Assembly (NCBI RefSeq): GCF_002260845.1
Contig: NZ_BEDT01000001.1
Span: 682,001 to 746,000, forward strand
DNA: 64,000 bases
Source of the DNA: Pseudolactococcus reticulitermitis
Lineage (GTDB): Bacteria; Bacillota; Bacilli; Lactobacillales; Streptococcaceae
Direction: 5' to 3'
Positions 1-64,000 of this stretch are shown here, one piece after another. A program made the position numbers and the translations under genes. A model generated the notes under the pieces. The model searched no databases, had not been told where the DNA came from, and saw only the letters and a program-made list of their open reading frames with translations. Each line of letters starts with the position of its first letter. Within the stretch, counting starts at the first letter, position 1.

Positions 1-1038
1 TGATGTTTGGAGCGACTTGGTCACTTCGATTTTAACCGTTTTGTCAATCATATCAGCCGTTTCTTCGACGACAATCATCGTCCCATCAGGCAGATAGCCA
101 ATCCCTTGACGACGTTCTGTTCCTTTTTTCACAATTTGAATGTCGAGTGTATCACCGACAATCAGCTGCGGTTTCACCGCGTTTGCTAAGTCGTTGATAT
201 TCAAAACCTGAACACCCTGAATTTCAGCGACTTTATTGAGATTGAAATCGTTTGTCACCAGTGCTGCTCCCGTCTCAGACGCATAGCGCAAGAGCTTGGT
301 ATCGACTTCGTGAATATCCGAATAATCCTTGCTTGACACCGTGACCTTGGTGATTTCTTTCATATCATTGACCAAATCAAGTCCTCTGCGACCTTTGGCA
401 CGTTTCAAGCTATCATTACTGTCAGACAAGAGTTGCAACTCCAACAAGACAAAGTTAGGGACGATAATTTCGCCGTCCAGAAAACCCGTTTTCAGAATAT
501 CGAAAATCCGACCATCAATCAAGACACTCGTGTCCAATAATTTGGCGTAATTTTTATTTTTACGCTTGTCTTTTTTGTCAGGTTTCTCTGGCTTTTCAGT
601 TGGCGCTACTTTTTTGCGACTGAAAAATTTGAAAATATCAGCTTCACGTTTTGACGAAATGCTATAGCCGACATAAATCGTCAACATCATCAGTAAAAAT
701 GGAATGATGGTGGATAAAACAGGTGTCCGCAAAATCCAAAGCGGAATACTTGCGATGGCGCCAATGACCAGACCAATCACACCGCCAACAAACCCCCAAG
801 TGATTTTGGGAATATTAATCGTTGCAATCGTTTGGTCAATTTTTTCGACAAAGTTCAACAGTAGTCTGATAAATATAAAAGAAAAAATCAGAAAAATAAT
901 TGCGCCAATTAAACTATTGACTACTGCGTTGTTTTCAAATTGCCTTTGATGGATAAGCACCCAAAATTCGGGTAGAAACGTATTGCCAAGCGTTGCGCCG
1001 ACAATAGCCATCAAGGCGTGAATGATGATTCTTTTCAT
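1..1038 (-). CDS. YacL-like membrane protein with PIN and TRAM domains (3' end outside window)
   Basis: The frame is open from an ATG at 1038 to the window edge, about 346 codons, so the C-terminus is missing. An AGGAGG site lies 5 bases before the ATG. The N-terminal 110 residues contain about four hydrophobic membrane segments. A charged Lys-rich linker follows (around residues 140-160, including KPDKKDKRKNKN). Then comes a PIN-type nuclease fold starting with LLDTSVLIDGRIFD, with acidic residues typical of the metal site, and a TRAM-like region (GIGYLPDGTMIVVEE). This domain order is that of the YacL/PilT-like PIN-TRAM family. PIN domains usually act as RNases, but the substrate of this family is not established to my knowledge. 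It follows radA on the same strand, as in many Firmicutes. Confidence 0.85.
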   Translation of the reverse strand, partial: MKRIIIHALMAIVGATLGNTFLPEFWVLIHQRQFENNAVVNSLIGAIIFLIFSFIFIRLLLNFVEKIDQTIATINIPKITWGFVGGVIGLVIGAIASIPLWILRTPVLSTIIPFLLMMLTIYVGYSISSKREADIFKFFSRKKVAPTEKPEKPDKKDKRKNKNYAKLLDTSVLIDGRIFDILKTGFLDGEIIVPNFVLLELQLLSDSNDSLKRAKGRRGLDLVNDMKEITKVTVSSKDYSDIHEVDTKLLRYASETGAALVTNDFNLNKVAEIQGVQVLNINDLANAVKPQLIVGDTLDIQIVKKGTERRQGIGYLPDGTMIVVEETADMIDKTVKIEVTKSLQTS

Positions 1039-1376
1039 CCATTCCTCCTCTAAGATGTTGAGGCGACTGCTTTGAGACTATGAAAAATAGGAAAAGACAT
1101 CAAGACACTATCGTGTCTGCGGACTTTTATCTTTTTTCCTAGTCTCAAGGAGCCGAAACTCAGTTAAATAAGATGTTGAGGTGACTGCTTTGATATGTAG
1201 AACATTAAGAAAAGCTATTAAAGTATGTTCTTTTCTGTTTTTCTAGACACAATCAGTCGCCTTGTCATTAAAACATGTAGCGTTATGATTGCGCTACCAC
1301 ACAAGAAAAATAAAGAAGTGTATCCGTTACAGGTACACACTTCCATTTTATCATAATTATCTGAAAAATACCTTGT
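1039..1376. other. 338-bp intergenic region with direct repeats and hairpins, between radA and the PIN/TRAM gene
   Basis: No gene is seen here. The region holds a 25-bp direct repeat with one mismatch (1051-1075 and 1169-1193, core GATGTTGAGG.GACTGCTTTGA). The GGCGACTG core occurs again in inverted orientation near 1250-1262. Each direct copy is followed by an imperfect hairpin: TTGAGACTA at about 1072 pairs with TAGTCTCAA at about 1139, and AGAACAT at about 1198 pairs with ATGTTCT at about 1230. A further inverted pair is GTAGCG/CGCTAC at about 1278-1297. The promoter of the PIN/TRAM gene probably lies here. Confidence 0.6.
1303..1343 (-). terminator. Rho-independent terminator after radA
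   Basis: On the minus strand, arms GAAGTGT (1337-1343) and ACACTTC (1315-1321) form a stem, followed by a T-rich stretch (complement of the A-tract 1303-1313). It lies about 34 bases after the radA stop codon. Confidence 0.7.
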
Positions 1377-2738
1377 TCAAGCAAATACCTTTTGCAAAAC
1401 TTCGGCTAAAGTCGTGACACCAATCACTTCAATAGCTGGTGGTATCTCCAAACCTGCCAAAGCATTTTTAGGGGCATAAAGTTTTTTAAAGCCTAATTTT
1501 GCTGCCTCGTTAATCCGACTCTCGATGCGATTGACCCGACGGATTTCGCCTGTCAAGCCAATTTCTCCGATAAAGGCGACATCTGGCGCTGTCGGTTTTT
1601 CCTTATAACTTGAGGCAATGGCGACCGCAATCGCCAAATCAATGGCTGGCTCATCTAGTTTGACACCACCTGCTGATTTGAGGTAGGCATCTTGATTTTG
1701 GAGCAAGAGATTCGCCCGCTTTTCAAGCACCGCCATAATCAGACTGACACGATTAAAATCAAGGCCTGATGTTGTCCGTCTGGCATTACCAAAAATTGTC
1801 GGCGTGACGAGTGCTTGAATCTCAACCAAAATCGGTCTTGTCCCCTCCATCGAGACGACAATGGCCGAGCCAGTTGCACCCTCTAAGCGTTCTTCCAAGA
1901 AGATTTCACTGGGATTGGTCACTTCGACAAGTCCTTGAGATTGCATCTCAAAAATCCCGATTTCATTGGTTGAGCCAAAGCGATTTTTCACCGCTCGTAA
2001 AATCCGGAAAGTATGCTGGCGCTCCCCTTCAAAATAAAGCACCGTATCCACCATATGCTCTAGCATTCTAGGACCAGCAAGGCTGCCTTCCTTGGTCACA
2101 TGACCGACGATAAAGGTAGCAATGTTATTGGTTTTGGCGATTTGGAGTAGCTCAGCGGTGACTTCTCGCACTTGACTGACTGAGCCTTGAACGCCTGTGA
2201 TTTCTGGACTCATCACGGTTTGGATAGAGTCAATCACTAGAAAATCTGGTTGTAATTTTTCAATCTCAGCGCGGATGTTCTGCATATTGTTTTCTGCATA
2301 GAGGTAAAAATCAGAATCTAAATCGCCAAGACGTTCAGCCCGCATCTTGATTTGTTGGGCTGATTCTTCGCCTGAGACATAGAGGACACGCCCGAGATTA
2401 GCTAACTGTACGGAAACTTGCAAGAGAATGGTTGATTTGCCAATCCCTGGATCGCCACCGATGAGAATTAAACTACCAGGCACAACACCGCCACCGAGAA
2501 CACGATTAAACTCGCCCATGTCTGTCAAAACACGGGGCGTATCAAGGCTTTCGACCTCACCAAGTTTGACAGGTCGCGTTTTTTCCCCAGTCAGGGTCAC
2601 GCGCGCATTTTTAACCTCCTTCGCTTCAATTTCTTCGACAAACGAGTTCCATGCGCCACAATTAGGACAGCGACCCAGATATTTGGGCGACTGATAGCCA
2701 CAGGATTGGCAGACGAATTTTGATTTTGCTTTCGCCAT
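1377..2738 (-). CDS. radA: DNA repair protein RadA (Sms)
   Basis: RadA is a RecA-like DNA-dependent ATPase/helicase that promotes branch migration and recombination intermediate processing. The 453-residue protein begins with a four-cysteine zinc finger (CQSCGYQ and CPNCGAW), then Walker [11 protein letters not shown], the RadA-specific KNRFG motif, and a C-terminal Lon-protease-like domain. An in-frame extension runs upstream to 2795 inside dut. I chose the ATG at 2738 because the zinc finger normally starts within 10 residues of the N-terminus and AGGGG precedes this ATG. The dut stop codon ends 1 base before this start, so the two genes are very likely cotranscribed and translationally coupled. 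Confidence 0.96.
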
Positions 2739-2739
2739 C

Positions 2740-3186
2740 TTATGCCCCTGTGCTACCAAAGCCACCGATGCGTGTGCCTTCAGCACTATCCGCATCTGCT
2801 AAGAGAAATGGGGCAAAAACACCTTGGACGATGCGCTCGCCTTTAGCAACTTCTACGACCTGATCCGTAATATTTTTCATTTGGGCAAAAATATGGCCTT
2901 CGTTGTCGGGATTACCATAGTAATCGCCGTCAATCACGCCGACGCTGTTAATCAAGACCAAGCCTTTTTTGCGCGGATTTGATGAGCGATCATAGAGGTA
3001 AAGCACTTCTCCTGCCTGCATATAGGCCTTGATGCCTGTCGGAATGAGTTTGATTTCTCCTGGGTTCAGGCTGACGGTTTCTGCTGCGATAAAGTCGTAA
3101 CCTGCTGCATGCGCAGTACTTCTAACCGGTAAGTCAATACCTGTCTTTTCATAAGCTGTGACCAGTTCAAATCCTCTTGTTTTCAT
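2740..3186 (-). CDS. dut: dUTP diphosphatase
   Basis: dUTPase hydrolyses dUTP to dUMP and pyrophosphate, keeping uracil out of DNA and supplying dUMP for thymidylate synthesis. The 148-residue size fits the trimeric family. Visible motifs are AAGYDF near the N-terminus (motif I), RSSNPRKKG (motif II), a [10 protein letters not shown] segment (motif III), ERIVQ (motif IV region) and a C-terminal GFGSTG that closes over the active site (motif V). A GGAG site precedes the ATG. It is the first gene of a dut-radA unit. Confidence 0.95.
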
Positions 3187-3226
3187 GATTTCTCCTATAA
3201 TTATAATGTCTATAGCCTATTATACG

Positions 3227-3253
3227 AAAAAAGTCGAGAAAAATCTCAGACTT
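3227..3253 (-). terminator. Terminator of the ABC exporter operon
   Basis: Minus-strand hairpin with arms AAGTC and GACTT, an inner GAGA/TCTC stem and a T4 loop, followed by TTTTTT. It lies just after the stop of the downstream ABC gene and before the dut promoter region. Confidence 0.75.
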
Positions 3254-3268
3254 GTTTCGGTAGCAACT

Positions 3269-5026
3269 TTACTCAGCAAACTGAGCTTGTTGCAACTGAT
3301 AATAATAACCCTCTTGCGCCATCAACTCATCGTGACTACCACTTTCAACGATTTGACCTTGATTGAGAACTAAAATCTTGTCAGCATTTTTAATCGTTGA
3401 CAAGCGGTGAGCGATGATGAAACTGGTGCGACCCGTCATCATCTTTAAGAAAGCCTGTGCAATTTTTTGCTCCGTTAAGGTATCGACGGAACTTGTCGCC
3501 TCGTCCAAAATCAGCATATCAGGTTGGCTGATCATCGTCCGTGCGATGGTTAAAAGCTGGCGCTGACCCTCAGAAATTTTGAGAGCGTGAGCACCGACCT
3601 GCGTTTCTAGCTTATCTGGCAAACGCATGACAAAATCATACATATGGGCTTCTTTCAAGGCGGCGTAAATTTCTTCATCTGTCGCATCTTCACGACCATA
3701 GCAGAGATTAGCACGTAGAGAACTGCCAAACAGCCACGTTTCTTGCAGCACCATGCCAAAACTTTGGCGCAAACTATCGCGGGTCATGTCACGAATATCA
3801 GTGCCGTCTATCAAAATCGCACCCTTATTCACATCGTAAAACCGCATCAACAGATTGATTAAAGTCGACTTCCCAGCACCCGTTTTCCCGACAATGGCAA
3901 TCATCTGACCAGAGGCGACCTTGAGTGAAAAATCGGTAATCAAGGGTTGCTCTGGACTATAACCAAAACTGATATCTTGAAAGGCAATGTCGCCTTTGGC
4001 ATGTGCCAAGACACGTGCATCGGGTGCATCAGGTGTTTCAATCGGCTGAGTCATCAGCTCCTGCGTCCGTTTCAAACCAGCAAAGGCTGTCTGAATCTGT
4101 GTCGTAATCCCTGAAATTTCGATAAAGGGCTTCGAAAACTGACTGGCATAAATCGTAAAACTCGAAATCACACCGATGGTCACCGTGGTTGAGCCATTGA
4201 GTGCCATCAGGCCACCAACACAGCCCACTGACAGATAAGCCAAGTGATCTACAAATCGTGATAGCGGATTAGTTAAAGCAGAAGAAAATTGCGCTTTTTG
4301 ACCCTTGACATAGAGTTCTTGGTTCAAGCTTTCAAATTGCGCTTGATTGACCCTTTCTCGTTGAAAAGCCTTGACTGTTTTTTGATTGCCAATCATTTCC
4401 GTGATATAAGCTGAAATGTCGCCAATAATCTGTTGTTGATTGACGAAGTCTTGCTGTGACGCTCGAGCAACTAGCCAAGAGACCAAGAAAATAATCGGTG
4501 TTGAGACAAGGACAACCAAAGTCAAAATTGGACTGAGGTAGAGCATAAAGACTAAAACCACAATGACAACAGTAGTACCAGAGAAAAGTTGATTAAAAAC
4601 AGCAGCGCAGGCGACTGAAATGTTATCCATATCATTCGTGAAACGGCTAACAATATTACCATGGGCTGTTTGATCATAATAGCGTAGTGGTAATTGATTG
4701 AGATGGTCGTAAGCGTCTTTGCGTAGGACAGCGACTGACCGATAGGCTAAGCGATTACTGAGGCGCTGAATGCCCCACTGACTAAGCACCGTCACGATTA
4801 AAACACCGACAAGTAGGATTAAAAGGTGTCTCAACATTGGAAAATTAACCTGACCACGTTGTGACATTTGATCAACACTAAGTCCGATGTCATAAGTCAT
4901 CAAAACAACAGTGATACCACTGACTAATCCGAAAATGATTGACAAAATAAGTTCTAAGCGAAAGGCAAGCAAGTAGGGCAAAAAGAAACGCCCTGAGAAA
5001 GATTTTTTATGATTAGATTTAAGCAT
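3269..5026 (-). CDS. Heterodimeric ABC exporter, subunit with consensus Walker B/H-loop and degenerate signature
   Basis: This 585-residue protein has six membrane segments, then one nucleotide-binding domain: Walker A GKTGAGKST, Walker B LILDEATSS with catalytic Glu, and H-loop IIAHRLSTI. Its signature reads ISEGQRQ instead of SGGQ. It therefore complements its partner, which has a normal signature but lacks the catalytic Glu and His. This split is the hallmark of BmrCD/LmrCD-type multidrug exporters. I start it at the ATG at 5026, with AGGAGG 4 bases upstream. The longer in-frame extension to 5104 lies inside the partner gene. It overlaps the partner by 8 bases, implying translational coupling. 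The substrate is not known. Confidence 0.92.
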   Translation of the reverse strand: MLKSNHKKSFSGRFFLPYLLAFRLELILSIIFGLVSGITVVLMTYDIGLSVDQMSQRGQVNFPMLRHLLILLVGVLIVTVLSQWGIQRLSNRLAYRSVAVLRKDAYDHLNQLPLRYYDQTAHGNIVSRFTNDMDNISVACAAVFNQLFSGTTVVIVVLVFMLYLSPILTLVVLVSTPIIFLVSWLVARASQQDFVNQQQIIGDISAYITEMIGNQKTVKAFQRERVNQAQFESLNQELYVKGQKAQFSSALTNPLSRFVDHLAYLSVGCVGGLMALNGSTTVTIGVISSFTIYASQFSKPFIEISGITTQIQTAFAGLKRTQELMTQPIETPDAPDARVLAHAKGDIAFQDISFGYSPEQPLITDFSLKVASGQMIAIVGKTGAGKSTLINLLMRFYDVNKGAILIDGTDIRDMTRDSLRQSFGMVLQETWLFGSSLRANLCYGREDATDEEIYAALKEAHMYDFVMRLPDKLETQVGAHALKISEGQRQLLTIARTMISQPDMLILDEATSSVDTLTEQKIAQAFLKMMTGRTSFIIAHRLSTIKNADKILVLNQGQIVESGSHDELMAQEGYYYQLQQAQFAE

Positions 5027-6737
5027 GCGCCTCCTCTTGTGATGCAACGATAGCTTGGTATTCAGGCGAACTTGCAAGGAGTGCTTCATGGCTCCCTTTG
5101 CCAACTAGGCGACCGCTATCTAAAACTAAAATTTCCTTGGCTTGTTGAATGGAGCGAACTCGCTGAGAAATAATCATCATGGCGCTATCCGTGTCCCGCA
5201 CCAGTGCTTGGCGCAAGTCCAAATCGGTCTGATAGTCTAAAGCAGAAAGCGAATCATCTAAAATCAAAAGGCGTGGCTTGCGAATTAAAGCGCGGGCAAT
5301 GGTTAAACGTTGGCGTTGCCCACCTGAAAAGTTTTGACCATTTTCCATGATTAGGGTGTCTAGTCCGTCTGGTAATTTTTCGACAAAGTCACGGCATTGA
5401 GCTGTCTCTAGGGCTTGGAAACAGGCTACGTCTGTCGCATTCTCTTTCCCCCACTGCAAGTTCTCACGAATTGTGCCATGAAAGAGGACTGCGGTCTGCG
5501 GGACGAAAGCGATTTGGTGGCGCAAAGCCGCCAAGTCCCATGCTTGAATATCTAGACCATTGACCGTGATCCGCCCTGCTGCGACATCATAAAAACGTGG
5601 GATGAGTTGAGTTAATGTGGACTTACCACTACCTGTTGGACCAGTGATGCCGAGAAATTCGCCCGGTTTAAGGCTAAAGCTGATATCTTGTAGGGCAAGA
5701 CCACCGTTTGCATCGTAGCGAAAGTCGACGTTTTCAAAGCGGATGAAATCTGGCTGACTAGGTGCGGTTTGCGCTTTTTCTGGTTGAATCAGAGAAGGTG
5801 TCGTCTCAAAAACTTGATTGATACGGGCGGCAGAGGCTGCGGCACGTGTGAAGATGACAACCAGATTTGAGACAACGATTAGTGCCAGAAGCATTTGGTT
5901 CATATAGTTGATCAGGGCGAGGACTTCACCGGGTGCTAGGCGGCCAGTGTTGACCTTAAAGCCACCGATATAAATCAGGGCAACAATGCCAAGATTCATG
6001 ACAAGAGTCGTTGCGGGTGACAGCAAGGCTGACAGATTGGTCACGCGCTGGTAGATAGTTGCCAAGTCATCGGTTGCGGTATCGAAACGTTTGACATCCT
6101 CTTTGCGGCGAGCAAAGGCACGAATGACGCGCACACCGCTGAGATTTTGATTGACCTTTTCATTAAGATGGTCCAATTTTTCTTGGACGCGTTGATAAAG
6201 CGGTACACTGTAACGTACAATGAAAAATAAAATGACACAAAAAATCGGCAGCAAAATGAGATAGAGCAGACCTGTTTGCCAATCAATATAAAAGGCCATG
6301 ATAACAGAGCCAACGCTCAAAAATGGCGCGCGAATGACCAAACGGATTAGCATGGCCAGAGCGAGCTGGAGTTGGTTGATATCACTGGTCAAGCGGGTGA
6401 TAAGTGTGTCTGTCCCAAACTGATTTAAGTCTTGGTGAGACAGTTGATTGATTTTTTTCATGAGTTGCGTTCGGAGCTCAGTCCCAAAGCCTTGCGACGC
6501 GATTGAGGCATAGTACTGGCAAATCACCGCACAGATCATACCGATAACTGACATGGCAACCATCCAAGCAGTCATTTGCCAAACGGTCGTTTGATGGCCT
6601 GCTCTCACGCCTTGGTCAATCAAATGCGCCATAAACAAAGGCAGTACCAATTCAAAAACAGCCTCTAAAAGTTTGAAAAAAGGCCCTAAAATAATCTGCT
6701 TTCGGTAGGCCTTGGCATGGCGCAGTAACTGTATCAC
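5019..6737 (-). CDS. Heterodimeric ABC exporter, subunit with degenerate catalytic site
   Basis: This 572-residue protein has six membrane segments and one ATPase domain. Walker A is GPTGSGKST and the signature is SGGQRQR, both normal. Walker B reads LLILDDSLSALD, with Asp where the catalytic Glu belongs, and the H-loop reads IISQRVRSI, with Gln for His. Such residues define the inactive ATP site in heterodimeric exporters such as BmrCD and LmrCD. A GTG at 6737 preceded by AGGGGGAG is the best start. A TTG at 6791 is in frame but has no obvious ribosome site. It is the first gene of a two-gene operon that probably exports drugs or lipophilic compounds. Confidence 0.92.
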   Translation of the reverse strand: MIQLLRHAKAYRKQIILGPFFKLLEAVFELVLPLFMAHLIDQGVRAGHQTTVWQMTAWMVAMSVIGMICAVICQYYASIASQGFGTELRTQLMKKINQLSHQDLNQFGTDTLITRLTSDINQLQLALAMLIRLVIRAPFLSVGSVIMAFYIDWQTGLLYLILLPIFCVILFFIVRYSVPLYQRVQEKLDHLNEKVNQNLSGVRVIRAFARRKEDVKRFDTATDDLATIYQRVTNLSALLSPATTLVMNLGIVALIYIGGFKVNTGRLAPGEVLALINYMNQMLLALIVVSNLVVIFTRAAASAARINQVFETTPSLIQPEKAQTAPSQPDFIRFENVDFRYDANGGLALQDISFSLKPGEFLGITGPTGSGKSTLTQLIPRFYDVAAGRITVNGLDIQAWDLAALRHQIAFVPQTAVLFHGTIRENLQWGKENATDVACFQALETAQCRDFVEKLPDGLDTLIMENGQNFSGGQRQRLTIARALIRKPRLLILDDSLSALDYQTDLDLRQALVRDTDSAMMIISQRVRSIQQAKEILVLDSGRLVGKGSHEALLASSPEYQAIVASQEEAHA

Positions 6738-6826
6738 AAAACTCCCCCTATCCCTTTCTGATTTTACTGAGTTACCTCTATTGTAGCTCAATTACTAGCG
6801 GATAGCAAAAAGCCGACGCAAACTGG

Positions 6827-7243
6827 TCAGCTTTCCACCTTATTTTCAGAGTATAACAGACTATCCTTAAACATCCCATCACCCCAAATCTCACTTTCCG
6901 AAAGCGTCGTCTCGATTAGCTCAATCGGCTGCTCATTGACCAAAATCATGGCACAGCGATAGCCTGCAAACGGCTCATATAACGGCATGATAACAGGCAC
7001 ATCCGCAATCGCCTGCGCAATATCAGAACAAGTAAACGCCACGTGCGCCTGCGTTTTGATTTTCTCATCCAAAGTAGACGCCGCTCCAAAAGCATGCAGC
7101 TGAACAGGTAATCCAAAGTCATTTTGAATATCCAAGGTATACATGTCAAACAGCGCCGCATAGCGCGTGTCAGGATGATTGATAATCTCGGGCAATGGTA
7201 CAGGCTTGCCGATATGATGAAATTTTAGATTAACGTTTTTCAT
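6827..7243 (-). CDS. VOC (glyoxalase-like) family protein
   Basis: The 138-residue protein has features of the vicinal-oxygen-chelate fold: an N-terminal HHIGKPV beta strand, a central HVAFTCSDI strand and a late PIELIET segment resembling the last metal-site strand with its Glu. Members include glyoxalases, dioxygenases and resistance proteins. This one cannot be assigned a substrate. An AGGAGGAG site lies before the ATG and a TATAAT box lies about 35 bases upstream, so it probably has its own promoter and is monocistronic. Confidence 0.7.
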   Translation of the reverse strand: MKNVNLKFHHIGKPVPLPEIINHPDTRYAALFDMYTLDIQNDFGLPVQLHAFGAASTLDEKIKTQAHVAFTCSDIAQAIADVPVIMPLYEPFAGYRCAMILVNEQPIELIETTLSESEIWGDGMFKDSLLYSENKVES

Positions 7244-7294
7244 GATTTCTCCTCCTACTTTTTTGGATAGCTTTATTATAGCAGATGATTAGTC

Positions 7295-7332
7295 AAAAAA
7301 ACTCCTTAGAAACGTTAATTTCTAGGGAGTTT
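7295..7332 (-). terminator. Terminator of the rpmF-rpmG operon
   Basis: On the minus strand AAACTCCcTAGAAA pairs with TTTCTAaGGAGTTT around an ATTAACG-like loop, followed by a T7 run. The stem is long and nearly perfect, and it could also act on the plus strand. Confidence 0.8.
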
Positions 7333-7361
7333 AGGCAGTTGACTTATTTGACTTATTTGAC

Positions 7362-7511
7362 TTATTTTACCTCTTTAAAAATCACGTGTTTACGCAATTT
7401 TGGAGAATATTTTTTAAGTTCAAGACGGTCAGGGTTGTTACGTTTGTTTTTTTGAGTCAGGTACAAACGTTCGCCAGATTCTTTGTGTTCAAGAGTAATA
7501 TTTACGCGCAT
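7362..7511 (-). CDS. rpmG: 50S ribosomal protein L33, cysteine-free form
   Basis: This 49-residue basic protein ([10 protein letters not shown]... ending HVIFKEVK) matches ribosomal protein L33 in length and pattern ([18 protein letters not shown]). It contains no cysteine, so it is the C-minus, zinc-independent paralogue found in many Firmicutes beside a zinc-ribbon form elsewhere in the genome. It lies 18 bases after rpmF, so both are probably cotranscribed. Three 9-bp direct repeats (GACTTATTT on the plus strand, 7341-7367) abut the stop codon and have no obvious function. Confidence 0.95.
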
Positions 7512-7529
7512 CTTAGTTTGTCCTTTCTA

Positions 7530-7697
7530 TTATTTTGTCACTTTTTTACCTTTGTAATATCCTTTGAGGGATACACGGTGACCGCGGCTATAATCACCAG
7601 TTGTTTCATCAAATGAAACTGTTGGTGCTGTCATTTTGTAGTGCGTACGACGTTTGTTTTTCTTAGATTTCGATGTGTGACGTGCAGGTACTGCCAT
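7530..7697 (-). CDS. rpmF: 50S ribosomal protein L32, cysteine-free form
   Basis: The 55-residue protein begins [20 protein letters not shown], the conserved L32 N-terminus. It ends in the streptococcal-type tail with [14 protein letters not shown]. The four zinc-binding cysteines seen in Bacillus L32 are absent, as is usual in streptococci and lactococci. An AAAGGAG site precedes the ATG. It is the promoter-proximal gene of rpmF-rpmG. Confidence 0.96.
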
Positions 7698-7735
7698 TGT
7701 CTTAAATCTCCTTTGGTTTTATTAGATAACGTTGC

Positions 7736-7787
7736 CTTGATTTCTCAATACTTATCTATTCTAACAAAGTCTAGTCGAGAAATCAAG
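7736..7787 (-). promoter_or_regulatory. rpmF promoter straddled by an 11-bp perfect inverted repeat
   Basis: On the minus strand TTGATT (7782-7787) and TAGAAT (7758-7763) are 18 bases apart and fit a sigma-A promoter. The -35 lies inside the arm GAGAAATCAAG (7777-7787). The other arm, CTTGATTTCTC, is at 7736-7746, just after the predicted transcription start. The arrangement looks like a repressor operator or a 5' hairpin. Confidence 0.5.
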
Positions 7788-7795
7788 CATTTTTG

Positions 7796-9037
7796 TCAAG
7801 TATTTTTACTTGACGCAACATCAGTCTGAGTTTTCATCTTCATCACTTGATTAAAGCATAAAACCAGCAACACCGTCACCACCACCATGACCACGGCAAC
7901 ACCCGTGTGGTGAATATACACGGAAAAACTCACTAGGCTACCGGACAGCACGCTCGCGATCGGGTCTGTAATCGTCACAAATCCCGAATAGGTGCCAATC
8001 TTCTCCTCGTTCATCAGATCTGCGCGTAAACTTTGCGAGGATGGCACGAGAATCATCTCACCAATCGTCATGACAATGGAGGCCAGAATAAGCGGTATGA
8101 AGCTGTTCATTAAAAAGGCAGCAGCAAATCCTAGCCCTTGTAATAGGGCACCGGTCGTGAGACTTTTTCGTGCCGACCACTTGGTGGTGAGTTGGTTGAC
8201 AAAGGTCATGCTAAAGATAATGAGCAGGGTATTTAACATGACAAATAGGGTCAGCATTCTCTGCCCATAAATTTCAAAGCCAAAAATCGTTGTTGTTTGA
8301 AAGCTATCTGACAAGTGAACAGGTAAATAAAAATCAATATTCCCAAAAATCACCTTGTTTAAAATCACAGCCACGATAAACAAGAGGAAGATTTTATCAC
8401 GCGCCACGACCCCATAGTTTTGAATGAAACTTTCGCGTTCTTTTTTGGCTTTAGGTGTTGGCACGAAGCTCTCGCTGATGAAAAAATACTTGATACTACC
8501 ATTAAGCAACTGTGCGACGAGCAAGCCTAAGAGTAATTCAAATAAATAATCTCTGAACAGCCAGCCACTCAGCGCTGCACCAAAGGTAATCGAGACATTG
8601 ATAATCCAGTAACTCAGACTGTAAACATATTTTCGGTTCGTTTCGTCCGAGACATCAATAATCATGGCATTATCTGCCGCAGATTCAAAAGAAAAACCAA
8701 AATTTAAGAGGAAAAAACCAACAAATGTTGTCCAAGGATTTTGGAAGATCGGACTATTTGAGAGCACAGCAATTAAGGCACCCACAATCGAGATTGTCGA
8801 ACCGATGAGGAGAATTGGTCGTCTACCATGCCGATCTGCTAAATGACCACCATAAAGTCCGATGATAAAACTAGAGACGCTTGAAATAATGAGGAGTACA
8901 CCCGTAATCGCCGCACCTAGATAGTGATTGTAGTAAATCGTCATACTTGAACCGACAGTGCTGTAGCCCAAAACCCCGATAAAAGTCATGAGAATCCGGA
9001 GTTTGAGCGTCCGATTAAGTCGCATAAATGTTGTCAT
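7796..9037 (-). CDS. MFS transporter, probable multidrug efflux
   Basis: This 413-residue protein has about 12 hydrophobic segments and the MFS loop 2-3 signature GGHLADRHGRRPIL near residue 60, so it is a proton-coupled secondary transporter of the inner membrane. Overall it resembles the MdtG/YttB type of drug exporters, but the substrate cannot be read from the sequence. It stands alone between rpmF and valS. An AGGAA site precedes the ATG. Its stop codon lies inside a perfect 8-bp palindrome (7794-7813) without a T tract. Confidence 0.85.
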   Translation of the reverse strand: MTTFMRLNRTLKLRILMTFIGVLGYSTVGSSMTIYYNHYLGAAITGVLLIISSVSSFIIGLYGGHLADRHGRRPILLIGSTISIVGALIAVLSNSPIFQNPWTTFVGFFLLNFGFSFESAADNAMIIDVSDETNRKYVYSLSYWIINVSITFGAALSGWLFRDYLFELLLGLLVAQLLNGSIKYFFISESFVPTPKAKKERESFIQNYGVVARDKIFLLFIVAVILNKVIFGNIDFYLPVHLSDSFQTTTIFGFEIYGQRMLTLFVMLNTLLIIFSMTFVNQLTTKWSARKSLTTGALLQGLGFAAAFLMNSFIPLILASIVMTIGEMILVPSSQSLRADLMNEEKIGTYSGFVTITDPIASVLSGSLVSFSVYIHHTGVAVVMVVVTVLLVLCFNQVMKMKTQTDVASSKNT

Positions 9038-9078
9038 GAAAAACTTCCTATTCCTAAAGTTATTGCTTAATTATAGCA

Positions 9079-9104
9079 AAAAAAGCCTGTTTTGTCGGCT
9101 TTTT
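9079..9104. terminator. Bidirectional terminator after valS
   Basis: Arms AAAAAGCC and GGCTTTTT around a TGTTTTGTC loop, with A/T tracts on both sides. It follows the valS stop codon by about 8 bases on the minus strand. Confidence 0.8.
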
Positions 9105-9112
9105 CTGGTATC

Positions 9113-11776
9113 TTATAATTTTTCCAGCTCAGCAATCCGTGCTTGTGTGGTGTCAAATTTTGTTTGATAATCCGCTTGTTTGGCTTGTTCTTTGGCGACG
9201 ACTTCTGGTTTGGCATTGGCAACGAATTTCTCATTAGAGAGTTTGCGTGAAACCATGTCCAATTCTTTTTGCCATTTGGCTAATTCTTTGGTCAAGCGGG
9301 CAATTTCGTCTGAGATATTAAGCAACCCTGCAAGTGGCAAGTAGATGTCAACGTTTGATAGCACCGCAGTCATGGCTTGCGCTGGCGCTGTAATGTCAGC
9401 AGAAATCTCTAAGGTTTCCGGATTGGTGAAACGTGTCAAATAGTTGCTATTCTCTTTCAAAAAAGCTTCAATTTCCGCATTTTCTGTCTTGATTAGGATT
9501 GGCACTGTTTTGCTCGGTGCTGTATTCACTTCCGCGCGGATATTCCGAACGGACTTGATGATGTCTTTCAAGACTTCTACACCGCGAACGGCTGCATCAT
9601 CTGTAAATTCTGGGCGAACTTCTGGATAGGCCGCAACGACTAGGCTACCATCAATCAAGCCAAGGTTTTCCGAAATTTCTTCGGTCACAAATGGCATGAT
9701 GGGGTGAAGTAAACGCAGAATTTGATCTAGGACATACACAAGAACGCTACGTGTCACCTCTTTTTCTGCTTCATCTTCACCGTAAAGGACTTCTTTGGTC
9801 AGCTCAACATACCAGTTGGCAAAATCTTCCCATATAAAGTTATAAAGGGCCCGACCCGCCTCACCAAATTCAAACTTATCAAAGTTTTTCGTGACATGGT
9901 CAATCGTTTCATTGAGCTTGGTCAAAATCCAGCGATCCGTGACATTTCCAGCTGTTTTTTGGGCCACTTTGTCAATGTTGGCATAGGTATCTGCTGCGCT
10001 GAGCGTTTCCTTGTTCATGATGATGTAACGTGAAATATTCCAAATTTTATTAATGAAATTCCAAGCAGCATCCATTTTTTCATAAGAGAAACGGACGTCT
10101 TGACCGGGTGCAGAACCATTCGACAAGAACCAACGCAAGGCATCTGCACCATATTTTTCGATGACATCCATGGGGTCAATGCCGTTACCGAGTGATTTCG
10201 ACATTTTGCGACCTTCTTCATCCCGAATCAAACCGTGAATGAGAACGTCTTTAAATGGGCGTTCATTTGTAAATTCCAGACTTTGGAAAATCATGCGGCT
10301 GACCCAGAAGAAGATGATATCATATCCCGTGACAAGGGTCGAAGTCGGGAAGTAACGCTTGAAGTCTTGGGCTGCCTCATCTGGCCACCCCATGGTTGAA
10401 AACGGCCATAAAGCTGATGAGAACCATGTATCCAAAACGTCAGAATCCTGTGTCCAACCGTCACCTTCTGGCGCTGTTTCGCCGACGTACATCTCGCCGT
10501 CTGCGTTGTACCAGGCAGGGATTTGGTGTCCCCACCAAAGCTGACGTGAAATCACCCAGTCATGGACGTTTTCCATCCATTGCGTGAAAGTATCGTTAAA
10601 ACGTGGTGGGAAGAACTCAACTGCGTTATCAGTTTTTTGGTTGGCGATGGCATTTTTCGCCAGCTCATCCATTTTAACAAACCATTGCGTAGACAGACGT
10701 GGCTCCACAACGGCACCTGAACGCTCAGAGTGCCCGACACTGTGAACCATTTTCTCGATTTTAACGAGTTGCCCCATTGCATCGAGTTTGGCGATGATTT
10801 GTTTGCGCGCTTCAAAGCGATCCATATCCGCAAATTCTGCCGCAAGCTCATTCATTGTGCCGTCATCGTTCATGACATTAATCATGGGCAAGTTATGTCC
10901 TTGAGCATTAAGACGCTCAACCACATCAAAGTCGTTGGGGTCATGCGCCGGTGTGATTTTCACGACACCCGTTCCCTTTTCCATGTCCGCGTGTTCATCT
11001 GTGAGGACAGGAATTTCGCGATTGACAAAGGGTACGGTCACCGTTTTACCGATGATATCTTGGTAGCGTTCGTCTTTGGCATTGACGATAACCGCCACAT
11101 CGCCGAGCAAAGTTTCTGGACGCGTTGTTGCGATTTCGACATTGCCTGAGCCGTCCGCCAAAGGATAAGTGATGTGGTAGAAAGCACCTTCGACATCTTT
11201 GTGGATAACCTCGATGTCCGATAACGCTGTGCGCGCCGCTGGATCCCAGTTAATGATGAATTCACCACGGTAAATAAAGCCTTTTTCGTACAGTTTAACG
11301 AAAACTTTTTTAACCGCTTTTGAAAGCCCGTCGTCTAGCGTAAAGCGTTCGCGCGAATAATCAAGCGATAGCCCCATTTTGCCCCATTGTGCTTTGATTG
11401 TCGCGGCATATTCGTCTTTCCATTCCCAGACTTTTTCGAGGAATTTTTCACGACCGAGATCATAGCGCGAAATACCTTGTTCACGCAAGCGTTCCTCAAC
11501 TTTAGCTTGCGTCGCAATGCCGGCATGGTCCATCCCTGGTAACCAAAGTGTGTCATAGCCTTGCATCCGTTTGGCACGGATGATGATATCTTGCAGCGTT
11601 GTATCCCAAGCGTGTCCGAGGTGAAGTTTACCCGTGACATTTGGGGGTGGGATGACGATGCTGTAAGGTTTAGCTTTCTTGTCGCCACTTGGTTTAAAAA
11701 CGTCAGCTGCCAGCCATTTGTCGTAGCGGCCTGCTTCTACTTCTGTTGGGTTAAATTTTGTTGATAGTTCTGTCAT
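9113..11776 (-). CDS. valS: Valyl-tRNA synthetase
   Basis: This class I synthetase charges tRNA-Val in the cytoplasm. The 887-residue protein has the HIGH-type motif in [15 protein letters not shown] (near residue 45), the KMSKS motif in [14 protein letters not shown], an inserted CP1 editing domain with [11 protein letters not shown], and a C-terminal coiled coil rich in Lys and Glu (about residues 820-887). A GGAA-rich site precedes the ATG. It lies 62 bases after a ydcF-like gene and probably shares that gene's valine T-box leader. Confidence 0.97.
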
Positions 11777-11838
11777 GTTTTTTCCTTTTCTTTTCTAGCA
11801 TTAAATGATTTTCAGTCCAGTGAAAATAATCCCATCCC

Positions 11839-13047
11839 CTACCCCGCAAACTTAACATTAATCACAATAATCGCAGCAATCACTATCAAAAGCAGCACGG
11901 TAAAGGCAATATGCCGTTTTTTATGCATGAGAATGATGGCAACAAATTCTCGAATGAAAGCGTTGGGGAGGAAATATCTAGCAGTTCTGCTGCCGATACC
12001 ATCACTGTTTAGCCCGACTTTTTTAGCAAACAGACCCGCTCTAAAAATATGGTAATCGTTGCTGACAAAGGCGCTTTGATAGGGCTTGCCTTGACTTCTT
12101 TCATCCATCAGGGCTTTGGAAAACTGCAAATTTTGCTGGGTCGTTTTACTGTTTTCTTCCGTGATAATCTCAGCTTTCGGCACCCCTTGTGACAGGGCAT
12201 AGTTTGCCATGGCTACCGCCTCCGGCATTTTTTCGTCTCGACCTTGCCCCCCACTCATGATGAGTAGCGGCTGCTTTCCTGTCCTTGCTTGCTGTTCCTT
12301 CGCAAACGCCAAGGCTGCATCTATTCTACCCGCGAGCAACGGTGTCACAGTCTCACCGTTGAGTAGACCTGAACCCAGAACGATGAGATAGTCTTGATTG
12401 AACTTGGGTTTGATGTGATTAAAGAGGAGACTGCTGGTTAGGATGGTCATGAAGCTGAAGAAATAATAGATGAGGAAAATGACGATAACCATGTAGAGAT
12501 AGGCAAAAACGCTGCCGGCTTTGAGTAAGAAATGTTGGAAAAGAATCAAGGTCAGGAAAGCTAGACCTAATAAAAGCGTCAACATATTGCCTAGCGTACG
12601 GCTTTCTTTTTTCAAGACGATGCGGGCATTCCAAAGGAGGTAGATGATCAAGGCATAGCCACCAAAGGAAAGTAGGACAAACGACATGATGCCGATGATG
12701 AGGCTGAGAAGGATTGGCAGTGGTGTGGTAAAAGACACACAAAGGATGACCAGATAGCCGATGGTGATGACAATACCGAGGTTCACGATGTAGCCTGTGA
12801 GTAAGCGTCGTTTGTCTTTTCGTATCACGAGGTAGGAGACGAGCCAAGAACCCAAGACCATAACCAGCATAAAGGTAAAGAATGCGCCTAAATCTATCTT
12901 GCTGTAAGTGATGATGGTGTCGACCAGCAGGACGATGCCTAGCCATAGGGCAAGTGCTGTCAGGCGAAATCTGACTTTTTTAATGCGAACAAGAACCAGA
13001 TAAATGATAAGCGCCAAGATTAAAATAAGGTCTGGAATGATAACCAT
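11839..13047 (-). CDS. Membrane protein with C-terminal YdcF/DUF218 domain
   Basis: The first 210 of 402 residues form about six hydrophobic segments, and a last one lies at the C-terminus (HIAFTVLLLIVIAAIIVINV). Between them is a DUF218 (YdcF/SanA/ElyC) domain: DYLIVLGSGLLNG, an LIMSGGQGRDE segment, GVPKAEIITEENSKTT and FVSNDYHIFRAG. These are the nucleotide-like pocket motifs of the family. E. coli ElyC acts in envelope/undecaprenyl carrier metabolism, but the role here is unknown. It is the first gene after the valine T-box leader and precedes valS, so its expression should follow valyl-tRNA charging. It overlaps nothing and its SD (AGAAAGG) is good. Confidence 0.85.
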   Translation of the reverse strand: MVIIPDLILILALIIYLVLVRIKKVRFRLTALALWLGIVLLVDTIITYSKIDLGAFFTFMLVMVLGSWLVSYLVIRKDKRRLLTGYIVNLGIVITIGYLVILCVSFTTPLPILLSLIIGIMSFVLLSFGGYALIIYLLWNARIVLKKESRTLGNMLTLLLGLAFLTLILFQHFLLKAGSVFAYLYMVIVIFLIYYFFSFMTILTSSLLFNHIKPKFNQDYLIVLGSGLLNGETVTPLLAGRIDAALAFAKEQQARTGKQPLLIMSGGQGRDEKMPEAVAMANYALSQGVPKAEIITEENSKTTQQNLQFSKALMDERSQGKPYQSAFVSNDYHIFRAGLFAKKVGLNSDGIGSRTARYFLPNAFIREFVAIILMHKKRHIAFTVLLLIVIAAIIVINVKFAG

Positions 13048-13110
13048 GTGGATGCCTTTCTAGTGATTAAACGTAATGAGGAGGGTGGTGATAACCGCCC
13101 TAGAGCGGAC

Positions 13111-13324
13111 AAAAAGCGCTCTAATCTATTATGATTAGGGCGCTTTCACGTGGTACCACCTAAATTCCCAGACATCATGTGTCTGGACACTCATTTTTTT
13201 ATTTATACTCACTTAACTATTGAGTATACGATTATCAAGAAGCAACAATCATGAGGACGTTTGTAGGATTTTCAGCACCCTCCTACTCTCTTTATAAACG
13301 CAGTCTCACGATACTCTTCTCGTT
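13111..13324 (-). promoter_or_regulatory. T-box leader, valine specific
   Basis: On the minus strand the T-box core TTAGGTGGTACCACG lies at 13149-13163. A terminator follows (13111-13146), with arms AAAGCGC/GCGCTTT and a T5 run, which competes with the antiterminator. Upstream, stem I has a base CGAGAAG/CTTCTTG, a 5' strand AGTA and a specifier loop GATT-GTT-G, with GTT (Val) at 13244-13246. The distal arm carries an AGAGAG and GGGTGCTGAAA region. A stem III-like hairpin (TATACTCA/TGAGTATA) separates stem I from the T-box. Uncharged tRNA-Val should stabilise the antiterminator and raise ydcF-like/valS transcription. Confidence 0.92.
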
Positions 13325-13330
13325 TCCTTT

Positions 13331-13359
13331 ATTCTATCAATTTTTAATTAGAAAGGCAA
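13331..13359 (-). promoter_or_regulatory. Promoter of the T-box/valS transcription unit
   Basis: TTGCCT (13354-13359) and TAGAAT (13331-13336) on the minus strand are 17 bases apart. The -35 box overlaps the last codons of ybaB. The predicted start near 13324 matches the 5' edge of T-box stem I. Confidence 0.6.
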
Positions 13360-13647
13360 TCCTTTTGTGAATTTACCAAGTTTTTGCTCTGTTGTTTTAT
13401 CAATGTCCACCAAGGCTGCATTAACGGCTTGTGTGATCATGTCTGACAAGGTTTCTGAATCTTCTGGGTCAATCAAGTCTGGTGAGATATCAATCTGTGT
13501 CATTTTACGGTCACCTGTGAAGGCAACTTTTACCAAGTCTTGAGCAGACGTACCATAAAAGGTTGTCGCTTCAATTTCAGCTTGCGCAATTTTCATATTT
13601 TTTTGCAAGTCTTGGGCTTGTTTCATCATTTTTTGCATATTCATCAT
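13348..13647 (-). CDS. YbaB/EbfC family nucleoid-associated protein
   Basis: The 99-residue protein begins MMNMQKMMKQAQDLQKNM, the conserved N-terminus of YbaB/EbfC, a small dimeric DNA-binding protein often encoded after dnaX. Here it is separated from dnaX by 16 kb. The middle TFYGTSAQDLVKVAFTGDRK segment fits the beta core of the family. An AAGGAG site lies 13 bases before the chosen ATG, which is long; the adjacent ATG at 13644 is a possible alternative. The in-frame extension to 13698 lacks support. Confidence 0.88.
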   Translation of the reverse strand: MMNMQKMMKQAQDLQKNMKIAQAEIEATTFYGTSAQDLVKVAFTGDRKMTQIDISPDLIDPEDSETLSDMITQAVNAALVDIDKTTEQKLGKFTKGLPF

Positions 13648-13744
13648 GGTCGTTCTAGTTCTCCTTGTATTTCTTTTCTCATTATACCATACAATCATAC
13701 AACCATGAAGACACTTACAATCATTTTATAGCTATTTATGATTC

Positions 13745-13789
13745 AAAAATAGCACTTCAAACTATATTTATCTGTTTTGAAGTGCCATA
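13745..13789 (-). terminator. Terminator after the class II aldolase gene
   Basis: On the minus strand GGCACTTCAAA pairs with TTTGAAGTGCt around an A/T-rich loop, followed by ATTTTT. It lies just beyond the stop codon at 13798. Confidence 0.7.
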
Positions 13790-13797
13790 TTTAGTTA

Positions 13798-14550
13798 TTA
13801 ATCTCCACCAGCTCCGATTTCTGTGTGATTGTAGATGGCGATATTTTGCTTCAAGTCATCTAAACTTGCGATATCTTCGCCTTTAGAATGAAATTTATCT
13901 GTGATACCTAACGCTTGAAAAATTGCTTGTTTATAGGCAATTTCTGCATTCCACTCCACCGTATCTAAAATGGATAATGCTTTATGAATCGCTTCCATTC
14001 CTGTTTTTCCTGTTGCATTAATCAAAACACCATGGCTGTCCAACAATAACATATGAGGTACTGGCAACTGGTTCTCCCGAATATAAGTACTTGTAATTAC
14101 TGCTAGTTCTTCTGAGCAATTAGGTGCAAACTTCATGACTGGCATAGATCCAACTTTTTGCGTAGCTTCGGTCAAATTAGGCATTGTTAAACCAGTCGTT
14201 GCCCAAAACATTGCATTTGGTGCATGTGCATGTAAAACAGCCCTAATCTTAGAATTAGTGCGATAAACCGCTTGGTGCATATTGATTTCACGTGTTAAAC
14301 TACCGACACCACTCACAATTTCACGATTATCTGGATTTACAACCAAAATTTGAGCTGCCGATAAGTCTCCTAAATAAGCTTCAGACATCATCGTTGGTGT
14401 CATGATAATGAAATCTTTTCCAGTTTCATCTGTTGCTAGAAAGGAAAAATTCCCACCTGCAACATTTGTATTTTTTCTTGTAAAAATCAATTTCACAATT
14501 TTGGCTAAATCTTCTCTCTCTCGTTCAAAAATCATTCGACCATCTGACAT
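13798..14550 (-). CDS. Class II aldolase (FucA/AraD family)
   Basis: The 250-residue protein has the zinc-ligand pattern of the class II aldolase/epimerase family: HAHAPNAM supplies two His and LLLDSHGVLI a third. The N-terminal half includes GGNFSFLATDE, which fits the phosphate-binding loop. Members include L-fuculose-1-phosphate aldolase, rhamnulose-1-phosphate aldolase and ribulose-5-phosphate 4-epimerase. The exact substrate cannot be told from the sequence. It is the last gene of the galactitol-type PTS operon, consistent with cleavage of a phosphorylated ketose to dihydroxyacetone phosphate and an aldehyde. I start it at the ATG at 14550, with GGAGG 8 bases before. Confidence 0.85.
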   Translation of the reverse strand: MSDGRMIFEREREDLAKIVKLIFTRKNTNVAGGNFSFLATDETGKDFIIMTPTMMSEAYLGDLSAAQILVVNPDNREIVSGVGSLTREINMHQAVYRTNSKIRAVLHAHAPNAMFWATTGLTMPNLTEATQKVGSMPVMKFAPNCSEELAVITSTYIRENQLPVPHMLLLDSHGVLINATGKTGMEAIHKALSILDTVEWNAEIAYKQAIFQALGITDKFHSKGEDIASLDDLKQNIAIYNHTEIGAGGD

Positions 14551-14564
14551 TTTTATTTCCTCCA

Positions 14565-14873
14565 TCACTTTTTCTTAAATAAATTACCTGAATTAAGGAC
14601 TTCCTGCGCTGCTTGACGAACAGTAGTTACTTCCTCTATTTTCTGTTTTCGTCTTTCATCATATGCTTTAAATAGAATCGGCTGCCCATACTTATAAATA
14701 TAGAGAGCTAAGCCAATAACAATCAAATTCAGTATCATCTGCTGCATGACTAAGGCAGCAAAGAAAAGACTTATCGCAACAAATAATAATAGATACCATT
14801 TTAGTTTCATTTTTTCGTCTTGTTTCACGATTATCATCTCCTTCAACAGTGAGTCAGCATTATTTTTCTTCAT
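14565..14873 (-). CDS. Small membrane protein of the galactitol-type PTS operon, unknown function
   Basis: This 102-residue ORF is not recognised. It contains two hydrophobic segments (WYLLLFVAISLFFAALVMQQ and ILNLIVIGLALYIYKYG) and a highly charged C-terminal tail (AYDERRKQKIEEV...), so it is probably a two-pass membrane protein. Its first ATG lies inside the end of the EIIC gene (14-base overlap) and a GTG at 14828 with GAAGGAG upstream is a good alternative start. It sits between EIIC and the aldolase, so it may be an accessory of the transporter. No function is assigned. Confidence 0.6.
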   Translation of the reverse strand: MKKNNADSLLKEMIIVKQDEKMKLKWYLLLFVAISLFFAALVMQQMILNLIVIGLALYIYKYGQPILFKAYDERRKQKIEEVTTVRQAAQEVLNSGNLFKKK

Positions 14874-16215
14874 AACGTTTACTTGGCACGTCTATTTGTT
14901 TCATGTATCGATTTAGTGCAACAAACAAACCTAAGAAAATTACAACGCCTACAATCGCTAACGGATTTAACTTAAATGCTTCTGCAAAAAATATCCTAAA
15001 TTCTGGACCCTCGATAGAGGCCCAAGTTATTTTTTGACCCGCTTTAAACCCTTCAACAGCACCTGTTTTCTCTGCTAATCCAGTTAAAACAGGCGCTAAG
15101 TAAGTCGCTGCATACAGATAAATTGGCATTGAAACAATCCCTAAAACCAACATCCGCACTAGATTACCACCTGTCAATAACAAACCACCAACTGCAATAG
15201 CATAATTAATAATGCCGGCTAGAGGCAAGCACTCATTACCAGGTAAAATAATCGCATAACCGATAAAGACAGGGACTAATAAAATGGCTGTTACCCAAAT
15301 TTCAGACCGGCCTGCTAAAATTGGCCAATCCAAGCCAATATAAACTTCACGATTTTTGAATTTACGTTTCATAAATTCAGACATAGCATCTGCTAAGGGA
15401 GATAGGGATTGCATAAACATTTTAGAAATCATTGGGAAAAGCGCCATAGCTGTTGCAACTTGAACAGCGAGATTTAATGATCCTGAAATCCCATAAGCCG
15501 CTGCTAACCCTAAGGCTAAACCGATAATGAATCCCATCACAGAATTTTCTGAAAAAATCCCTAATTTTGCTTTCAAGGCTATCGTATCTGACCGTTTATT
15601 AAAGAATGGTATTTTATCCATCAACATATTGAAAGGCAGCAATAAAACAGCAGAAGAAGTCATGAAATGGGTCACTGTTACTAGTGGAATTCCTGTTAAA
15701 TCTTGGATATGTTTTTGGAACATATCTCCTAATTTCAGTTCCAAAACAACTTGTATACTTGCCGTCGCAAAACCAGCAATCAAGCTACCTGATACATAAT
15801 AAACCAAATAGGCTGTCAAGGCTTTCCCCCAAACGTTCCACATATCAACATTCAGCGTTTTTGTCAAATTTAGAACTAATAAGAGGAAATTGACACCAAT
15901 TGTCACGGCGAAGAAAACAAAGGCATAAGACCACGACCAAGTGATACTCGCAGCACCCGTCCAACCTAAGTCCAATGCTGGTAAATTAATTCCCGTATGC
16001 TTCGCCAATGCCTCAGATGCCGGACTTACTGCATTTGACATGAAACCAATGACCATTGACATCCCTGTAAATGCAATGCCTAATGTCAAAGCAGATACAA
16101 AGGCTTTTTTCAATTTCATTCCCGCGAGTAGTCCTAAGAGCAAAATGATTAATGGCACAAAGATAGCCGAGCCCAATCCCAAAATGTAATTAATAATGTC
16201 TTGAAATATTTGCAT
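14860..16215 (-). CDS. PTS system galactitol-type EIIC permease
   Basis: This 451-residue very hydrophobic protein has about 10-12 membrane segments and matches the GatC/galactitol EIIC family: N-terminal IINYILGLGSAIFVPLIIL, a GMKLKKAF loop and a late GNLVRMLVLG segment. It forms the membrane channel that imports and phosphorylates a sugar alcohol or ketose with EIIA and EIIB. The family name reflects galactitol, but members carry several substrates. Only 5 bases separate it from the EIIB gene. Confidence 0.9.
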   Translation of the reverse strand: MQIFQDIINYILGLGSAIFVPLIILLLGLLAGMKLKKAFVSALTLGIAFTGMSMVIGFMSNAVSPASEALAKHTGINLPALDLGWTGAASITWSWSYAFVFFAVTIGVNFLLLVLNLTKTLNVDMWNVWGKALTAYLVYYVSGSLIAGFATASIQVVLELKLGDMFQKHIQDLTGIPLVTVTHFMTSSAVLLLPFNMLMDKIPFFNKRSDTIALKAKLGIFSENSVMGFIIGLALGLAAAYGISGSLNLAVQVATAMALFPMISKMFMQSLSPLADAMSEFMKRKFKNREVYIGLDWPILAGRSEIWVTAILLVPVFIGYAIILPGNECLPLAGIINYAIAVGGLLLTGGNLVRMLVLGIVSMPIYLYAATYLAPVLTGLAEKTGAVEGFKAGQKITWASIEGPEFRIFFAEAFKLNPLAIVGVVIFLGLFVALNRYMKQIDVPSKRYEEK

Positions 16216-16220
16216 AGTTT

Positions 16221-16529
16221 TTATCCTCTTTCATTAATTACTGTGACAATTTCCTGATAGACTTCAGCCATTCCCATACCTGTCAAAAATGGAATGCCTG
16301 GAAAAACTTTAATCCCTAATTCATCCGCCTTGGCTAAAACCGCTTCATCAGGTTGTGCGACATAGACGTAAATACCCGCTGATGGCAATTCATTTTGAAT
16401 GGACTTATAATCAACAGCTTCAACCACAAAGTCGATGCCATCATCTTCAAATTGACTAGCAATTTTACTGGCAATCGTCTGACTCGTTGCCACACCACTA
16501 CCACATGCTACGATTAATTTTTGCTTCAT
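16221..16529 (-). CDS. PTS system galactitol-type EIIB
   Basis: The 102-residue cytoplasmic domain begins MKQKLIVACGSGVATSQTIA, with Cys9 in the CGSGxATS phosphocysteine loop that relays phosphate from EIIA to sugar. Size and motif fit the GatB/Lac-type EIIB fold. It is the second of the three PTS genes on the minus strand, between EIIA (gap 87 bases) and EIIC (gap 5 bases). A good SD (AAGGAGG) precedes it. Confidence 0.92.
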   Translation of the reverse strand: MKQKLIVACGSGVATSQTIASKIASQFEDDGIDFVVEAVDYKSIQNELPSAGIYVYVAQPDEAVLAKADELGIKVFPGIPFLTGMGMAEVYQEIVTVINERG

Positions 16530-16616
16530 TTTCTTTTCCTCCTTAAGATATACTCATTTAAAACAATCATTTTAACGCTTTATGATCAATCAACACAAGC
16601 ATCAATACTTGCCATT

Positions 16617-17093
16617 TCAAGCTAGAACTTGCTTACCTATATTTTCGACAAACAGTTGATAGACTGATTCGGGGCATTTTGTGGCTTGATAAGTCTGCAC
16701 AAAACTTTCAGTCATAAATAAATCCATGAAAGCTTGTAATAAACCGACTTGATTTTTACCATCCTTAATGCCTAAAAAGAATAAATCCTTCACTTTCATC
16801 CTTTGATTATCTCCCATCTGGTAACACGCCACTTCTTGATCCAAGCGACAAATAAAGACAAACGGCTTCTGAATCAATTCAGGTTCTGAATGTGGTAAGG
16901 CAATATTCAAATATTGTGTCACCAATCCTGTTGGAAATGCTTCCTCTCGTTTCATAAGGCCTTCCAAATAACCATCATTCACCATGCCAATTGCTTTTAA
17001 TCGCTTTGCGACAATTTGAAACACCTCTTTTTCTGTTGAAGCATTGATGTTCAAATCAATTAGCTGAAGATTAAACATATCTCTAAAATCCAT
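16617..17093 (-). CDS. PTS system EIIA, fructose/Ntr-like type
   Basis: The 158-residue protein has the PTS EIIA type-2 fold: a FPTGLVTQYLNIALPHSEPE segment with the phosphorylated His68. It accepts phosphate from HPr and passes it to EIIB. It is the promoter-proximal gene of the minus-strand sugar operon, and the cre box and phased repeats in its promoter region should control the whole unit. Confidence 0.9.
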   Translation of the reverse strand: MDFRDMFNLQLIDLNINASTEKEVFQIVAKRLKAIGMVNDGYLEGLMKREEAFPTGLVTQYLNIALPHSEPELIQKPFVFICRLDQEVACYQMGDNQRMKVKDLFFLGIKDGKNQVGLLQAFMDLFMTESFVQTYQATKCPESVYQLFVENIGKQVLA

Positions 17094-17137
17094 CCAAACC
17101 TCTCCTTCATTTATAAATTGCAGAACGATTGTTACGA

Positions 17138-17209
17138 TTTGTTTTATTTTGTTCTACTTTGTTCTTTATCTATATCATAACACAAAAAAATGGTTTGTCA
17201 ACGCTTACA
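17138..17209 (-). promoter_or_regulatory. EIIA operon promoter with cre site and 10-bp phased repeats
   Basis: TTGACA (17196-17201) and TATGAT (17174-17179) are 16 bases apart on the minus strand. TGTAAGCGTTGACA (17196-17209) matches the CcpA cre consensus TGWAANCGNTNWCA at every position and covers the -35 box. Between the predicted start and the gene, TTTGTT recurs on the plus strand at 17138, 17148 and 17158, exactly 10 bases apart. These repeats are candidate binding sites for the adjacent DeoR-family regulator. Binding on one DNA face would fit repression. Confidence 0.8.
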
Positions 17210-17253
17210 ACTGAAATAAATGAACAAATTTAAACACATTTTTACAATCACTC

Positions 17254-17330
17254 TTGCAAAATACTTCTTTTTGCGTTACAATTAAGCTGTAAAACACTTT
17301 TTAAAACAAACTTTAACATTCTAAAACAAA
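17254..17330 (+). promoter_or_regulatory. deoR-pfkB promoter with phased AAAACA repeats
   Basis: TTGCAA (17254-17259) and TACAAT (17277-17282) are 17 bases apart. After the predicted start, TAAAACA occurs at 17290, 17302 and 17322, with TTTAACA at 17312, so the last three are 10 bases apart. They mirror the TTTGTT repeats on the other side of the divergent region and are candidate sites for the same regulator. Confidence 0.65.
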
Positions 17331-17350
17331 TAAGGGAGAATTCTTACTCT

Positions 17351-18112
17351 ATGCTTAAACAAGAGAGACAAGAAGAAATTTTAGAGCTAATTCATCAACA
17401 TACCTACCTTTCAATCGTAGAAATTGCGCAACATTTAGAGGTTTCTGAAATGACGATTAGACGAGATATCACCGAGTTAGCCCAAAAAAACAAACTCACA
17501 AAATTATATGGTGGTGCTCAAAAATTAGATCTCCTAGATAGGGAATTATCCACTGATGAAAAAATTCAAACACAAGTTGAACAAAAAAAATATATTGGCA
17601 AAATCATCAATAGTTTAATTAAAGATAATGCGATTATATTTATCGGTGCAGGTACTACCATTTATTATGCGCTAGCAGAAATTCAGCGAAAAAATTTATT
17701 TATCATCACTAATAGTCTGATTGCCTTCATGTATCTTAAGGAAAACACTGATTATCGTATTTTACTAACTGGTGGAGAATTTTCACCTACGACAGAAGAA
17801 TTCGTTGGCGAAGTAGCCATTCGCGCATTTGATAACTTAAATATTGATATCGCTTTTGCAGCAACAAATGGTATTTTTGACAATAATGTCACAACTGCTC
17901 AATTTGATGAAGGCGCTGTCCAAAATGCTGCATTCGCTAAATCAAAACTATCCTGTATCGTTGCCGATAGTTCCAAGTTTGGCGTTTCTGATGTTTATAC
18001 CTTTACACGTCTGAGTGATCTTGATTATTTGATAACGGATAACCAAATTTCAGATGAGTTGTTTTTACATTATAGTAAATACACGATGCTATTAAGAGAG
18101 GAAATCCAATGA
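17351..18112 (+). CDS. DeoR-family transcriptional regulator
   Basis: The 253-residue protein has the N-terminal DeoR helix-turn-helix (EEILELIHQHTYLSIVEIAQ, then EVSEMTIRRDI) and a C-terminal sugar-phosphate sensing domain with ITNSLIAFMYL, LLTGGEFSPTTEEFVG and CIVADSSKFG. Such regulators (LacR, GlpR, FruR) respond to a sugar phosphate. It is divergent from the PTS genes and overlaps the downstream kinase by 4 bases (ATGA). The phased repeats on both sides of the intergenic region are the likely operators. The inducer is probably a phosphorylated intermediate of this pathway. Confidence 0.93.
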   Translation: MLKQERQEEILELIHQHTYLSIVEIAQHLEVSEMTIRRDITELAQKNKLTKLYGGAQKLDLLDRELSTDEKIQTQVEQKKYIGKIINSLIKDNAIIFIGAGTTIYYALAEIQRKNLFIITNSLIAFMYLKENTDYRILLTGGEFSPTTEEFVGEVAIRAFDNLNIDIAFAATNGIFDNNVTTAQFDEGAVQNAAFAKSKLSCIVADSSKFGVSDVYTFTRLSDLDYLITDNQISDELFLHYSKYTMLLREEIQ

Positions 18113-19062
18113 TTGTTACCATAACCATGAATCCATCACTTGATTTTACTTATCTTATTCCACATTTTGATCTTGGAAAAATGAATCGCTTTGCTCCACC
18201 AACAAAATCTGTCGGTGGAAAAGGGGTTAATGCTGGTCGTACCGCTGCTTTATCCGGTTCTGAAGTTTTATTAACAGGATTTCTCGGCGGAGATTTTGGT
18301 ACCTTAGTCAAAAAATATTTGGTAGCAGAAAACTTATTTCAATTAGAGATGTTGACAACTTGTGAAGAGACACGCAATGCCATCACCATTATGCATGATC
18401 AAGATATTCATACGGAAATTGTTGAAAATGGTCCTAAAATTTCCGATGCGGAAGCCTTCGATCTTTTAAACAAAATTGCTACAACTTCTACCTCACAAAA
18501 AATAGATTTAATTTGTCTCTCAGGATCTGTTAATTCTGATAATCCTCAATTATATTTAGAAATGCTGACTTATATTAGAGAACAGATTAGTCGCGATATT
18601 CCTGTTTTCATGGATATTTCAGGAATTCAATTGGAAACTATACTTAAGAGCAAGGGTTATAAACCAAATTTTATTAAGCCAAATATTCACGAATTAAGCG
18701 ATATTTTAAAAAAAGACATTCAGACAAAAGAAGAAGCCAAAAAAGAACTCAATCATCCTTATTTTTCAGGCATTGATTATATCATGATTTCTTGCGGTAG
18801 CGAAGGCGCGATTTGTAAAGCCAAAAACACTTTTTATGATATTGACATCCCTCAAATTCATATTACAAATACCACAGGTTCTGGAGATGCTTCTGTCGGT
18901 GGATTCGCCCATGCCTTTAACCATCATTACGACTTAGAAGATGCTTTAAAATACGCAATGGCATGTGGTATGTCCAATGCGCAACACGGCGCTGTCGGTG
19001 TGATTGATGTTGGCGATGTTACTGACTTTATCAAACAAATTACTGTTAGAAAAATAGATTAA
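18109..19062 (+). CDS. PfkB-family sugar-phosphate kinase (1-phosphofructokinase/tagatose-6-phosphate kinase type)
   Basis: This 317-residue kinase shows PfkB features: N-terminal MNPSLDFTY, a GGKGVNAGRTAALSG loop in the first 50 residues, and the C-terminal anion hole TTGSGDASVGGFA. The MNPSLD/GGKGVN pattern is that of the hexose-phosphate branch (FruK, LacC). It probably phosphorylates a hexose-1- or 6-phosphate to a bisphosphate. Given the FucA/AraD-like aldolase in the divergent operon, the pathway would be PTS phosphorylation, second phosphorylation, then cleavage. It is translationally coupled to deoR. Confidence 0.88.
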   Translation: MIVTITMNPSLDFTYLIPHFDLGKMNRFAPPTKSVGGKGVNAGRTAALSGSEVLLTGFLGGDFGTLVKKYLVAENLFQLEMLTTCEETRNAITIMHDQDIHTEIVENGPKISDAEAFDLLNKIATTSTSQKIDLICLSGSVNSDNPQLYLEMLTYIREQISRDIPVFMDISGIQLETILKSKGYKPNFIKPNIHELSDILKKDIQTKEEAKKELNHPYFSGIDYIMISCGSEGAICKAKNTFYDIDIPQIHITNTTGSGDASVGGFAHAFNHHYDLEDALKYAMACGMSNAQHGAVGVIDVGDVTDFIKQITVRKID

Positions 19063-19077
19063 AATTACAAAAATAAG

Positions 19078-19130
19078 AAAACCAGATGAAGTCAACACAC
19101 TATAAACGTTGACCTCATCTGGTTTATTTA
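19078..19130 (+). terminator. Terminator after the PfkB kinase
   Basis: Arms AAACCAGATGA and TCATCTGGTTT extend with GTCAAC/GTTGAC to a stem of over 16 pairs with one mismatch, followed by ATTTAATTT. Confidence 0.8.
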
Positions 19131-19191
19131 ATTTCTAACTGACACAAATTTTAAATATTAAAGACTTGATTCTTCTTTTTAAAAATCATAC

Positions 19192-19215
19192 AAAAAAACC
19201 GAGCACATGGCTCGG
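19192..19215 (-). terminator. Terminator of tRNA-Leu
   Basis: Minus-strand CCGAG/CTCGG hairpin followed by seven T residues, directly after the tRNA 3' end. Confidence 0.8.
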
Positions 19216-19222
19216 CGATTAG

Positions 19223-19308
19223 TGCGGAGAAAGGGACTTGAACCCTCACGACCAAAGTAGGTCACAGGATCCTTAATCCTGCGCGTCTGCCAATTCCGCC
19301 ATCTCCGC
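19223..19308 (-). tRNA. tRNA-Leu, anticodon AAG
   Basis: An 86-nt class II tRNA with acceptor arms GCGGAGA and TCTCCGC and discriminator A. The D arm region is GGCGGAATTGGCAGAC, the variable arm is long (GTGACCTACTTTGGTCGTG), and the T loop is GGTTCAAGTCC. The anticodon stem CAGGA/TCCTG encloses the 7-base loop TTAAGGA, which places AAG at 34-36. CCA is not encoded (the A73 is followed by CT). Confidence 0.95.
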
Positions 19309-19324
19309 GAAACAGTACTTTATT

Positions 19325-19353
19325 AGTATATCAAAGTAGCTGGCACTCGTCAA
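19325..19353 (-). promoter_or_regulatory. tRNA-Leu promoter
   Basis: TTGACG (19348-19353) and TATACT (19325-19330) on the minus strand are exactly 17 bases apart, ending 16 bases before the mature tRNA 5' end. Confidence 0.75.
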
Positions 19354-19385
19354 GAGTTTTTAAAAAAGTTTTTTACTTTAGACAA

Positions 19386-19640
19386 TCAATACTCAACTTG
19401 GTCAAACAAGCCGTCAGGTAAATCATGGAAACCTTTGCCTGCTTTATAATTTTCAAATTTGCCTAGCAAAAATTTATAGGCATCCATCCGGCTTTCGTAA
19501 CGGATAATGGCGTCTTTAGCGCGTTCATCATCTGTTTCATCCGCAACTTGCTGGCTTTGCGTCATCGCCATTTCATTGACCATAATTTGTGTCGCTACCC
19601 AAGCCTCAAATTCTTGCATAAATTCTTGTTCGTATGTCAT
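19386..19640 (-). CDS. DUF1912 family protein
   Basis: The 84-residue acidic protein (MTYEQEFMQEFEAWVATQ..., ending DLPDGLFDQVEY) matches my recollection of the DUF1912 family of streptococci and lactococci, cytoplasmic proteins of unknown role. It has no membrane segment or metal motif and is probably mainly helical. I use the ATG at 19640, with AAGGAG 6 bases before, rather than the extension to 19676. The neighbour upstream is a GNAT acetyltransferase and rlmD, with 46 bases between the stop and this start, so it may be cotranscribed. Confidence 0.8.
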   Translation of the reverse strand: MTYEQEFMQEFEAWVATQIMVNEMAMTQSQQVADETDDERAKDAIIRYESRMDAYKFLLGKFENYKAGKGFHDLPDGLFDQVEY

Positions 19641-19685
19641 TTCACACTCCTTCTCTGTTTTCTTTACCCTCAGCAAGCCTGAGCA

Positions 19686-20183
19686 TCAATCTCCTGTCAC
19701 TTTCTGAAATGCCCAACGGGCACCCTCAAACATGACCACCCCGCATTTTTCAAAGCCGAGTTTGGTTAAAATATGCTGCATGATGTGATTATCTGGGTGT
19801 GTGTCGACACGAAAATCTTGATAAGCGCTGAAAGCATCAAAAACGGAAGCTAAAAACCGCTGTCCCAGAGCCTGACCACGAAACTGCGCTGACACCGCTA
19901 GGCGATGCACGGTCACATAATCATGATTGTCATTGCGCCACGCACCTTGAATCAAATCATAAGCGGGGTCAAATCCAGTTATCACCGCCCCATAAGCTGC
20001 AATTTCCCCGTCCACTTTCAAGACATAAGCCACATCATGCGCAATGTCTGCTCTAATATCTACCAAAGCAGGATAGGCGCTTTTCTGCCACTGATCAATG
20101 CCCTGCGCCTTCAAAAAAGTACGCGCACTCTCAATCACTGCCACAATTTCTGGCAAATCCGTCAGTTTTGCTTTTTCAATCAT
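19686..20183 (-). CDS. GNAT family N-acetyltransferase
   Basis: The 165-residue protein has the GNAT fold: N-terminal [17 protein letters not shown], and the acetyl-CoA binding motif [22 protein letters not shown] (R/Q-x-x-G-x-G/A type). A later [22 protein letters not shown] segment is typical of the RimI-like branch. The acceptor substrate is not known. It overlaps the end of rlmD by 4 bases (ATGA), indicating translational coupling. Confidence 0.9.
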
Positions 20184-21517
20184 TTGCGCACCAACTTCAC
20201 AACTGCCTCCGTCCTTGCCGTATGCGGGAACATATCGACTGACTGGATATATTTGACATCGTAGACCGTGGCTAACTTGACCAAATCACGCGCCAAAGTC
20301 GAGACATTGCAGGATACATAGACCATTTTTTCAGGCTGCGTCGCGATGATTGTCTCCAATAACTTGTCGTCCAATCCTGTTCGAGGTGGGTCGACAATCA
20401 AAGCTGTCGCTCTGAATCCCTCCGCCACCCATTTGGGCACCACCGTCTCAGCCGTCCCGACTTCATAGATCCCGTCCGGCACATTGACCTTGGCATCTTC
20501 TATCGACGCTGCAATCACATCCATGCCGCGAATACTTCGAACCTTGCCGACAAAGGCACGGCCAATGGTGCCAGTCCCAGAATAGGCATCTATTAAATCA
20601 TCGTCAGCACTCGCAGCCATCGCCTTTACCGCCTCGCGGTAAAGCACATTGGTCTGTTCAGGATTGAGTTGATAAAAGGCCCGCGGGCTGAGTTCAAAGG
20701 TATAATCAAGCACACCCTCTAAAATCGCGCGCTCGCCCCAAAGAATCTCCGTCTCATCGCCATATATCTCAGACGACTTCTTGCGATTGATATTCAAAGC
20801 AATCGTTTTAATTTCAGGAAATTTCTCTGTCAAACTCGCAATCGTCCGTGTCAACTCCACTAGAGTCGATGAGATGAAAATAATCTGGACTTCGCCTGTA
20901 TGATTAGCCCGACGCACCATGACCGTCCGGATACCGTCGAATTTTCTTTCATTATATATCGGAATCCGATGAAAAGTCAGGAGTTCCGTGACTTCATTGA
21001 TAATCGCTTGCGTTGTTTCATCTTGCACCAAACAATTTTTGATTTCGACTAACTTGTGCGAATTCTCTGCGAAAAGCCCTGCTCGGACTTTCTCGCCCAA
21101 AAATCGCGTCTGAAATTGCAATTTCGCCCGATAGTGCTCAGGGTTTTTCATCCCAATCGTCTGACGGACTTCGTAAGTTTCATACCCTTGCGGTTTAAAC
21201 TTTTGTAGCGCCTGCCTCAGCACATCTTGCTTAAAAAGTAGCTGTTGCGGATAAGCCAAGTGCATGATTTGGCAACCCCCGCATTGCTTGTAAATATGGC
21301 ACATCGGTACCACACGGTGGGGTGATTTTTTATTGAGTTTGAGCACCTTTGCCGTCGCATAATTGCGCTCGCTGGTCACGATTTCCGCATAGACCTCCTC
21401 GCCCTTGAGCGCCCCCGGCACGAAAACCGTCGTTCCCTTAAAATTACCAACGCCTTCGCCATTGATACCGATTTTTTTGATTTTTAGTGGAATTTTTTGA
21501 TTAATTTTTAGGCTCAT
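20180..21517 (-). CDS. 23S rRNA (uracil-5-)-methyltransferase, RlmD/RlmCD type
   Basis: The 445-residue SAM-dependent enzyme has an N-terminal TRAM domain (residues 1-60, [20 protein letters not shown]), a four-Cys Fe-S cluster region ([15 protein letters not shown] and CLVQDE), the SAM motif [13 protein letters not shown], and the catalytic motif [11 protein letters not shown] with its nucleophilic Cys. It is a TrmA-family enzyme that methylates uridine in 23S rRNA. Which position it modifies (747, 1939 or both) is not readable here. The ATG follows a TAAAAT -10 box by 6 bases with no SD, as described under the promoter entry. Confidence 0.92.
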
Positions 21518-21553
21518 GTCTCTATTTTACCATTTTTTGACGTATAATAAAGT
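21518..21553. promoter_or_regulatory. Overlapping divergent promoters of rlmD and recX, both leaderless-type
   Basis: On the minus strand an extended -10 TGGTAAAAT ends 6 bases before the rlmD ATG (-10 box 21524-21529). On the plus strand TATAAT (21543-21548) ends 5 bases before the recX ATG. No Shine-Dalgarno site occurs in either gap. Transcription starting at the usual distance would begin at or next to each start codon. Clear -35 boxes are not visible. Confidence 0.6.
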
Positions 21554-22348
21554 ATGCCTAAAATTATTTCACTCGAGAAGAAGAAACGTTTATATAAAGT
21601 CGTTTTTGACGACGATCGCACGCTCTATGTGACTGAGGATACGATTGTCCGGTTCTTTTTGTCAAAGGGTGCTGTATTTGAAAACGCTGAGATTGAGAAA
21701 ATTGCTGAATTTGCTGATTTTTCTAGGGGAAAAAATCTAGGGCTCTACTATATTGCTTTCAAACAACGAACTAAAAAAGAAGTCATTCGTTATCTAGTTG
21801 ACCATGAGATTCCAAATCTGCAAATCACTCAAATTATTGACGCGCTTGAAACGTCACGTTTTATTGATGACAACGCTTATGCTGAGTCTTTCATTCGTGG
21901 CAAAGTCCTTAGTAAATCGGCAGGCCCTTATCAAATCAGACAAAAGCTAGTCGATAAAGGTATTGATAGAGCCTTAGCTTTGGAAAAACTAGAACAGCTC
22001 TACGACTTTGACACTCAAGTTGACATCGCCACACATCTGGCTGAAAAATTAGTCATGAGCAAGTACAGCCGCCTGCCCCTTAAAGCGCTGAAAATGAAAA
22101 TCGCAACGCATCTGACAAGCAAAGGCTTTTCCTATGATATCAGTAAAATCGCTATCGCCAATTTAGAACTCGAATCTGACCAAGAAAATGAATCCGAACT
22201 CTTGCAAAAAGAATTAGAGAAAATCATGCGCAAATACAGTCGAAAATATGACGGCCATGACCTCAAACAACGTGTCAGTAACGCCTTAGCTAGAAAAGGC
22301 TTTGACTTTGATGTCATCAATCGTGAATTGCGCGAGATAGACTTTTAA
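21554..22348 (+). CDS. recX: Recombination regulator RecX
   Basis: The 264-residue protein modulates RecA filament activity. It has the three-helix RecX repeats, e.g. KNLGLYYIAFKQRTKKEVIRY, DDNAYAESFIRGK, and two later copies (LPLKALKMKIATHLTSKGF and GHDLKQRVSNALARKGFD). Length equals that of Firmicutes RecX. The start MPKIISLEKKKRLYKV follows TATAAT closely with no SD, so the mRNA is probably leaderless. It is divergent from rlmD. Confidence 0.93.
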   Translation: MPKIISLEKKKRLYKVVFDDDRTLYVTEDTIVRFFLSKGAVFENAEIEKIAEFADFSRGKNLGLYYIAFKQRTKKEVIRYLVDHEIPNLQITQIIDALETSRFIDDNAYAESFIRGKVLSKSAGPYQIRQKLVDKGIDRALALEKLEQLYDFDTQVDIATHLAEKLVMSKYSRLPLKALKMKIATHLTSKGFSYDISKIAIANLELESDQENESELLQKELEKIMRKYSRKYDGHDLKQRVSNALARKGFDFDVINRELREIDF

Positions 22349-22418
22349 TATAAAAAATACAAAAAAATCTATTATCTACTATCAGATTAGTATTGGATCA
22401 ACTAGAGGAGGTTGTCGC

Positions 22419-22508
22419 ATGTTTCAATTACTTCTATCAGTCATGATAACGGCACTGTCTACATGGGCACTGGCCAAGTATGCCAAATCAAACAAATTGA
22501 GTTCATAG
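22419..22508 (+). CDS. Putative 29-residue single-pass membrane peptide
   Basis: An ATG preceded by AGAGGAGGTT 8 bases upstream opens a 29-codon frame: MFQLLLSVMITALSTWALAK, then YAKSNKLSS. One hydrophobic segment is followed by a basic tail. It has its own strong SD and a terminator 30 bases later (22538-22573). It is not a fragment of recX, which ends at 22348. No family is recognised. Its shape (short hydrophobic segment, Trp, Lys-rich tail) resembles type I toxins or signal peptides, but this is only a resemblance. Confidence 0.5.
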   Translation: MFQLLLSVMITALSTWALAKYAKSNKLSS

Positions 22509-22537
22509 TTCATGCTAAGATTCTAATTTTTTAAGCC

Positions 22538-22573
22538 AAAAAAGCACCGCATCTTGCTTGATGGGGTGCTTTT
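22538..22573. terminator. Terminator between the small ORF and the RsuA-family gene (bidirectional)
   Basis: AAAAGCACC pairs with GGGTGCTTTT, extended by GCATC/GATG, with A tracts before and T tracts after. It serves both convergent units. Confidence 0.8.
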
Positions 22574-22589
22574 CTGTCTTTATCGAGCT

Positions 22590-23303
22590 TTACTTATCCT
22601 TAAAATACGGTGCCAAACTCTGAATTTCAGATTTCGTCAGCGCGCGATAGTCGCCAGACTTCAGCCGTTCATCCAACTGTATCGTCCCGATTTGGATTCT
22701 CACCAGTTTGGTCACGAGCTTGCCGACACTCAAAAACATCTTGCGAATCTGACGATTTTTCCCCTCGCTGATGCTAACAATGGCGGTGTGGTCTGACAGG
22801 ATTACTAATTTGGCAGGGGCTAATGACACATCCCCATCTATCACGAGACCTGCTCTGAATTTTCTGACATCGTCTGCATCCAGTGGCTCCTTCACCTCTA
22901 CCTGATAGACTTTTTCAACGTGGGCTTCTGGTTTGATCAAATTGCGCCCCAGCTTACCATTATCGGTAATCAAAAGTAGACCCTCAGATAGAAAATCGAG
23001 CCGTCCGATGATGTAAAGATCGGCCTTGTCGATGTCGTCTGGAAAAACGTCAAAAACGACTGACAACTCAGCATCTTTGTTGGCTGAGAGGGTACGTGGC
23101 GGCTTGTTGACCATGAAATATCGGTGTGGCGGAAAAGTGATGGTGCGACCGTCTAGCCTGAGGTCATGTACGTTACTGTCAACTTGTTCGTTGCGCGCTG
23201 TGATGACCTGACCGTTGACTGATACGCGGTGCTCACGCAAAACTTTTTTGATGTCGGACTTTTTGACACCACCATATTGAATTAAAACAGCATCTACTCG
23301 CAT
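22590..23303 (-). CDS. RsuA/RluB-family rRNA pseudouridine synthase
   Basis: The 237-residue protein isomerises a specific rRNA uridine to pseudouridine. It has an N-terminal S4 RNA-binding domain (residues 1-60, AVLIQYGGVKKSDIKKVLRE) and the catalytic region MVNKPPRTLSANKD then IIGRLDFLSEGLLL, where the Asp in GRLD is the catalytic residue. The consensus GRLDxxTEGLLL is otherwise conserved. The size fits RsuA better than RluB. An AGGAA site precedes the ATG. It converges with the small ORF and a DUF960 gene. Confidence 0.88.
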   Translation of the reverse strand: MRVDAVLIQYGGVKKSDIKKVLREHRVSVNGQVITARNEQVDSNVHDLRLDGRTITFPPHRYFMVNKPPRTLSANKDAELSVVFDVFPDDIDKADLYIIGRLDFLSEGLLLITDNGKLGRNLIKPEAHVEKVYQVEVKEPLDADDVRKFRAGLVIDGDVSLAPAKLVILSDHTAIVSISEGKNRQIRKMFLSVGKLVTKLVRIQIGTIQLDERLKSGDYRALTKSEIQSLAPYFKDK

Positions 23304-23399
23304 TTTAGTTCCTATTTCTTGACCTTTTTTGACTTTTAAAATATAATTTAATTATAAGCACATGATACCAATTTAAGATAGAAAAAGCGAGGTAGACCT

Positions 23400-23711
23400 A
23401 TGGCTTTTACAAATACAATCGCCCGTTATGCCAGTTTCGGCACCATTCAATCCATCCCTGGTGAGGTCATCGACAGTTTTTGGTACATCATTGACAATAA
23501 CCTCAAAGGCGTTTTCATCTTGGAAAACACGATTAACTTTGAATTGATGAACAACCACGGGGCACTCTCAGTCCGCTTTTCGCAAGACGATGACCCGAAC
23601 ACGTCGATGGTCATTGACTTTAATTACGAATTTGACAATGACTGGCCACGACTCTTTCATGCCGTTGATAATATGGGACGCGAAACGATCATGACGCCGA
23701 TGGAAATGTAG
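23400..23711 (+). CDS. DUF960 family protein
   Basis: The 103-residue protein MAFTNTIARYASFGTIQSIP... matches my memory of the DUF960 family of Firmicutes (conserved GEVIDSFWYIIDNNLKG). Members have no established function. The 5' region holds TTGACT and an A/T-rich -10, consistent with a monocistronic gene. A terminator follows at 23735-23764. No membrane segment or catalytic motif is visible. Confidence 0.82.
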   Translation: MAFTNTIARYASFGTIQSIPGEVIDSFWYIIDNNLKGVFILENTINFELMNNHGALSVRFSQDDDPNTSMVIDFNYEFDNDWPRLFHAVDNMGRETIMTPMEM

Positions 23712-23734
23712 GCATTTGCCGAATCACGACACAC

Positions 23735-23764
23735 AAACTGACTGCTAAACGTCAGTTTTTTTTT
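23735..23764 (+). terminator. Terminator after the DUF960 gene
   Basis: AAACTGAC/GTCAGTTT hairpin with an 8-base loop, followed by nine or more T residues. Confidence 0.85.
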
Positions 23765-23843
23765 ACTCAAATGCTCCAGACAAACCATCAAAGTGCTACT
23801 ATTTATTTGTCTACTCCCATCTTCCAGATGCTCGCAGACAAAC

Positions 23844-23870
23844 CAAAAAAACAAGCCTCGTAAGACTTGC
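23844..23870 (-). terminator. Terminator of the rpsF-ssb-rpsR operon
   Basis: On the minus strand CAAGTCT and AGGCTTG pair around a TACG tetraloop, followed by seven T residues. Confidence 0.8.
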
Positions 23871-23882
23871 CTTCACATTTTC

Positions 23883-24128
23883 TTATTCAGAATCGTTTGC
23901 TACGAATGGAAGCAAAGCCATGATACGTGCGCGTTTGATTGCTGTAACCACTTTACGTTGGTTTTTAGCAGAAGTACCCGTCACGCGACGTGGCAAAATT
24001 TTACCACGTTCTGAGATGAAACGTTTCAAAAGCTCTGTGTCTTTGTAGTCAACGTTTTCGATTTTGTTAGCTGCGATAAAGTCAACTTTTTTGCGGCGTT
24101 TAAAGCCACCACGACGTTGTTGTGCCAT
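23883..24128 (-). CDS. rpsR: 30S ribosomal protein S18
   Basis: The 81-residue basic protein contains the S18 signature: [35 protein letters not shown] and [21 protein letters not shown]18 pairs with S6 in the small subunit platform. It is the last gene of the rpsF-ssb-rpsR operon. Confidence 0.97.
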
Positions 24129-24175
24129 GTGTTTTCTCCTTATATTATTCTAGACAGTTGTCTGTCCATCAGTGA

Positions 24176-24685
24176 TTAAAACGGTAGATCATCATCACTC
24201 AGGTTCATGGGTGTGCCACCTGAAAATGGATCGCTATCGCGGCCAAAATCAGGTGTAGCAGATGAAGGCTGAGCTTGTGATGATTGATTGCCACCGAAGT
24301 TTGCGTTTGTAGGTTGAGATGGTGACGGTGTGTAACTGCCACCAGTTTGACCACCCTCGCGCGCGCTACGACTTTCTAGCATTTGGAAATTATCAGCGAC
24401 CACTTCCGTCACGTAAACACGTTGACCTTGTTGGTTCTCATAATTCCGCGTTTGGATACGTCCAGTTATACCTAGAAGCGCACCTTTTTTCGCCCAATTT
24501 GCTAGATTTTCTGCGGCTTGACGCCAGATGACGACATTGATGAAATCCGCTTCACGCTCACCATTCGCATTTTTAAAGGTACGATTGACCGCTAAGGTAA
24601 ATGTCGCCACTGCTTGATTGGCGGGGGTGTAACGGAGCTCAACGTCTTTGGTCAAACGACCTACTAAAACAACATTATTAATCAT
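24176..24685 (-). CDS. ssb: Single-stranded DNA-binding protein
   Basis: The 169-residue protein begins [20 protein letters not shown] and has the OB-fold (residues 1-105, with [21 protein letters not shown]). A flexible Gly/Ser/Gln-rich linker (about 112-155) leads to the acidic interaction tip DDDLPF. It coats ssDNA and recruits repair and replication partners. It sits between rpsF and rpsR, the standard Firmicutes order. Confidence 0.98.
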
Positions 24686-24721
24686 GTTTTGTCCTTCCTG
24701 AAAACTAAAGTGGGCTTAAAA

Positions 24722-25021
24722 TTAAGCGTCAACCTTAGTGATCATGTGACGTAAGATGTCGCCATTGATTTTCGCAAGACGGTCAAATTCGCTTGTCGCA
24801 GTTGAAACTGAATCAGCTTCAAGTGTGACAAGACGGTACAAACCTTCGCGGAAATCATTGATTTCGTACGCAAGACGACGTTTTTCCCAATCTTTTGATT
24901 CAGAAATCGTTGCACCATTTTCTGTCAAGATTGTGTCAAAACGCTCAACAAGCGCTGTTTTGGCATCTTCGTCAATGTTTGGACGAATAATGTAAAGAAT
25001 TTCGTACTTTGTAGTAGCCAT
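24722..25021 (-). CDS. rpsF: 30S ribosomal protein S6
   Basis: The 99-residue protein [19 protein letters not shown]... matches S6, with the central [21 protein letters not shown] use the ATG at 25021, preceded by AGGAGGAG, rather than the extension to 25096. It is first in the operon; a pair of mutually exclusive hairpins lies in its leader. Confidence 0.97.
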
Positions 25022-25049
25022 TGATGTATCTCCTCCTTTTGGTCTAATG

Positions 25050-25094
25050 ACTCGAGTCTTTTCCCGAGTAAGTGAGGGTTGCTCACAAGTACTC
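25050..25094 (-). promoter_or_regulatory. Possible structured leader of rpsF
   Basis: Two hairpins overlap. The first has outer arms GAGTA (25066-25070) and TACTC (25090-25094) and inner arms GTGAG (25072-25076) and CTCAC (25082-25086). The second pairs ACTCG (25050-25054) with CGAGT (25065-25069). Since the shared bases differ, only one can form. This fits S6 or S6:S18 autoregulation, known for this operon in other bacteria, but it is an inference. Confidence 0.4.
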
Positions 25095-25212
25095 ATTATA
25101 ACATAAAATTTGACCTTTTGGCAAGCTTTTTTATTTTGGGATTGGCAAAGCCTTAATCGTAAACTAAAAACCTAGAACTTGACTAGGTTATCAGTTTTTC
25201 AGATTTGCTTGT

Positions 25213-25524
25213 CTAATTTAGCATACTTTTTGAAAAGACGAGATTATGATTTAACTCGTCTTGATTATGGTAGGTCAGCAGCTTTTGTTCATGAATGTCA
25301 GCCATTGTTGGACGGTCAATAACCCGACCATCCGTCAAAGTCATTTTCGTGAATTTAAAACCATCATTTTTGTCAGATTCGGTGCTTGTCACACCATATA
25401 TCATGATTGACGGGTTTTGAATGGGGTGGACTTGCAGCGTAATGGCTGTGCCAACCACAAACATAATCGGTGCCAAAGCATATAGGATGTACCACTTATT
25501 TGCTAACAGCTTCTTTTTAAGCAT
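25213..25524 (-). CDS. Small single-pass membrane protein, unknown function
   Basis: The 103-residue ORF has an N-terminal hydrophobic segment preceded by Lys residues (LKKKLLANKW, then YILYALAPIMFVVGTAITLQ), then a polar domain with DGRVIDRPTMADIHEQK, so a one-pass membrane protein with an outside domain is likely. An AGGAGA site precedes the ATG. No family is recognised. It stands alone between rpsF and uppP; a C-rich palindrome (CCTAG/CTAGG, about 25168-25187) lies after the stop codon. Confidence 0.6.
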   Translation of the reverse strand: MLKKKLLANKWYILYALAPIMFVVGTAITLQVHPIQNPSIMIYGVTSTESDKNDGFKFTKMTLTDGRVIDRPTMADIHEQKLLTYHNQDELNHNLVFSKSMLN

Positions 25525-25643
25525 CCGTCTTCTCCTAATTCTTCTATTTTCATTTACAGTAACATTTTAACCTTAAAGCAAACATAACTATCATTAATCA
25601 GAAATTTTAAACAAAAGATCCCTATCTCCACCTATCCGACATT

Positions 25644-25679
25644 AAAAAAACTGATATCGGATTTATATCCAAGATCAGT
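25644..25679 (-). terminator. Terminator after uppP
   Basis: On the minus strand ACTGAT and ATCAGT pair outside an inner GGAT/ATCC stem, followed by T7. It lies about 58 bases after the uppP stop codon. Confidence 0.7.
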
Positions 25680-25737
25680 CAATCTGATGACGTATCTGAC
25701 AATTTATCTTTCCTCAAAAACCTGCCACTTGAATTTT

Positions 25738-26574
25738 TCATCCGCCAAATACCGCTGAAATCGCCGCATAGACTAATAAAACAGCACCGAGCGCAATCCG
25801 ATACTTCCCAAAGAAAGTAAAGTCATGTTTTTTGATGTAATCCATCAGGAATTTGATGACCACGATTGACACCAGAAAGGCAGTGATACTGGCTACCAGT
25901 AAAATGGCAAACTGAGACAAACTAAAACCTACACCACTTATCATAAATTTGAAAATTTTCAACAAACTCGCCCCGAACATAACGGGAATCCCAAGAAAAA
26001 AGGTAAACTCCGTCGCCACAAAACGTGACGCACCAAGAATAATTGCCCCAAGAATGGTCACCCCAGAACGAGACGTCCCTGGCATTAATGACAAGACCTG
26101 AATCAAGCCGATATAAAAGGCAAAGCGATACGACATCTTATCGAGGTTGGTCAACGTATCCGGACGTGTTTTCGCCCATTTCTCGACATAAATGAAAGCA
26201 AAACCATAAATGATCAGCATCAATGCAATCGGGACAAATTTATGAAAATGTGCGTCCAACCAATTATCCAGTGGTAAACCGATAATCACTGCTGGAATAC
26301 AAGCGATAATCACTTTCAACCACAGTTGCCAAGTCAACTGCGTTTCACGGGGCGTTTTACTGGTATCAAAAGGATTGAGCTTTTTAAAATAAATGACCAC
26401 AACCGCTAAAATTGCCCCTAACTGAATCACGACATTAAACATGTTCATGAATTCAGTCGATTGTTTAAGCTTGATAAACTCATCAGCCAAAATCAAATGA
26501 CCCGTTGAACTGATGGGTAGCCACTCCGTGATCCCTTCGATAATCCCTAAGATAATTGCTTTAATAAATTCCAT
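25738..26574 (-). CDS. uppP: Undecaprenyl-diphosphatase (BacA/UppP)
   Basis: The 278-residue membrane protein dephosphorylates undecaprenyl pyrophosphate to recycle the lipid carrier for peptidoglycan. It contains the BacA signature [21 protein letters not shown] near the N-terminus and a central [10 protein letters not shown] catalytic motif. Several membrane segments follow. I start at the ATG at 26574, since the [15 protein letters not shown]-terminus is conserved and the upstream extension is polar. The nearby AAAG-type site is weak. A long structured leader precedes it. Confidence 0.93.
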
Positions 26575-26830
26575 TTGATCTACTTTCCATATTTGAAGTT
26601 TACGTTTGAACTTCAAGCTAACTTCTTATCAACGCCTAAGTGATAAATCACTAAGGCACGTTGCCTTTGGCTTTTCCGTACGCCGCTAAAGCGACAACTG
26701 CAATGCCATAGGAAAATAGATGTTTGATGAACCTGCGCAAGCGCAGAACCATCAATCCCTAAGATCTACAGAAGTTTACGACTATGTCGTACTGCTTTTC
26801 AGTATCACTATTTTTACAACTGTTTGATTT
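26575..26830 (-). promoter_or_regulatory. Long structured 5' leader or intergenic RNA upstream of uppP
   Basis: No ORF is seen. On the minus strand the promoter at 26832-26860 would start a leader of about 245 bases. It carries at least four hairpins: GAAGTT/AACTTC (26595-26614), a nearly perfect palindrome (26635-26656), AAGGC/GCCTT (26653-26667), CTGCGC/GCGCAG with an AA loop (26733-26746) and ACGAC/GTCGT (26778-26790). The A/T-rich flanks contrast with GC-rich stems. No known riboswitch consensus was recognised. Confidence 0.45.
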
Positions 26831-26831
26831 C

Positions 26832-26860
26832 ATTATAACAAAACCCCATCAAATTTTGTA
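26832..26860 (-). promoter_or_regulatory. Candidate uppP promoter
   Basis: TATAAT (26832-26837, minus) with a weak -35 TACAAA (26855-26860), 17 bases apart. Confidence 0.5.
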
Positions 26861-26919
26861 TATCATGACTGTTTTTTAATGATAATTCTAGCAAGAAGCA
26901 AAATACTCTGCCATCTATA

Positions 26920-26948
26920 TTGAACATTCAGTCAATTTTTAGTAGAAT
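26920..26948 (+). promoter_or_regulatory. Promoter of the glnPQ-like operon
   Basis: TTGAAC (26920-26925) and TAGAAT (26943-26948), 17 bases apart; the predicted start lies about 28 bases before the chosen ATG. Confidence 0.6.
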
Positions 26949-26982
26949 TAAAAGATAACCTATGGAGATTAGAAAGAGACCT

Positions 26983-28581
26983 ATGAAAAAAATATTGTCA
27001 CTTATCTTTGCGACACTGCTTGTCCTCAGTCTTGTGCCCACGACGCTTGTCAGTGCGGCCAGCGATGACAAGGAATTCCGTGTCGGCATGGAGGCAGGCT
27101 ACCCACCCTTTAACTGGACCCAGAAAACAAAGGCCAATGGTGCTGTCAAAATTGATGGCAGCAACCAATACGCCAACGGCTATGATGTCCAAATTGCTAA
27201 AAAAATTGCTGAAAAACTCGACAAGAAATTGGTCATTGTCAAAACAAGATGGGATGGTCTCTTGCCAGCCTTAACCTCTGGCAAAATCGAAGCGATTATC
27301 GCCGGCATGAGCCCAACTGCTGAACGTAAAAAAGAGATTGATTTCTCACAAAATTACTATACCAGTCAGCTCGTTGTGATGGTCAGAAAAGATAGCAAAT
27401 ATGCGAAAGCGACATCTATCGATGACTTCAAAGGCGCTAAAATCACAGGTCAACAAGGCGTTTTCCATTACGATTTAATTCCTCAGATGGTCGGTGCCAT
27501 ACAAGAACCTGCTATGGGCGATTTTTCGGCCATGCGTGTTGCCCTCGAGGCTGGTACCATTGACGGCTATGTCGGCGAACGCCCTGAAGGCATCACGGCT
27601 GAATCTAAAAACGCGAAATTTAAAATGATTAGCTTTGCTGCAGGCAAAGGCTTCAAGACCAATCCTGAAGATACACAGACAGCTGTCGGCCTACGTAAAG
27701 GCGATAAAAATCTCGATAAAATCAATGATATCCTTGCGGGCATCAGCCAAGCTGAGCAGACTAAAATCATGGATGACATGGTCAGCCTCCAAACACATGC
27801 GGATAAAGAAACTGGTTTTTGGGCACAAGTCGGCACCATTATCAAAGATAATGGGGGTGACTTCGTTCGTGCAGCTGGCATGACCTTGTTTATCTCAATC
27901 ATCGGGACTTTCATCGGGACTTTCATCGGCCTTTTAATCGGTGTCTTCCGGACTTCTAAAAAATCAGCGAATGCTGTCCTCGCTTCCCTGCAAACCCTTG
28001 TCGGCTGGCTTATCAATATCTACGTTGAAATCTTCCGTGGTACGCCAATGATCGTCCAAGCCATGGTCATCTATTACGGTTCGGCGCAGTTCCTAGGCAT
28101 TTCCATGGATAAGACTTTAGCCGCCCTCCTCATCGTCTCAATCAATACCGGAGCTTATATGAGTGAGATTGTCCGCGGTGGTATCTTCGCCGTTGACACA
28201 GGTCAATTTGAAGCCGCTAGTGCTTTGGGGATGAATCATGGACAGACCATGCGTAAGATTGTCTTGCCACAGGTTATCCGTAACATTCTCCCTGCGACAG
28301 GTAATGAGTTTGTCATCAACATCAAAGACACCTCTGTCTTGAACGTGATTTCCATCACCGAGCTTTTCTTCCAAGGGAACACGGTCGCGCAACAAAACTA
28401 CCAATATTTCCAAACCTTTACCATCATCGCAGCCATTTACTTCGTCTTGACCTTCACGGTCACACGTATCTTGAGATTTGTTGAGAAGAAACTAGACTCT
28501 GATACTTACACGACAGGTGCCAACCAAATGCAGGTAGAAGTCAACACGGAAGCAACTGCTAAGTTAGGAGGCGAAAAATGA
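26983..28581 (+). CDS. Amino acid ABC transporter, substrate-binding/permease fusion
   Basis: The 532-residue protein begins with a signal peptide ([20 protein letters not shown] ending near VSAAS), then a type II substrate-binding domain ([33 protein letters not shown], about residues 35-270), and a C-terminal permease of about 5 segments with the EAA-type loop ([20 protein letters not shown]). This is the GlnP architecture, with a single binding domain. Lactococcal GlnP usually has two, so this is a shorter version. It likely imports glutamine, glutamate or another polar amino acid. A second ATG at 26962 is in frame, but the signal peptide begins at 26983. It overlaps the ATPase gene by 4 bases. 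Confidence 0.93.
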
Positions 28582-29318
28582 GCGAAATCGTACTTGACAT
28601 TAAAAATCTCAAAAAATCATTCGGTCAAAACGAAGTCCTCAAAGACATCCACATGACCGTCGCTTCTGGCGAAGTCATCTCGATCATCGGTAGCTCAGGT
28701 AGCGGTAAATCAACCCTCTTGCGCTCCATCAACTTACTCGAGCAACCCACATCTGGCGAGATCCTCTACAAGGGCGAAAACGTCCTCCAAAAAGGCTACG
28801 ATCTCAACAAATACCGCACCCATCTGGGCATGGTTTTCCAATCTTTCAACCTCTTCAATAACCTAGATGTCCTAGAAAATGTCATCGTGGCACAAACGAC
28901 AGTGTTGAAACGTCAGCGTGCTGAGGCGAAACAAATCGCCCTCGAAAACCTGACGGCTGTTGGCATGGACAAGTTTGTCAACGCCAAACCAAGTCAACTT
29001 TCAGGTGGACAAAAACAACGTGTGGCAATTGCCCGCGCCCTGTCAATGAACCCTGATGTCCTCTTGTTCGACGAACCAACCAGCGCCCTCGACCCTGAAA
29101 TGGTCGGCGAAGTGCTGAAAACGATGCAAGAGTTAGCCGAAAGTGGCCTGACCATGGTCATCGTTACCCACGAAATGGCCTTCGCCCGCGAAGTCTCTGA
29201 CCGCGTCATCTTCATGGATAAAGGTGTCGTCGCCGAAAGTGGCACACCAGAAGAAATCTTTGTTAATCCAAAAGAAGAACGGACAAAAGAATTTTTGACC
29301 CGTTTCTTGCAGGATTAA
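28578..29318 (+). CDS. Amino acid ABC transporter ATP-binding protein (GlnQ-like)
   Basis: The 246-residue ATPase has Walker [12 protein letters not shown], signature [15 protein letters not shown], Walker [12 protein letters not shown] and H-loop [11 protein letters not shown]. The [12 protein letters not shown] segment is typical of the polar amino acid (PAO/GlnQ) family. It energises the preceding binding protein-permease. An ATGA overlap couples their translation and a strong terminator ends the operon at 29328-29362. Confidence 0.95.
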
Positions 29319-29327
29319 AAGCGTACC

Positions 29328-29362
29328 AAACGGGCAACTCAGATGACATGAGTTGCCCGTTT
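29328..29362 (+). terminator. Strong terminator after glnQ-like gene
   Basis: A 14-bp perfect stem (arms 29328-29341 and 29349-29362, AAACGGGCAACTCA and its complement) with a 7-base loop. The T tract is interrupted (GATTGTTTTT). Confidence 0.85.
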
Positions 29363-29390
29363 GATTGTTTTTGGCAGCTAGCCTATCAGG

Positions 29391-29546
29391 CTATCGCTAC
29401 GACAACTTTTTGCTACTGCTCCGGTAGTTTTTGGCTACTGCTCCAGTAGTTTTTCGCTACCGCTCCAGTAGTTTTTCGCTACTGCTCCGGTAGTTTTTGG
29501 CTACCGCTCCAGTAGTTTTTCGCTACTGCTACGGTAATTATTTTTT
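29391..29546. repeat. Tandem array of seven 22-bp units, each a mini-hairpin plus T5
   Basis: Consensus CTACYGCTCCRGTAGTTTTT followed by SG. Exact 22-bp steps start at 29413, 29435, 29457, 29479, 29501 and 29523. A diverged unit precedes at 29391 and the last unit is diverged. Each unit contains CTACY/RGTAG arms around GCTCC, then five T residues, like a minimal terminator on the plus strand. Some units have compensatory changes across the stem and others T-G or C-A mismatches. The array lies between the glnQ terminator and dnaX. Confidence 0.9.
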
Positions 29547-29573
29547 ACTGTGCCTACAACTATAGCTATCAAA

Positions 29574-29603
29574 AAACAGCCTTTCAAACATGAAAGGCTG
29601 TTT
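29574..29603. terminator. Perfect 13-bp hairpin downstream of dnaX
   Basis: AAACAGCCTTTCA and TGAAAGGCTGTTT around an AACA loop. On the minus strand it lies about 40 bases after the small ORF that follows dnaX and is followed by T residues, so it probably ends that unit. Confidence 0.7.
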
Positions 29604-29641
29604 GATTAAAGTGCTTTATCGAATCTCAGCATATTAGCACA

Positions 29642-29800
29642 CTATTTTTTATTTTTCCTGATTATCGGCAACCAAATCAAAATTAAGACTAACACAGTTA
29701 AACTGTTCAAAAGCGATTTTGGCAGACTTAAAATGGGGCTATTGCCTAGTACAATCATAAGCAGCATGATTGTACATAGCATGTTACGCAAGAGTGTCAT
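29642..29800 (-). CDS. Small membrane protein after dnaX
   Basis: A 52-codon frame (MTLLRNMLCTIMLLMIVLGN, then ...LNSLTVLVLILIWLPIIRKN, ending KK) begins 4 bases after the dnaX stop codon. A GAGG site lies 8 bases before the ATG, so it is probably translationally coupled to dnaX. Two hydrophobic segments are followed by a basic tail. No family is recognised. The YbaB-type gene that usually follows dnaX is absent here. Confidence 0.55.
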   Translation of the reverse strand: MTLLRNMLCTIMLLMIVLGNSPILSLPKSLLNSLTVLVLILIWLPIIRKNKK

Positions 29801-29803
29801 ATT

Positions 29804-31432
29804 TTAGTCCTCAATCACTTCAACCACATCGCCAAACAGGGCTTGCGCTTGATCAACAACGCCATTTTTTTCTGGCGCTGTCTCAGCTTGTGACGTCTCC
29901 TCACCACCTCCTACCTGTTGCTTGCGGTGTTGCGCGTAATCTGTTCTGATCGATACCCAATCATCATCGGTCAGAGCGATGATTTCCGGCGCAAACCCGA
30001 CGATGCTAGACATAAAATTGCCGAATTGGACTTGCAAATCCTGATTTTCACTAGCTTTTCGAGCTGTAAATTCGCTCTTGAAAGTCACGACGACGAATTG
30101 CTGAGAGGCCGCAACGGCTGAGGTATTTTGCAACATGGACTTGCCAAAGCCGCTGTCAAAAGAGTTGATAACCTCGTCCCAAGCGTCTTGAATCGCTTGC
30201 CGCGCCTCATTTGTCGCCTCGGACAGCGCCTTGAAAACGAAGTCTTTGCTGAAATAATTCCCCGACGTTTTAGGTGCGACTTTTTTCTCTGGCAATGCTT
30301 GCTGAGGCGCTTGCCCCGACTGAAACTGACCAGATTGGAGCTGGTTTGTCAGCTCTGTCACTTGGCGTTGCAAGTCCGCAATCATTTGTGAATAGTCAGC
30401 GGTTTTGAGGGTTTCTGATAACCGCATGGTCATCACGTCTGCTGCAATTTTTTCCTGCGTCGTCTGTTTCAGAGTCTGCAAAGTCTCCGTTGCAATCTCA
30501 ATCCAAGCAAAAACCTGAGCCTTGCTCACATTTACCGCCGGTGTCTCAGCTAGGAGCATATCTCGAAAATGCGCCATCAAATCTTCAGTAAAGCGAATCA
30601 TGTTCTTGCCGTCAGCGAAAATGGTGTCGAGCTGGGTTAGGGCGGCTTCAACCTGCTGATCAGCAATCGCTGAGATATAGGCGTCGAGGGCTTGCTTAGA
30701 AATGGCACCGGTCACGAGGAGCGCAACATCAAGCGTCAGGCCGTTTTCTGCAAAACTCAGGGCTTGGTCAAGGGTTGAGAGGGCATCCCGCATCCCGCCG
30801 TCAGCCGCATTGGCAATCAAAGCAAGGGCGGCTTCATCGAAAGTCACGCCCTCTGCTGTCAGAACTTCTGCTAAATGCTGGGTGATGTCGTGGCTGGTAA
30901 TGGCACGAAAGGCAAAGCGCTGCACGCGAGACAAAATCGTCGCTGGAATTTTCTGAATCTCGGTCGTCGCTAGGACAAAGACGACATTTTCCGTCGGTTC
31001 TTCTAGCGTTTTTAGGAGGGCGTTAAAGGCGCCCGTCGTCAGCATATGGACTTCATCGATGATGTAAACTTTGTATTTGGCACGAGACGGTGCATAGGTC
31101 GACTTATCCCGGATGTCACGGATTTCGTCGACACCGTTATTCGATGCCGCATCCATCTCAATCACGTCTTCTAGCGAGCCATTGGTGACAGCCTGACAAA
31201 TTTCACAGGTATTACACGGTTCTCCATCCGTTTGATTCGGACAGTTAATGGCCTTGGCGAAAATTTTCGCTGCAGACGTCTTCCCCGTTCCTCTAGGACC
31301 TGAAAAAAGATAGGCGTGGGAAATTTGATCGGTGATAATGGCGTTTTTTAAAGTTCTCGCCACCACTTCTTGACCGACCATTTCGTCAAAGCGTTGACTG
31401 CGATATTTGCGATATAGGGCTTGATAACTCAT
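29804..31432 (-). CDS. dnaX: DNA polymerase III subunits gamma/tau
   Basis: This 542-residue clamp-loader ATPase has the N-terminal MSYQALYRKYRSQRFDEMVG segment, Walker A SGPRGTGKTSAAK, a zinc motif of four cysteines within CPNQTDGEPCNTCEIC, Walker B IDEVHML and SRC-like region ILSRVQRF. The C-terminal part (about 360-542) is the tau-specific Gln/Ala-rich and polymerase-binding region. No unambiguous slippery site was seen. It overlaps the fRMsr gene by 4 bases. Confidence 0.96.
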   Translation of the reverse strand: MSYQALYRKYRSQRFDEMVGQEVVARTLKNAIITDQISHAYLFSGPRGTGKTSAAKIFAKAINCPNQTDGEPCNTCEICQAVTNGSLEDVIEMDAASNNGVDEIRDIRDKSTYAPSRAKYKVYIIDEVHMLTTGAFNALLKTLEEPTENVVFVLATTEIQKIPATILSRVQRFAFRAITSHDITQHLAEVLTAEGVTFDEAALALIANAADGGMRDALSTLDQALSFAENGLTLDVALLVTGAISKQALDAYISAIADQQVEAALTQLDTIFADGKNMIRFTEDLMAHFRDMLLAETPAVNVSKAQVFAWIEIATETLQTLKQTTQEKIAADVMTMRLSETLKTADYSQMIADLQRQVTELTNQLQSGQFQSGQAPQQALPEKKVAPKTSGNYFSKDFVFKALSEATNEARQAIQDAWDEVINSFDSGFGKSMLQNTSAVAASQQFVVVTFKSEFTARKASENQDLQVQFGNFMSSIVGFAPEIIALTDDDWVSIRTDYAQHRKQQVGGGEETSQAETAPEKNGVVDQAQALFGDVVEVIED

Positions 31433-31929
31433 TTTGCTGCCTCATTTTTTAGGGTGAACTGACTAAACTGCCAGTCTGTTTTCTCGATTAAAATTTCGGT
31501 AAATCGTTCTAAGAAGTCTTGCTCTTGCTGATCATAGTCAGCAAGGACAGCTGAATCTAAATCTAACACACCGATAAGTGCACCATTTTTAAACATAGGT
31601 ACAACGATTTCAGAGCGTGCTGCCGAGTCACAGGCGATATAATTTTTGTGTTGCGTGACATCTGGCACAATCATCGTCTGTGCTGCTTTAGCAGCCTGAC
31701 CACACACACCTTGACCTAGGGCAATATTGACACAGGAAACGCCACCTTGAAAAGGACCTAGGACAAGTTTTTCACCGTCAAACAGATAAAAGCCGACAAA
31801 GAGTGAGCGAGGTAAAACACCACCCAGTAAGGCACTGGCATTACTGAGATTGGATAAAGCATTGCCCGTCTCATCTAGTAAGGCATCAAGTTGTCGGAGA
31901 GCTAAGTCGTACTTTTCTGTTTTCGTCAT
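31429..31929 (-). CDS. Free methionine-(R)-sulfoxide reductase, GAF domain
   Basis: The 166-residue protein has a GAF fold with the fRMsr cysteine set: Cys66 (GGVSC), Cys76 (GQGVCG) and Cys100 (YIACDSAARSEIVVP). The spacings of 10 and 24 equal those of E. coli fRMsr. It reduces free methionine sulfoxide (R form), using the thioredoxin system. It overlaps dnaX by 4 bases (ATGA), as in several lactococci and streptococci to my memory. Confidence 0.93.
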   Translation of the reverse strand: MTKTEKYDLALRQLDALLDETGNALSNLSNASALLGGVLPRSLFVGFYLFDGEKLVLGPFQGGVSCVNIALGQGVCGQAAKAAQTMIVPDVTQHKNYIACDSAARSEIVVPMFKNGALIGVLDLDSAVLADYDQQEQDFLERFTEILIEKTDWQFSQFTLKNEAAK

Positions 31930-31985
31930 ATTTCCACCTATTTTTTGCTATAATAGTTATATTATAGCAAATTTTGGAGATAAAA

Positions 31986-32255
31986 ATGAACCTGGATGAT
32001 ATTCGCTCAGATATTGATGCCCTAGATGCCCAATTAGTTCAGCTATTGGAGGAACGAATGACCTTAGTGTCGCAAGTCGCCACCTTTAAAAAAATGACCG
32101 GCGGCAGAGTGCTGGATAATTCACGTGAACTCGTGATTTTAAATCGGGTTGCCAGTCGCGTTGAAGATTCTGAGTACACGGAGACTGTCGTCAACACCTT
32201 TAAAGATATTCTGAAAAACTCACGCGCCTACCAAGAGAAAGTGTTAAAAGATTGA
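31986..32255 (+). CDS. Chorismate mutase, type II (AroQ)
   Basis: The 89-residue all-helical enzyme converts chorismate to prephenate. The MNLDDIRSDIDALDAQLVQL start, LLEERMTLVSQVATFKK (active-site Arg/Lys) and a late Arg-containing helix fit the AroQ fold. The upstream in-frame TTG at 31974 is not used; the ATG at 31986 has GGAG 6 bases before. It is followed directly by a CLC-type channel gene that overlaps its stop codon. The same pair is known from S. mutans, from memory. Confidence 0.88.
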   Translation: MNLDDIRSDIDALDAQLVQLLEERMTLVSQVATFKKMTGGRVLDNSRELVILNRVASRVEDSEYTETVVNTFKDILKNSRAYQEKVLKD

Positions 32256-33460
32256 AAAGTTATTATCGCAATATCGTGATTTGGTCACTGTTGGCAGTCG
32301 TGATTGGGCTGGTTGTTGGCGCACTAGATGCGCTATTTGGTCGCGTTTTGATTGGCGTGACAAACTTTCGACTGCAGCACTTTAACTATCTGATTCCTTT
32401 TTTACCTTTGATTGGTCTACTGATTGTTTTCTTGTATGATCGATTTGGTAAAACCGCGGGACGAGGGATGGGACTGGTCTTTAGTGTTGGTCATCAGTCA
32501 GATGAGGTCATCCCTAAGCGGCTCATCCCCCTTGCCATGATGTCGACTTGGCTGACGCATTTGTTTGGTGGCTCTGCGGGTCGTGAAGGCGTCGCCGTTC
32601 AAATCGGGGCAACCTTTGCTAACTTTCTAGGCGATATCTTCAACATTAAAAATCGCCATATTATCGTGATGATTGGGATGGCAGCGGGTTTCGGCGGCCT
32701 TTTTCAAACACCTTTTGCGGCAACTTTATTTGCACTTGAAGCCTTAATCGCAGGCGCTATCTATTATCGAGCGCTTGTCCCTGCCCTTATCGCCAGTACT
32801 GTCGCCGCACAGACCTCGCATTTTCTGGGATTAGAAAAATTTTCATTTCCGCTGACAAAACTACCAACACTTGATGCTAGCCTCATCGCTAAACTAATTC
32901 TCATGGGTGCGATTTTTGGCCTCACAGGTTTTGCATTTGCTTGGCTTTTAGCACAGGCAAAATCTCGCTTGACGACTTGGTTACCAAATCCTTACTTGAA
33001 AGTTGCCGCTTGCGGCGTCATACTCTCCGTCGCCTTTACCATTCTTGGGAATGGGCGTTATTCAGGGCTTGGGACTGACTTGATTGCGACGACCTTTGGT
33101 GGCGGCCATATCTTCCCTTGGGATTTCGCTCTGAAACTGATCCTGACCGTCCTGACGCTTGCGATTGGCTTTCAGGGTGGCGAAGTAACGCCTTTGTTTG
33201 CCATTGGGGCTGCGCTCGGTGCAACGCTTGGACTGGCGCTCGGATTGCCCGTGACATTCGTTGCTGCGCTTGGCTATGCTGCCGTTTTCGCTGCTGCTAC
33301 CAATACTTTTTGGGCGCCAATTCTGATTGGTTGCGAAGTCTTTGGCTATGCGCTCATGCCCTATCTCATGCTCGTCGTCATCACGAGCTACATGCTCAAC
33401 TTCAATAAATCCATCTATACCGCCCAAGACATGCTTCAGAACATGTTCGAGGGGAAATAG
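32252..33460 (+). CDS. CLC-F family transporter, probable fluoride/proton antiporter (EriC-like)
   Basis: This 402-residue membrane protein has CLC motifs: GSAGREGVAVQIG around residue 110 and GGEVTPLFAIGA around residue 310. GREG supplies the gating Glu. The GREGVAVQ pattern and the EVTPLF motif are those I associate with the CLC-F branch that exports fluoride, rather than GxFxP chloride-type CLCs. Length also fits CLC-F (about 400). The start is TTG at 32252, overlapping the chorismate mutase stop (ATTGA); the SD is weak. No fluoride riboswitch is visible. Confidence 0.85.
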   Translation: MKSYYRNIVIWSLLAVVIGLVVGALDALFGRVLIGVTNFRLQHFNYLIPFLPLIGLLIVFLYDRFGKTAGRGMGLVFSVGHQSDEVIPKRLIPLAMMSTWLTHLFGGSAGREGVAVQIGATFANFLGDIFNIKNRHIIVMIGMAAGFGGLFQTPFAATLFALEALIAGAIYYRALVPALIASTVAAQTSHFLGLEKFSFPLTKLPTLDASLIAKLILMGAIFGLTGFAFAWLLAQAKSRLTTWLPNPYLKVAACGVILSVAFTILGNGRYSGLGTDLIATTFGGGHIFPWDFALKLILTVLTLAIGFQGGEVTPLFAIGAALGATLGLALGLPVTFVAALGYAAVFAAATNTFWAPILIGCEVFGYALMPYLMLVVITSYMLNFNKSIYTAQDMLQNMFEGK

Positions 33461-33477
33461 AAAGACTGAAAATAGAT

Positions 33478-33530
33478 AAAAAGACTGTGAACAGATGCCC
33501 TGACTTATCGGGGGTGTTCACAGTCTTTTT
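33478..33530 (+). terminator. Terminator after CLC gene; resembles the one at 42449
   Basis: AAAAAGACTGTGAACA (33478-) pairs with TGTTCACAGTCTTTTT, with a 20-base interior. A closely related sequence stands at 42449-42502, at the other side of the 33.5-42.3 kb operon. Confidence 0.85.
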
Positions 33531-33538
33531 GAGTGAGC

Positions 33539-34729
33539 TCAATCTATCGGCATTAACAAAAAGCTTGACAGAAAATAAAGGATAGCGAAAATAAGCAAGG
33601 TTTTAATGCCACCTAGCGCAAAAAATAAAATCGAAACTAATCCAGGTCCAAGGACACTACTCAGTCCTGTCCCCATATTTAAAACAGACACACCGATTGC
33701 CTTATCACCAGATATCATATGAGGTATCAAGGCAGATAATGGTCCATATCCCGCTAGTCCAATCCCAAAAAGAATGAAGGCAGCAAAGACAACTGGCAGC
33801 GACTGTGTCAAATAGAGCGACCATAAAATCAATAAGCATGCCATACCAGTGAGCGGACCGCCAACATACATCACTGTTCTTTTCCAACCTAATTGATCAG
33901 AAAGATACCCAAATAGGACACCAGCTAAGGTATTAGCAATGAAAGTCACGCTCCATACCGCACCCCACGTCACTATGCTTCTCCCTTGCGCTTGAAAAAT
34001 GATTGGCATCATAATCACAAAACCAAATTGTCCAATCGTATTGATGATTTTCGCACCTAACGCTAAACATAATTTGGGCTGCTTTTGATAAATCACTAAA
34101 CCAGCCCATAGTTCTGATAATAATTTTGGGTTTTTCTTACCTTTTATCTGAAAACTGGTCTTTCCAACACGCAGCATCAATAAAGCCCCAAGTACACCGA
34201 TAGCCGTCGCAACATAAAACAATTGACTGATGCCCATCATTTTTAAAAGCATAGATGACAAGACTGGCCCGATAATTGTCATTCCTAAATTAAAGGCCAA
34301 CCAAAAATAAGCGGTCACTTTTCCTAATTGATAGGGTGCTGTTGTGACAATGACAAGTGTCAAGGTCGCATAGGCAAATAAGGGGTAGACCATCCCCTTA
34401 AGCGTATAAACAATCAGCAGAAGAATGGCAATATGTTGCTGCAGACTGTAAAGTATCCCAAGCGTTGTCACGATTAATGCTAGTGATGCTACACCGAACA
34501 TCTTTTTCGACCCAAATCTGATGGTTAAAAAACTGCATAGCCATGAACATATGGCAACGATTAAGCCATTCATCAGCATCATCTGCCTGATAAATAGGTC
34601 TGAATAGCCTTCCGATAATAAAAATGAAGAAAGCCAACTGTTTTCAATGGTTGCGCCAATCATGAATAGGGTTAAAGACAAAAAGGGCAGCATGTTTTGA
34701 TAGCTTTTAGGCTTGCTAATAGTTTTCAT
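33539..34729 (-). CDS. MFS transporter in the PTS/oxidoreductase operon
   Basis: The 396-residue protein has about 12 hydrophobic segments and MFS-type spacing, e.g. GYLSDQLGWKRTVMYVGG as a loop motif in the second half. It lies last in the operon and overlaps the Gfo/Idh gene by 4 bases (ATGA). It could import the same substrate, or export a product or by-product of the pathway. Its substrate is not readable. Confidence 0.85.
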   Translation of the reverse strand: MKTISKPKSYQNMLPFLSLTLFMIGATIENSWLSSFLLSEGYSDLFIRQMMLMNGLIVAICSWLCSFLTIRFGSKKMFGVASLALIVTTLGILYSLQQHIAILLLIVYTLKGMVYPLFAYATLTLVIVTTAPYQLGKVTAYFWLAFNLGMTIIGPVLSSMLLKMMGISQLFYVATAIGVLGALLMLRVGKTSFQIKGKKNPKLLSELWAGLVIYQKQPKLCLALGAKIINTIGQFGFVIMMPIIFQAQGRSIVTWGAVWSVTFIANTLAGVLFGYLSDQLGWKRTVMYVGGPLTGMACLLILWSLYLTQSLPVVFAAFILFGIGLAGYGPLSALIPHMISGDKAIGVSVLNMGTGLSSVLGPGLVSILFFALGGIKTLLIFAILYFLSSFLLMPID

Positions 34730-35751
34730 ACAATCGGTTCTTTTGGATCAACAGGCACCGCTTTTCCTGTTTGAATAGATGCTATGGCAGCCATCGCCAC
34801 ACGTTGAGCCATCACAACATCAAGCGGTGTCGCAGCAAATGGTTGACCTGTCACAAGATTTGAGACAAAGTCAATGATTTCTTGACGATAGGCTTGCTGA
34901 TAGCGGTCATTGAAAATGGGCAGGGGCTTATCTAATAGCGTTGCTTTAGAGGTATAGTGTTCGACAGTAGAATTTGAAACATTCTCAGCTTTTAACATGC
35001 CTTTTGAACCAAATACTTCGACACGTTGGTCATAGCCGTAAACTGCTCTTCTTGAATTATCAATGAGGGCAAACCCGCCATTTTCAAACTTCAAAACAAG
35101 GGCAAGCGTATCAATGTCATTAATTTCAGATAGCGTTGGATCGATTAAAGTGGCGCCATTTGCAAAAACTTCAGTCACATTGCTGTGCATCATATACCGT
35201 GCCATATCAAAATCATGCATGGTAAAATCAAAAATCAAGCCACCAATACGTTGAATCAGAGCATGAGAAAGCAAATCTGGATCCCTAGACGTAATTTTGA
35301 CAATCTGTGGTTCACCAACCTCACCCTTTTCAACCTTTTCCCAAATCGTCCTAAACTGATGGTCTAAGCGCCTATTAAAACCGATAGCCATCCGCACACC
35401 ATTTTCTTTCACGCTTTGCATCACGGTAAGTGAATCTGCTTCTTGACCCGTCATACTTAGAGGTTTTTCACAAAAAATATGCTTCTTAGCCTGCGCTGCT
35501 GCTAAACAAATGGCCTCATGTGTATCTGTAGATGTAAAAATAAAGACTGCCTCAATTTGTGGCACTGCTAGCAGCTCATGATAATCTTTAAAAGTTTGTT
35601 CAATTCCTGCCTCATGAAGTTTTTCTTGCACGTTTTCAATCAAAACATCTGCGACTGCAACAAGCTCAATGGTGTTGAGCGTTAACATATTTTCAATATG
35701 CATCATACCTGCGCGTCCTGCACCGATAACCCCCACTTTTACATTCTTCAT
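34726..35751 (-). CDS. Gfo/Idh/MocA family NAD(P)-dependent oxidoreductase
   Basis: The 341-residue protein has the N-terminal Rossmann motif KVGVIGAGRAGMMHIENM and the EKPLS motif (IFCEKPLSMT) whose Lys is catalytic. The C-terminal alpha/beta domain contains FDFTMHDFDMARYM, fitting the DxxxHD/R-type substrate site of inositol dehydrogenases. Relatives oxidise inositol, sugars or sugar phosphates at C2 or C3, or act in oxidation-elimination glycoside cleavage. In this operon it has a TIM-barrel isomerase as a neighbour. An AGGAGG site precedes it. Confidence 0.9.
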   Translation of the reverse strand: MKNVKVGVIGAGRAGMMHIENMLTLNTIELVAVADVLIENVQEKLHEAGIEQTFKDYHELLAVPQIEAVFIFTSTDTHEAICLAAAQAKKHIFCEKPLSMTGQEADSLTVMQSVKENGVRMAIGFNRRLDHQFRTIWEKVEKGEVGEPQIVKITSRDPDLLSHALIQRIGGLIFDFTMHDFDMARYMMHSNVTEVFANGATLIDPTLSEINDIDTLALVLKFENGGFALIDNSRRAVYGYDQRVEVFGSKGMLKAENVSNSTVEHYTSKATLLDKPLPIFNDRYQQAYRQEIIDFVSNLVTGQPFAATPLDVVMAQRVAMAAIASIQTGKAVPVDPKEPIV

Positions 35752-35793
35752 ATTGTTTTCCTCCTAATTTTTATTGACATGACCATTTTTAAG

Positions 35794-35818
35794 AAAAACT
35801 GAGACAACTAGGTCCCAG
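35794..35818 (-). terminator. Terminator-like hairpin within the operon
   Basis: On the minus strand CTGGGAC and GTCTCAG (one mismatch) pair around CTAGTT, followed by T5. It lies between the isomerase stop and the Gfo/Idh gene, so downstream genes may be partly terminated or separately promoted. Confidence 0.5.
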
Positions 35819-35831
35819 CTCATCCTTTACT

Positions 35832-36614
35832 TTAAATTTCTGATTCTAAGGAAACGAGATAGTCAAAGCCTTTTTTCATACTCTCAAACATCCCAATTTT
35901 GGAATAATCTTGTTCGATACAATAGTACTCAACACCATTTTTTTCGCCCCATGCGACAACAGCTTTCATATCAACTTCACCATAACCAACTTCCGTTAAG
36001 CTATTTGCCATGTCTTCCTTGTCAAAACCACTGAGGTAATCTTTCAAATGGAGAATTGGTGCACGACCGTTATATTTTTCCAGCGCAGACATGACATCTT
36101 CTCCTGCTAATGTCATCCAATAGGTATCTGGTTCTGCGTAAATACCCATGTTATACTCTAAGTCTGTGATGAAGGTCATGACATTTCGCCCATCAATTTG
36201 ATTGACATAATCATATTCTGGATTATGTAAACCAATGCGATAGCCTTGACCAGAAAGTGTTTGAGCTGCTTTGATAAGGGCTGCCTTAGTTTTACGGTAG
36301 CCCGCTTCATTTTGATCCTCATCATCAATATATTTATCGTAAATCGTTCGACAATCAAACAAGTCACATTCATGGACAATACCCTCTAAATCATTCATGA
36401 ATCGGTCATGTTTAATGTGCATCCCCGCAATTTTAAAGTCATATTTTTTGATTAGTCTTGCAATTTCAAGCGGGTCATGCCCACGCATGCCATCTATCTG
36501 AACAGCTTCAAATCCTATTTCTTTTAAAGTTTTCAAAACATTTTCAGGATCTGCTTCAAATTCTTTACGCAAAGAATATAATTGTGCTGCGATTTTCTTT
36601 CTCAATGCTGCCAT
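35832..36614 (-). CDS. Sugar phosphate isomerase/epimerase-like TIM-barrel protein
   Basis: The 260-residue protein fits the AP-endonuclease-2/xylose-isomerase-like TIM barrel (IolE, IolI, DTE families): QIDGMRGHDPLEIARLIK, GMHIKHDRF, HNPEYDY, a Glu/His metal set around APILHLKDYL and YGEVDMKAVVAWGEKNGVEYYCIEQDYSK. It starts at the ATG at 36614, rather than the extension to 36671, since AGGGG precedes it and the upstream AKR stop lies 5 bases away. Such proteins isomerise or cleave keto sugars after oxidation by a Gfo/Idh enzyme, which is the next gene. Confidence 0.85.
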   Translation of the reverse strand: MAALRKKIAAQLYSLRKEFEADPENVLKTLKEIGFEAVQIDGMRGHDPLEIARLIKKYDFKIAGMHIKHDRFMNDLEGIVHECDLFDCRTIYDKYIDDEDQNEAGYRKTKAALIKAAQTLSGQGYRIGLHNPEYDYVNQIDGRNVMTFITDLEYNMGIYAEPDTYWMTLAGEDVMSALEKYNGRAPILHLKDYLSGFDKEDMANSLTEVGYGEVDMKAVVAWGEKNGVEYYCIEQDYSKIGMFESMKKGFDYLVSLESEI

Positions 36615-36618
36615 CTGT

Positions 36619-37602
36619 TTATGCCCCTTTCCATGAGTTTGACCGAAGATCCAACCATGCCATTTGTTCATTAGTCAATTTAATCGTCGTTGCTTCAATA
36701 GATGATAACATTTCTTCAGCATTTTCTGAACCAATGATAGCCGCAACTGGAAAATCATAGTTTAAAACAAAGGCTAAGGAAAGTTGAATAGGTGTGATAC
36801 CAAGTTCTTTTGATAGCACATTCACACGTTCATAACGCTGCCAATTTTCATCAATATAGTAAGCATTGACCATATCTTCATCAGTTCTGTCCTCAGGTGT
36901 AAAACGTCCTGAGAAGAAACCGCCTGCTTGAGATGACCAAGAAAATAATGGCAGACCTGTTTGTCTATGCCAGTCAATCATAGCATCATTGGCAGAGACA
37001 CAATCTGGCCATCTAGGTTCTAACGTTTTGGCAAGGCTTAAGTTGGGACTATTTAAACTAATCGTGTTCAAACCATGCGTTTCACAATAAGCCATAGCTT
37101 CCTGAATACGAGGAAGTTCCCAATTCGAAACACCAAAGGCATAGGCACGACCACTTTCGACGACTTCATGCAATTTCTCCATGATTGGTCCAACTGGTTG
37201 CGTTTCATCATCACGATGTAACAAAAGCATTTCGACATGATCTGTTCGGAGCAAAGATAAACTAGTTGTCAAATCTTCTTCAATCGCTTCTGGTATGACC
37301 CGTGGGACATCAAGCGCACCACGAACTGGATGACAACATTTTGTTAGGATATTGATCGCATCGCGATTGCCTTCTTTCTCCATCCAAACGCCCAAGGCAT
37401 TTTCACTATGACGATAATGGCGACCTGTGTCAAAGGTATTACCACCCAAAGCTAGAAATTGCTTCATGACCGGCCCTGCCACCTCAAGGTTATCTTCACG
37501 GAAAAAATCTCCTGAGCCCATGATAATATTTGAACAAGGCATATCAATGGCTTGTCCATCTTTCTTGCCCTTTACGATAATATTTTGTGTTAATTTTGTC
37601 AT
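36619..37602 (-). CDS. Aldo/keto reductase
   Basis: The 327-residue protein has the AKR barrel: NTFDTGRHYRHSENALG (catalytic Asp/Tyr region; GRHYxxSE), HVEMLLLHRDD, a GVSNWELPRI segment and a late AAIIGSENAEEM nucleotide site. It reduces or oxidises a carbonyl on a sugar-like substrate with NAD(P)H. Context in a PTS operon suggests a role in the oxidative processing of a phosphorylated sugar. Overlap is absent; the next gene begins 5 bases later. Confidence 0.87.
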   Translation of the reverse strand: MTKLTQNIIVKGKKDGQAIDMPCSNIIMGSGDFFREDNLEVAGPVMKQFLALGGNTFDTGRHYRHSENALGVWMEKEGNRDAINILTKCCHPVRGALDVPRVIPEAIEEDLTTSLSLLRTDHVEMLLLHRDDETQPVGPIMEKLHEVVESGRAYAFGVSNWELPRIQEAMAYCETHGLNTISLNSPNLSLAKTLEPRWPDCVSANDAMIDWHRQTGLPLFSWSSQAGGFFSGRFTPEDRTDEDMVNAYYIDENWQRYERVNVLSKELGITPIQLSLAFVLNYDFPVAAIIGSENAEEMLSSIEATTIKLTNEQMAWLDLRSNSWKGA

Positions 37603-37606
37603 TTGA

Positions 37607-38335
37607 TTAATCCTCTACTAGTTCTCCTGCTGCTGCATCGACATAAAAATTCGTCTCATTCACTGATTTTTTAAGTATTGTTGACGGAATTTGGCGTGTC
37701 ATATCAGAAGCCATTGTTTGCTTCACAATTTCACGTTTTTTCTCACCAGTTGCCATGAGAACAAGATGCTTTGTTTGAAGTATTTGACCAAAGCCTAATG
37801 TCATCCCTTGTGTTAGAGGCAAGTCGTCATCAAAGTATTTTGACATCACTGTCGTTGTCACCGTGTCTAAATCAATGACATGTGTCATCAAGTCGTCACC
37901 AACGCCTGGCTCATTAAACCCGATATGACCATTCATACCGATGCCAAGCAACATATAATCAATCCCATACTGTTCAACAAAAGCATCTGTTTTATCAATT
38001 TCTTCTTGCAAATTAGCGTTGTCACCCTGAAAGAAATGAATATGCGCTTCTGGAATAGCCAATGGGTGATAGAGATTGTCATAGAGCGTTTGACGCGTAC
38101 TCCCTTTCGTATCATACCCTAAGCCCACCCATTCATCTAAGCCAAGAAATTGAACTTTTGAAAAATCAATACTGCCATTTCGCTTTAGGTCAACCAACCG
38201 CTTCATAACCGGCAAAGGCGTATCTCCTCCAGCAATACAAATGACGGCATCTGTTTTTTGAGCGACTAGTGCTTGAATTTCATCTCCTATTTGCCCAACA
38301 ATCGCTGCCGTATCTTTAAATTTGGTTAATCTCAT
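37607..38335 (-). CDS. Glucosamine/galactosamine-6-phosphate deaminase-isomerase family (NagB/AgaI-like)
   Basis: The 242-residue protein has ICIAGGDTPLPVMKRL (phosphate loop), GLDEWVGLG (catalytic Asp), and LGIGMNGHIGFNEPG with catalytic His and Glu. These are the family motifs shared by NagB, AgaI and phosphogluconolactonase-like members. The LDEW motif, against LDEY in NagB, is what I recall from AgaI. The Asn in the second motif is normal in Gram-positives. It probably converts an amino-sugar-6-phosphate, or a related 2-substituted hexose phosphate, in the ring-opened form. Its presence suggests an amino-sugar moiety in the substrate. Confidence 0.87.
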   Translation of the reverse strand: MRLTKFKDTAAIVGQIGDEIQALVAQKTDAVICIAGGDTPLPVMKRLVDLKRNGSIDFSKVQFLGLDEWVGLGYDTKGSTRQTLYDNLYHPLAIPEAHIHFFQGDNANLQEEIDKTDAFVEQYGIDYMLLGIGMNGHIGFNEPGVGDDLMTHVIDLDTVTTTVMSKYFDDDLPLTQGMTLGFGQILQTKHLVLMATGEKKREIVKQTMASDMTRQIPSTILKKSVNETNFYVDAAAGELVED

Positions 38336-38376
38336 CTCACTTTTACTCCTCTATTTGAACTTCAGTATCATCGCCC

Positions 38377-39678
38377 TTAAAAATCTAAGTTTAATTCTGA
38401 TAGAAGCGCATTTTCTTCAGCAGCTGCCGCATTACTTTTCTTCATTTCACTTGTTTCGTACATTTTGAAGAAGGGGTAATACATTAAAACGCCTAATGCT
38501 AATACGAGTGCCGCTAAGATCGGCGCCTTCCAATCCATGGTTGCCAAATAATTCGCTAGAAATATTGGTGTCCCACCAACATTTGCTACAGGTGCTCTTA
38601 CGATACCATAATGGAAAATAAACCATTCCGCCGTTGCAATAATGGGGGTACCAAATACAAATGGGATAAAGAGATAAGGGTTAAAACAAATCGGTAAGCC
38701 AAACACGATAGGTTCACTAATTGAGAAAATCATCGGCACAACTGATACTTTACCAATTGCTTTAAGTTCTGCCGATTTACTAAACAAGGCTAATAAAACA
38801 AGAGCGCCAGTAAAGCCAGACCCTGTGAAAGCCATAAAATAGTCCCAGAAATTCGGTGCAAAGACATGGGATACAGGCTCACCCGATTGAAAAGCAGTCA
38901 TATTTTCTGCTAAATATTGGGTCATAAATGGCATGACAAATCCAACCAGTATAGCATAACCATTCAAGCCAATGAACCAGAAGAGCATTTCAAGCAAACT
39001 AATCACGAAGACAGCTGTAGGTGTGTCAATACTATTCATGGCTGGTGCCAAGAATGTTGTCAAGACTTCTGGAATCGCCTTGCCGCCAGAGCCAATAGAA
39101 ACCGTTACGGATAGGGCTACTGATCCAACTAATATCGTTAATAAGGGGGCAATCGACTCAAAAGTTGCTGCTACCATTTCTGGCAGACCTTTAATTCTTA
39201 TCGTTAATTTTTTCTTAACAAATAAATTCAGCACTTCAACTGAAATAAGGGCACTAAAAATAGCGATAAATAGCCCTCTAGAATCTAAGTAACCAACTTG
39301 AAAATTACCATCTACCATTTGACAATCTAAAACAAGCGTCGTAATGGCTGCGCCAATCATACTTTGTAAAATAGGTGCTTCCAGTTGATGCGCATGCGCA
39401 TAAGATATCGTTAAGGCTGCATAAAGCGATAAAAGGCCAAAGGTAAAGTTAAATGGCAATTGTAGAATCGCAGCATTTTGAATGAAAAACTCTTTAACCA
39501 CTGTTCCATTAGGAAAAAGATTACCGATTGATGAGATAATCAAAGTGAATGAGCCGATAATCAGTACAGCAATCAAGCTCACCATCCCATTTTTGATAGA
39601 GGAGATAAACCGATTTTTCTCTACTTTTGACGCAATCGGCGAAAATCTATTCTCCATAAAATCCATAAATTTATTCAT
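38377..39678 (-). CDS. PTS system lactose/cellobiose-type EIIC permease
   Basis: The 433-residue protein has about 10 membrane segments and the Lac/Cel EIIC pattern: MNKFMDFMENRFSPIASKVE amphipathic start, then NGMVSLIAVLIIGSF, a VFVISLLEMLFWFIGLNGYA segment and a C-terminal NPYLFIPFVFGTPII motif. It imports and phosphorylates a beta-glycoside or aminosugar disaccharide class of sugars. It stands between EIIB and the NagB-like gene. The operon lacks the usual 6-phospho-beta-glycosidase. Confidence 0.92.
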   Translation of the reverse strand: MNKFMDFMENRFSPIASKVEKNRFISSIKNGMVSLIAVLIIGSFTLIISSIGNLFPNGTVVKEFFIQNAAILQLPFNFTFGLLSLYAALTISYAHAHQLEAPILQSMIGAAITTLVLDCQMVDGNFQVGYLDSRGLFIAIFSALISVEVLNLFVKKKLTIRIKGLPEMVAATFESIAPLLTILVGSVALSVTVSIGSGGKAIPEVLTTFLAPAMNSIDTPTAVFVISLLEMLFWFIGLNGYAILVGFVMPFMTQYLAENMTAFQSGEPVSHVFAPNFWDYFMAFTGSGFTGALVLLALFSKSAELKAIGKVSVVPMIFSISEPIVFGLPICFNPYLFIPFVFGTPIIATAEWFIFHYGIVRAPVANVGGTPIFLANYLATMDWKAPILAALVLALGVLMYYPFFKMYETSEMKKSNAAAAEENALLSELNLDF

Positions 39679-39698
39679 GATGTTTCCTCTCCCACTCT

Positions 39699-40040
39699 CT
39701 ATACCTCTGGTTTCAATTTCATCAAAATGGCCGCTTTCAAAATGTTGCCACCATTGACCGCACCATAATCACGTGAGTTAATCACTTCGATGGGTTTATT
39801 GAATTGGGCTGCAACTTCTGTTAAAGCATTCAATTGATGTTTCATTTGTGGCCCAACCATCACCACATCAAAGTCTTCAATATACTCTTTTAATTCTCCA
39901 GCAGGATGGGCTTCAATTTTAATGTCGACATCTTTTAAAGACTGTGAATTTTCAGCAACTTCTTTCATTTTTGTAACCATAATGCCTGTTGAATAGCCTA
40001 AATTGCAGACTAACAAGACGTGTAATTTATCCAATGCCAT
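39699..40040 (-). CDS. PTS system lactose/cellobiose-type EIIB
   Basis: The 113-residue domain begins MALDKLHVLLVCNLGYSTGI, with Cys12 in the CNLGYSTG phosphocysteine loop. Length and fold fit Lac/Cel EIIB. It receives phosphate from EIIA and passes it to the incoming sugar. Confidence 0.92.
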   Translation of the reverse strand: MALDKLHVLLVCNLGYSTGIMVTKMKEVAENSQSLKDVDIKIEAHPAGELKEYIEDFDVVMVGPQMKHQLNALTEVAAQFNKPIEVINSRDYGAVNGGNILKAAILMKLKPEV

Positions 40041-40043
40041 AAG

Positions 40044-40385
40044 TCATTCTCCTAATTTTTCTAATTTTGCTTCTAGTTGATTGATTCTATCGTTTAATGC
40101 GATCATTTCATTGACAAAAGTTTCTGCTAAAACTGTATTCATCAGCGTATCCTGTGCATGAATGAGTAAGACATTTACATCTGTTTTTTCACCGTTTGCA
40201 TCAGCCACTAACAAAGAGGTCTGCGCATTGTGCGCGTCATTCAGCAACGCTTTGCCTTCTTGCACTAGTGCATGTGCTTGCGTCATCTCACATTTTTTAG
40301 ACGCTTCCATCGCTTCGAATAATTTCCCCATTGCATCTCCTGCAATTGAAATTAATTGAAATGAAACTACTTCACTATTAGCCAT
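40044..40385 (-). CDS. PTS system lactose/cellobiose-type EIIA
   Basis: The 113-residue trimeric-type domain has the phosphorylated His76 in LLIHAQDTLMNT. A coiled-coil C-terminus (about residues 90-113) fits the family. It is the first PTS gene after the regulator; the gap of 24 bases fits an operon. Confidence 0.92.
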   Translation of the reverse strand: MANSEVVSFQLISIAGDAMGKLFEAMEASKKCEMTQAHALVQEGKALLNDAHNAQTSLLVADANGEKTDVNVLLIHAQDTLMNTVLAETFVNEMIALNDRINQLEAKLEKLGE

Positions 40386-40409
40386 TACTTATTTTCCTTT
40401 TTCTATAAA

Positions 40410-42323
40410 CTAACCGATGTGTTCGGATAATGATGAAAAATCATCGATATTTTTGAATTGATAAATCATCTCGATTGCTTTCTTACTTTCGACAATGCTA
40501 TATAAATCTGATAAGATCCCATTAATTTTATGATGATCTTTTTGCGCAATACACAATACAATAATCATTTTGACAGCATGTTTGCCCCAAAAGATAGGCT
40601 TGTGATTCCTAATAAAGAAAATCCCTGTTTTATTAACAAAAGCTGGATTGCCATGAGGTATCGAAACACCTGTCGGCAAGTCTGTCGAGATATCTGGATC
40701 ATTCTCTCGTTCTAAGATATCTTGGACAAACTCATCTGATACAAAGCCATTATGAATTAAATTTCTTGAAATTTCCTCTAATGCCTGATTCTTATTCAGA
40801 TACTGTTTATCCATGATTTGGATTGAATTAGGCGTAGAACTGTACAAGGCCATAAAATGCTTAACTGTAAAGGACTTCATTTGTTTCGAAGCAACTGCTT
40901 TCCGATTAAATAACGTGTAAAGATTACTGATATCTTCCGCATTTAATACATCTGAAACAACCTGTACCTCAACATCATCACTGGCAAATGGTACCGTCGA
41001 GATTACAAAATCATATTGTGTTAGGTCCTTATATTTGAGTTGTGAAATGGCTGAAACTTCCATTGTATCTAGCGAAGGGAGCAATTGATTTAATTTGTTC
41101 ACGAGTAATTGCGACGTTGCCAAACCTGTCGGACAAACGACTAAGATTTTGTTCGCAATATGATTTCTTTCCAAGGCAGATTGGATATAGATTGCGAGAA
41201 ATCCGACTTCATTATCATTAAAGGCAAGGCACATTGCCCTCTCTAATTCCGTCACCACAAGCCAAACTGCTGAAAAAGTTATGGGATACTCAACTTTAAT
41301 CTGCTCTAAAAATGGATTTTCGATCACTTCTCTGATTTGCAATCGTGAAAGCAAAGCTGGAAAATGTTTGCTTAAAGCTTCCTTTAATCCTCCATCTTCT
41401 TTGAGTTCAACACCCAAGCACTGCTCCATTTTGTCAATAAATGTTGCGACCAAATTAGGAATATCTCCGCCTTCATACTGTTCATGTGCAGCACCTAATT
41501 TATTATTTGATAGATAAGTTTCAAATCGTCGCATATCTGTACTAGAAAATTCAATCCCCATCCTTTCAGTGACTGACACCAACAATGTATTGCAGGCATC
41601 AAATGAAACATCAACTTCTCCTTGAGGGTGATATCCCTTAGAGGCACGGTAGACTAAGATAATAAAAACATTTAAAGCTTCTGCCATATAGATATCTGCT
41701 ATCTCTATGGTATAGCTTTTTACATGCTCGTAAAGAATTTCCCAGCATGTCTCGACAATCTCCCTACCATAGTATTTTGAGAGTGTTTTTAATTTCTCTT
41801 CAAAATTTATGTCTAAATTTTGGTCATGTATTCGACAGATAAATTTGTTAAAAGTGAGAAAAGTATTTTGTAATTGTGTTTCACTGCCGACAATTTTTGT
41901 GCCTTGAAAACTGCCGATTAGCTCTGCACCATTTTTCTTAAAAAATGTTTGCTTTAAAAATAGCAAGTCATTCTTAATCGAGGACTTACTCACAAGAAAC
42001 AACTCTGATAAAACTTCATAAGTCACTGTTTGTTCTTGAAACAGCAACATATCCATCATGTCAAATCGCCTAGCAAAAACTGAACTATCCTCACTCGGCA
42101 TTACACTAATCAGACCTCTCTTTTTCAGTCTAACACCTACACCAGCCTTAGAAATAAATTCAAAATCACCATTTTGAAGCAATTCATCTCGAATCCGACT
42201 AATGTCGTTGGATACTGTTCTAATAGAAACATTTAATTTTTGAGAAATAAATTCTTTTGTTAAAAATTTATTTGCTTTTTCAAGAAGCAAAACCAACTCG
42301 AGTTGTCTTTTATTTAACATCAT
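40410..42323 (-). CDS. PRD-containing transcriptional activator/antiterminator (LicR/MtlR type)
   Basis: The 637-residue regulator begins with an HTH (LNKRQLELVLLLEKANKFLT, then SQKLNVSIRTVSNDISRI) and has two PRD domains carrying His residues, an EIIB-like domain with Cys in KILVVCPTGLATSQL, and a C-terminal EIIA-like domain with GVSIPHGNPAF. This order is that of LicR/MtlR activators, not BglG antiterminators. PTS phosphorylation of the PRD and EII domains would tune it with sugar supply. It lies upstream of the PTS genes on the same strand and probably activates its own operon. A cre-like site precedes it. Confidence 0.9.
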   Translation of the reverse strand: MMLNKRQLELVLLLEKANKFLTKEFISQKLNVSIRTVSNDISRIRDELLQNGDFEFISKAGVGVRLKKRGLISVMPSEDSSVFARRFDMMDMLLFQEQTVTYEVLSELFLVSKSSIKNDLLFLKQTFFKKNGAELIGSFQGTKIVGSETQLQNTFLTFNKFICRIHDQNLDINFEEKLKTLSKYYGREIVETCWEILYEHVKSYTIEIADIYMAEALNVFIILVYRASKGYHPQGEVDVSFDACNTLLVSVTERMGIEFSSTDMRRFETYLSNNKLGAAHEQYEGGDIPNLVATFIDKMEQCLGVELKEDGGLKEALSKHFPALLSRLQIREVIENPFLEQIKVEYPITFSAVWLVVTELERAMCLAFNDNEVGFLAIYIQSALERNHIANKILVVCPTGLATSQLLVNKLNQLLPSLDTMEVSAISQLKYKDLTQYDFVISTVPFASDDVEVQVVSDVLNAEDISNLYTLFNRKAVASKQMKSFTVKHFMALYSSTPNSIQIMDKQYLNKNQALEEISRNLIHNGFVSDEFVQDILERENDPDISTDLPTGVSIPHGNPAFVNKTGIFFIRNHKPIFWGKHAVKMIIVLCIAQKDHHKINGILSDLYSIVESKKAIEMIYQFKNIDDFSSLSEHIG

Positions 42324-42342
42324 CGCTTTCTCCTATAGTTTA

Positions 42343-42406
42343 TGTAAGCGGTACCATTCCTTACACATCTAAGTTTACACTATTTAGATAGGCAAGGCTA
42401 TGACAA
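42343..42406 (-). promoter_or_regulatory. Promoter and cre-like site upstream of the PRD regulator
   Basis: TTGTCA (42401-42406) and TAGTGT (42377-42382), 18 bases apart on the minus strand. TGTAAGCGGTACCA (42343-42356) matches cre at 13 of 14 positions and would lie about 15 bases after the predicted start, the usual place for CcpA roadblock repression. Confidence 0.6.
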
Positions 42407-42448
42407 AAAAGTGCCTGAAGTTTCAGCCTTATTTATCTCATTCATGCA

Positions 42449-42502
42449 AAAAACTGTGAACGGATGCCCAGATTTACCGGCATCATTCACAGACTTTTTG
42501 AG
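42449..42502. terminator. Terminator-like hairpin related to 33478-33530
   Basis: CTGTGAACGGATGCC pairs with GGCATCATTCACAG, followed by ACTTTTT. The bases between 42453 and 42502 match 33483-33530 closely (shared CTGTGAACRGATGCCC and CACAGNCTTTTTGAGNGA). Confidence 0.8.
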
Positions 42503-42506
42503 GGAT

Positions 42507-42545
42507 AAAAAAATCATATCGGCTTTAAAACCGACATGATTTTCT
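42507..42545. terminator. Terminator downstream of the type III glutamine synthetase gene
   Basis: AAAATCAT-TCGG pairs with CCGA-ATGATTTT around CTTTAAAA, flanked by A and T tracts. On the minus strand it is about 30 bases after the stop codon at 42574. Confidence 0.75.
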
Positions 42546-42573
42546 ACTTTTTAGAGCAATATAGTCACATTGC

Positions 42574-44682
42574 TTAAACTTCAAACAACAAATCACCATA
42601 AGATGGCATTGGCCATGCTTCTTTATCAACAATCATTTCTAATTTGTCGACTGGTGCGCGGAGGGCATCCATGGCTTTAAAGACAACTTCATTGTAGAAA
42701 CGAGCTTGTACTTTACCTTCTGCTTGTTGTGTCGCTTCTGAGGTTACTTGCTCAAGATTAGAAAGTGCTGCTTTGGCTTCTTTCAGTAATTCTGAAACTT
42801 CTTTCAAGATACCTGCTTGAACAGCTGCATCACAGCCTGCCGCTTTAACGGCAAGCACAGTGTCTGCCAATGATTTGGTATATTTGATGACAGCGGGGAT
42901 GATTTGCTTGGTCGCCATGTCAATCATGGTAAGAGCTTCGATGTTGATAACCTTACCATAATTTTCATACTTCACTTCTTCACGCGCTTTTAATTCCGTC
43001 GGTGACAAGACACCGTACTTGTTAAACAAGGCGATAACATCGGCATCTCCCAAGACTTCAGTGGCATCAACCATTGTCTTGAGATTTGGTAAGCCACGTT
43101 TTTCAGCTTCAACGACCCACTCATCAGAGTAGCCATCGCCATTGAAGATAATCCGTTTGTGTGCTTTGGCGTATTCTGCAATCAACGCATCAACTGCTGT
43201 CTCAAAATCATCTGCTTGCGCCAAACGTTCTGACGCATCATCAAAGGCTTCCGCGACAATCGTATTCAAGACAATATTTGGTGACGCGATAGAGTCACGT
43301 GAGCCAACCATACGGAACTCGAACTTGTTACCTGTGAAGGCAAATGGTGATGTCCGATTACGGTCAGTCGCATCTTTCGAAATATCACGAAGGGCAGCAG
43401 AACCCGTCGCCAAGACGCCACCTTTAATAGAGGTTGCAGCTGAGCCACTCGCCACGTATTGATCCATGATGTCTTCTAATTGCGAACCAAGGAAGATTGA
43501 GATGATAGCTGGTGGCGCTTCGTTGGCACCTAAACGATGGTCATTACCTGGGTCAGCAGCTGATTCACGGAGCAAGCCAGCGTATTTATCCACTGCTTTG
43601 ATGATACACGCCAAAACTAACAAGAACTGTTTGTTTTCGTGTGGTCGTGAGCCTGGTTCGAGCAAGTTTTCACCCATATCCGTCACGAGCGACCAGTTAT
43701 TATGTTTACCAGAACCATTGACACCGGCAAATGGTTTTTCATGCAGGAGACATTTCATGTCATGACGACAAGCAATGCGTTTCAAGGTTTGCATGACCAC
43801 TTGGTTTTGGTCAACGGCAACATTGGCATTGGCATAAATTGGCGCAATTTCATGTTGAGCTGGTGCGACTTCGTTATGCTGTGTTTTTGACGTCACACCC
43901 GTTTTCCAAAGTTCTTCATTGACTTCTTTCATAAAGCCAGCGACACGTTGGCGGATGGTGCCAAAGTAATGGTCATCCAATTCTTGACCTTTGGGTGCTG
44001 CAGCACCAAATAAAGTACGACCAGCGTAGATTAAGTCTTTACGTTTTAGGAAGGTGTCTTCATCGACCAAGAAATACTCTTGTTCCGCCCCAACAGAAGG
44101 TGCGACGCGAGTCGCAGTCGTATTGCCAAATAGGCGAAGCAATTTAATAGATGCATCAGAAATCACTTGCATAGAGCGGAGCAAGGGCGCTTTTTGGTCC
44201 AATGCTTCACCGTTATAAGAATAAAATGCCGTTGGAATCAAAAGTGTTGTGCCCGCCGCATCATGACGAACGAATACTGGAGAAGTCGTATCCCAAACCG
44301 TATAGCCACGCGCTTCAAAGGTCGCACGCAGACCACCTGATGGGAATGATGAGCCATCTGGTTCGCCTTTAATCAATTCTTTACCAGAAAAGGCCGTCAA
44401 AACACTCCCATCTGCTTTAGGTGCTGTGATGAAAGAATCTTGTTTTTCAGCTGTGACGCCTGTCAAGGGTTGGAACAAATGCGCAAAGTGTGTTGCACCC
44501 TTGCCAATCGCCCATTCTCTGATTTCATTTGCGATGACATCTGCTGTCGCAAGATCCAGATCTTTGCCTTCTTCAATTGATTTTTTAAATTGTTTGTAAA
44601 TGCTCTTAGGCAAACGTTGCTGCATGACTGCATCCGTGAAAACATCTTCAGCAAAGATTTCCGGAATATTGACTTTCTCCAT
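42574..44682 (-). CDS. glnN: Glutamine synthetase type III
   Basis: The 702-residue protein is far longer than GSI and fits GSIII: N-terminal FAEDVFTDAVMQQRLPKSIY, the PAQHEIAPIYANANVAVDQN segment, a FAGVNGSGKHNNWSL catalytic segment, and GANEAPPAIISIF. It makes glutamine from glutamate and ammonia. A GlnR box lies 26 bases before its ATG, so nitrogen control is expected. It is next to glnA, but on its own transcript with a separate promoter. Confidence 0.95.
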   Translation of the reverse strand: MEKVNIPEIFAEDVFTDAVMQQRLPKSIYKQFKKSIEEGKDLDLATADVIANEIREWAIGKGATHFAHLFQPLTGVTAEKQDSFITAPKADGSVLTAFSGKELIKGEPDGSSFPSGGLRATFEARGYTVWDTTSPVFVRHDAAGTTLLIPTAFYSYNGEALDQKAPLLRSMQVISDASIKLLRLFGNTTATRVAPSVGAEQEYFLVDEDTFLKRKDLIYAGRTLFGAAAPKGQELDDHYFGTIRQRVAGFMKEVNEELWKTGVTSKTQHNEVAPAQHEIAPIYANANVAVDQNQVVMQTLKRIACRHDMKCLLHEKPFAGVNGSGKHNNWSLVTDMGENLLEPGSRPHENKQFLLVLACIIKAVDKYAGLLRESAADPGNDHRLGANEAPPAIISIFLGSQLEDIMDQYVASGSAATSIKGGVLATGSAALRDISKDATDRNRTSPFAFTGNKFEFRMVGSRDSIASPNIVLNTIVAEAFDDASERLAQADDFETAVDALIAEYAKAHKRIIFNGDGYSDEWVVEAEKRGLPNLKTMVDATEVLGDADVIALFNKYGVLSPTELKAREEVKYENYGKVINIEALTMIDMATKQIIPAVIKYTKSLADTVLAVKAAGCDAAVQAGILKEVSELLKEAKAALSNLEQVTSEATQQAEGKVQARFYNEVVFKAMDALRAPVDKLEMIVDKEAWPMPSYGDLLFEV

Positions 44683-44707
44683 CGTTAAGTTCTCCTGACA
44701 TTTTATA

Positions 44708-44758
44708 TGTTATAACTTCTAACACCATCATTATACATTATTTCTGAATTGAATGCAA
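44708..44758 (-). promoter_or_regulatory. GlnR box and promoter of glnN
   Basis: TTGCAT (44753-44758) and TATAAT (44730-44735) on the minus strand are 17 bases apart. TGTTA-N7-TAACA (44708-44724) matches the GlnR/TnrA consensus TGTNA-N7-TNACA perfectly and overlaps the predicted start, which favours repression by GlnR. Confidence 0.88.
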
Positions 44759-44816
44759 CAATAGTTATAATTTTTTGAATTTTCTTTTTACTAACATTCG
44801 TTTTTAATCGCTTATC

Positions 44817-44856
44817 AAAACACACCCGTCCTCAATCGCTGAGCACTGGTGTGTTT
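44817..44856 (-). terminator. Terminator of glnR-glnA
   Basis: Arms AAACACACC and GGTGTGTTT with an inner TGCTCA/TGAG segment, on the minus strand after the glnA stop. Confidence 0.75.
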
Positions 44857-44865
44857 CGGTTTATT

Positions 44866-46206
44866 TTAATAGAGATAAAGATAGTTATCAATTTCCCATT
44901 GTGAGACAAACTGCGCATAAGACGCCCACTCCACTTTTTTGGTTGCGACAAAATTAGTGTAGATATGCTCGCCCAAGGCAGCTTTCACGACATCATCTTC
45001 ACGCAAGGCTTTCACGGCATTGTGCAGAGTTGACGGTAGGTCTGTGATACCGACGGCTTGACGCTCATCACCCGACATCATATAGATATTATTTTCAACT
45101 GGCGCTGGCGCTTCAAGTTTCCGGGCAATGCCATCCAGACCGCATTCTAGCAAAACAGCTAAAGCCAGATAAGGATTGGCTGTCGGGTCAACTGACCGAA
45201 GCTCCAAGCGCGTTCCCAAACCACGTGAGGCGGGTACTCGAACAAGGGGCGAGCGATTTTGCCCCGCCCACGCCACATAAACAGGCGCTTCATAGCCCGG
45301 CACCAAGCGCTTATAGGAATTCACCGTCGGGTTGGTAATGGCGGTGAAATTATAGGCATGCTCTAAAATACCACCCAAGAACTGGTAGGCAGTCTCTGAT
45401 AACTCCAACTCACCTTTTGGATCGTAAAAGGCATTGTTACCTTCTTGGTCAAAAAGGGACATGTTACAATGCATGCCACTCCCATTGATCCCGAATTTCG
45501 GCTTAGCCATGAAGGTCGCATAAAGCCCGTGCTCGCGGGCAATGGTTTTGACGACCAGTTTGAAGATTTGGATATTATCGCAGGCCTCGAGGACATTGGT
45601 GTACTTGAAGTCGATTTCGTGCTGACCAACAGCAACCTCGTGGTGACTAGCTTCGACTTCGAAACCAAGGTCGGTCAAGACATTGACAATTTCGCGGCGG
45701 GTATTATCCGCTGTATCTGTCGGCGCAAGGTCGAAATAACCCCCTTGGTCATTGACTTCAAGTGTTGGATTGCCTTTTTCGTCTAGTTTGAACAAGAAAA
45801 ATTCAGGTTCAGGGCCAAGGTTGAATGACTTGAACCCAGTTGCCTCCATATGCGTCAAGGCGCGTTTGAGGTTGCCACGAGGATCTCCGGCAAATGGTGT
45901 CCCGTCAGGGTTATAGACATCACAAATCAAGCCTGCAACTTTACCATTTTCGTCTCCCCAAGGGAAAATAATCCACGTATCGAGGTCAGGATAGAGATAC
46001 ATGTCAGATTCGTTAATGCGGACGAAGCCTTCAATAGAAGAGCCGTCGAACATCATTTTATTGTTCAAAATTTTATCAAGCTGTTCTTCTGTCGCAGGCA
46101 CTTCGACATTTTTAAGTGTGCCTAAAATGTCTGTAAACATCAGACGCAGGAAGGTAACATTTTTTTCTTTGACTTCTCTGCGAATGTCTGCAGGTGTAAT
46201 GGTCAT
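44866..46206 (-). CDS. glnA: Glutamine synthetase type I
   Basis: The 446-residue enzyme begins [20 protein letters not shown] and has the GSI-alpha length. Motifs include [20 protein letters not shown] (GS beta grasp) and [19 protein letters not shown], and [18 protein letters not shown]. It feeds glutamine supply under GlnR control. It follows glnR by 68 bases, the standard glnRA order. Confidence 0.97.
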
Positions 46207-46274
46207 GTTAAGTAGCTCCTTTAATATGTAAGAAAGGCGTGCTGAACACGCCTACTTTTTAATTGCCGAGGGCA

Positions 46275-46637
46275 TTATCTTAGATTTGTGTTAGGCTTGT
46301 TAAATCTCGATTGTTGCATAATTTCTTGTTCCAAGATTTTGCGTACCTCAGCATCAGAAATGGACTGACTTTTGACTTTAGCCAACTCTTCCTTGCTCTG
46401 TTCATAGACACGCTTAATCCCCGCAATATTTAAGCCATCATTGAGGTAGTCCTTAATTTCAAGCAGGACATCCATATCGTTCAGCGAGTACATGCGACGA
46501 TTACCGTCATTTCTCGCTGGGAAAATCAAACCTTGATCTTCGTAATAACGAATTTGACGCGCTGTCAAATCTGTCAACTGCATGACTGTGCCAATTGGAA
46601 AAACAGCCATTGACCGTCGTAATTCACGTTCTTTCAC
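46275..46637 (-). CDS. glnR: Nitrogen regulator GlnR (MerR family)
   Basis: The 120-residue protein has the MerR HTH (FPIGTVMQLTDLTARQIRYYEDQGLIFPARN) and the short C-terminal tail that in GlnR senses feedback-inhibited glutamine synthetase. The start is GTG at 46637 with GAGGAGGTG upstream. It represses glnRA and, judging by its box, glnN. Confidence 0.93.
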   Translation of the reverse strand: MKERELRRSMAVFPIGTVMQLTDLTARQIRYYEDQGLIFPARNDGNRRMYSLNDMDVLLEIKDYLNDGLNIAGIKRVYEQSKEELAKVKSQSISDAEVRKILEQEIMQQSRFNKPNTNLR

Positions 46638-46662
46638 AAATAGACACCTCCTCTATCTTCTC

Positions 46663-46715
46663 ATTATATAAAGACTTTTCAGAAAAGTCAACGGCTAATG
46701 TAAGGTAAATTCACA
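46663..46715 (-). promoter_or_regulatory. glnR-glnA promoter with GlnR box
   Basis: TTGACT (46686-46691) and TATAAT (46663-46668), spacing 17, on the minus strand. The box TGTGA-N7-TTACA (46699-46715) stands just upstream of the -35 and matches TGTNA-N7-TNACA perfectly. Confidence 0.92.
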
Positions 46716-46751
46716 TCTTAGATTATCGTCGTTTGATGTCCTTTTTACAGC

Positions 46752-47066
46752 TTAATAATCATCATTATTTCGAATGATTTCACCATGATAATCAATCATG
46801 CCGGGTGCAACCATTTGGATATCAAAGCCAGCATCTTCAAAAATATGACTGGCACGATAGGCTTTGTTGGTCGTCCGACAAATGACATAATAAGATTTAG
46901 CCGGATCTAGTTCGAACTTGCCGTCCTCGACATCGTCAATCGGAATGTTGACGGCCGTCGGAATATGAAAGCTTTCAAATTGCTCCCGCGGGCGGACATC
47001 TAAGACATTTAGACTAGGCATATCAAGTCTTTCAAACGTTTCTAATGGCACGAGATTAAAAGTCAT
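46752..47066 (-). CDS. Rhodanese-domain protein
   Basis: The 104-residue protein is one rhodanese domain: NVLDVRPREQFESFHIPTAVNIP, then YYVICRTTNKAYRASHIFED with the active-site Cys loop CRTTNKA. It may relay sulfur or persulfide, but its partner is unknown. An SD (AGGAGAG) precedes the ATG; it sits 78 bases after the ruvB stop, so it may be cotranscribed. Confidence 0.88.
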   Translation of the reverse strand: MTFNLVPLETFERLDMPSLNVLDVRPREQFESFHIPTAVNIPIDDVEDGKFELDPAKSYYVICRTTNKAYRASHIFEDAGFDIQMVAPGMIDYHGEIIRNNDDY

Positions 47067-47143
47067 GGCTTACTCTCCTTTCTGCGATTTCAATTCTTGA
47101 AATCTTGAAACTTGACCTAGGCTAGCGCTCCATCCAAGCAGGG

Positions 47144-48187
47144 TCATTCGCGAACTTTTGTCCGCTCAAAGTCCTTATCATAACTGTAGCCAAAATGTTC
47201 ATAGGCCTTAGCCGTTGCACAGCGTCCTTGACGCGTCCGCACCAAAAAGCCAGACTGAATCAAATAAGGCTCATACATATCTTCCAGCGTTTCGCGTTCT
47301 TCCGATATATTAACCGCAAGCGTGCCTAGACCGACTGGGCCACCATTATACATCTCAATCATCGTTTTAAGAATTTTTTGGTCGACATAATCAAGACCTG
47401 AGGCATCCACGTCCAACATGGTCAGGGCTTGGCGGGTAATGGTGTCGTCAATCAAGCCTGTTCCTTTAATCTGCGCATAGTCTCGAACACGCTTAAGCAG
47501 CCGGTTAGCGATACGTGGCGTGCCACGGCTCCGACGCGCCATTTCATAAGCCCCGTCACCTGTAATGTCGACCTCAAAGATGTCAGCAGTACGCTCGATA
47601 ATCTCGGTCAAATCTTCTAAGTCGTAATAAGCCATGTGAGCATTGATCCCAAAACGCGCCCGCAAGGGATTTGAGAGCATACCTGCACGCGTCGTTGCAC
47701 CGATTAAGGTAAAAGGCGGCAGCTCCAAATGGACGCTACGAGAGCTATCCGAACCACCAATCATGATGTCAATGTAGAAATCTTCCATGGCACTGTAAAG
47801 CACCTCCTCGACAGACATGGACAGGCGGTGGATTTCGTCAATGAAGAGGACGTCACCAGCCTCTAGCTCATTCAAAATCGCAACCAAGTCGCCCGCTTTT
47901 TCGATGGCAGGGCCAGAGGTCTGTTTGATGTTGACGCCGAGTTCATTGGCGATGACGAATGCCATGGTCGTCTTACCCAAACCCGGTGGGCCAAAGAGTA
48001 AGACATGATCCAATGATTCCTCGCGCATCTTCGCAGCTTTGATGAAAATATCCAGCTGTTCTTTAATTTTATCTTGACCGATATATTGGTTGAGATATTG
48101 CGGTCTCAGGGTTCTTCCGGCGAGTGTCTCGTCTTGTTCCAGATCGTCGTCCTGTAAGGCTCCTGATATTAGTTTATCGTTTTCCAT
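47144..48187 (-). CDS. ruvB: Holliday junction helicase RuvB
   Basis: The 347-residue AAA+ motor shows Walker [12 protein letters not shown], Walker [21 protein letters not shown] and a C-terminal winged helix ([17 protein letters not shown]). It moves Holliday junctions with RuvA. It lies 91 bases after ruvA. Its ATG follows an extended -10 by 6 bases and has no SD, see the promoter entry. Confidence 0.97.
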
Positions 48188-48193
48188 ATCTTT

Positions 48194-48199
48194 ATTGTA
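48194..48199 (-). promoter_or_regulatory. Leaderless-type -10 box at ruvB
   Basis: TGATACAAT on the minus strand (extended -10, TACAAT at 48194-48199) ends 6 bases before the ruvB ATG. No SD is present in the gap. Confidence 0.5.
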
Positions 48200-48278
48200 T
48201 CAAAAAAACGGGCATTTACGGTAATTTTTGAAGTCAGTCTCACATTTTACTCAATAAAAAAACCAATCTTGCGATTAG

Positions 48279-48860
48279 TCATTTCATCATCAATTTCAAA
48301 GCTGTTTTGATATAGCCTTCGGTTGAGTCTTGTATGCCTTCGAGCTTTTTTTGGACTTTCTTGAGTTCAGTCGCTTTGTAGCCCAAGGCGACTAAGGCTT
48401 CTAAAGCGTCATCCAACTCTGTACTTGCTGGAAGCTGTGGTCTTGCGACGTTTGCTGCAACATTTTCAAACTTACCTTCGAGGTCTAGTACCATTTGGCT
48501 GGCTGTTTTTTTTCCGACACCCGGAAACTTGGTCAGGTATTTGATGTCGCCGCTGTCAATGGCGGTGACGAGCCCGATGTTATCGTCGGCTGCGATGATG
48601 GCGAGCGCTGATTTGGGGCCGATGCCTGAAACAGAAATCAACTGTAAAAATAAACGTTTTTCTGTCTCATCTGTGAAGCCATAAAGGGTGTGCGCATCGT
48701 CGCGGATGACTTGATGAACGTAGACTTTGATGTCGGCATTCACGAGGCTTGAAAAAACATAAGGGTTGGCAACATGGAGGAGGTAGCCAATGCCTGAAAC
48801 GTCAAGCACAATATAGGTCGGCGTGATTTTGACGAGGGTGCCTTTGAGATATTCGTACAT
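48279..48860 (-). CDS. ruvA: Holliday junction helicase subunit RuvA
   Basis: The 193-residue protein begins [20 protein letters not shown] (OB domain) and has two helix-hairpin-helix motifs ([15 protein letters not shown] and [16 protein letters not shown]) and the C-terminal RuvB-binding domain. It tetramerises on the junction. An AGAAGG site precedes the ATG. Confidence 0.97.
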
Positions 48861-48980
48861 AATTTCCTTCTATTATTATAAATTAAAACTGAGTATGCCA
48901 GCCAACCCTTGTGTGATTACCAACTCACAAGCTCGTCGGCGATAAGTTAATTTGGGATGACTTAAAGATAGTGCCGACTT

Positions 48981-50906
48981 TTAGAATTGGGTATGCCAGC
49001 CACCTTTGTGTGTTTGCTGAATGCGTCTGAACATTTTTTCAAGGTCTGTGTTTGAAAAAGTGACGAGGGCTGGTCTGCCGTGGGGACAGTTATAGGGATT
49101 CTCACATTGCGCCAGCTGTTGCAACAAATCACGCGCACTGGCAGGGTCAAGATACATATTGGCTTTAATCGAACTTTTACAGGCAATCATAATCGCCAAG
49201 TCTTCACGATATTTTTTAACCGACACTTCACGCCCGTCCAATAATAGGTCAATCAATTCATAAGTGGCAGACTCGATTTCATCATCTTGCATCCAAATCG
49301 GATGTTCCCGTAAAATTAATTGTGTGTCACCGTAAGCGTCCAAAAAGACACCAGCCTCAGCGAGCAAGTCTTTTTTTTCAAGGACCGTCAGCAGGTCATT
49401 TTGTGGCAGATTGATAAAGATTGGCGCTAAAAGTTGCTGCTGATCATAATTGACTTGACCGATTTTATCGCGGTAGTATTCGTACTTCACACGTTCTTGC
49501 GCCGCGTGTTGATCGACGATATACAGCCCGTCTGGCGACTGACATAACAAATAGGTGCCGTGCATTTGCGCTAAAAATTCAAGTTCTGGGAAGGTTTGGT
49601 TGACCTTTTCGTCTGCTTCAGTTGCTAGTTCAACTGATTCGGTCATTTCGATTTTTTGCGATGGCTCAGCATCATGACCAGATTCTAAAGCTTTGACGTT
49701 AATTTCTTCTAAATCTGACAATGTCTCTGGCACTTTTTCAAAGGTCGCATTTTCTTTCACGTAGAAATCCTGACGCGCCGTATCATAATAAAGCGATTTG
49801 TTTTGCAGTGGCAACTGTGTCTGCTCAGGTTTTGAAGTTGGAAAAACTGGTTTTGTCTGCTTGGTTAAATTCTCCAACGCATCTGGAATCAAGGTTTCCG
49901 GCTGCAAAGCCTGGCTAATGGCCTTAGAAATCAAGACCATTAACTCACGCTCCTTTGAAATTCTCACTTCTTGCTTGGTCGGGTGGACATTGACATCGGC
50001 CAAAAAGGGATCGATTTTAATGTCGATGACCGCAATCGGAAAGCGACCGACCATGAGTTTTGAGCCGTAACCGTCGACAATCGCACGATTAATCAGAAAA
50101 TTTTTGATATAGCGACCATTGAGCAAGACAGTGATATAATTTCGATTGGCGCGGGTCAGCTCGGGCAGGCTGATATAGCCCGTCACCTCAAAATCGAGGT
50201 CTTGCGCTGAAATCGCAATCATTTTTTTAGCCGTCGAAATGCCGTAAACACCCGCCAGCGCTTGCTTCAAATCGCCCGTGCCAGCCGTTTTCATCATCTC
50301 ACGACCGTCATTGACCAGCGCGAAAGCCACCTCAGGATGCGCGAGACTCAGGCGGTTGATGATGTCCGTGATATGCCCAAGCTCCGCTTGCAAACTCTTG
50401 ATGTACTTGAGGCGGGCGGGTGTATTATAGAAGAGATTTTCAACTTTTATCCGTGTGCCGACGCGTTTGGGTGCTGGGCTATTTTGGATAATCTCACCAC
50501 CTTTAGCGACGAGCAAAGTGCCACTCTCATCTCCATTATCAGCCACCGACGTGTTAATGGTCAACTCACTGACACTGGCAATGGACGGCAGCGCCTCGCC
50601 CCTAAACCCAAGCGTCCGAATACGAAAGAGGTCGTCGACATCTTTGATTTTACTGGTTGCATGGCGCTTGAGGGCGAGCGCCACTTCATCGTGGGCAATC
50701 CCTTCGCCATTATCAATGATTTCAATTGATTTAAGCCCAGACTCCTCAATCTTGACCGTGATTTGCGTTGACTTGGCATCAATGGCATTTTCTAGTAATT
50801 CTTTCACCACACTAGCCGGTCGCTCAATCACTTCACCCGCTGCGATTTTATTGGCTAAATTATCATCTAACTCGATGATTTTTTGATGTTTTTCCTGTTT
50901 TGTCAT
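48981..50906 (-). CDS. mutL: DNA mismatch repair protein MutL
   Basis: The 641-residue protein has the GHL ATPase N-domain: [43 protein letters not shown] and [19 protein letters not shown]. The C-terminal part contains [15 protein letters not shown], and CPHGRPALV near the end, as expected of the dimerisation domain. The chosen ATG (50906) lies 6 bases after an extended -10 with no SD. The in-frame extension to 50969 would require a distant start and is not favoured. Confidence 0.96.
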
Positions 50907-50912
50907 GGTTTT

Positions 50913-50918
50913 ATTATA
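50913..50918 (-). promoter_or_regulatory. Leaderless-type extended -10 of mutL
   Basis: TGTTATAAT on the minus strand (TATAAT at 50913-50918) ends 6 bases before the mutL ATG, with no SD between. Confidence 0.55.
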
Positions 50919-50965
50919 ACAAAAAAAGCGCCTATTTGCTTCAGCAACTTCAGTGCTCCGATATA

Positions 50966-51883
50966 TCATTTAGATAAATTAGGATAGATTTCTTGACCTT
51001 TATTCAACAATATCTCATATTCAACTTCTTCAAATTGTTCAATTTTCCCTTCTGGAGATTGTGAAACTTGAAATGTAACAGACGATATTCCATCCTGAGT
51101 TTCAATTTTCCGAACAAATTCATCTGTATATTTAACAATGATGCTACATTCATCTATACCTGATTTTTGTCGCAAATCTATTTTATTTAAAATATTACTT
51201 ACTTTACAAAAACTTACAGTATTTAATGAAAACAAGCGTGATTTATAAACAAACAAATCACTTTCTTCTAACTCCGGTTTCCTTATTATTCTTGCTTGTT
51301 CTGAAATTGAATAATAACCAATTAACAAAAATAACATTGAAGCGATACTTACCAAATTATATAAATTAGCATATTGTGTAATAGATTCTAAATAATCATG
51401 TTTCAAAGCTTGATATGCCTCATTCCATGTATATAAAGGGTAATCCTTTTTATTCTTTTTTTTCAAAGTATGCTTAAAAGGCTTATAAATTTTATATTCT
51501 GATTTTGAAACAGTTGCAGACATTAAAATAAAATTAACTTCTCTATTTTCTAAATCCCAGTCTGTTAATATTTTGTATAAACAGTCATAATCATAGTATA
51601 CTTTATCTCGTTTTTTTCTTTCATCATTCTCAAACTTCAAGTCTATGGAATCAAAATATAAATCTTTTGAAATAGATTCAATTTGTCTAGCACAACCTAA
51701 AATTAGATTCGCTATTTTTAATGAGTGAACACCACTATCAAAATTGATATCATCAAAAGAAATATCATATGACAAATCAATAATTTGTTTTTCTATTTCT
51801 TCATAGGAAACTCTATATAAATCACTTTTCTTGTTCACAATTTGCTCTTTTCTAACCCTTAAATACAATGATTCACTTGCCAA
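50966..51883 (-). CDS. Orphan protein between mutS and mutL, unknown function
   Basis: The 305-codon frame is markedly AT-richer than its neighbours and has Lys/Ile/Asn-rich, phage- or island-like codon use. No family was recognised. A helix-rich N-half ([20 protein letters not shown]) could resemble HEPN-type folds, but this is unsupported. A hydrophobic stretch ([17 protein letters not shown]) sits near residue 180. The start is uncertain: TTG 51883, or GTG 51838 preceded by AGAAAAGAG. It splits mutS from mutL, so it is probably a later insertion. A defence role is possible but not shown. Confidence 0.65.
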
Positions 51884-51968
51884 AACCTATTTTCCAAATT
51901 TCACAAAACAGTAAATTTGATATACCAAACTTTACTTCTCTTACGTTTTACGTATTCTAGGTTTTGGC
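51879..51968. repeat. 11-bp perfect inverted repeat upstream of the orphan gene
   Basis: GCCAAAACCTA (51879-51889) and TAGGTTTTGGC (51958-51968), 68 bases apart, flank the promoter region of the orphan gene. The left arm overlaps the possible TTG start. Smaller AAATTT repeats lie inside. It could be an operator or the scar of an insertion. Confidence 0.6.
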
Positions 51969-51987
51969 GAGTAAACCACACAGTTCG

Positions 51988-54549
51988 TCACACCAGCTTC
52001 TTCAACTCATAAAGCTGGTTCATGGCTTCCATCGGGGTCAGATTCATGATATCAATATTTCGGACAGCTTCTGCCAACTCATCTGACCCTGTAAACAAAT
52101 CGAGTTGCTGCGTCTCTGTTGCTGTATCTTGAACGACTGTTTCGACTGGTAATTTAGGCGTATCTGCTTCTAATTCTGACAAAATCACCTTGGCACGTTT
52201 TAAGAGTGGACTAGGCAAGCCTGCAATCTTCGCTACATGGATGCCGTAAGATTTATCGGCTGGTCCTGGCTCTATTTTATGGAGAAAGGTCACTTCACCA
52301 TTCGCTTCGAGCGTCGCGACATGCACATTCTTCAAGTGCTCCAGGCTATTTTCCAGTGTAACAAGCTCATGATAATGCGTCGCAAATAAGGTTTTGGCGC
52401 CAACATGCTCATGAATATACTCAACAATCGCCTGAGCAAGTGCAATCCCATCATAAGTCGCCGTGCCACGCCCAAGTTCGTCAAACAAAATCAGCGAGTT
52501 TTTGGTCGCCCGACGAATGGCGTGATTGGCCTCCATCATCTCGACCATGAAAGTCGACTGACCACTAATCAAATCATCCGCCGCACCGATTCGGGTGAAA
52601 ATGGCGTCAAAAATCGGTAACTGGACTTGTTCTGCTGGAATAAAACTGCCGATTTGCGTCATGACAACGGTCAAAGCCAGCTCTCGCATATAGGTCGATT
52701 TCCCCGACATATTCGGTCCAGTAATCAGCTGAATCATTGTCTCCGCATCAAATTCAATCGAATTTGGCACGTATTCCTGAGCCCCCATCACTTTTTCAAC
52801 TACCGCATGCCGACCATTGATGATGTGGATTTCTTGCCCATTTTTAATGATGTCAGGCTGGATATAATGGTTGTTTTCAGCGACAACGGCTAGGGATTGG
52901 AGCACATCTATTTCAGCTATCGTTTTGGCTAGTTTTTGGATGCGAGCGATAAAGCTTTCTGTCTGATCACGCACCTGTAAAAAGAGGTCGTATTCTAAAC
53001 TGGCAGAGTTTTCCCGTGCATCCAACATCTGACTTTCCAGTCGCGCTAGTGCTTCAGTACCATAGCGCTCAGAATTTTTCAAAGTTGCCTTACGAAAGAA
53101 ATGGTCAGGGACTTGTTCACGATTTGAATTGGTCACATGGAAATAATAGCCATCTTTTTTATTGTAATCAATTTTGAGATTATTAATCCCAGATTTTTCG
53201 CGTTCCTTGGTTTCAAGCTCCGCAATCCAAGTCGTGCCGTCACGCATAATCACGCGATAGTCATCTAAGGTTGGATTGAAACCATTTTTGATGATATTGC
53301 CCTCTGTAATGGTGGCAGATGCATCAGGAGCAATGGCACTCGTAATCAATTCAAACAATTCAGGCATGGGGTCAAGCTGCGTGATGAGCGAAGTCAAAAT
53401 GTCAGCCTGCATCTCCGTCAACACTGCCTTAATCGCAGGCACATTTGACAGCGTCTGAGCCAGTTGCAACAAATCCTTGGGATTGGCTTTGCCAAAAGAA
53501 ACGCGCGAGGCGAGGCGTTCAATATCGTAAACCCCTTTGAGCGTTTCTGTTAAGTCAGAACGTTCAAAAAAGTGGTCGAGAAAAGTCTGGATAATCGCTT
53601 GGCGCGTCTGAATGGCTGAAGCACTGACCAAGGGTCTATCAATCCAAAGTCGCAACATCCGCGTGCCCATGGCCGTCTTGGTTTCATCTAGCAACCAGTA
53701 AAGACTGCCATGCTTTTTACCCGTCCGCGCATTTTGGAGCAAGTCCAGACTTTTTTTACTGGCAGCATCCATAAGCAAGAAATCTTTGATTTCATAACGC
53801 TGAACCGCCTGCAAATGCGTCAGATGACGTTTCTGCGTTGTCATGACATAATTTAAAAGTTTTGACGCCACAGCAATCTCTAAGTCAGCTAAACCAGCAT
53901 CAATCAAGTCGGCATTGTCAAAGCCTATTAATTCTTGTGAGACAAGGACGTTAAGCTGGGTTTCGAGGATTTGGCGTTGCACATCATCTGTTGACAAAGC
54001 GTAGCCTGTCACCACTTCCCGCGCTTTAAGGGCTAAGATTTCATCGACTACGGCTTCAAAATCAGCTAACGATGTCACAAAAAACTCCCCCGTTGCCAAG
54101 TCGAGATAGCTGAGGGCATAGTGTGTCTGGTCTCGGTCAATCGCGACGAGGAAATTATTTTCCTTGCCCGTGTTTAAAGCATCGACGGCAGTTCCCGGCG
54201 TCACAACTTGTACGACATCCCGTTTGACCACGCCGACCGCTTTTTTCGGGTCTTCCATCTGCTCGGCAATGGCGACTTTATAGCCTAAATCAATCAGAAT
54301 ATCAATATATTGCTGGACGCTATGGTGGGGTACACCTGCCATGGGTATCGGATTGACCGAGTTTTTATTGCGCGAAGTCAGGGTCAGCTCTAAAATTTGC
54401 GCTGCCTTGACGGCATCGTCATAGAAGAGTTCATAAAAATCGCCCATTCGAAAAAGCAAAAAAGCATCTGGATAATTTTGCTTAATATCCAGATACTGTT
54501 GCATGCCGGGGGAGATTTTTTCAGGTGGTGTTGCGGCTTTAGTTGTCAC
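51988..54549 (-). CDS. mutS: DNA mismatch repair protein MutS
   Basis: The 853-residue protein starts at GTG 54549, with GAGGAAC upstream. It has the mismatch-binding N-domain ([17 protein letters not shown], with the Phe-x-Glu in FYELF), then the clamp/lever, Walker [16 protein letters not shown], Walker [14 protein letters not shown] and the HhH tail. It overlaps the YlbF-like gene by 11 bases. Confidence 0.97.
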
Positions 54550-54901
54550 GATAAAGTTCCTCGTTAATTTGTGTTTCTAGGGTTTGTAGGAGATGCTGTA
54601 AGAGATCGTTTGCGGCGACCAGCTTACGGCGATAATCTATAATCAAAGGCTCGTCATTGAGCTGGGCTTCGATTGCTTTTGAGCGCGCCATGGTCTCTTG
54701 ATAAGCCTTGACTTTGTCGATTTTTTGATACAAGGTTGCTTGTTTAGCCAGCTCTTTCATCTCACTTTCAAGCGCGTATAATTCCTTGGCAGCTTTCAAG
54801 CGTTTTTCTGCTGCTTGAAAATCAAGAACTACAGGATGTTGTGACACTTGCACTAAAAGCGCTGCAAGAGCTTGATTATAGTCAGTTTGGCTGGATGGCA
54901 T
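54539..54901 (-). CDS. YlbF/YmcA-family protein (DUF964)
   Basis: The 120-residue all-helical protein ([20 protein letters not shown], then [20 protein letters not shown]) has the pattern of the YlbF/YmcA (RicA/RicF) family. In B. subtilis related proteins help RNase Y act and support biofilm and competence. I start at the ATG at 54901, which overlaps the end of argR by 20 bases, and the gene overlaps mutS by 11 bases. The extension to 54940 lies in argR. Confidence 0.78.
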
Positions 54902-55358
54902 CTCGTATTTCTCTTTCAAAGTTGGCAGCACTTGCCTCATCTTGACAGGTAATCAGCAAGGTATCTGCGCCCGCAATTGTTCCCAAAATCTCAGACCGAT
55001 TGGACGTATCAATGGCATCTGCAACTAAATCAGCCTCACCTAAACCAGTATGCACAACGAGGATAAACATGGCACGACGCACACTTTGGGCATAGGCTGA
55101 CATGGTAGCCATTAAACTCATAGCCGTTCGAATCACACCAGTATTTTCAGGTTCGCCCTCATAGTCGAAAACGGCATAAAAACTCCCCTCATCATAACGA
55201 TTTTTAATGATCCCAAGCTCCCGAATATCTCGCGATAAGGTCGCCTGTGTCGTTGTAATCCCTTTTTCTGAAAGCCGTTGTGAGAGTTCTTCCTGTGTTT
55301 CGATTTTGTTATTTTGGATTAACTGTCGAATAATTTTTTGACGTTCTAATTTCTTCAT
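54882..55358 (-). CDS. argR: Arginine repressor family protein ArgR/AhrC
   Basis: The 158-residue protein begins MKKLERQKIIRQLIQNNKIE with the winged HTH (EELSQRLSEKGITTTQATLSRDIREL) and a C-terminal arginine-binding trimer domain (EILGTIAGADTLLITCQDEA). It represses arginine genes and here stands next to argS. A partial ARG box (ATAAATATTCAG around 55380) lies at its promoter. The ATG follows an extended -10 by 7 bases with no SD. Confidence 0.94.
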   Translation of the reverse strand: MKKLERQKIIRQLIQNNKIETQEELSQRLSEKGITTTQATLSRDIRELGIIKNRYDEGSFYAVFDYEGEPENTGVIRTAMSLMATMSAYAQSVRRAMFILVVHTGLGEADLVADAIDTSNRSEILGTIAGADTLLITCQDEASAANFEREIRDAIQPN

Positions 55359-55365
55359 AGTGTAT

Positions 55366-55371
55366 ATTATA
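55366..55371 (-). promoter_or_regulatory. Leaderless-type extended -10 of argR with possible ARG box
   Basis: TGCTATAAT on the minus strand (TATAAT 55366-55371) ends 7 bases before the ATG. AGCATAAATATTCAG (about 55379-55393) resembles TGAATWWWWATTCA weakly, mainly in its second half. Confidence 0.5.
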
Positions 55372-55416
55372 GCATAGACTGAATATTTATGCTGTTATCA
55401 TTTTTAGCGTCAAGCC

Positions 55417-57111
55417 TTACATTTCTTCAGGTGCTTCAACACCCAAAAGTCTGAGACTTTCTTTCAAGACGATGCCAGTGGCGTAAGCCAAAGCAAGACG
55501 CGCGTCCTTCTCCGCATTGTCATCCAAAATCCGCGTGTGGGCATAGTACTTGTTGAAGGCCTGAGCGAGGTTGATGGCGTATTTGGCAATGGCAGAAGGC
55601 TCGAAAGTCCGTGCTGCTCTTGCGATAACGTCAGGGAAGGCTTGCAAGAGCTTGATGATTTCCCAGCTTTCGTCATCGGTTAGGGCGAAAGTTTCGCCTG
55701 TCATTGCTTCCGGTTGGAAATCTGCCTTGCGTAAAATCGACTGGATCCGCGCATGGGCGTATTGGACATATGGCCCCGTTTCGCCTTCGAATGACACCAT
55801 TTCCTCTAAGTTAAAGTCGTAGCCGTTAAGGCGTTCGTTTTTCAAATCATAGAACTTGATAGCGCCAACACCAACGGCGTGAGCGACGGCTGCTTTATTT
55901 GGCAAATCAGGATTTTTCGCATCGATTTGCGCTTGCGCCCGTTTGACCGCCTCATGCAAGGTTGGTTCTAGTAAGATGACATTGCCCTTACGGGTTGATA
56001 ATTTCTTACCTGCTTTTGTGACCAAGCCAAATGGTACGTGGTAGATATCGTCCGCCCAGTCATAGTCCATTTTTTTGAGGACAGCCTTGAGCTGTTTGAA
56101 ATGACCCGACTGCTCTTGACCGACAACATAGAGTGATTTAGCGAATTTATAAGTTCGTTTGCGATACAGCGCCGCAGCCAAATCACGCGTGATATAAAGC
56201 GTCGCGCCATCTGATTTTTTAATCAAGGCTGGGTTTTCAAAGCCTTCTAGCTCAACAACCGTTGCCCCTTCAGATTCTGTCAGCAAGCCTTTTTCAGACA
56301 AGATGTCGATGATTTCGGACATCTTGTCATTGTAGAAAGCTTCACCATTCATGCTGTCAAATTCGACACCCAACTCCGTATAAATGCGGTCAAATTCGAC
56401 CAGCGATTCATCTCGGAACCATTGCCATAAGGCCAAAGCTTCTGCATCGCCATTTTCCAATTTTAAGAACCAGTCACGCGCCTCAACATCAATCGTCGGA
56501 TCATCTGCTGCCTCCGCATTAATTTGCACATAGAGTTTAAGCAACTCAGAAATCGGATTTTGACGAATGGCAGCCTCATTGCCGTATTTTTTATAGGCCA
56601 CGATGAGCATGCCAAACTGCTTGCCCCAGTCGCCTAAATGGTTGATTTTAACTGGATTGTAGCCTATTTTTTGATAAATCTTAGCCAAGGCATCCCCAAT
56701 CACAGTCGAGCGTAAATGGCCAATTGAGAAAGGTTTGGCGATGTTGGGTGATGACATATCAATGGCAACATTTTCGCCATTTTGCGCCAAGGTCGCATAG
56801 GTCGTGCCTTCTGATAAAATGTCTGATAAGACTGCTGTCGCTGTCGCTGATTTATCAAGGAAAAAATTGACATAAGGACCCGTTGCGACGACTTTTTCAA
56901 AGCCTTCTGGTGAGATTTTCTCAGCAATATCAGCCGCAATCACCTGAGGTGCTTGGCGCAAAGTTTTCGCCAATGAAAAAGCAGGGAAAGCCAAGTCGCC
57001 CATTTCAGATTTTTTAGGCGTTTCCAGTAAATTACTGATATCATCGATACTTAAAGCGTTATCCAAAACCGCTGCAAGCGCTTGGGATACTAATTGTTTA
57101 TCATTCATCAT
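55417..57111 (-). CDS. argS: Arginyl-tRNA synthetase
   Basis: The 564-residue enzyme has an ArgRS N-terminal domain, the HIGH motif ([20 protein letters not shown], with HLRS as usual in ArgRS) and KMSK-like segment [15 protein letters not shown]. The C-terminal anticodon-binding domain follows ([21 protein letters not shown]). The start is ATG 57111 with AAGGA 10 bases before; the next codon is also ATG. An extended -10 TGGTAAAAT lies upstream near 57154. Confidence 0.95.
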
Positions 57112-57142
57112 TATAATCAAGTCCTTAAAATAGAGTAGTTAG

Positions 57143-59023
57143 CTATATTTTACCATATTTTTGAGTATCTTGCGTGAGTTTTTTTCCGGTAAGGCAACGC
57201 CTTGGATGGTCTGTTGACGCCAAAGTTACCCGCACCGATTTCTCGTCTCCTCGAATTATGTCAACTCCTTTTTGAGTTAAATAAATGTGTGGCATCTCTG
57301 GCGTTTGTCCTTGAGGAATACCTGCAACCAGACTAATCAAGAGGTGTCTTCCCGGTAGTAATTTTGCTGACAAAGTTGGTAAAATCGTACGTGGATAAAA
57401 CAGATTGGTGTTGACTTCTGGGCGAATCATTTCTGCTTGATCAAAACCCAAAATATTTTTGATTAAACTTTGTCCGATTTTTGTATCGACTTGCGCTAAT
57501 GACTGTGTTAAAATAGTCCTTTCTTCACGCAAAGCGACTGAAAAACCGCCTTCATTTAGAAACACCTCACGCTTTGTATCAATTTCATGAATCCGGACAT
57601 GTGCATGTCCACAAGGGACAATCGTGCTCTTGATGTTGACACCCGTCATCGGTTGCCATTGATGGATAATCTGGTCATTTTTAATCTCAAAATTTGTATC
57701 TAACCCCTTTGGTCGAAAGTAACCGCCATCTTCACTAATGGCAAGCACATTGTCATAAGCTCCCGTAGCGTAAGTGTCGCCACCTTTTGGTACACTAAAA
57801 CCAAAATGCGTTGAATAGACAAACTTGCCATATTTTGCTGGGGCATGACTTTGATTTTGGATGAACTGTCCTGCAGGATAAAGTAAGACATGGTCTGATT
57901 GCCCAACATGTTCAATTAAATGTCGCACGCTAGGCATTGCTTTTGTCTTTACTGACAAATTTGTCGGTAGCGATTTTTCTCGCCAAAAAGGATGACTAGC
58001 CGGAATCGCTAGAACAATAAAGCTCTTGAACGCCCAATATGCCGAGCCCGGCGCATTATAACCCTCAGACATGTTGAGATTTTCATAACGGTAACCGATA
58101 CTCAAAAAATCAGCTTCTGTAAAAATCGCTTCTTGCATCCATGCTTTCATATTTCGAGCAAAAAGCCCTTTGATAACACCCCAAGGTAGTGCTTCGACAT
58201 CTGCCAAAGCAAGCGCTCCCCAAAAAGCTGCCTGCGCAAACCGATATGTTAAACTCCGACCAAAAGGAATCGCAACACCAGACTTATCAAACCAATATTG
58301 GTAACTCTGAGCAAACAAAATCGCACGTGATTTCATTTGTGCGACTCTCAAAGCATCCTCTTCTCCCATGACTTTCACATAAATCAGACTATAAAAATGA
58401 AACCCCCAAGAAATATAGTAATCAAACTGCGTTTCTTTACCATCAAAATACCAGCCCTCTCCTGCATAGCATGCTTCAATATAAGCAAAATCGTCATCAA
58501 TCCGATTTTTTTCATAAGGCATGCCCATTTTCTTCATGGCCACATTGATCAATATTCTAAAGAAACGCCAATTATTTTTAGGGATTTTATGCTGATTAAT
58601 CTGTAAAAGCCAAGCTGCCATATTTTTTTGCTGGTCTTGCGACAAAACATCCCACGTTTTTGCTTTGGCTAGTAAAAAACACACCGCAATCGCCGCCATC
58701 TCAACAAACTTTTGATGATAATCCGTCAATTTACCATAATAAACCTCACTTTCTGGATCACAAGCTGCTACCAAACCTGTCAATAACTGCTGGCTTAAAC
58801 TGTCGTCATCATTTTCTGCCAAAAATGGGCCCATCCCCCAAATCAACCGACAAAAAGTTTCCATTTCGCTGGTTTCTTCATCATAAATAGCACCATGGTT
58901 TCCCAACTTGAGATGCCCTGTACCTGCTTTCAACTTTTCAGAAAAAGGCGCCATCATCAACAAGAAGCCTTGCCTAACCTCGTCGTAAGATTCCCAGTTC
59001 AACTCTCTTAGTTCTTCTAACAT
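57143..59023 (-). CDS. DUF2264-domain protein, possible GH154-like glycosidase
   Basis: The 626-residue protein lacks a signal peptide. The pattern MLEELRELNWESYDEVRQGF..., LIWGMGPFL, NNWRFFRILIN and RFAQAAFWGALALADVEALP fits DUF2264, an (alpha/alpha)6-type protein. DUF2264 overlaps, from memory, with the beta-glucuronidase family GH154. It probably hydrolyses an intracellular uronide made by the lyase, taking the place of GH88. I start at the ATG at 59023, with GAGGG 6 bases before; another ATG lies 2 codons upstream. It is the last gene of the operon. Confidence 0.8.
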   Translation of the reverse strand: MLEELRELNWESYDEVRQGFLLMMAPFSEKLKAGTGHLKLGNHGAIYDEETSEMETFCRLIWGMGPFLAENDDDSLSQQLLTGLVAACDPESEVYYGKLTDYHQKFVEMAAIAVCFLLAKAKTWDVLSQDQQKNMAAWLLQINQHKIPKNNWRFFRILINVAMKKMGMPYEKNRIDDDFAYIEACYAGEGWYFDGKETQFDYYISWGFHFYSLIYVKVMGEEDALRVAQMKSRAILFAQSYQYWFDKSGVAIPFGRSLTYRFAQAAFWGALALADVEALPWGVIKGLFARNMKAWMQEAIFTEADFLSIGYRYENLNMSEGYNAPGSAYWAFKSFIVLAIPASHPFWREKSLPTNLSVKTKAMPSVRHLIEHVGQSDHVLLYPAGQFIQNQSHAPAKYGKFVYSTHFGFSVPKGGDTYATGAYDNVLAISEDGGYFRPKGLDTNFEIKNDQIIHQWQPMTGVNIKSTIVPCGHAHVRIHEIDTKREVFLNEGGFSVALREERTILTQSLAQVDTKIGQSLIKNILGFDQAEMIRPEVNTNLFYPRTILPTLSAKLLPGRHLLISLVAGIPQGQTPEMPHIYLTQKGVDIIRGDEKSVRVTLASTDHPRRCLTGKKLTQDTQKYGKI

Positions 59024-59037
59024 ATTCATCCCTCACA

Positions 59038-59066
59038 AAAAATATCTCAAGGTCTGCCAAGAGATA
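59038..59066 (-). terminator. Terminator-like hairpin between kduI and the DUF2264 gene
   Basis: TATCTC/GAGATA stem with an inner GG/CC pair, followed by T6 on the minus strand. It may reduce expression of the DUF2264 gene. Confidence 0.55.
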
Positions 59067-59074
59067 ATTTTTTA

Positions 59075-59920
59075 TTATTTTAGCTCATCCATATCAACAA
59101 TATCCATATCTGTATACGTGATATTTTCCCCACACATGGCCCAGATAAAGGTATAGTTACTTGTCCCGATTCCAGTATGAATTGACCAGCTTGGGCTGAT
59201 AACAGCTTGTTCATTTCCAACAACCAAATGCTTGGTCTCATCTGGTTTACCCATAAAGTGGAAAACTTTATTATCTTCTTCAAGATCGAAATAAACATAG
59301 GCTTCCATACGACGCTCGTGCGTATGACATGGCATGGTGTTCCAGCCACTGCCTTGCGCTAAATGTGTATAACCCATTTGTAATTGGCAAGAATCACAGA
59401 CATTTGGATGAATATATTGATAAATCTTGCGTTCATTCATACTACTTGAAGCTCCTGTTGCAAGCGGTTCAATGTCGTCAATTGAAATTTTAACATTTGG
59501 ATATTTGTGATGGGCTGGACTTGAGGCCACATAAAATTTTGCAGGTGTTTCTGGATCAATACTCTCAAACTTGACATCACGCGTTGCTTTGCCAATGTAA
59601 AAGCCATCTTGATTTTTCATGTCAAAACGTTCGCCATCAATCCACAAGAGACCAGCACCACCAATATTGATGACACCGAGCTCCCGACGTTCCAAGAAAT
59701 AAGTCACACCTAGTTCCTTATCCAAATTAATCTCAAGCGCTTCATGTGATGGTGTCACACCCCCAAAAATTAAACGATCATGATGCGTATAAGTCAAGCG
59801 GATTGTGCCTGGCGTAAAAATTTCCTCAATCAAAAATGCTTCCCGTAATTCCTGAGTTGTATAACGTTCAATATCTTTTGGTGCATGTGCGTAACGTGTA
59901 TTTAAGGTTTGTTGTATCAT
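59075..59920 (-). CDS. kduI: 5-dehydro-4-deoxy-D-glucuronate isomerase KduI
   Basis: The 281-residue cupin-type isomerase converts 4-deoxy-L-threo-5-hexosulose uronate to 3-deoxy-D-glycero-2,5-hexodiulosonate. The metal site segment is NTMPCHTHERRMEAYVYF, with the His and Glu residues expected. Length fits (278 in E. coli). It lies in the uronate operon, with an AGGAGAA site before the ATG. Confidence 0.95.
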   Translation of the reverse strand: MIQQTLNTRYAHAPKDIERYTTQELREAFLIEEIFTPGTIRLTYTHHDRLIFGGVTPSHEALEINLDKELGVTYFLERRELGVINIGGAGLLWIDGERFDMKNQDGFYIGKATRDVKFESIDPETPAKFYVASSPAHHKYPNVKISIDDIEPLATGASSSMNERKIYQYIHPNVCDSCQLQMGYTHLAQGSGWNTMPCHTHERRMEAYVYFDLEEDNKVFHFMGKPDETKHLVVGNEQAVISPSWSIHTGIGTSNYTFIWAMCGENITYTDMDIVDMDELK

Positions 59921-59921
59921 C

Positions 59922-60755
59922 TTATTCTCCTATCCTATTTTTCCCAAAAACTTCAATCTGCGTCAAAGCTGGAAATGGTGACGTATCTTCTGCTTTTTCC
60001 AATTTTTTTAATGTGACCCATTTCGTTTTGACCGCAGGGAATGTCAAGCGTTGAAAATCGGTCGACTTACTTGTTGAAAATAGCAATGTTTCTCCATTAG
60101 AAAGTACCATTGTCACACTTTCCCAGTAACTATCATGCGGAAAATCTGCTCTAAACAAAAGCGCAATCTGATCAATCTCAACCCAGCGCCCAAAGTCAAT
60201 CGTCAGACTTGCATCTGCTTGTTGATTGATGCCCCAAGAAGCAAAAGGGTATGAGCCATGTGAGCGATTCGCATATTTACCATCAATCGCATTTTTAGCG
60301 AAAAAGACCGAATCATCGCGCGTTTCAACATTTGCATAGGCATGAGGAAAAGCACCAGAATCTTGCTTTTGGTCATGGGCATTAAAACTCAAATTTTGAT
60401 ACTGCACTATCTCAAAATCATAGGCCTTTCTTACCATGAGATGATGGCGGTGAGATTGAAAAGCTGTTTCAACAGATGAGCGACTCAAATTCTCCGCCAA
60501 TGGTACTTTGAAAAACCATTCTTTTTTCAGCAAATAAAGCAAAGAGGGGGCCAAAGTTTCATCTAACTGAATCATGAAATAGCCTGTTTCGTCTGTTTTC
60601 AACCGAATTTGATCACCATTTTGGTAGATATAATCCTTAATCCCCAAAGTACAGCATGTTTCATGTTGCACAGAAAATGGTGCAGGTAACTTGTCATGAT
60701 CCACTTTGCCAATCACGACCTGTTGATCTTGATTCAATATTTCAAGCCTTAACAT
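59922..60755 (-). CDS. Discoidin/F5-8-type carbohydrate-binding-like protein, unknown role
   Basis: The 277-residue protein has no signal peptide. The C-terminal half (about 140-277) resembles an F5/8 type C (CBM32-like) domain: AKNAIDGKYANRS, SLTIDFGRWVEIDQIALLFR and a final LTQIEVFG strand. The N-terminal half is not recognised (contains CCTLGIKDYIY). It lies tightly between kdgA and kduI, so a cytoplasmic role in uronide processing is likely but undefined. Its stop lies 2 bases before the kduI start. Confidence 0.7.
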   Translation of the reverse strand: MLRLEILNQDQQVVIGKVDHDKLPAPFSVQHETCCTLGIKDYIYQNGDQIRLKTDETGYFMIQLDETLAPSLLYLLKKEWFFKVPLAENLSRSSVETAFQSHRHHLMVRKAYDFEIVQYQNLSFNAHDQKQDSGAFPHAYANVETRDDSVFFAKNAIDGKYANRSHGSYPFASWGINQQADASLTIDFGRWVEIDQIALLFRADFPHDSYWESVTMVLSNGETLLFSTSKSTDFQRLTFPAVKTKWVTLKKLEKAEDTSPFPALTQIEVFGKNRIGE

Positions 60756-60767
60756 CTTATCTCTTTT

Positions 60768-61415
60768 CTAGTGGTTAGCTTGAGAGTGATGAAAAGCTGA
60801 CATCAGTTCTCGCGCATTTTTTGTGACAGCTTCATAATCCCCATTGCTTGCCGGCGCAGTGATGCCACCACCCGCACTAATAGCTGCTGCACCTGCCTCA
60901 AACCATTCGGACACATTAGCGGGACTTACGCCACCCGATGGTAAAATATTGAGGTAGGGAAACGGTCCTTTCAGATCTCGAATCATTTGAGCGCTGACAA
61001 TATCTCCCGGAAAGAGCTTAATAAGCTCTGAGCCGTATGTCAACGCTTCTTGTGCTTCTCTTGGGGTAAATATCCCAGGCACATAGGGAATCTGATAAAG
61101 GTTACAGATTTTTGCAACGGATTGATTAAAAGATGGACTCACAATAAATTGTGCACCTGCAATAATAGCTAAACGTGCTGAAGTTGCTTCTAACACTGTA
61201 CCAGCACCTATGATGATATCTGTCTCAGAATACTGTTCTACCAGACGAGCAATGACTGCGTTAGCCTGTGGCACTGAGTAAGTCAACTCAATACTTTTGA
61301 TACCGCCGGCAACAACAGCTTCGACCAATTTGATGGCATTTTCTGGCGTGTCACTTCTCACAACGGAAACAACCCCTGAATCAATAACTTTTTTGAGTAA
61401 GTCTGCTCTTTGCAT
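60768..61415 (-). CDS. kdgA: 2-keto-3-deoxy-6-phosphogluconate aldolase (KdgA/Eda family)
   Basis: The 215-residue class I aldolase splits KDPG to pyruvate and glyceraldehyde-3-phosphate. It carries the Schiff-base Lys in SELIKLFPGD, a Glu in IELTYSVPQA and the PYLNILPSGGVSPANVSEW phosphate loop. The ATG at 61415 has GGGAG upstream; the in-frame extension to 61463 is unlikely. Confidence 0.92.
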   Translation of the reverse strand: MQRADLLKKVIDSGVVSVVRSDTPENAIKLVEAVVAGGIKSIELTYSVPQANAVIARLVEQYSETDIIIGAGTVLEATSARLAIIAGAQFIVSPSFNQSVAKICNLYQIPYVPGIFTPREAQEALTYGSELIKLFPGDIVSAQMIRDLKGPFPYLNILPSGGVSPANVSEWFEAGAAAISAGGGITAPASNGDYEAVTKNARELMSAFHHSQANH

Positions 61416-61472
61416 CTTTTCTCCCTTTTTTAAACTAATCTGTTCAATTCTTTCTTCTAACAAACATGAACC

Positions 61473-62282
61473 TTATTCTGGTTGCTTGCCAATATAAGCA
61501 AGAATACCACCATCAACATAAAGCACATGACCATTCACAAAATCTGATGCGGGGGAAGCGAGGAAAACAGCTGGTCCTTGAAGGTCTTCTGCTGTTCCCC
61601 AACGCTCTGCTGGTGTTTTGGCAATAATAAATGAATCAAAGGGGTGACGACTGCCATCCGCCTGGATTTCTCTGAGTGGCGCAGTCTGTGGTGTTGCAAT
61701 ATATCCTGGGCCAATCCCATTACATTGGATGTTGTATTGCCCATATTCTGAAGCAATATTTTTGGTCAGCATCTTCAAACCGCCTTTTGCTGCGGCATAA
61801 GCTGACACTGTTTCTCTGCCAAGCTCAGACATCATTGAGCAGATGTTAATAATTTTTCCACCACCTTTTTTAATCATGTTAGGAATAACAGCTTTTGCCA
61901 TGATAAATGGACCGGTAAGATCAATATCAATCACTTGGCGAAAATCTTCAGCGCTCATTTCAATCATCGGAATACGCTTGATGATGCCTGCATTATTAAC
62001 AAGGATATCGATGGTGCCCACTTCTTTTTCAATTTGCGATACCATCGCTGCCACACCCGTTTCATCCGTGACATCACAGACATAGCCATGAGCTTTGATG
62101 CCAAGTTTAGCATAAGCTGCAATTCCTTTTTTGACACCTTCAGAACTGCGGTCATTAAAAACGATTGTTGCACCAGCTTCAGCATAAGCTGTCGCAAACG
62201 CAAGGCCAATCCCATAAACTGCACCTGTTACGAGGGCAATTTTTCCTTCTAATGAAAATTGATTTTTTGTGTTTTGTGTCAT
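61473..62282 (-). CDS. kduD: 2-dehydro-3-deoxy-D-gluconate 5-dehydrogenase KduD (SDR)
   Basis: The 269-residue short-chain dehydrogenase reduces 3-deoxy-D-glycero-2,5-hexodiulosonate to 2-keto-3-deoxygluconate with NADH. TGAVYGIG is the nucleotide loop, SAYAAAKGG the catalytic Tyr-x-x-x-Lys, and NNAGI the NAG motif. The ATG at 62282 is preceded by GAAGGAG. It precedes kdgA, 57 bases apart. Confidence 0.92.
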   Translation of the reverse strand: MTQNTKNQFSLEGKIALVTGAVYGIGLAFATAYAEAGATIVFNDRSSEGVKKGIAAYAKLGIKAHGYVCDVTDETGVAAMVSQIEKEVGTIDILVNNAGIIKRIPMIEMSAEDFRQVIDIDLTGPFIMAKAVIPNMIKKGGGKIINICSMMSELGRETVSAYAAAKGGLKMLTKNIASEYGQYNIQCNGIGPGYIATPQTAPLREIQADGSRHPFDSFIIAKTPAERWGTAEDLQGPAVFLASPASDFVNGHVLYVDGGILAYIGKQPE

Positions 62283-62335
62283 TTTTTCTCCTTCTTTCTG
62301 TGATTTCACTTTATGACATTTTGAAATTTGATCTT

Positions 62336-63286
62336 CTAACTACTGTGCATAAATGTTTCAAGTACTTGACGGTTGGGATAACCATTATTGTCTCCAACCG
62401 ATTGCACCGCAAATGCACCGATAGCACAGGCACGTTGGACAGATATTCGCAAAGTTTCTTGGTCAAGCAAACCTGAAATCAAACCAGCTGCAAATCCATC
62501 ACCTGCGCCCACAGTGTCAACCACATGTGCGACTCGATAACCTTCAACAGTGAATATCTCCCCATTTTTACTTTTGACATAAGCACCTTCACTGCCATTT
62601 TTGATGATAACTGTCTGTGTAATCTCGCTTTGATTTAAATAAAAATCTGCAATATCAGATAATCTTGATAAACCTGTCAATACCCTGCCTTCTGAAATGC
62701 CCGGTAAAATTATTTTTGCAGATTTTGCCAAATCGTTGAGCGTTTCTCTCATGACTTCTTCTGATTGCCATAGGGCTGGTCGAAGATTGGGATCAAAAAC
62801 TGTCAAAGTGTCTGTCATTGCCAACTCTGTCAATAAACTTCTTACCGCTGTCAAGCCATTTTCTGAAATGGCCGCCATAATGCCCGTCAAATGAGCAACC
62901 TTAATTTGAGATAAATCTACGTTTGTCAGTTGTTCTAAGTCAAAATGAGTGGCAGCAGATTCCTTGCGAAAATACGCCACTTTAGGATCGCCATTTGATA
63001 CTTTTTCCTTCAAGTAAAATCCTGTCGGATAATCTGAAACCTGTGTGATAAACGTATCACCAACACCTGATTTTTCGAGTTCTGCTCTGATAAAATTCCC
63101 CAAAGAATCCTGACCAACTTTTGCCACGTAAGCCGCATCATAGCCTAATCGTGAAAGACCAATCGCAACATTTAACTCTGCCCCAGCTAAAAATTTTTTA
63201 AAATGAACAGCCCGAGTCAAAGGTAGATCTAACTCATCTGAAGCGAACACCACCAATGGTTCGCCAATTGTGATAAATTCCGGCAT
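62336..63286 (-). CDS. kdgK: 2-keto-3-deoxygluconate kinase KdgK (PfkB family)
   Basis: The 316-residue PfkB kinase phosphorylates KDG to KDPG. The C-terminal signature DTVGAGDGFAAGL and an N-terminal GAELNVAIGLSRLG fit the family. GAAGGAAG lies before the ATG at 63286. Together with kduD, kduI and kdgA it completes the route from unsaturated uronate to pyruvate. Confidence 0.92.
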   Translation of the reverse strand: MPEFITIGEPLVVFASDELDLPLTRAVHFKKFLAGAELNVAIGLSRLGYDAAYVAKVGQDSLGNFIRAELEKSGVGDTFITQVSDYPTGFYLKEKVSNGDPKVAYFRKESAATHFDLEQLTNVDLSQIKVAHLTGIMAAISENGLTAVRSLLTELAMTDTLTVFDPNLRPALWQSEEVMRETLNDLAKSAKIILPGISEGRVLTGLSRLSDIADFYLNQSEITQTVIIKNGSEGAYVKSKNGEIFTVEGYRVAHVVDTVGAGDGFAAGLISGLLDQETLRISVQRACAIGAFAVQSVGDNNGYPNRQVLETFMHSS

Positions 63287-63306
63287 TTTTCTTCCTTCTT
63301 TCAAGA

Positions 63307-64000
63307 CTATGTCACGACAAACTGCTTGCCTGATCCTAAACTTCCAGTAAAATCAATCGTCAAAATACCTGTCAATGAATCAAACGACATGCCCTTATCC
63401 AAGGATACAACTTCTAGGATATCTTTGGGTAAGGTCACATGAACGATGCTCGCAGATTGTGTTGGATCCGAAATAGTATAAATCGTCTGCTCTTTTTTCA
63501 CTTGCTTCATTAGAGAAATTGCCTTATCTGTCGTAATACCTGCAATTGTTCCACCTGTCGGATGCCAGAAATTGACACCTAGATAGCCATCATCTGCCAA
63601 TTCAACAGCTTGTATATGATCTGTATTTGATAAGATATTTAGCTTATTATTTTTTTCAAAATGAGTCATCGTATCTTGATTAGCACCTGGTATTGTCACA
63701 TAAGCATAAGCGTCAGCTTTAGGATTTTTCCCGTGATTCATGATGAACTTTTGATAATTTCCTGTATAAAGCTGATGACTTGGAAAGGCAGAATTAATCT
63801 CACTATAAGAACCTTCCCGCTGTTCACTAGATATTTCGACTTTCTCTCCTGTTGGAAAGTAATAGCCAATTGATGCTTGTTCATGATCTGACTGAAGTAA
63901 AAGCCATTTTTTATCAGAATCAGACTTATCCGCTAACACCTCATATTGATAGGCATCATTAAGCAAGCGATTATCAACAATTGTTTCAATGCTTGCTTTT
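63307..64000 (-). CDS. Polysaccharide lyase family 8 (hyaluronate/chondroitin lyase type), C-terminal part
   Basis: The frame is open to the window edge, so only the last 230 residues are seen. The pattern NHGKNPKADAYAYVTIPG, LNILSNTDHIQAVE and GTIAGITTDKAI fits the C-terminal beta-sandwich domains of PL8 lyases that cleave hyaluronan, chondroitin or xanthan. The active site lies outside the window. It leads the operon and ends 20 bases before kdgK. The substrate cannot be decided here. Confidence 0.8.
   Translation of the reverse strand, partial: KASIETIVDNRLLNDAYQYEVLADKSDSDKKWLLLQSDHEQASIGYYFPTGEKVEISSEQREGSYSEINSAFPSHQLYTGNYQKFIMNHGKNPKADAYAYVTIPGANQDTMTHFEKNNKLNILSNTDHIQAVELADDGYLGVNFWHPTGGTIAGITTDKAISLMKQVKKEQTIYTISDPTQSASIVHVTLPKDILEVVSLDKGMSFDSLTGILTIDFTGSLGSGKQFVVT

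Follow-up and report, generated by a model that had tools for sequence, protein, structure and literature searches.

How does a phosphotransferase (PTS) operon that lacks a phosphoglycosidase cleave the sugar it imports, and which of its enzymes would carry out the cleavage? The question is raised by a locus of Pseudolactococcus reticulitermitis (assembly GCF_002260845.1, contig NZ_BEDT01000001.1), analysed within a stretch of 64,000 nt (positions 682,001 to 746,000 of the forward strand; hereafter the window, to which all coordinates refer). Nine open reading frames, all on the minus strand, occupy 33539..42323, and Pfam and NCBIfam labels bear out the genes and order given in an earlier note: regulator, EIIA, EIIB, EIIC, NagB paralogue, aldo/keto reductase (AKR), TIM-barrel protein (TIM), Gfo/Idh oxidoreductase and MFS carrier. 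The close packing described there stands as regards short gaps, which mostly measure 3-41 bases apart from one of 80 bases between TIM and Gfo/Idh, and not as regards the ATGA overlaps, of which a single true one exists (Gfo/Idh-MFS, 34726-34729). The 80-base gap (35752..35831, minus strand) contains a weak terminator-like hairpin (z -1.59, equalled by 11 of 200 shuffles) that the terminator scan did not list.

The operon is headed by a LicR/MtlR-type PTS-controlled regulator (40410..42323, minus strand; Pfam HTH_11, PRD, EIIB-like IIB and EIIA_2), followed on the same strand by EIIA (40044..40385), EIIB (39699..40040) and EIIC (38377..39678), all of which pass the Lac/Cel family models (PF02255, 92.1 bits; PF02302, 52.1 bits; PF02378, 132 bits, respectively); the EIIC scores 228.5 bits against the lacE model TIGR00410, below its cut-off of 236. 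Upstream of the regulator gene, a motif search located ATGTAAGCGGTACCA (42342..42356, plus strand), which we take to be a cre-like catabolite-control motif, although the window has three such matches where chance predicts 1.92, a count that is not significant. The EIIA, EIIB and EIIC families and the LicR-type regulator are common to the Lac/Cel PTS operons for cellobiose, chitobiose and lactose, from which this operon differs in having the AKR and TIM genes in place of a 6-phosphoglycosidase. No GH1 or GH4 gene lies within the block (the genome has eight GH1 genes elsewhere), and the comparison across genomes for which the earlier note had called agrees: GH1 is matched in none of the operon loci fetched, and GH4 is found solely in Vagococcus, beyond a divergent gene. 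The amino-sugar part of the earlier reading is supported by the NagB/AgaI-like deaminase paralogue (37607..38335, minus strand; PF01182), in which alignment to solved NagB finds the catalytic motifs DE, NGH and NEP intact (D67, E68, N135, H137 and E142, invariant in 9/9). This paralogue fails TIGR00502 (134 bits, cut-off 236.9), against which the other NagB of the genome (G000:C1:153757-154464) scores 235.2 bits.

The nine genes have been inserted as one block. Of 11 congeners, 9 have the same site without the block (for the remaining two the stretch covered does not allow a judgement), and a repeat search identified 58-bp palindromic repeats, 79% alike, at the downstream (33479..33536) and upstream (42448..42505) borders, and the empty sites of L145 and L146 have a single match apiece. 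The G+C content is 0.35-0.41 in the block (nine 1-kb rows, 34000-42999) versus 0.40-0.51 in most of the flanks. That this is a catabolic island, gained by horizontal transfer and serving the breakdown of an inositol amino-sugar glycoside, we put at slightly under an even chance; the likeliest such glycoside would be glucosaminyl-(alpha-1,6)-myo-inositol.

The conserved core of such operons is the AKR together with TIM: TIM has the AKR gene next to it on the same strand in all 27 close loci (L009-L035) and in all 16 named ones (L039-L054), sets that come partly from the same genomes. Gfo/Idh is absent from 26 of the 27 short loci (approximately 1.5 kb per side of TIM) and from all 16 long ones; among the loci opened, only the window and one other genome have it beside such an operon. 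The earlier proposal that Gfo/Idh and TIM form the cleaving unit is not supported, as Gfo/Idh is rare at TIM loci and of IolG type, and the AKR is the constant partner. The DgpA/DgpB-C system of C-glycoside cleavage does have oxidation followed by elimination in common with the route considered here, but its DgpA (7xr9) is distantly related to the window's Gfo/Idh (E 5e-21). The latter (34726..35751, minus strand; GFO_IDH_MocA) is far nearer to inositol dehydrogenases, passing the inositol 2-dehydrogenase model TIGR04380 (369.6 bits, cut-off 355) and matching the solved structures 3ezy (E 7.3e-85) and 4hkt, which is named inositol 2-dehydrogenase (E 2e-58). The nearest IolG-like protein encountered is 56% identical and is encoded beside the operon of genome G263.

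In Listeria (L045-L052), regulator, EIIA, EIIB, EIIC, NagB, AKR and TIM follow in the same order unless a contig end intervenes, the full-length EIIC proteins are 66-67% identical to that of the window, and IolG and MFS are lacking; this operon is presumably lmo0873-lmo0879. In the portions of published tables available, lmo0874-0876 figure as PTS subunits in expression data, and lmo0877 and lmo0878 in gene lists. The EIIC proteins of the Streptococcus, Enterococcus and G263 operons are distant from that of the window (167-207 bits), and these operons are without NagB, another NagB being present in all three. In S. acidominimus (L044) and the other-order genome G499, AKR and TIM occur without a PTS in the stretch covered.

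The AKR (36619..37602, minus strand; PF00248; structure model pLDDT 88.8), a putative oxidase of an inositol moiety, retains D58, Y63, K88 and H129 in 13/13, which we take to be the D-Y-K-H catalytic tetrad of the family. Its partner TIM (35832..36614, minus strand), a putative GlcN6P-eliminating lyase, has a xylose-isomerase-like TIM-barrel fold, matches AP_endonuc_2 weakly (24.1 bits, under the 31.1 cut-off) and probably starts at 36614 (ATG 4 bases past the AKR stop) and not at 36671. The best solved sequence relative of TIM is AtOGE (8bvk; 23-24% identity), a proven glycoside beta-eliminase acting on 3-keto-glucosides, for which the accessible part of the report gives the metal ligands His132, Asp163, His189 and Glu233 and the catalytic base His134 (PMC10628242). 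The four ligands align with H130, D163, H189 and E234 of TIM, invariant in 13/13, whereas the base is replaced by Pro132, equally invariant in 13/13, so the chemistry cannot be identical. A Foldseek search with the TIM model returned a 3-keto-glucoside lyase, the title that AL1 bears, as the top match, and several 3-epimerases are among the matching solved TIM barrels. AtOGE and the 3-keto-beta-glucopyranoside-1,2-lyases AL1/BT1 have the same barrel as TIM, and AtOGE also has in common the aligned metal ligands, an oxidoreductase partner and hydrolase-free glycoside cleavage; TIM differs in that its partner is an AKR, that it is usually PTS-linked and that the oxidation probably falls on inositol and not on sugar C3. 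These relationships support the oxidation-elimination route put forward in the earlier note, with oxidation at sugar C3 less plausible than on the inositol ring.

The case for the inositol ring comes from IolB, IolC and IolD in the neighbourhoods, a link that the earlier note had missed. Enterococcus has the single run AKR-TIM-ABC-REG-EIIABC-YitT-GH38-PepC-IolB-IolC-IolD-FeADH-GNAT-GH125, and Erysipelothrix has TIM-REG-IolB-IolA-Tal-IolD in a genome where IolE is unmatched and IolG does not reach its cut-off; this linkage makes oxidation more plausible on the ring than at sugar C3. Genome-wide, IolD exceeds its cut-off in 23 of 27 TIM-positive genomes versus 35 of 368 TIM-negative ones (Fisher p 1e-17), within the 25 Listeria genomes listed in 18/18 with TIM versus 2/7 without (p 4e-4), and outside that genus in 5/9 versus 33/361 (p 8e-4), counts that are far from independent because the TIM-positive set is mostly Listeria. 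The four exceptions are the window's genome, G344, G187 and G263. IolE is over cut-off in 35/35 IolD genomes without TIM versus 5/23 with it (p 7e-11); it is lacking in 17 of the 18 Listeria genomes with TIM, all of which have IolD, and is carried by 5 of the 27 TIM-positive genomes, the combination of TIM and IolD without IolE recurring in three lineages. From these counts, AKR and TIM probably feed IolD in place of the missing IolE, for example in most Listeria. The IolG picture is less clean (TIGR04380 over cut-off in 3/23 genomes with TIM and IolD versus 29/35 IolD genomes without TIM): a Gfo/Idh protein scoring 185-195 bits occurs in many Listeria, so that another inositol dehydrogenase may be present.

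In the pathway that we propose, the Lac/Cel PTS would import glucosaminyl-inositol with phosphorylation of glucosamine C6, the AKR would oxidise an inositol hydroxyl of the resulting GlcN6P-inositol (C2 if the linkage is D-6), the metal-dependent TIM protein would release GlcN6P by elimination from the beta carbon, in the way that IolE dehydrates inosose, and NagB would convert GlcN6P to fructose-6-P and ammonia. With the ring and not the sugar as the reaction site, one step would both cut the glycoside and make the IolD substrate: the trihydroxycyclohexanedione released would pass to IolD and later steps where these are present (most Listeria, Enterococcus MJM12, Erysipelothrix). The B. subtilis-type myo-inositol pathway (IolG-IolE-IolD-IolB-IolC-IolA) would have the IolD substrate and all later steps in common, the differences being that TIM fails the IolE model, that the AKR is not IolG, and that entry is as a glycoside with release of an amino sugar. 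In the window's genome, which has no IolD over cut-off, the cyclitol is probably reduced by the IolG-type enzyme and exported by the MFS carrier (33539..34729, minus strand; MFS_1), both encoded in the same inserted block as AKR and TIM; the carrier is nearest the RbtT/DalT/CsbX group (TIGR00897, 282.3 bits, below 375) and may be a cyclitol importer or exporter. The GPI linkage (alpha-1,6) fits IolD stereochemistry: in a geometric enumeration, loss of a D-6 sugar from a 2-ketone leads to IolD's D-series, as D-2 and D-3 linkages are also allowed to do; linkages at D-1 (mycothiol type), D-4 or D-5 fail to give it. Substrate, oxidation site, elimination and cyclitol fate are proposals, drawn from the observed gene content, conservation, co-occurrence, fold and metal sites and from insertion as one block, and as a whole they stand slightly under an even chance.

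Of the competing explanations, an unlikely one has the AKR and TIM act on free inositol in place of IolG and IolE, as an additional inositol dehydrogenase and inosose dehydratase, with an unlinked glycosidase splitting the PTS product first or with an unrelated PTS substrate. IolE and TIM do share a fold and aligned metal-site motifs, but TIM scores 23.7 bits against the IolE model TIGR04379 (cut-off 290), its closest solved sequence relative cleaves glycosides, and AKR and TIM usually run with a PTS and in the loci fetched never with GH1; free inositol is also not a known growth substrate of Listeria. Somewhat less probable still is the classical 3-keto route, in which the AKR would oxidise C3 of the phospho-sugar, TIM would eliminate the C1 aglycone (inositol, GlcNAc or other) and a reductase, for which the window's Gfo/Idh could serve, would restore the sugar. 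AtOGE, in the part of its report available, acts in this manner, and AL1 is so titled, but the catalytic His is Pro in TIM, the second oxidoreductase is absent from most operons, and released inositol would require a dehydrogenase and IolE before IolD, although 18 of 23 genomes with TIM and IolD are without IolE over cut-off.

We consider improbable a role in N-glycan core use, with Man-beta-1,4-GlcNAc (or its 6-phosphate) as substrate after GH38/GH125 trimming of host N-glycans. GH38 and GH125 adjoin AKR and TIM in several lineages, GH38 also in Vagococcus, Streptococcus, G263 and G499 (linkage alone counts here, presence per genome being non-discriminating at 39/41), and a paper on S. pneumoniae N-glycan use, in the part available, names both families (PMC5215778); left unexplained are the IolB/IolC/IolD run of Enterococcus, IolB-IolA-IolD in Erysipelothrix and the IolD co-occurrence, and none of the genes labelled is a NagA deacetylase. 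Most doubtful is the view of the locus as a conventional PTS operon whose NagB, AKR and epimerase-type TIM serve amino-sugar or ketose isomerisation, with the iol links arising by chance; the 3-epimerases among the structural matches speak for it, but two iol linkages in one run, the IolE-replacement pattern and the co-occurrence within Listeria speak against it.

Glucosaminyl-(alpha-1,6)-myo-inositol is the core of the GPI anchor, the lipid anchor of many surface proteins, after removal of mannose, and the linkage of GH38 mannosidase genes to AKR and TIM counts in favour of this substrate as well. Tentatively, and with less assurance than for the island itself, we propose that a pathway not yet described allows Gram-positive bacteria, Listeria among them, to use as food the glucosaminyl-inositol core of GPI anchors or of fungal inositol glycolipids, and that in it the AKR and TIM lyase oxidise and eliminate on the inositol ring; literature searches found no paper on such a pathway, nor a description of host-derived GPI glycans as bacterial food. 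If true, such glycans would be a nutrient, and inositol-ring elimination would join the few known hydrolase-free ways of cutting glycosides. A pathway hole would also be closed, explaining why iolABCD is kept without iolE: a large survey, in the part available, counts L. monocytogenes as an inositol user by a three-of-four-genes rule and ascribes missing core genes to unfinished sequence, misassembly or frameshifts (PMC9430895). As minor observations, most operons show no second oxidoreductase beside the AKR, and in the Listeria loci L045 and L047 the regulator is split into two open reading frames.

The nine genes described in the earlier note lie as listed on the minus strand at 33539-42323, in the order regulator, EIIA, EIIB, EIIC, NagB-like protein, aldo/keto reductase (AKR), TIM-barrel protein (TIM, with its start most likely at 36614), Gfo/Idh oxidoreductase of the IolG type and MFS carrier. 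One ATGA overlap (Gfo/Idh-MFS) was confirmed, and the gaps elsewhere are indeed short (3-41 bases), except for the 80 bases preceding Gfo/Idh. The block also lacks a glycosidase, as had been remarked, and eight GH1 genes lie elsewhere in the genome. A terminator between TIM and IolG was rejected, the hairpin being weak and absent from the terminator-scan list; the one cre-site match upstream of the regulator was likewise set aside, as the window's count of such matches is not above chance.

The conserved core of these operons is AKR-TIM. Searching 395 genomes of the order for TIM returned matches in 32, of which 27 (window included) reach at least 54% identity; the other five, at about 28-31%, were counted as lacking TIM in the co-occurrence figures. 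In 27/27 loci (stretches L009-L035, about 1.5 kb on each side), AKR lies next to TIM on the same strand, and Gfo/Idh adjoins TIM solely in the window. AKR-TIM also recurs in 16/16 named loci from Listeria, Vagococcus, Enterococcus, Streptococcus, and Erysipelothrix, drawn partly from the same genomes, and none of these stretches holds a Gfo/Idh relative. The proposal that Gfo/Idh and TIM form the cleaving pair was rejected with regard to the core, since Gfo/Idh is missing from the other close loci, and the pairing must be redrawn around AKR, the constant neighbour. Among the loci opened, only genome G263 (L094) has another IolG beside such an operon, in the order AKR-TIM-ABC-REG-EIIABC-YitT-like-GH38-IolG-MFS_1_like; this protein scores 349.4 against a cut-off of 355 and, at 56%, is the closest relative met of the window IolG.

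A wider TIM search of 398 Bacillota genomes added 19 genomes besides the window's; among the eight opened, a relative of the window AKR stands beside TIM in G499 only. Distant TIM paralogues (about 30% identity or, for the opened ones, 144-166 bits with alignment A1) lie beside or near Gfo/Idh in L036-L038 and in the seven non-G499 stretches L126-L132; this group shows the usual oxidoreductase-TIM arrangement with Gfo/Idh, in contrast to the AKR-TIM operons. Beside one such paralogue (G546, L129:10544-11755), a 403-aa ORF, which by eye resembles an aldo/keto reductase of a different type, did not match the window AKR at 1e-5. A fold search with AKR was discarded as a clue to substrate, as the 50 matches listed included general AKRs and gave no hint; in a sequence search with AKR, IolS (1pyf) ranks seventh.

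Inositol genes adjoin AKR-TIM in several lineages. In Erysipelothrix urinaevulpis (L054), the run reads EIIA-EIIB-EIIC-NagB-AKR-TIM-regulator-IolB-IolA-transaldolase-like-IolD, with IolB and IolD exceeding their cut-offs and IolA falling below (409.5 vs 448.5); IolE gave no match in this genome, and the best IolG score, 181 bits, is under the cut-off. No IolC was seen in this run, and the transaldolase-like protein between IolA and IolD (L054:15013-16080) may substitute for later steps. Enterococcus sp. MJM12 (G120), in which a genome search did not find IolE, carries a single run of AKR-TIM-SBP-permease-permease-u194-regulator-EIIA-EIIB-EIIC-YitT-GH38-PepC-IolB-IolC-IolD-FeADH-GNAT-GH125. The iol cluster of genome G046 (L089), whose TIM occupies the same position as in L. 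cossartiae (L046), comprises IolA, IolB, IolC, and IolD. GH38 lies beside AKR-TIM in Vagococcus and Enterococcus (both with GH125), Streptococcus (L041-L044), G263, and G499, the last of which, outside the order, has GH125-GH38-kinase-ABC-TIM-AKR (L125; kinase and binding protein assigned by eye). As a genome-wide marker, GH38 was uninformative (39/41). The company of mannosidases, NagB, PTS, and Iol enzymes suggests a mannosylated glucosamine-inositol substrate. The GPI core, Man-alpha-1,2-Man-alpha-1,6-Man-alpha-1,4-GlcN-alpha-1,6-inositol, is one candidate, and the GlcN-alpha-1,2-inositol phosphoceramides of fungi are another.

In co-occurrence counts dominated by Listeria, IolD exceeds its cut-off in 58/395 genomes, namely 23/27 with TIM vs 35/368 without (p 1e-17); the figures are 18/18 vs 2/7 among the 25 genomes listed for Listeria (p 4e-4) and 5/9 vs 33/361 outside that genus (p 8e-4). 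Absence of IolE was set down as a test ahead of the IolE search, which covered the 62 genomes having TIM or IolD: IolE was over cut-off in 35/35 IolD genomes without TIM vs 5/23 with both (p 7e-11), the lineages with TIM and IolD and without IolE numbering three (Listeria, Enterococcus, and Erysipelothrix), and in 0/4 genomes with TIM but without IolD. IolG (TIGR04380) was over cut-off in 29/35 IolD genomes without TIM vs 3/23 with both, and in 0/18 genomes with TIM and IolD and without IolE; nevertheless, its absence is a weaker marker than that of IolE, and several Listeriaceae with IolE also lack IolG over cut-off. Listeria might use an inositol dehydrogenase of another type, in keeping with a Gfo/Idh protein at 185-195 bits in many of its genomes. 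IolD over cut-off is missing from four of the 27 TIM-positive genomes, the window's own and G263 among them. In TIM genomes of this kind the cyclitol would be disposed of otherwise, a putative role that we assign to IolG and MFS; in Streptococcus genomes G344 and G187, the threshold applied yielded no match to IolG.

A D-6 glycosyl-myo-inositol would be oxidised at C2 by the AKR-TIM route, and elimination across C1-C6 would then release the sugar and leave the enol of trihydroxycyclohexane-1,2-dione. The product series of IolD is marked by 5-deoxy-D-glucuronate. When the twelve linkage/ketone pairs were all enumerated geometrically, three gave this D-series: D-6 with the C2 ketone, D-2 with C4, and D-3 with C1. 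The D-1, D-4, and D-5 linkages do not fit it, and a mycothiol-type (D-1) linkage was accordingly ruled out. With a GPI linkage and oxidation at the position where IolG normally acts, the route would arrive directly at the usual IolD substrate and could dispense with IolE, in line with the observed distribution. We infer the substrate, the site of oxidation, and the elimination itself. Elimination rather than hydrolysis, one of the routes offered in the earlier note, appears plausible; the note's imported phospho-sugar, perhaps a modified aminosugar, is better replaced by an amino-sugar glycoside of inositol. On our reading, AKR-TIM would act on such a glycoside, the putative substrate, and feed IolD in most relatives.

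TIM occurs in only 1/12 genomes of the window's genus, and the neighbouring ClC gene in 12/12. In 9/11 congeners (seven of the nine also seen in longer stretches), the glutamine synthetase III gene comes after ClC at a distance of no more than about 1.1 kb, with no match between the two to the operon genes tested; the available stretch does not show this in the other two (G797, and G799 at a contig end). The block has a lower G+C content than most of its flanking sequence, and a 58-bp palindromic repeat, in two copies 79% alike, bounds it at 33479-33536 and 42448-42505. This empty site, the lower G+C, and the bounding repeats indicate that the nine genes, with IolG and MFS among them, were probably all acquired together. 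One match to the repeat occurs in each of L145 and L146, longer stretches from two of the closest congeners. The repeats are hairpin-like in look, yet are not among the terminator-scan matches.

Searches of open-access papers found no description of glucosaminyl-inositol catabolism or of a function for this operon. We take the locus tags lmo0874-lmo0876 to denote the Listeria AKR-TIM operon. Expression tables, in the portions drawn on here, list these tags as PTS subunits (PMC9927151, PMC10580955). In the sections used of an iol-cluster survey, at least 97% of L. monocytogenes are iol-positive under a three-of-four rule, missing core genes are attributed to incompleteness, assembly errors, and frameshifts, and no discussion of the Listeria IolE gap was found (PMC9430895).

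Several neighbouring features vary among the operons. EIIC of Streptococcus, Enterococcus, and G263 is distant from the window EIIC, and no PTS lies within the available stretch around AKR-TIM of S. acidominimus (L044) or G499. In Listeria kieliensis (G183), whose genome has IolE and IolG over cut-off, a 664-aa ORF (L053:6305-8299) matches both regulator and EIIC, EIIA and EIIB are without match in L053, and the operon seems degraded in its PTS portion. The u194 protein (L040:13873-14457, L085:15526-16110; 194 aa, without Pfam match) is related, at 44-77 bits, to proteins encoded in those AKR-TIM operons of Streptococcus and G263 that contain ABC genes. In Streptococcus, Enterococcus, and G263, a divergently oriented gene for a calcineurin-like phosphoesterase (L041:7638-8510, L086:1214-2089, L094:18483-19484) accompanies AKR-TIM; its product might remove an inositol phosphate. 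Lastly, in Vagococcus allomyrinae, a second cluster (L039:12231-15742), comprising GH4, a further NagB-like protein, and a further EIIC, adjoins the AKR-TIM operon, past a divergent gene of RpiR-like look.
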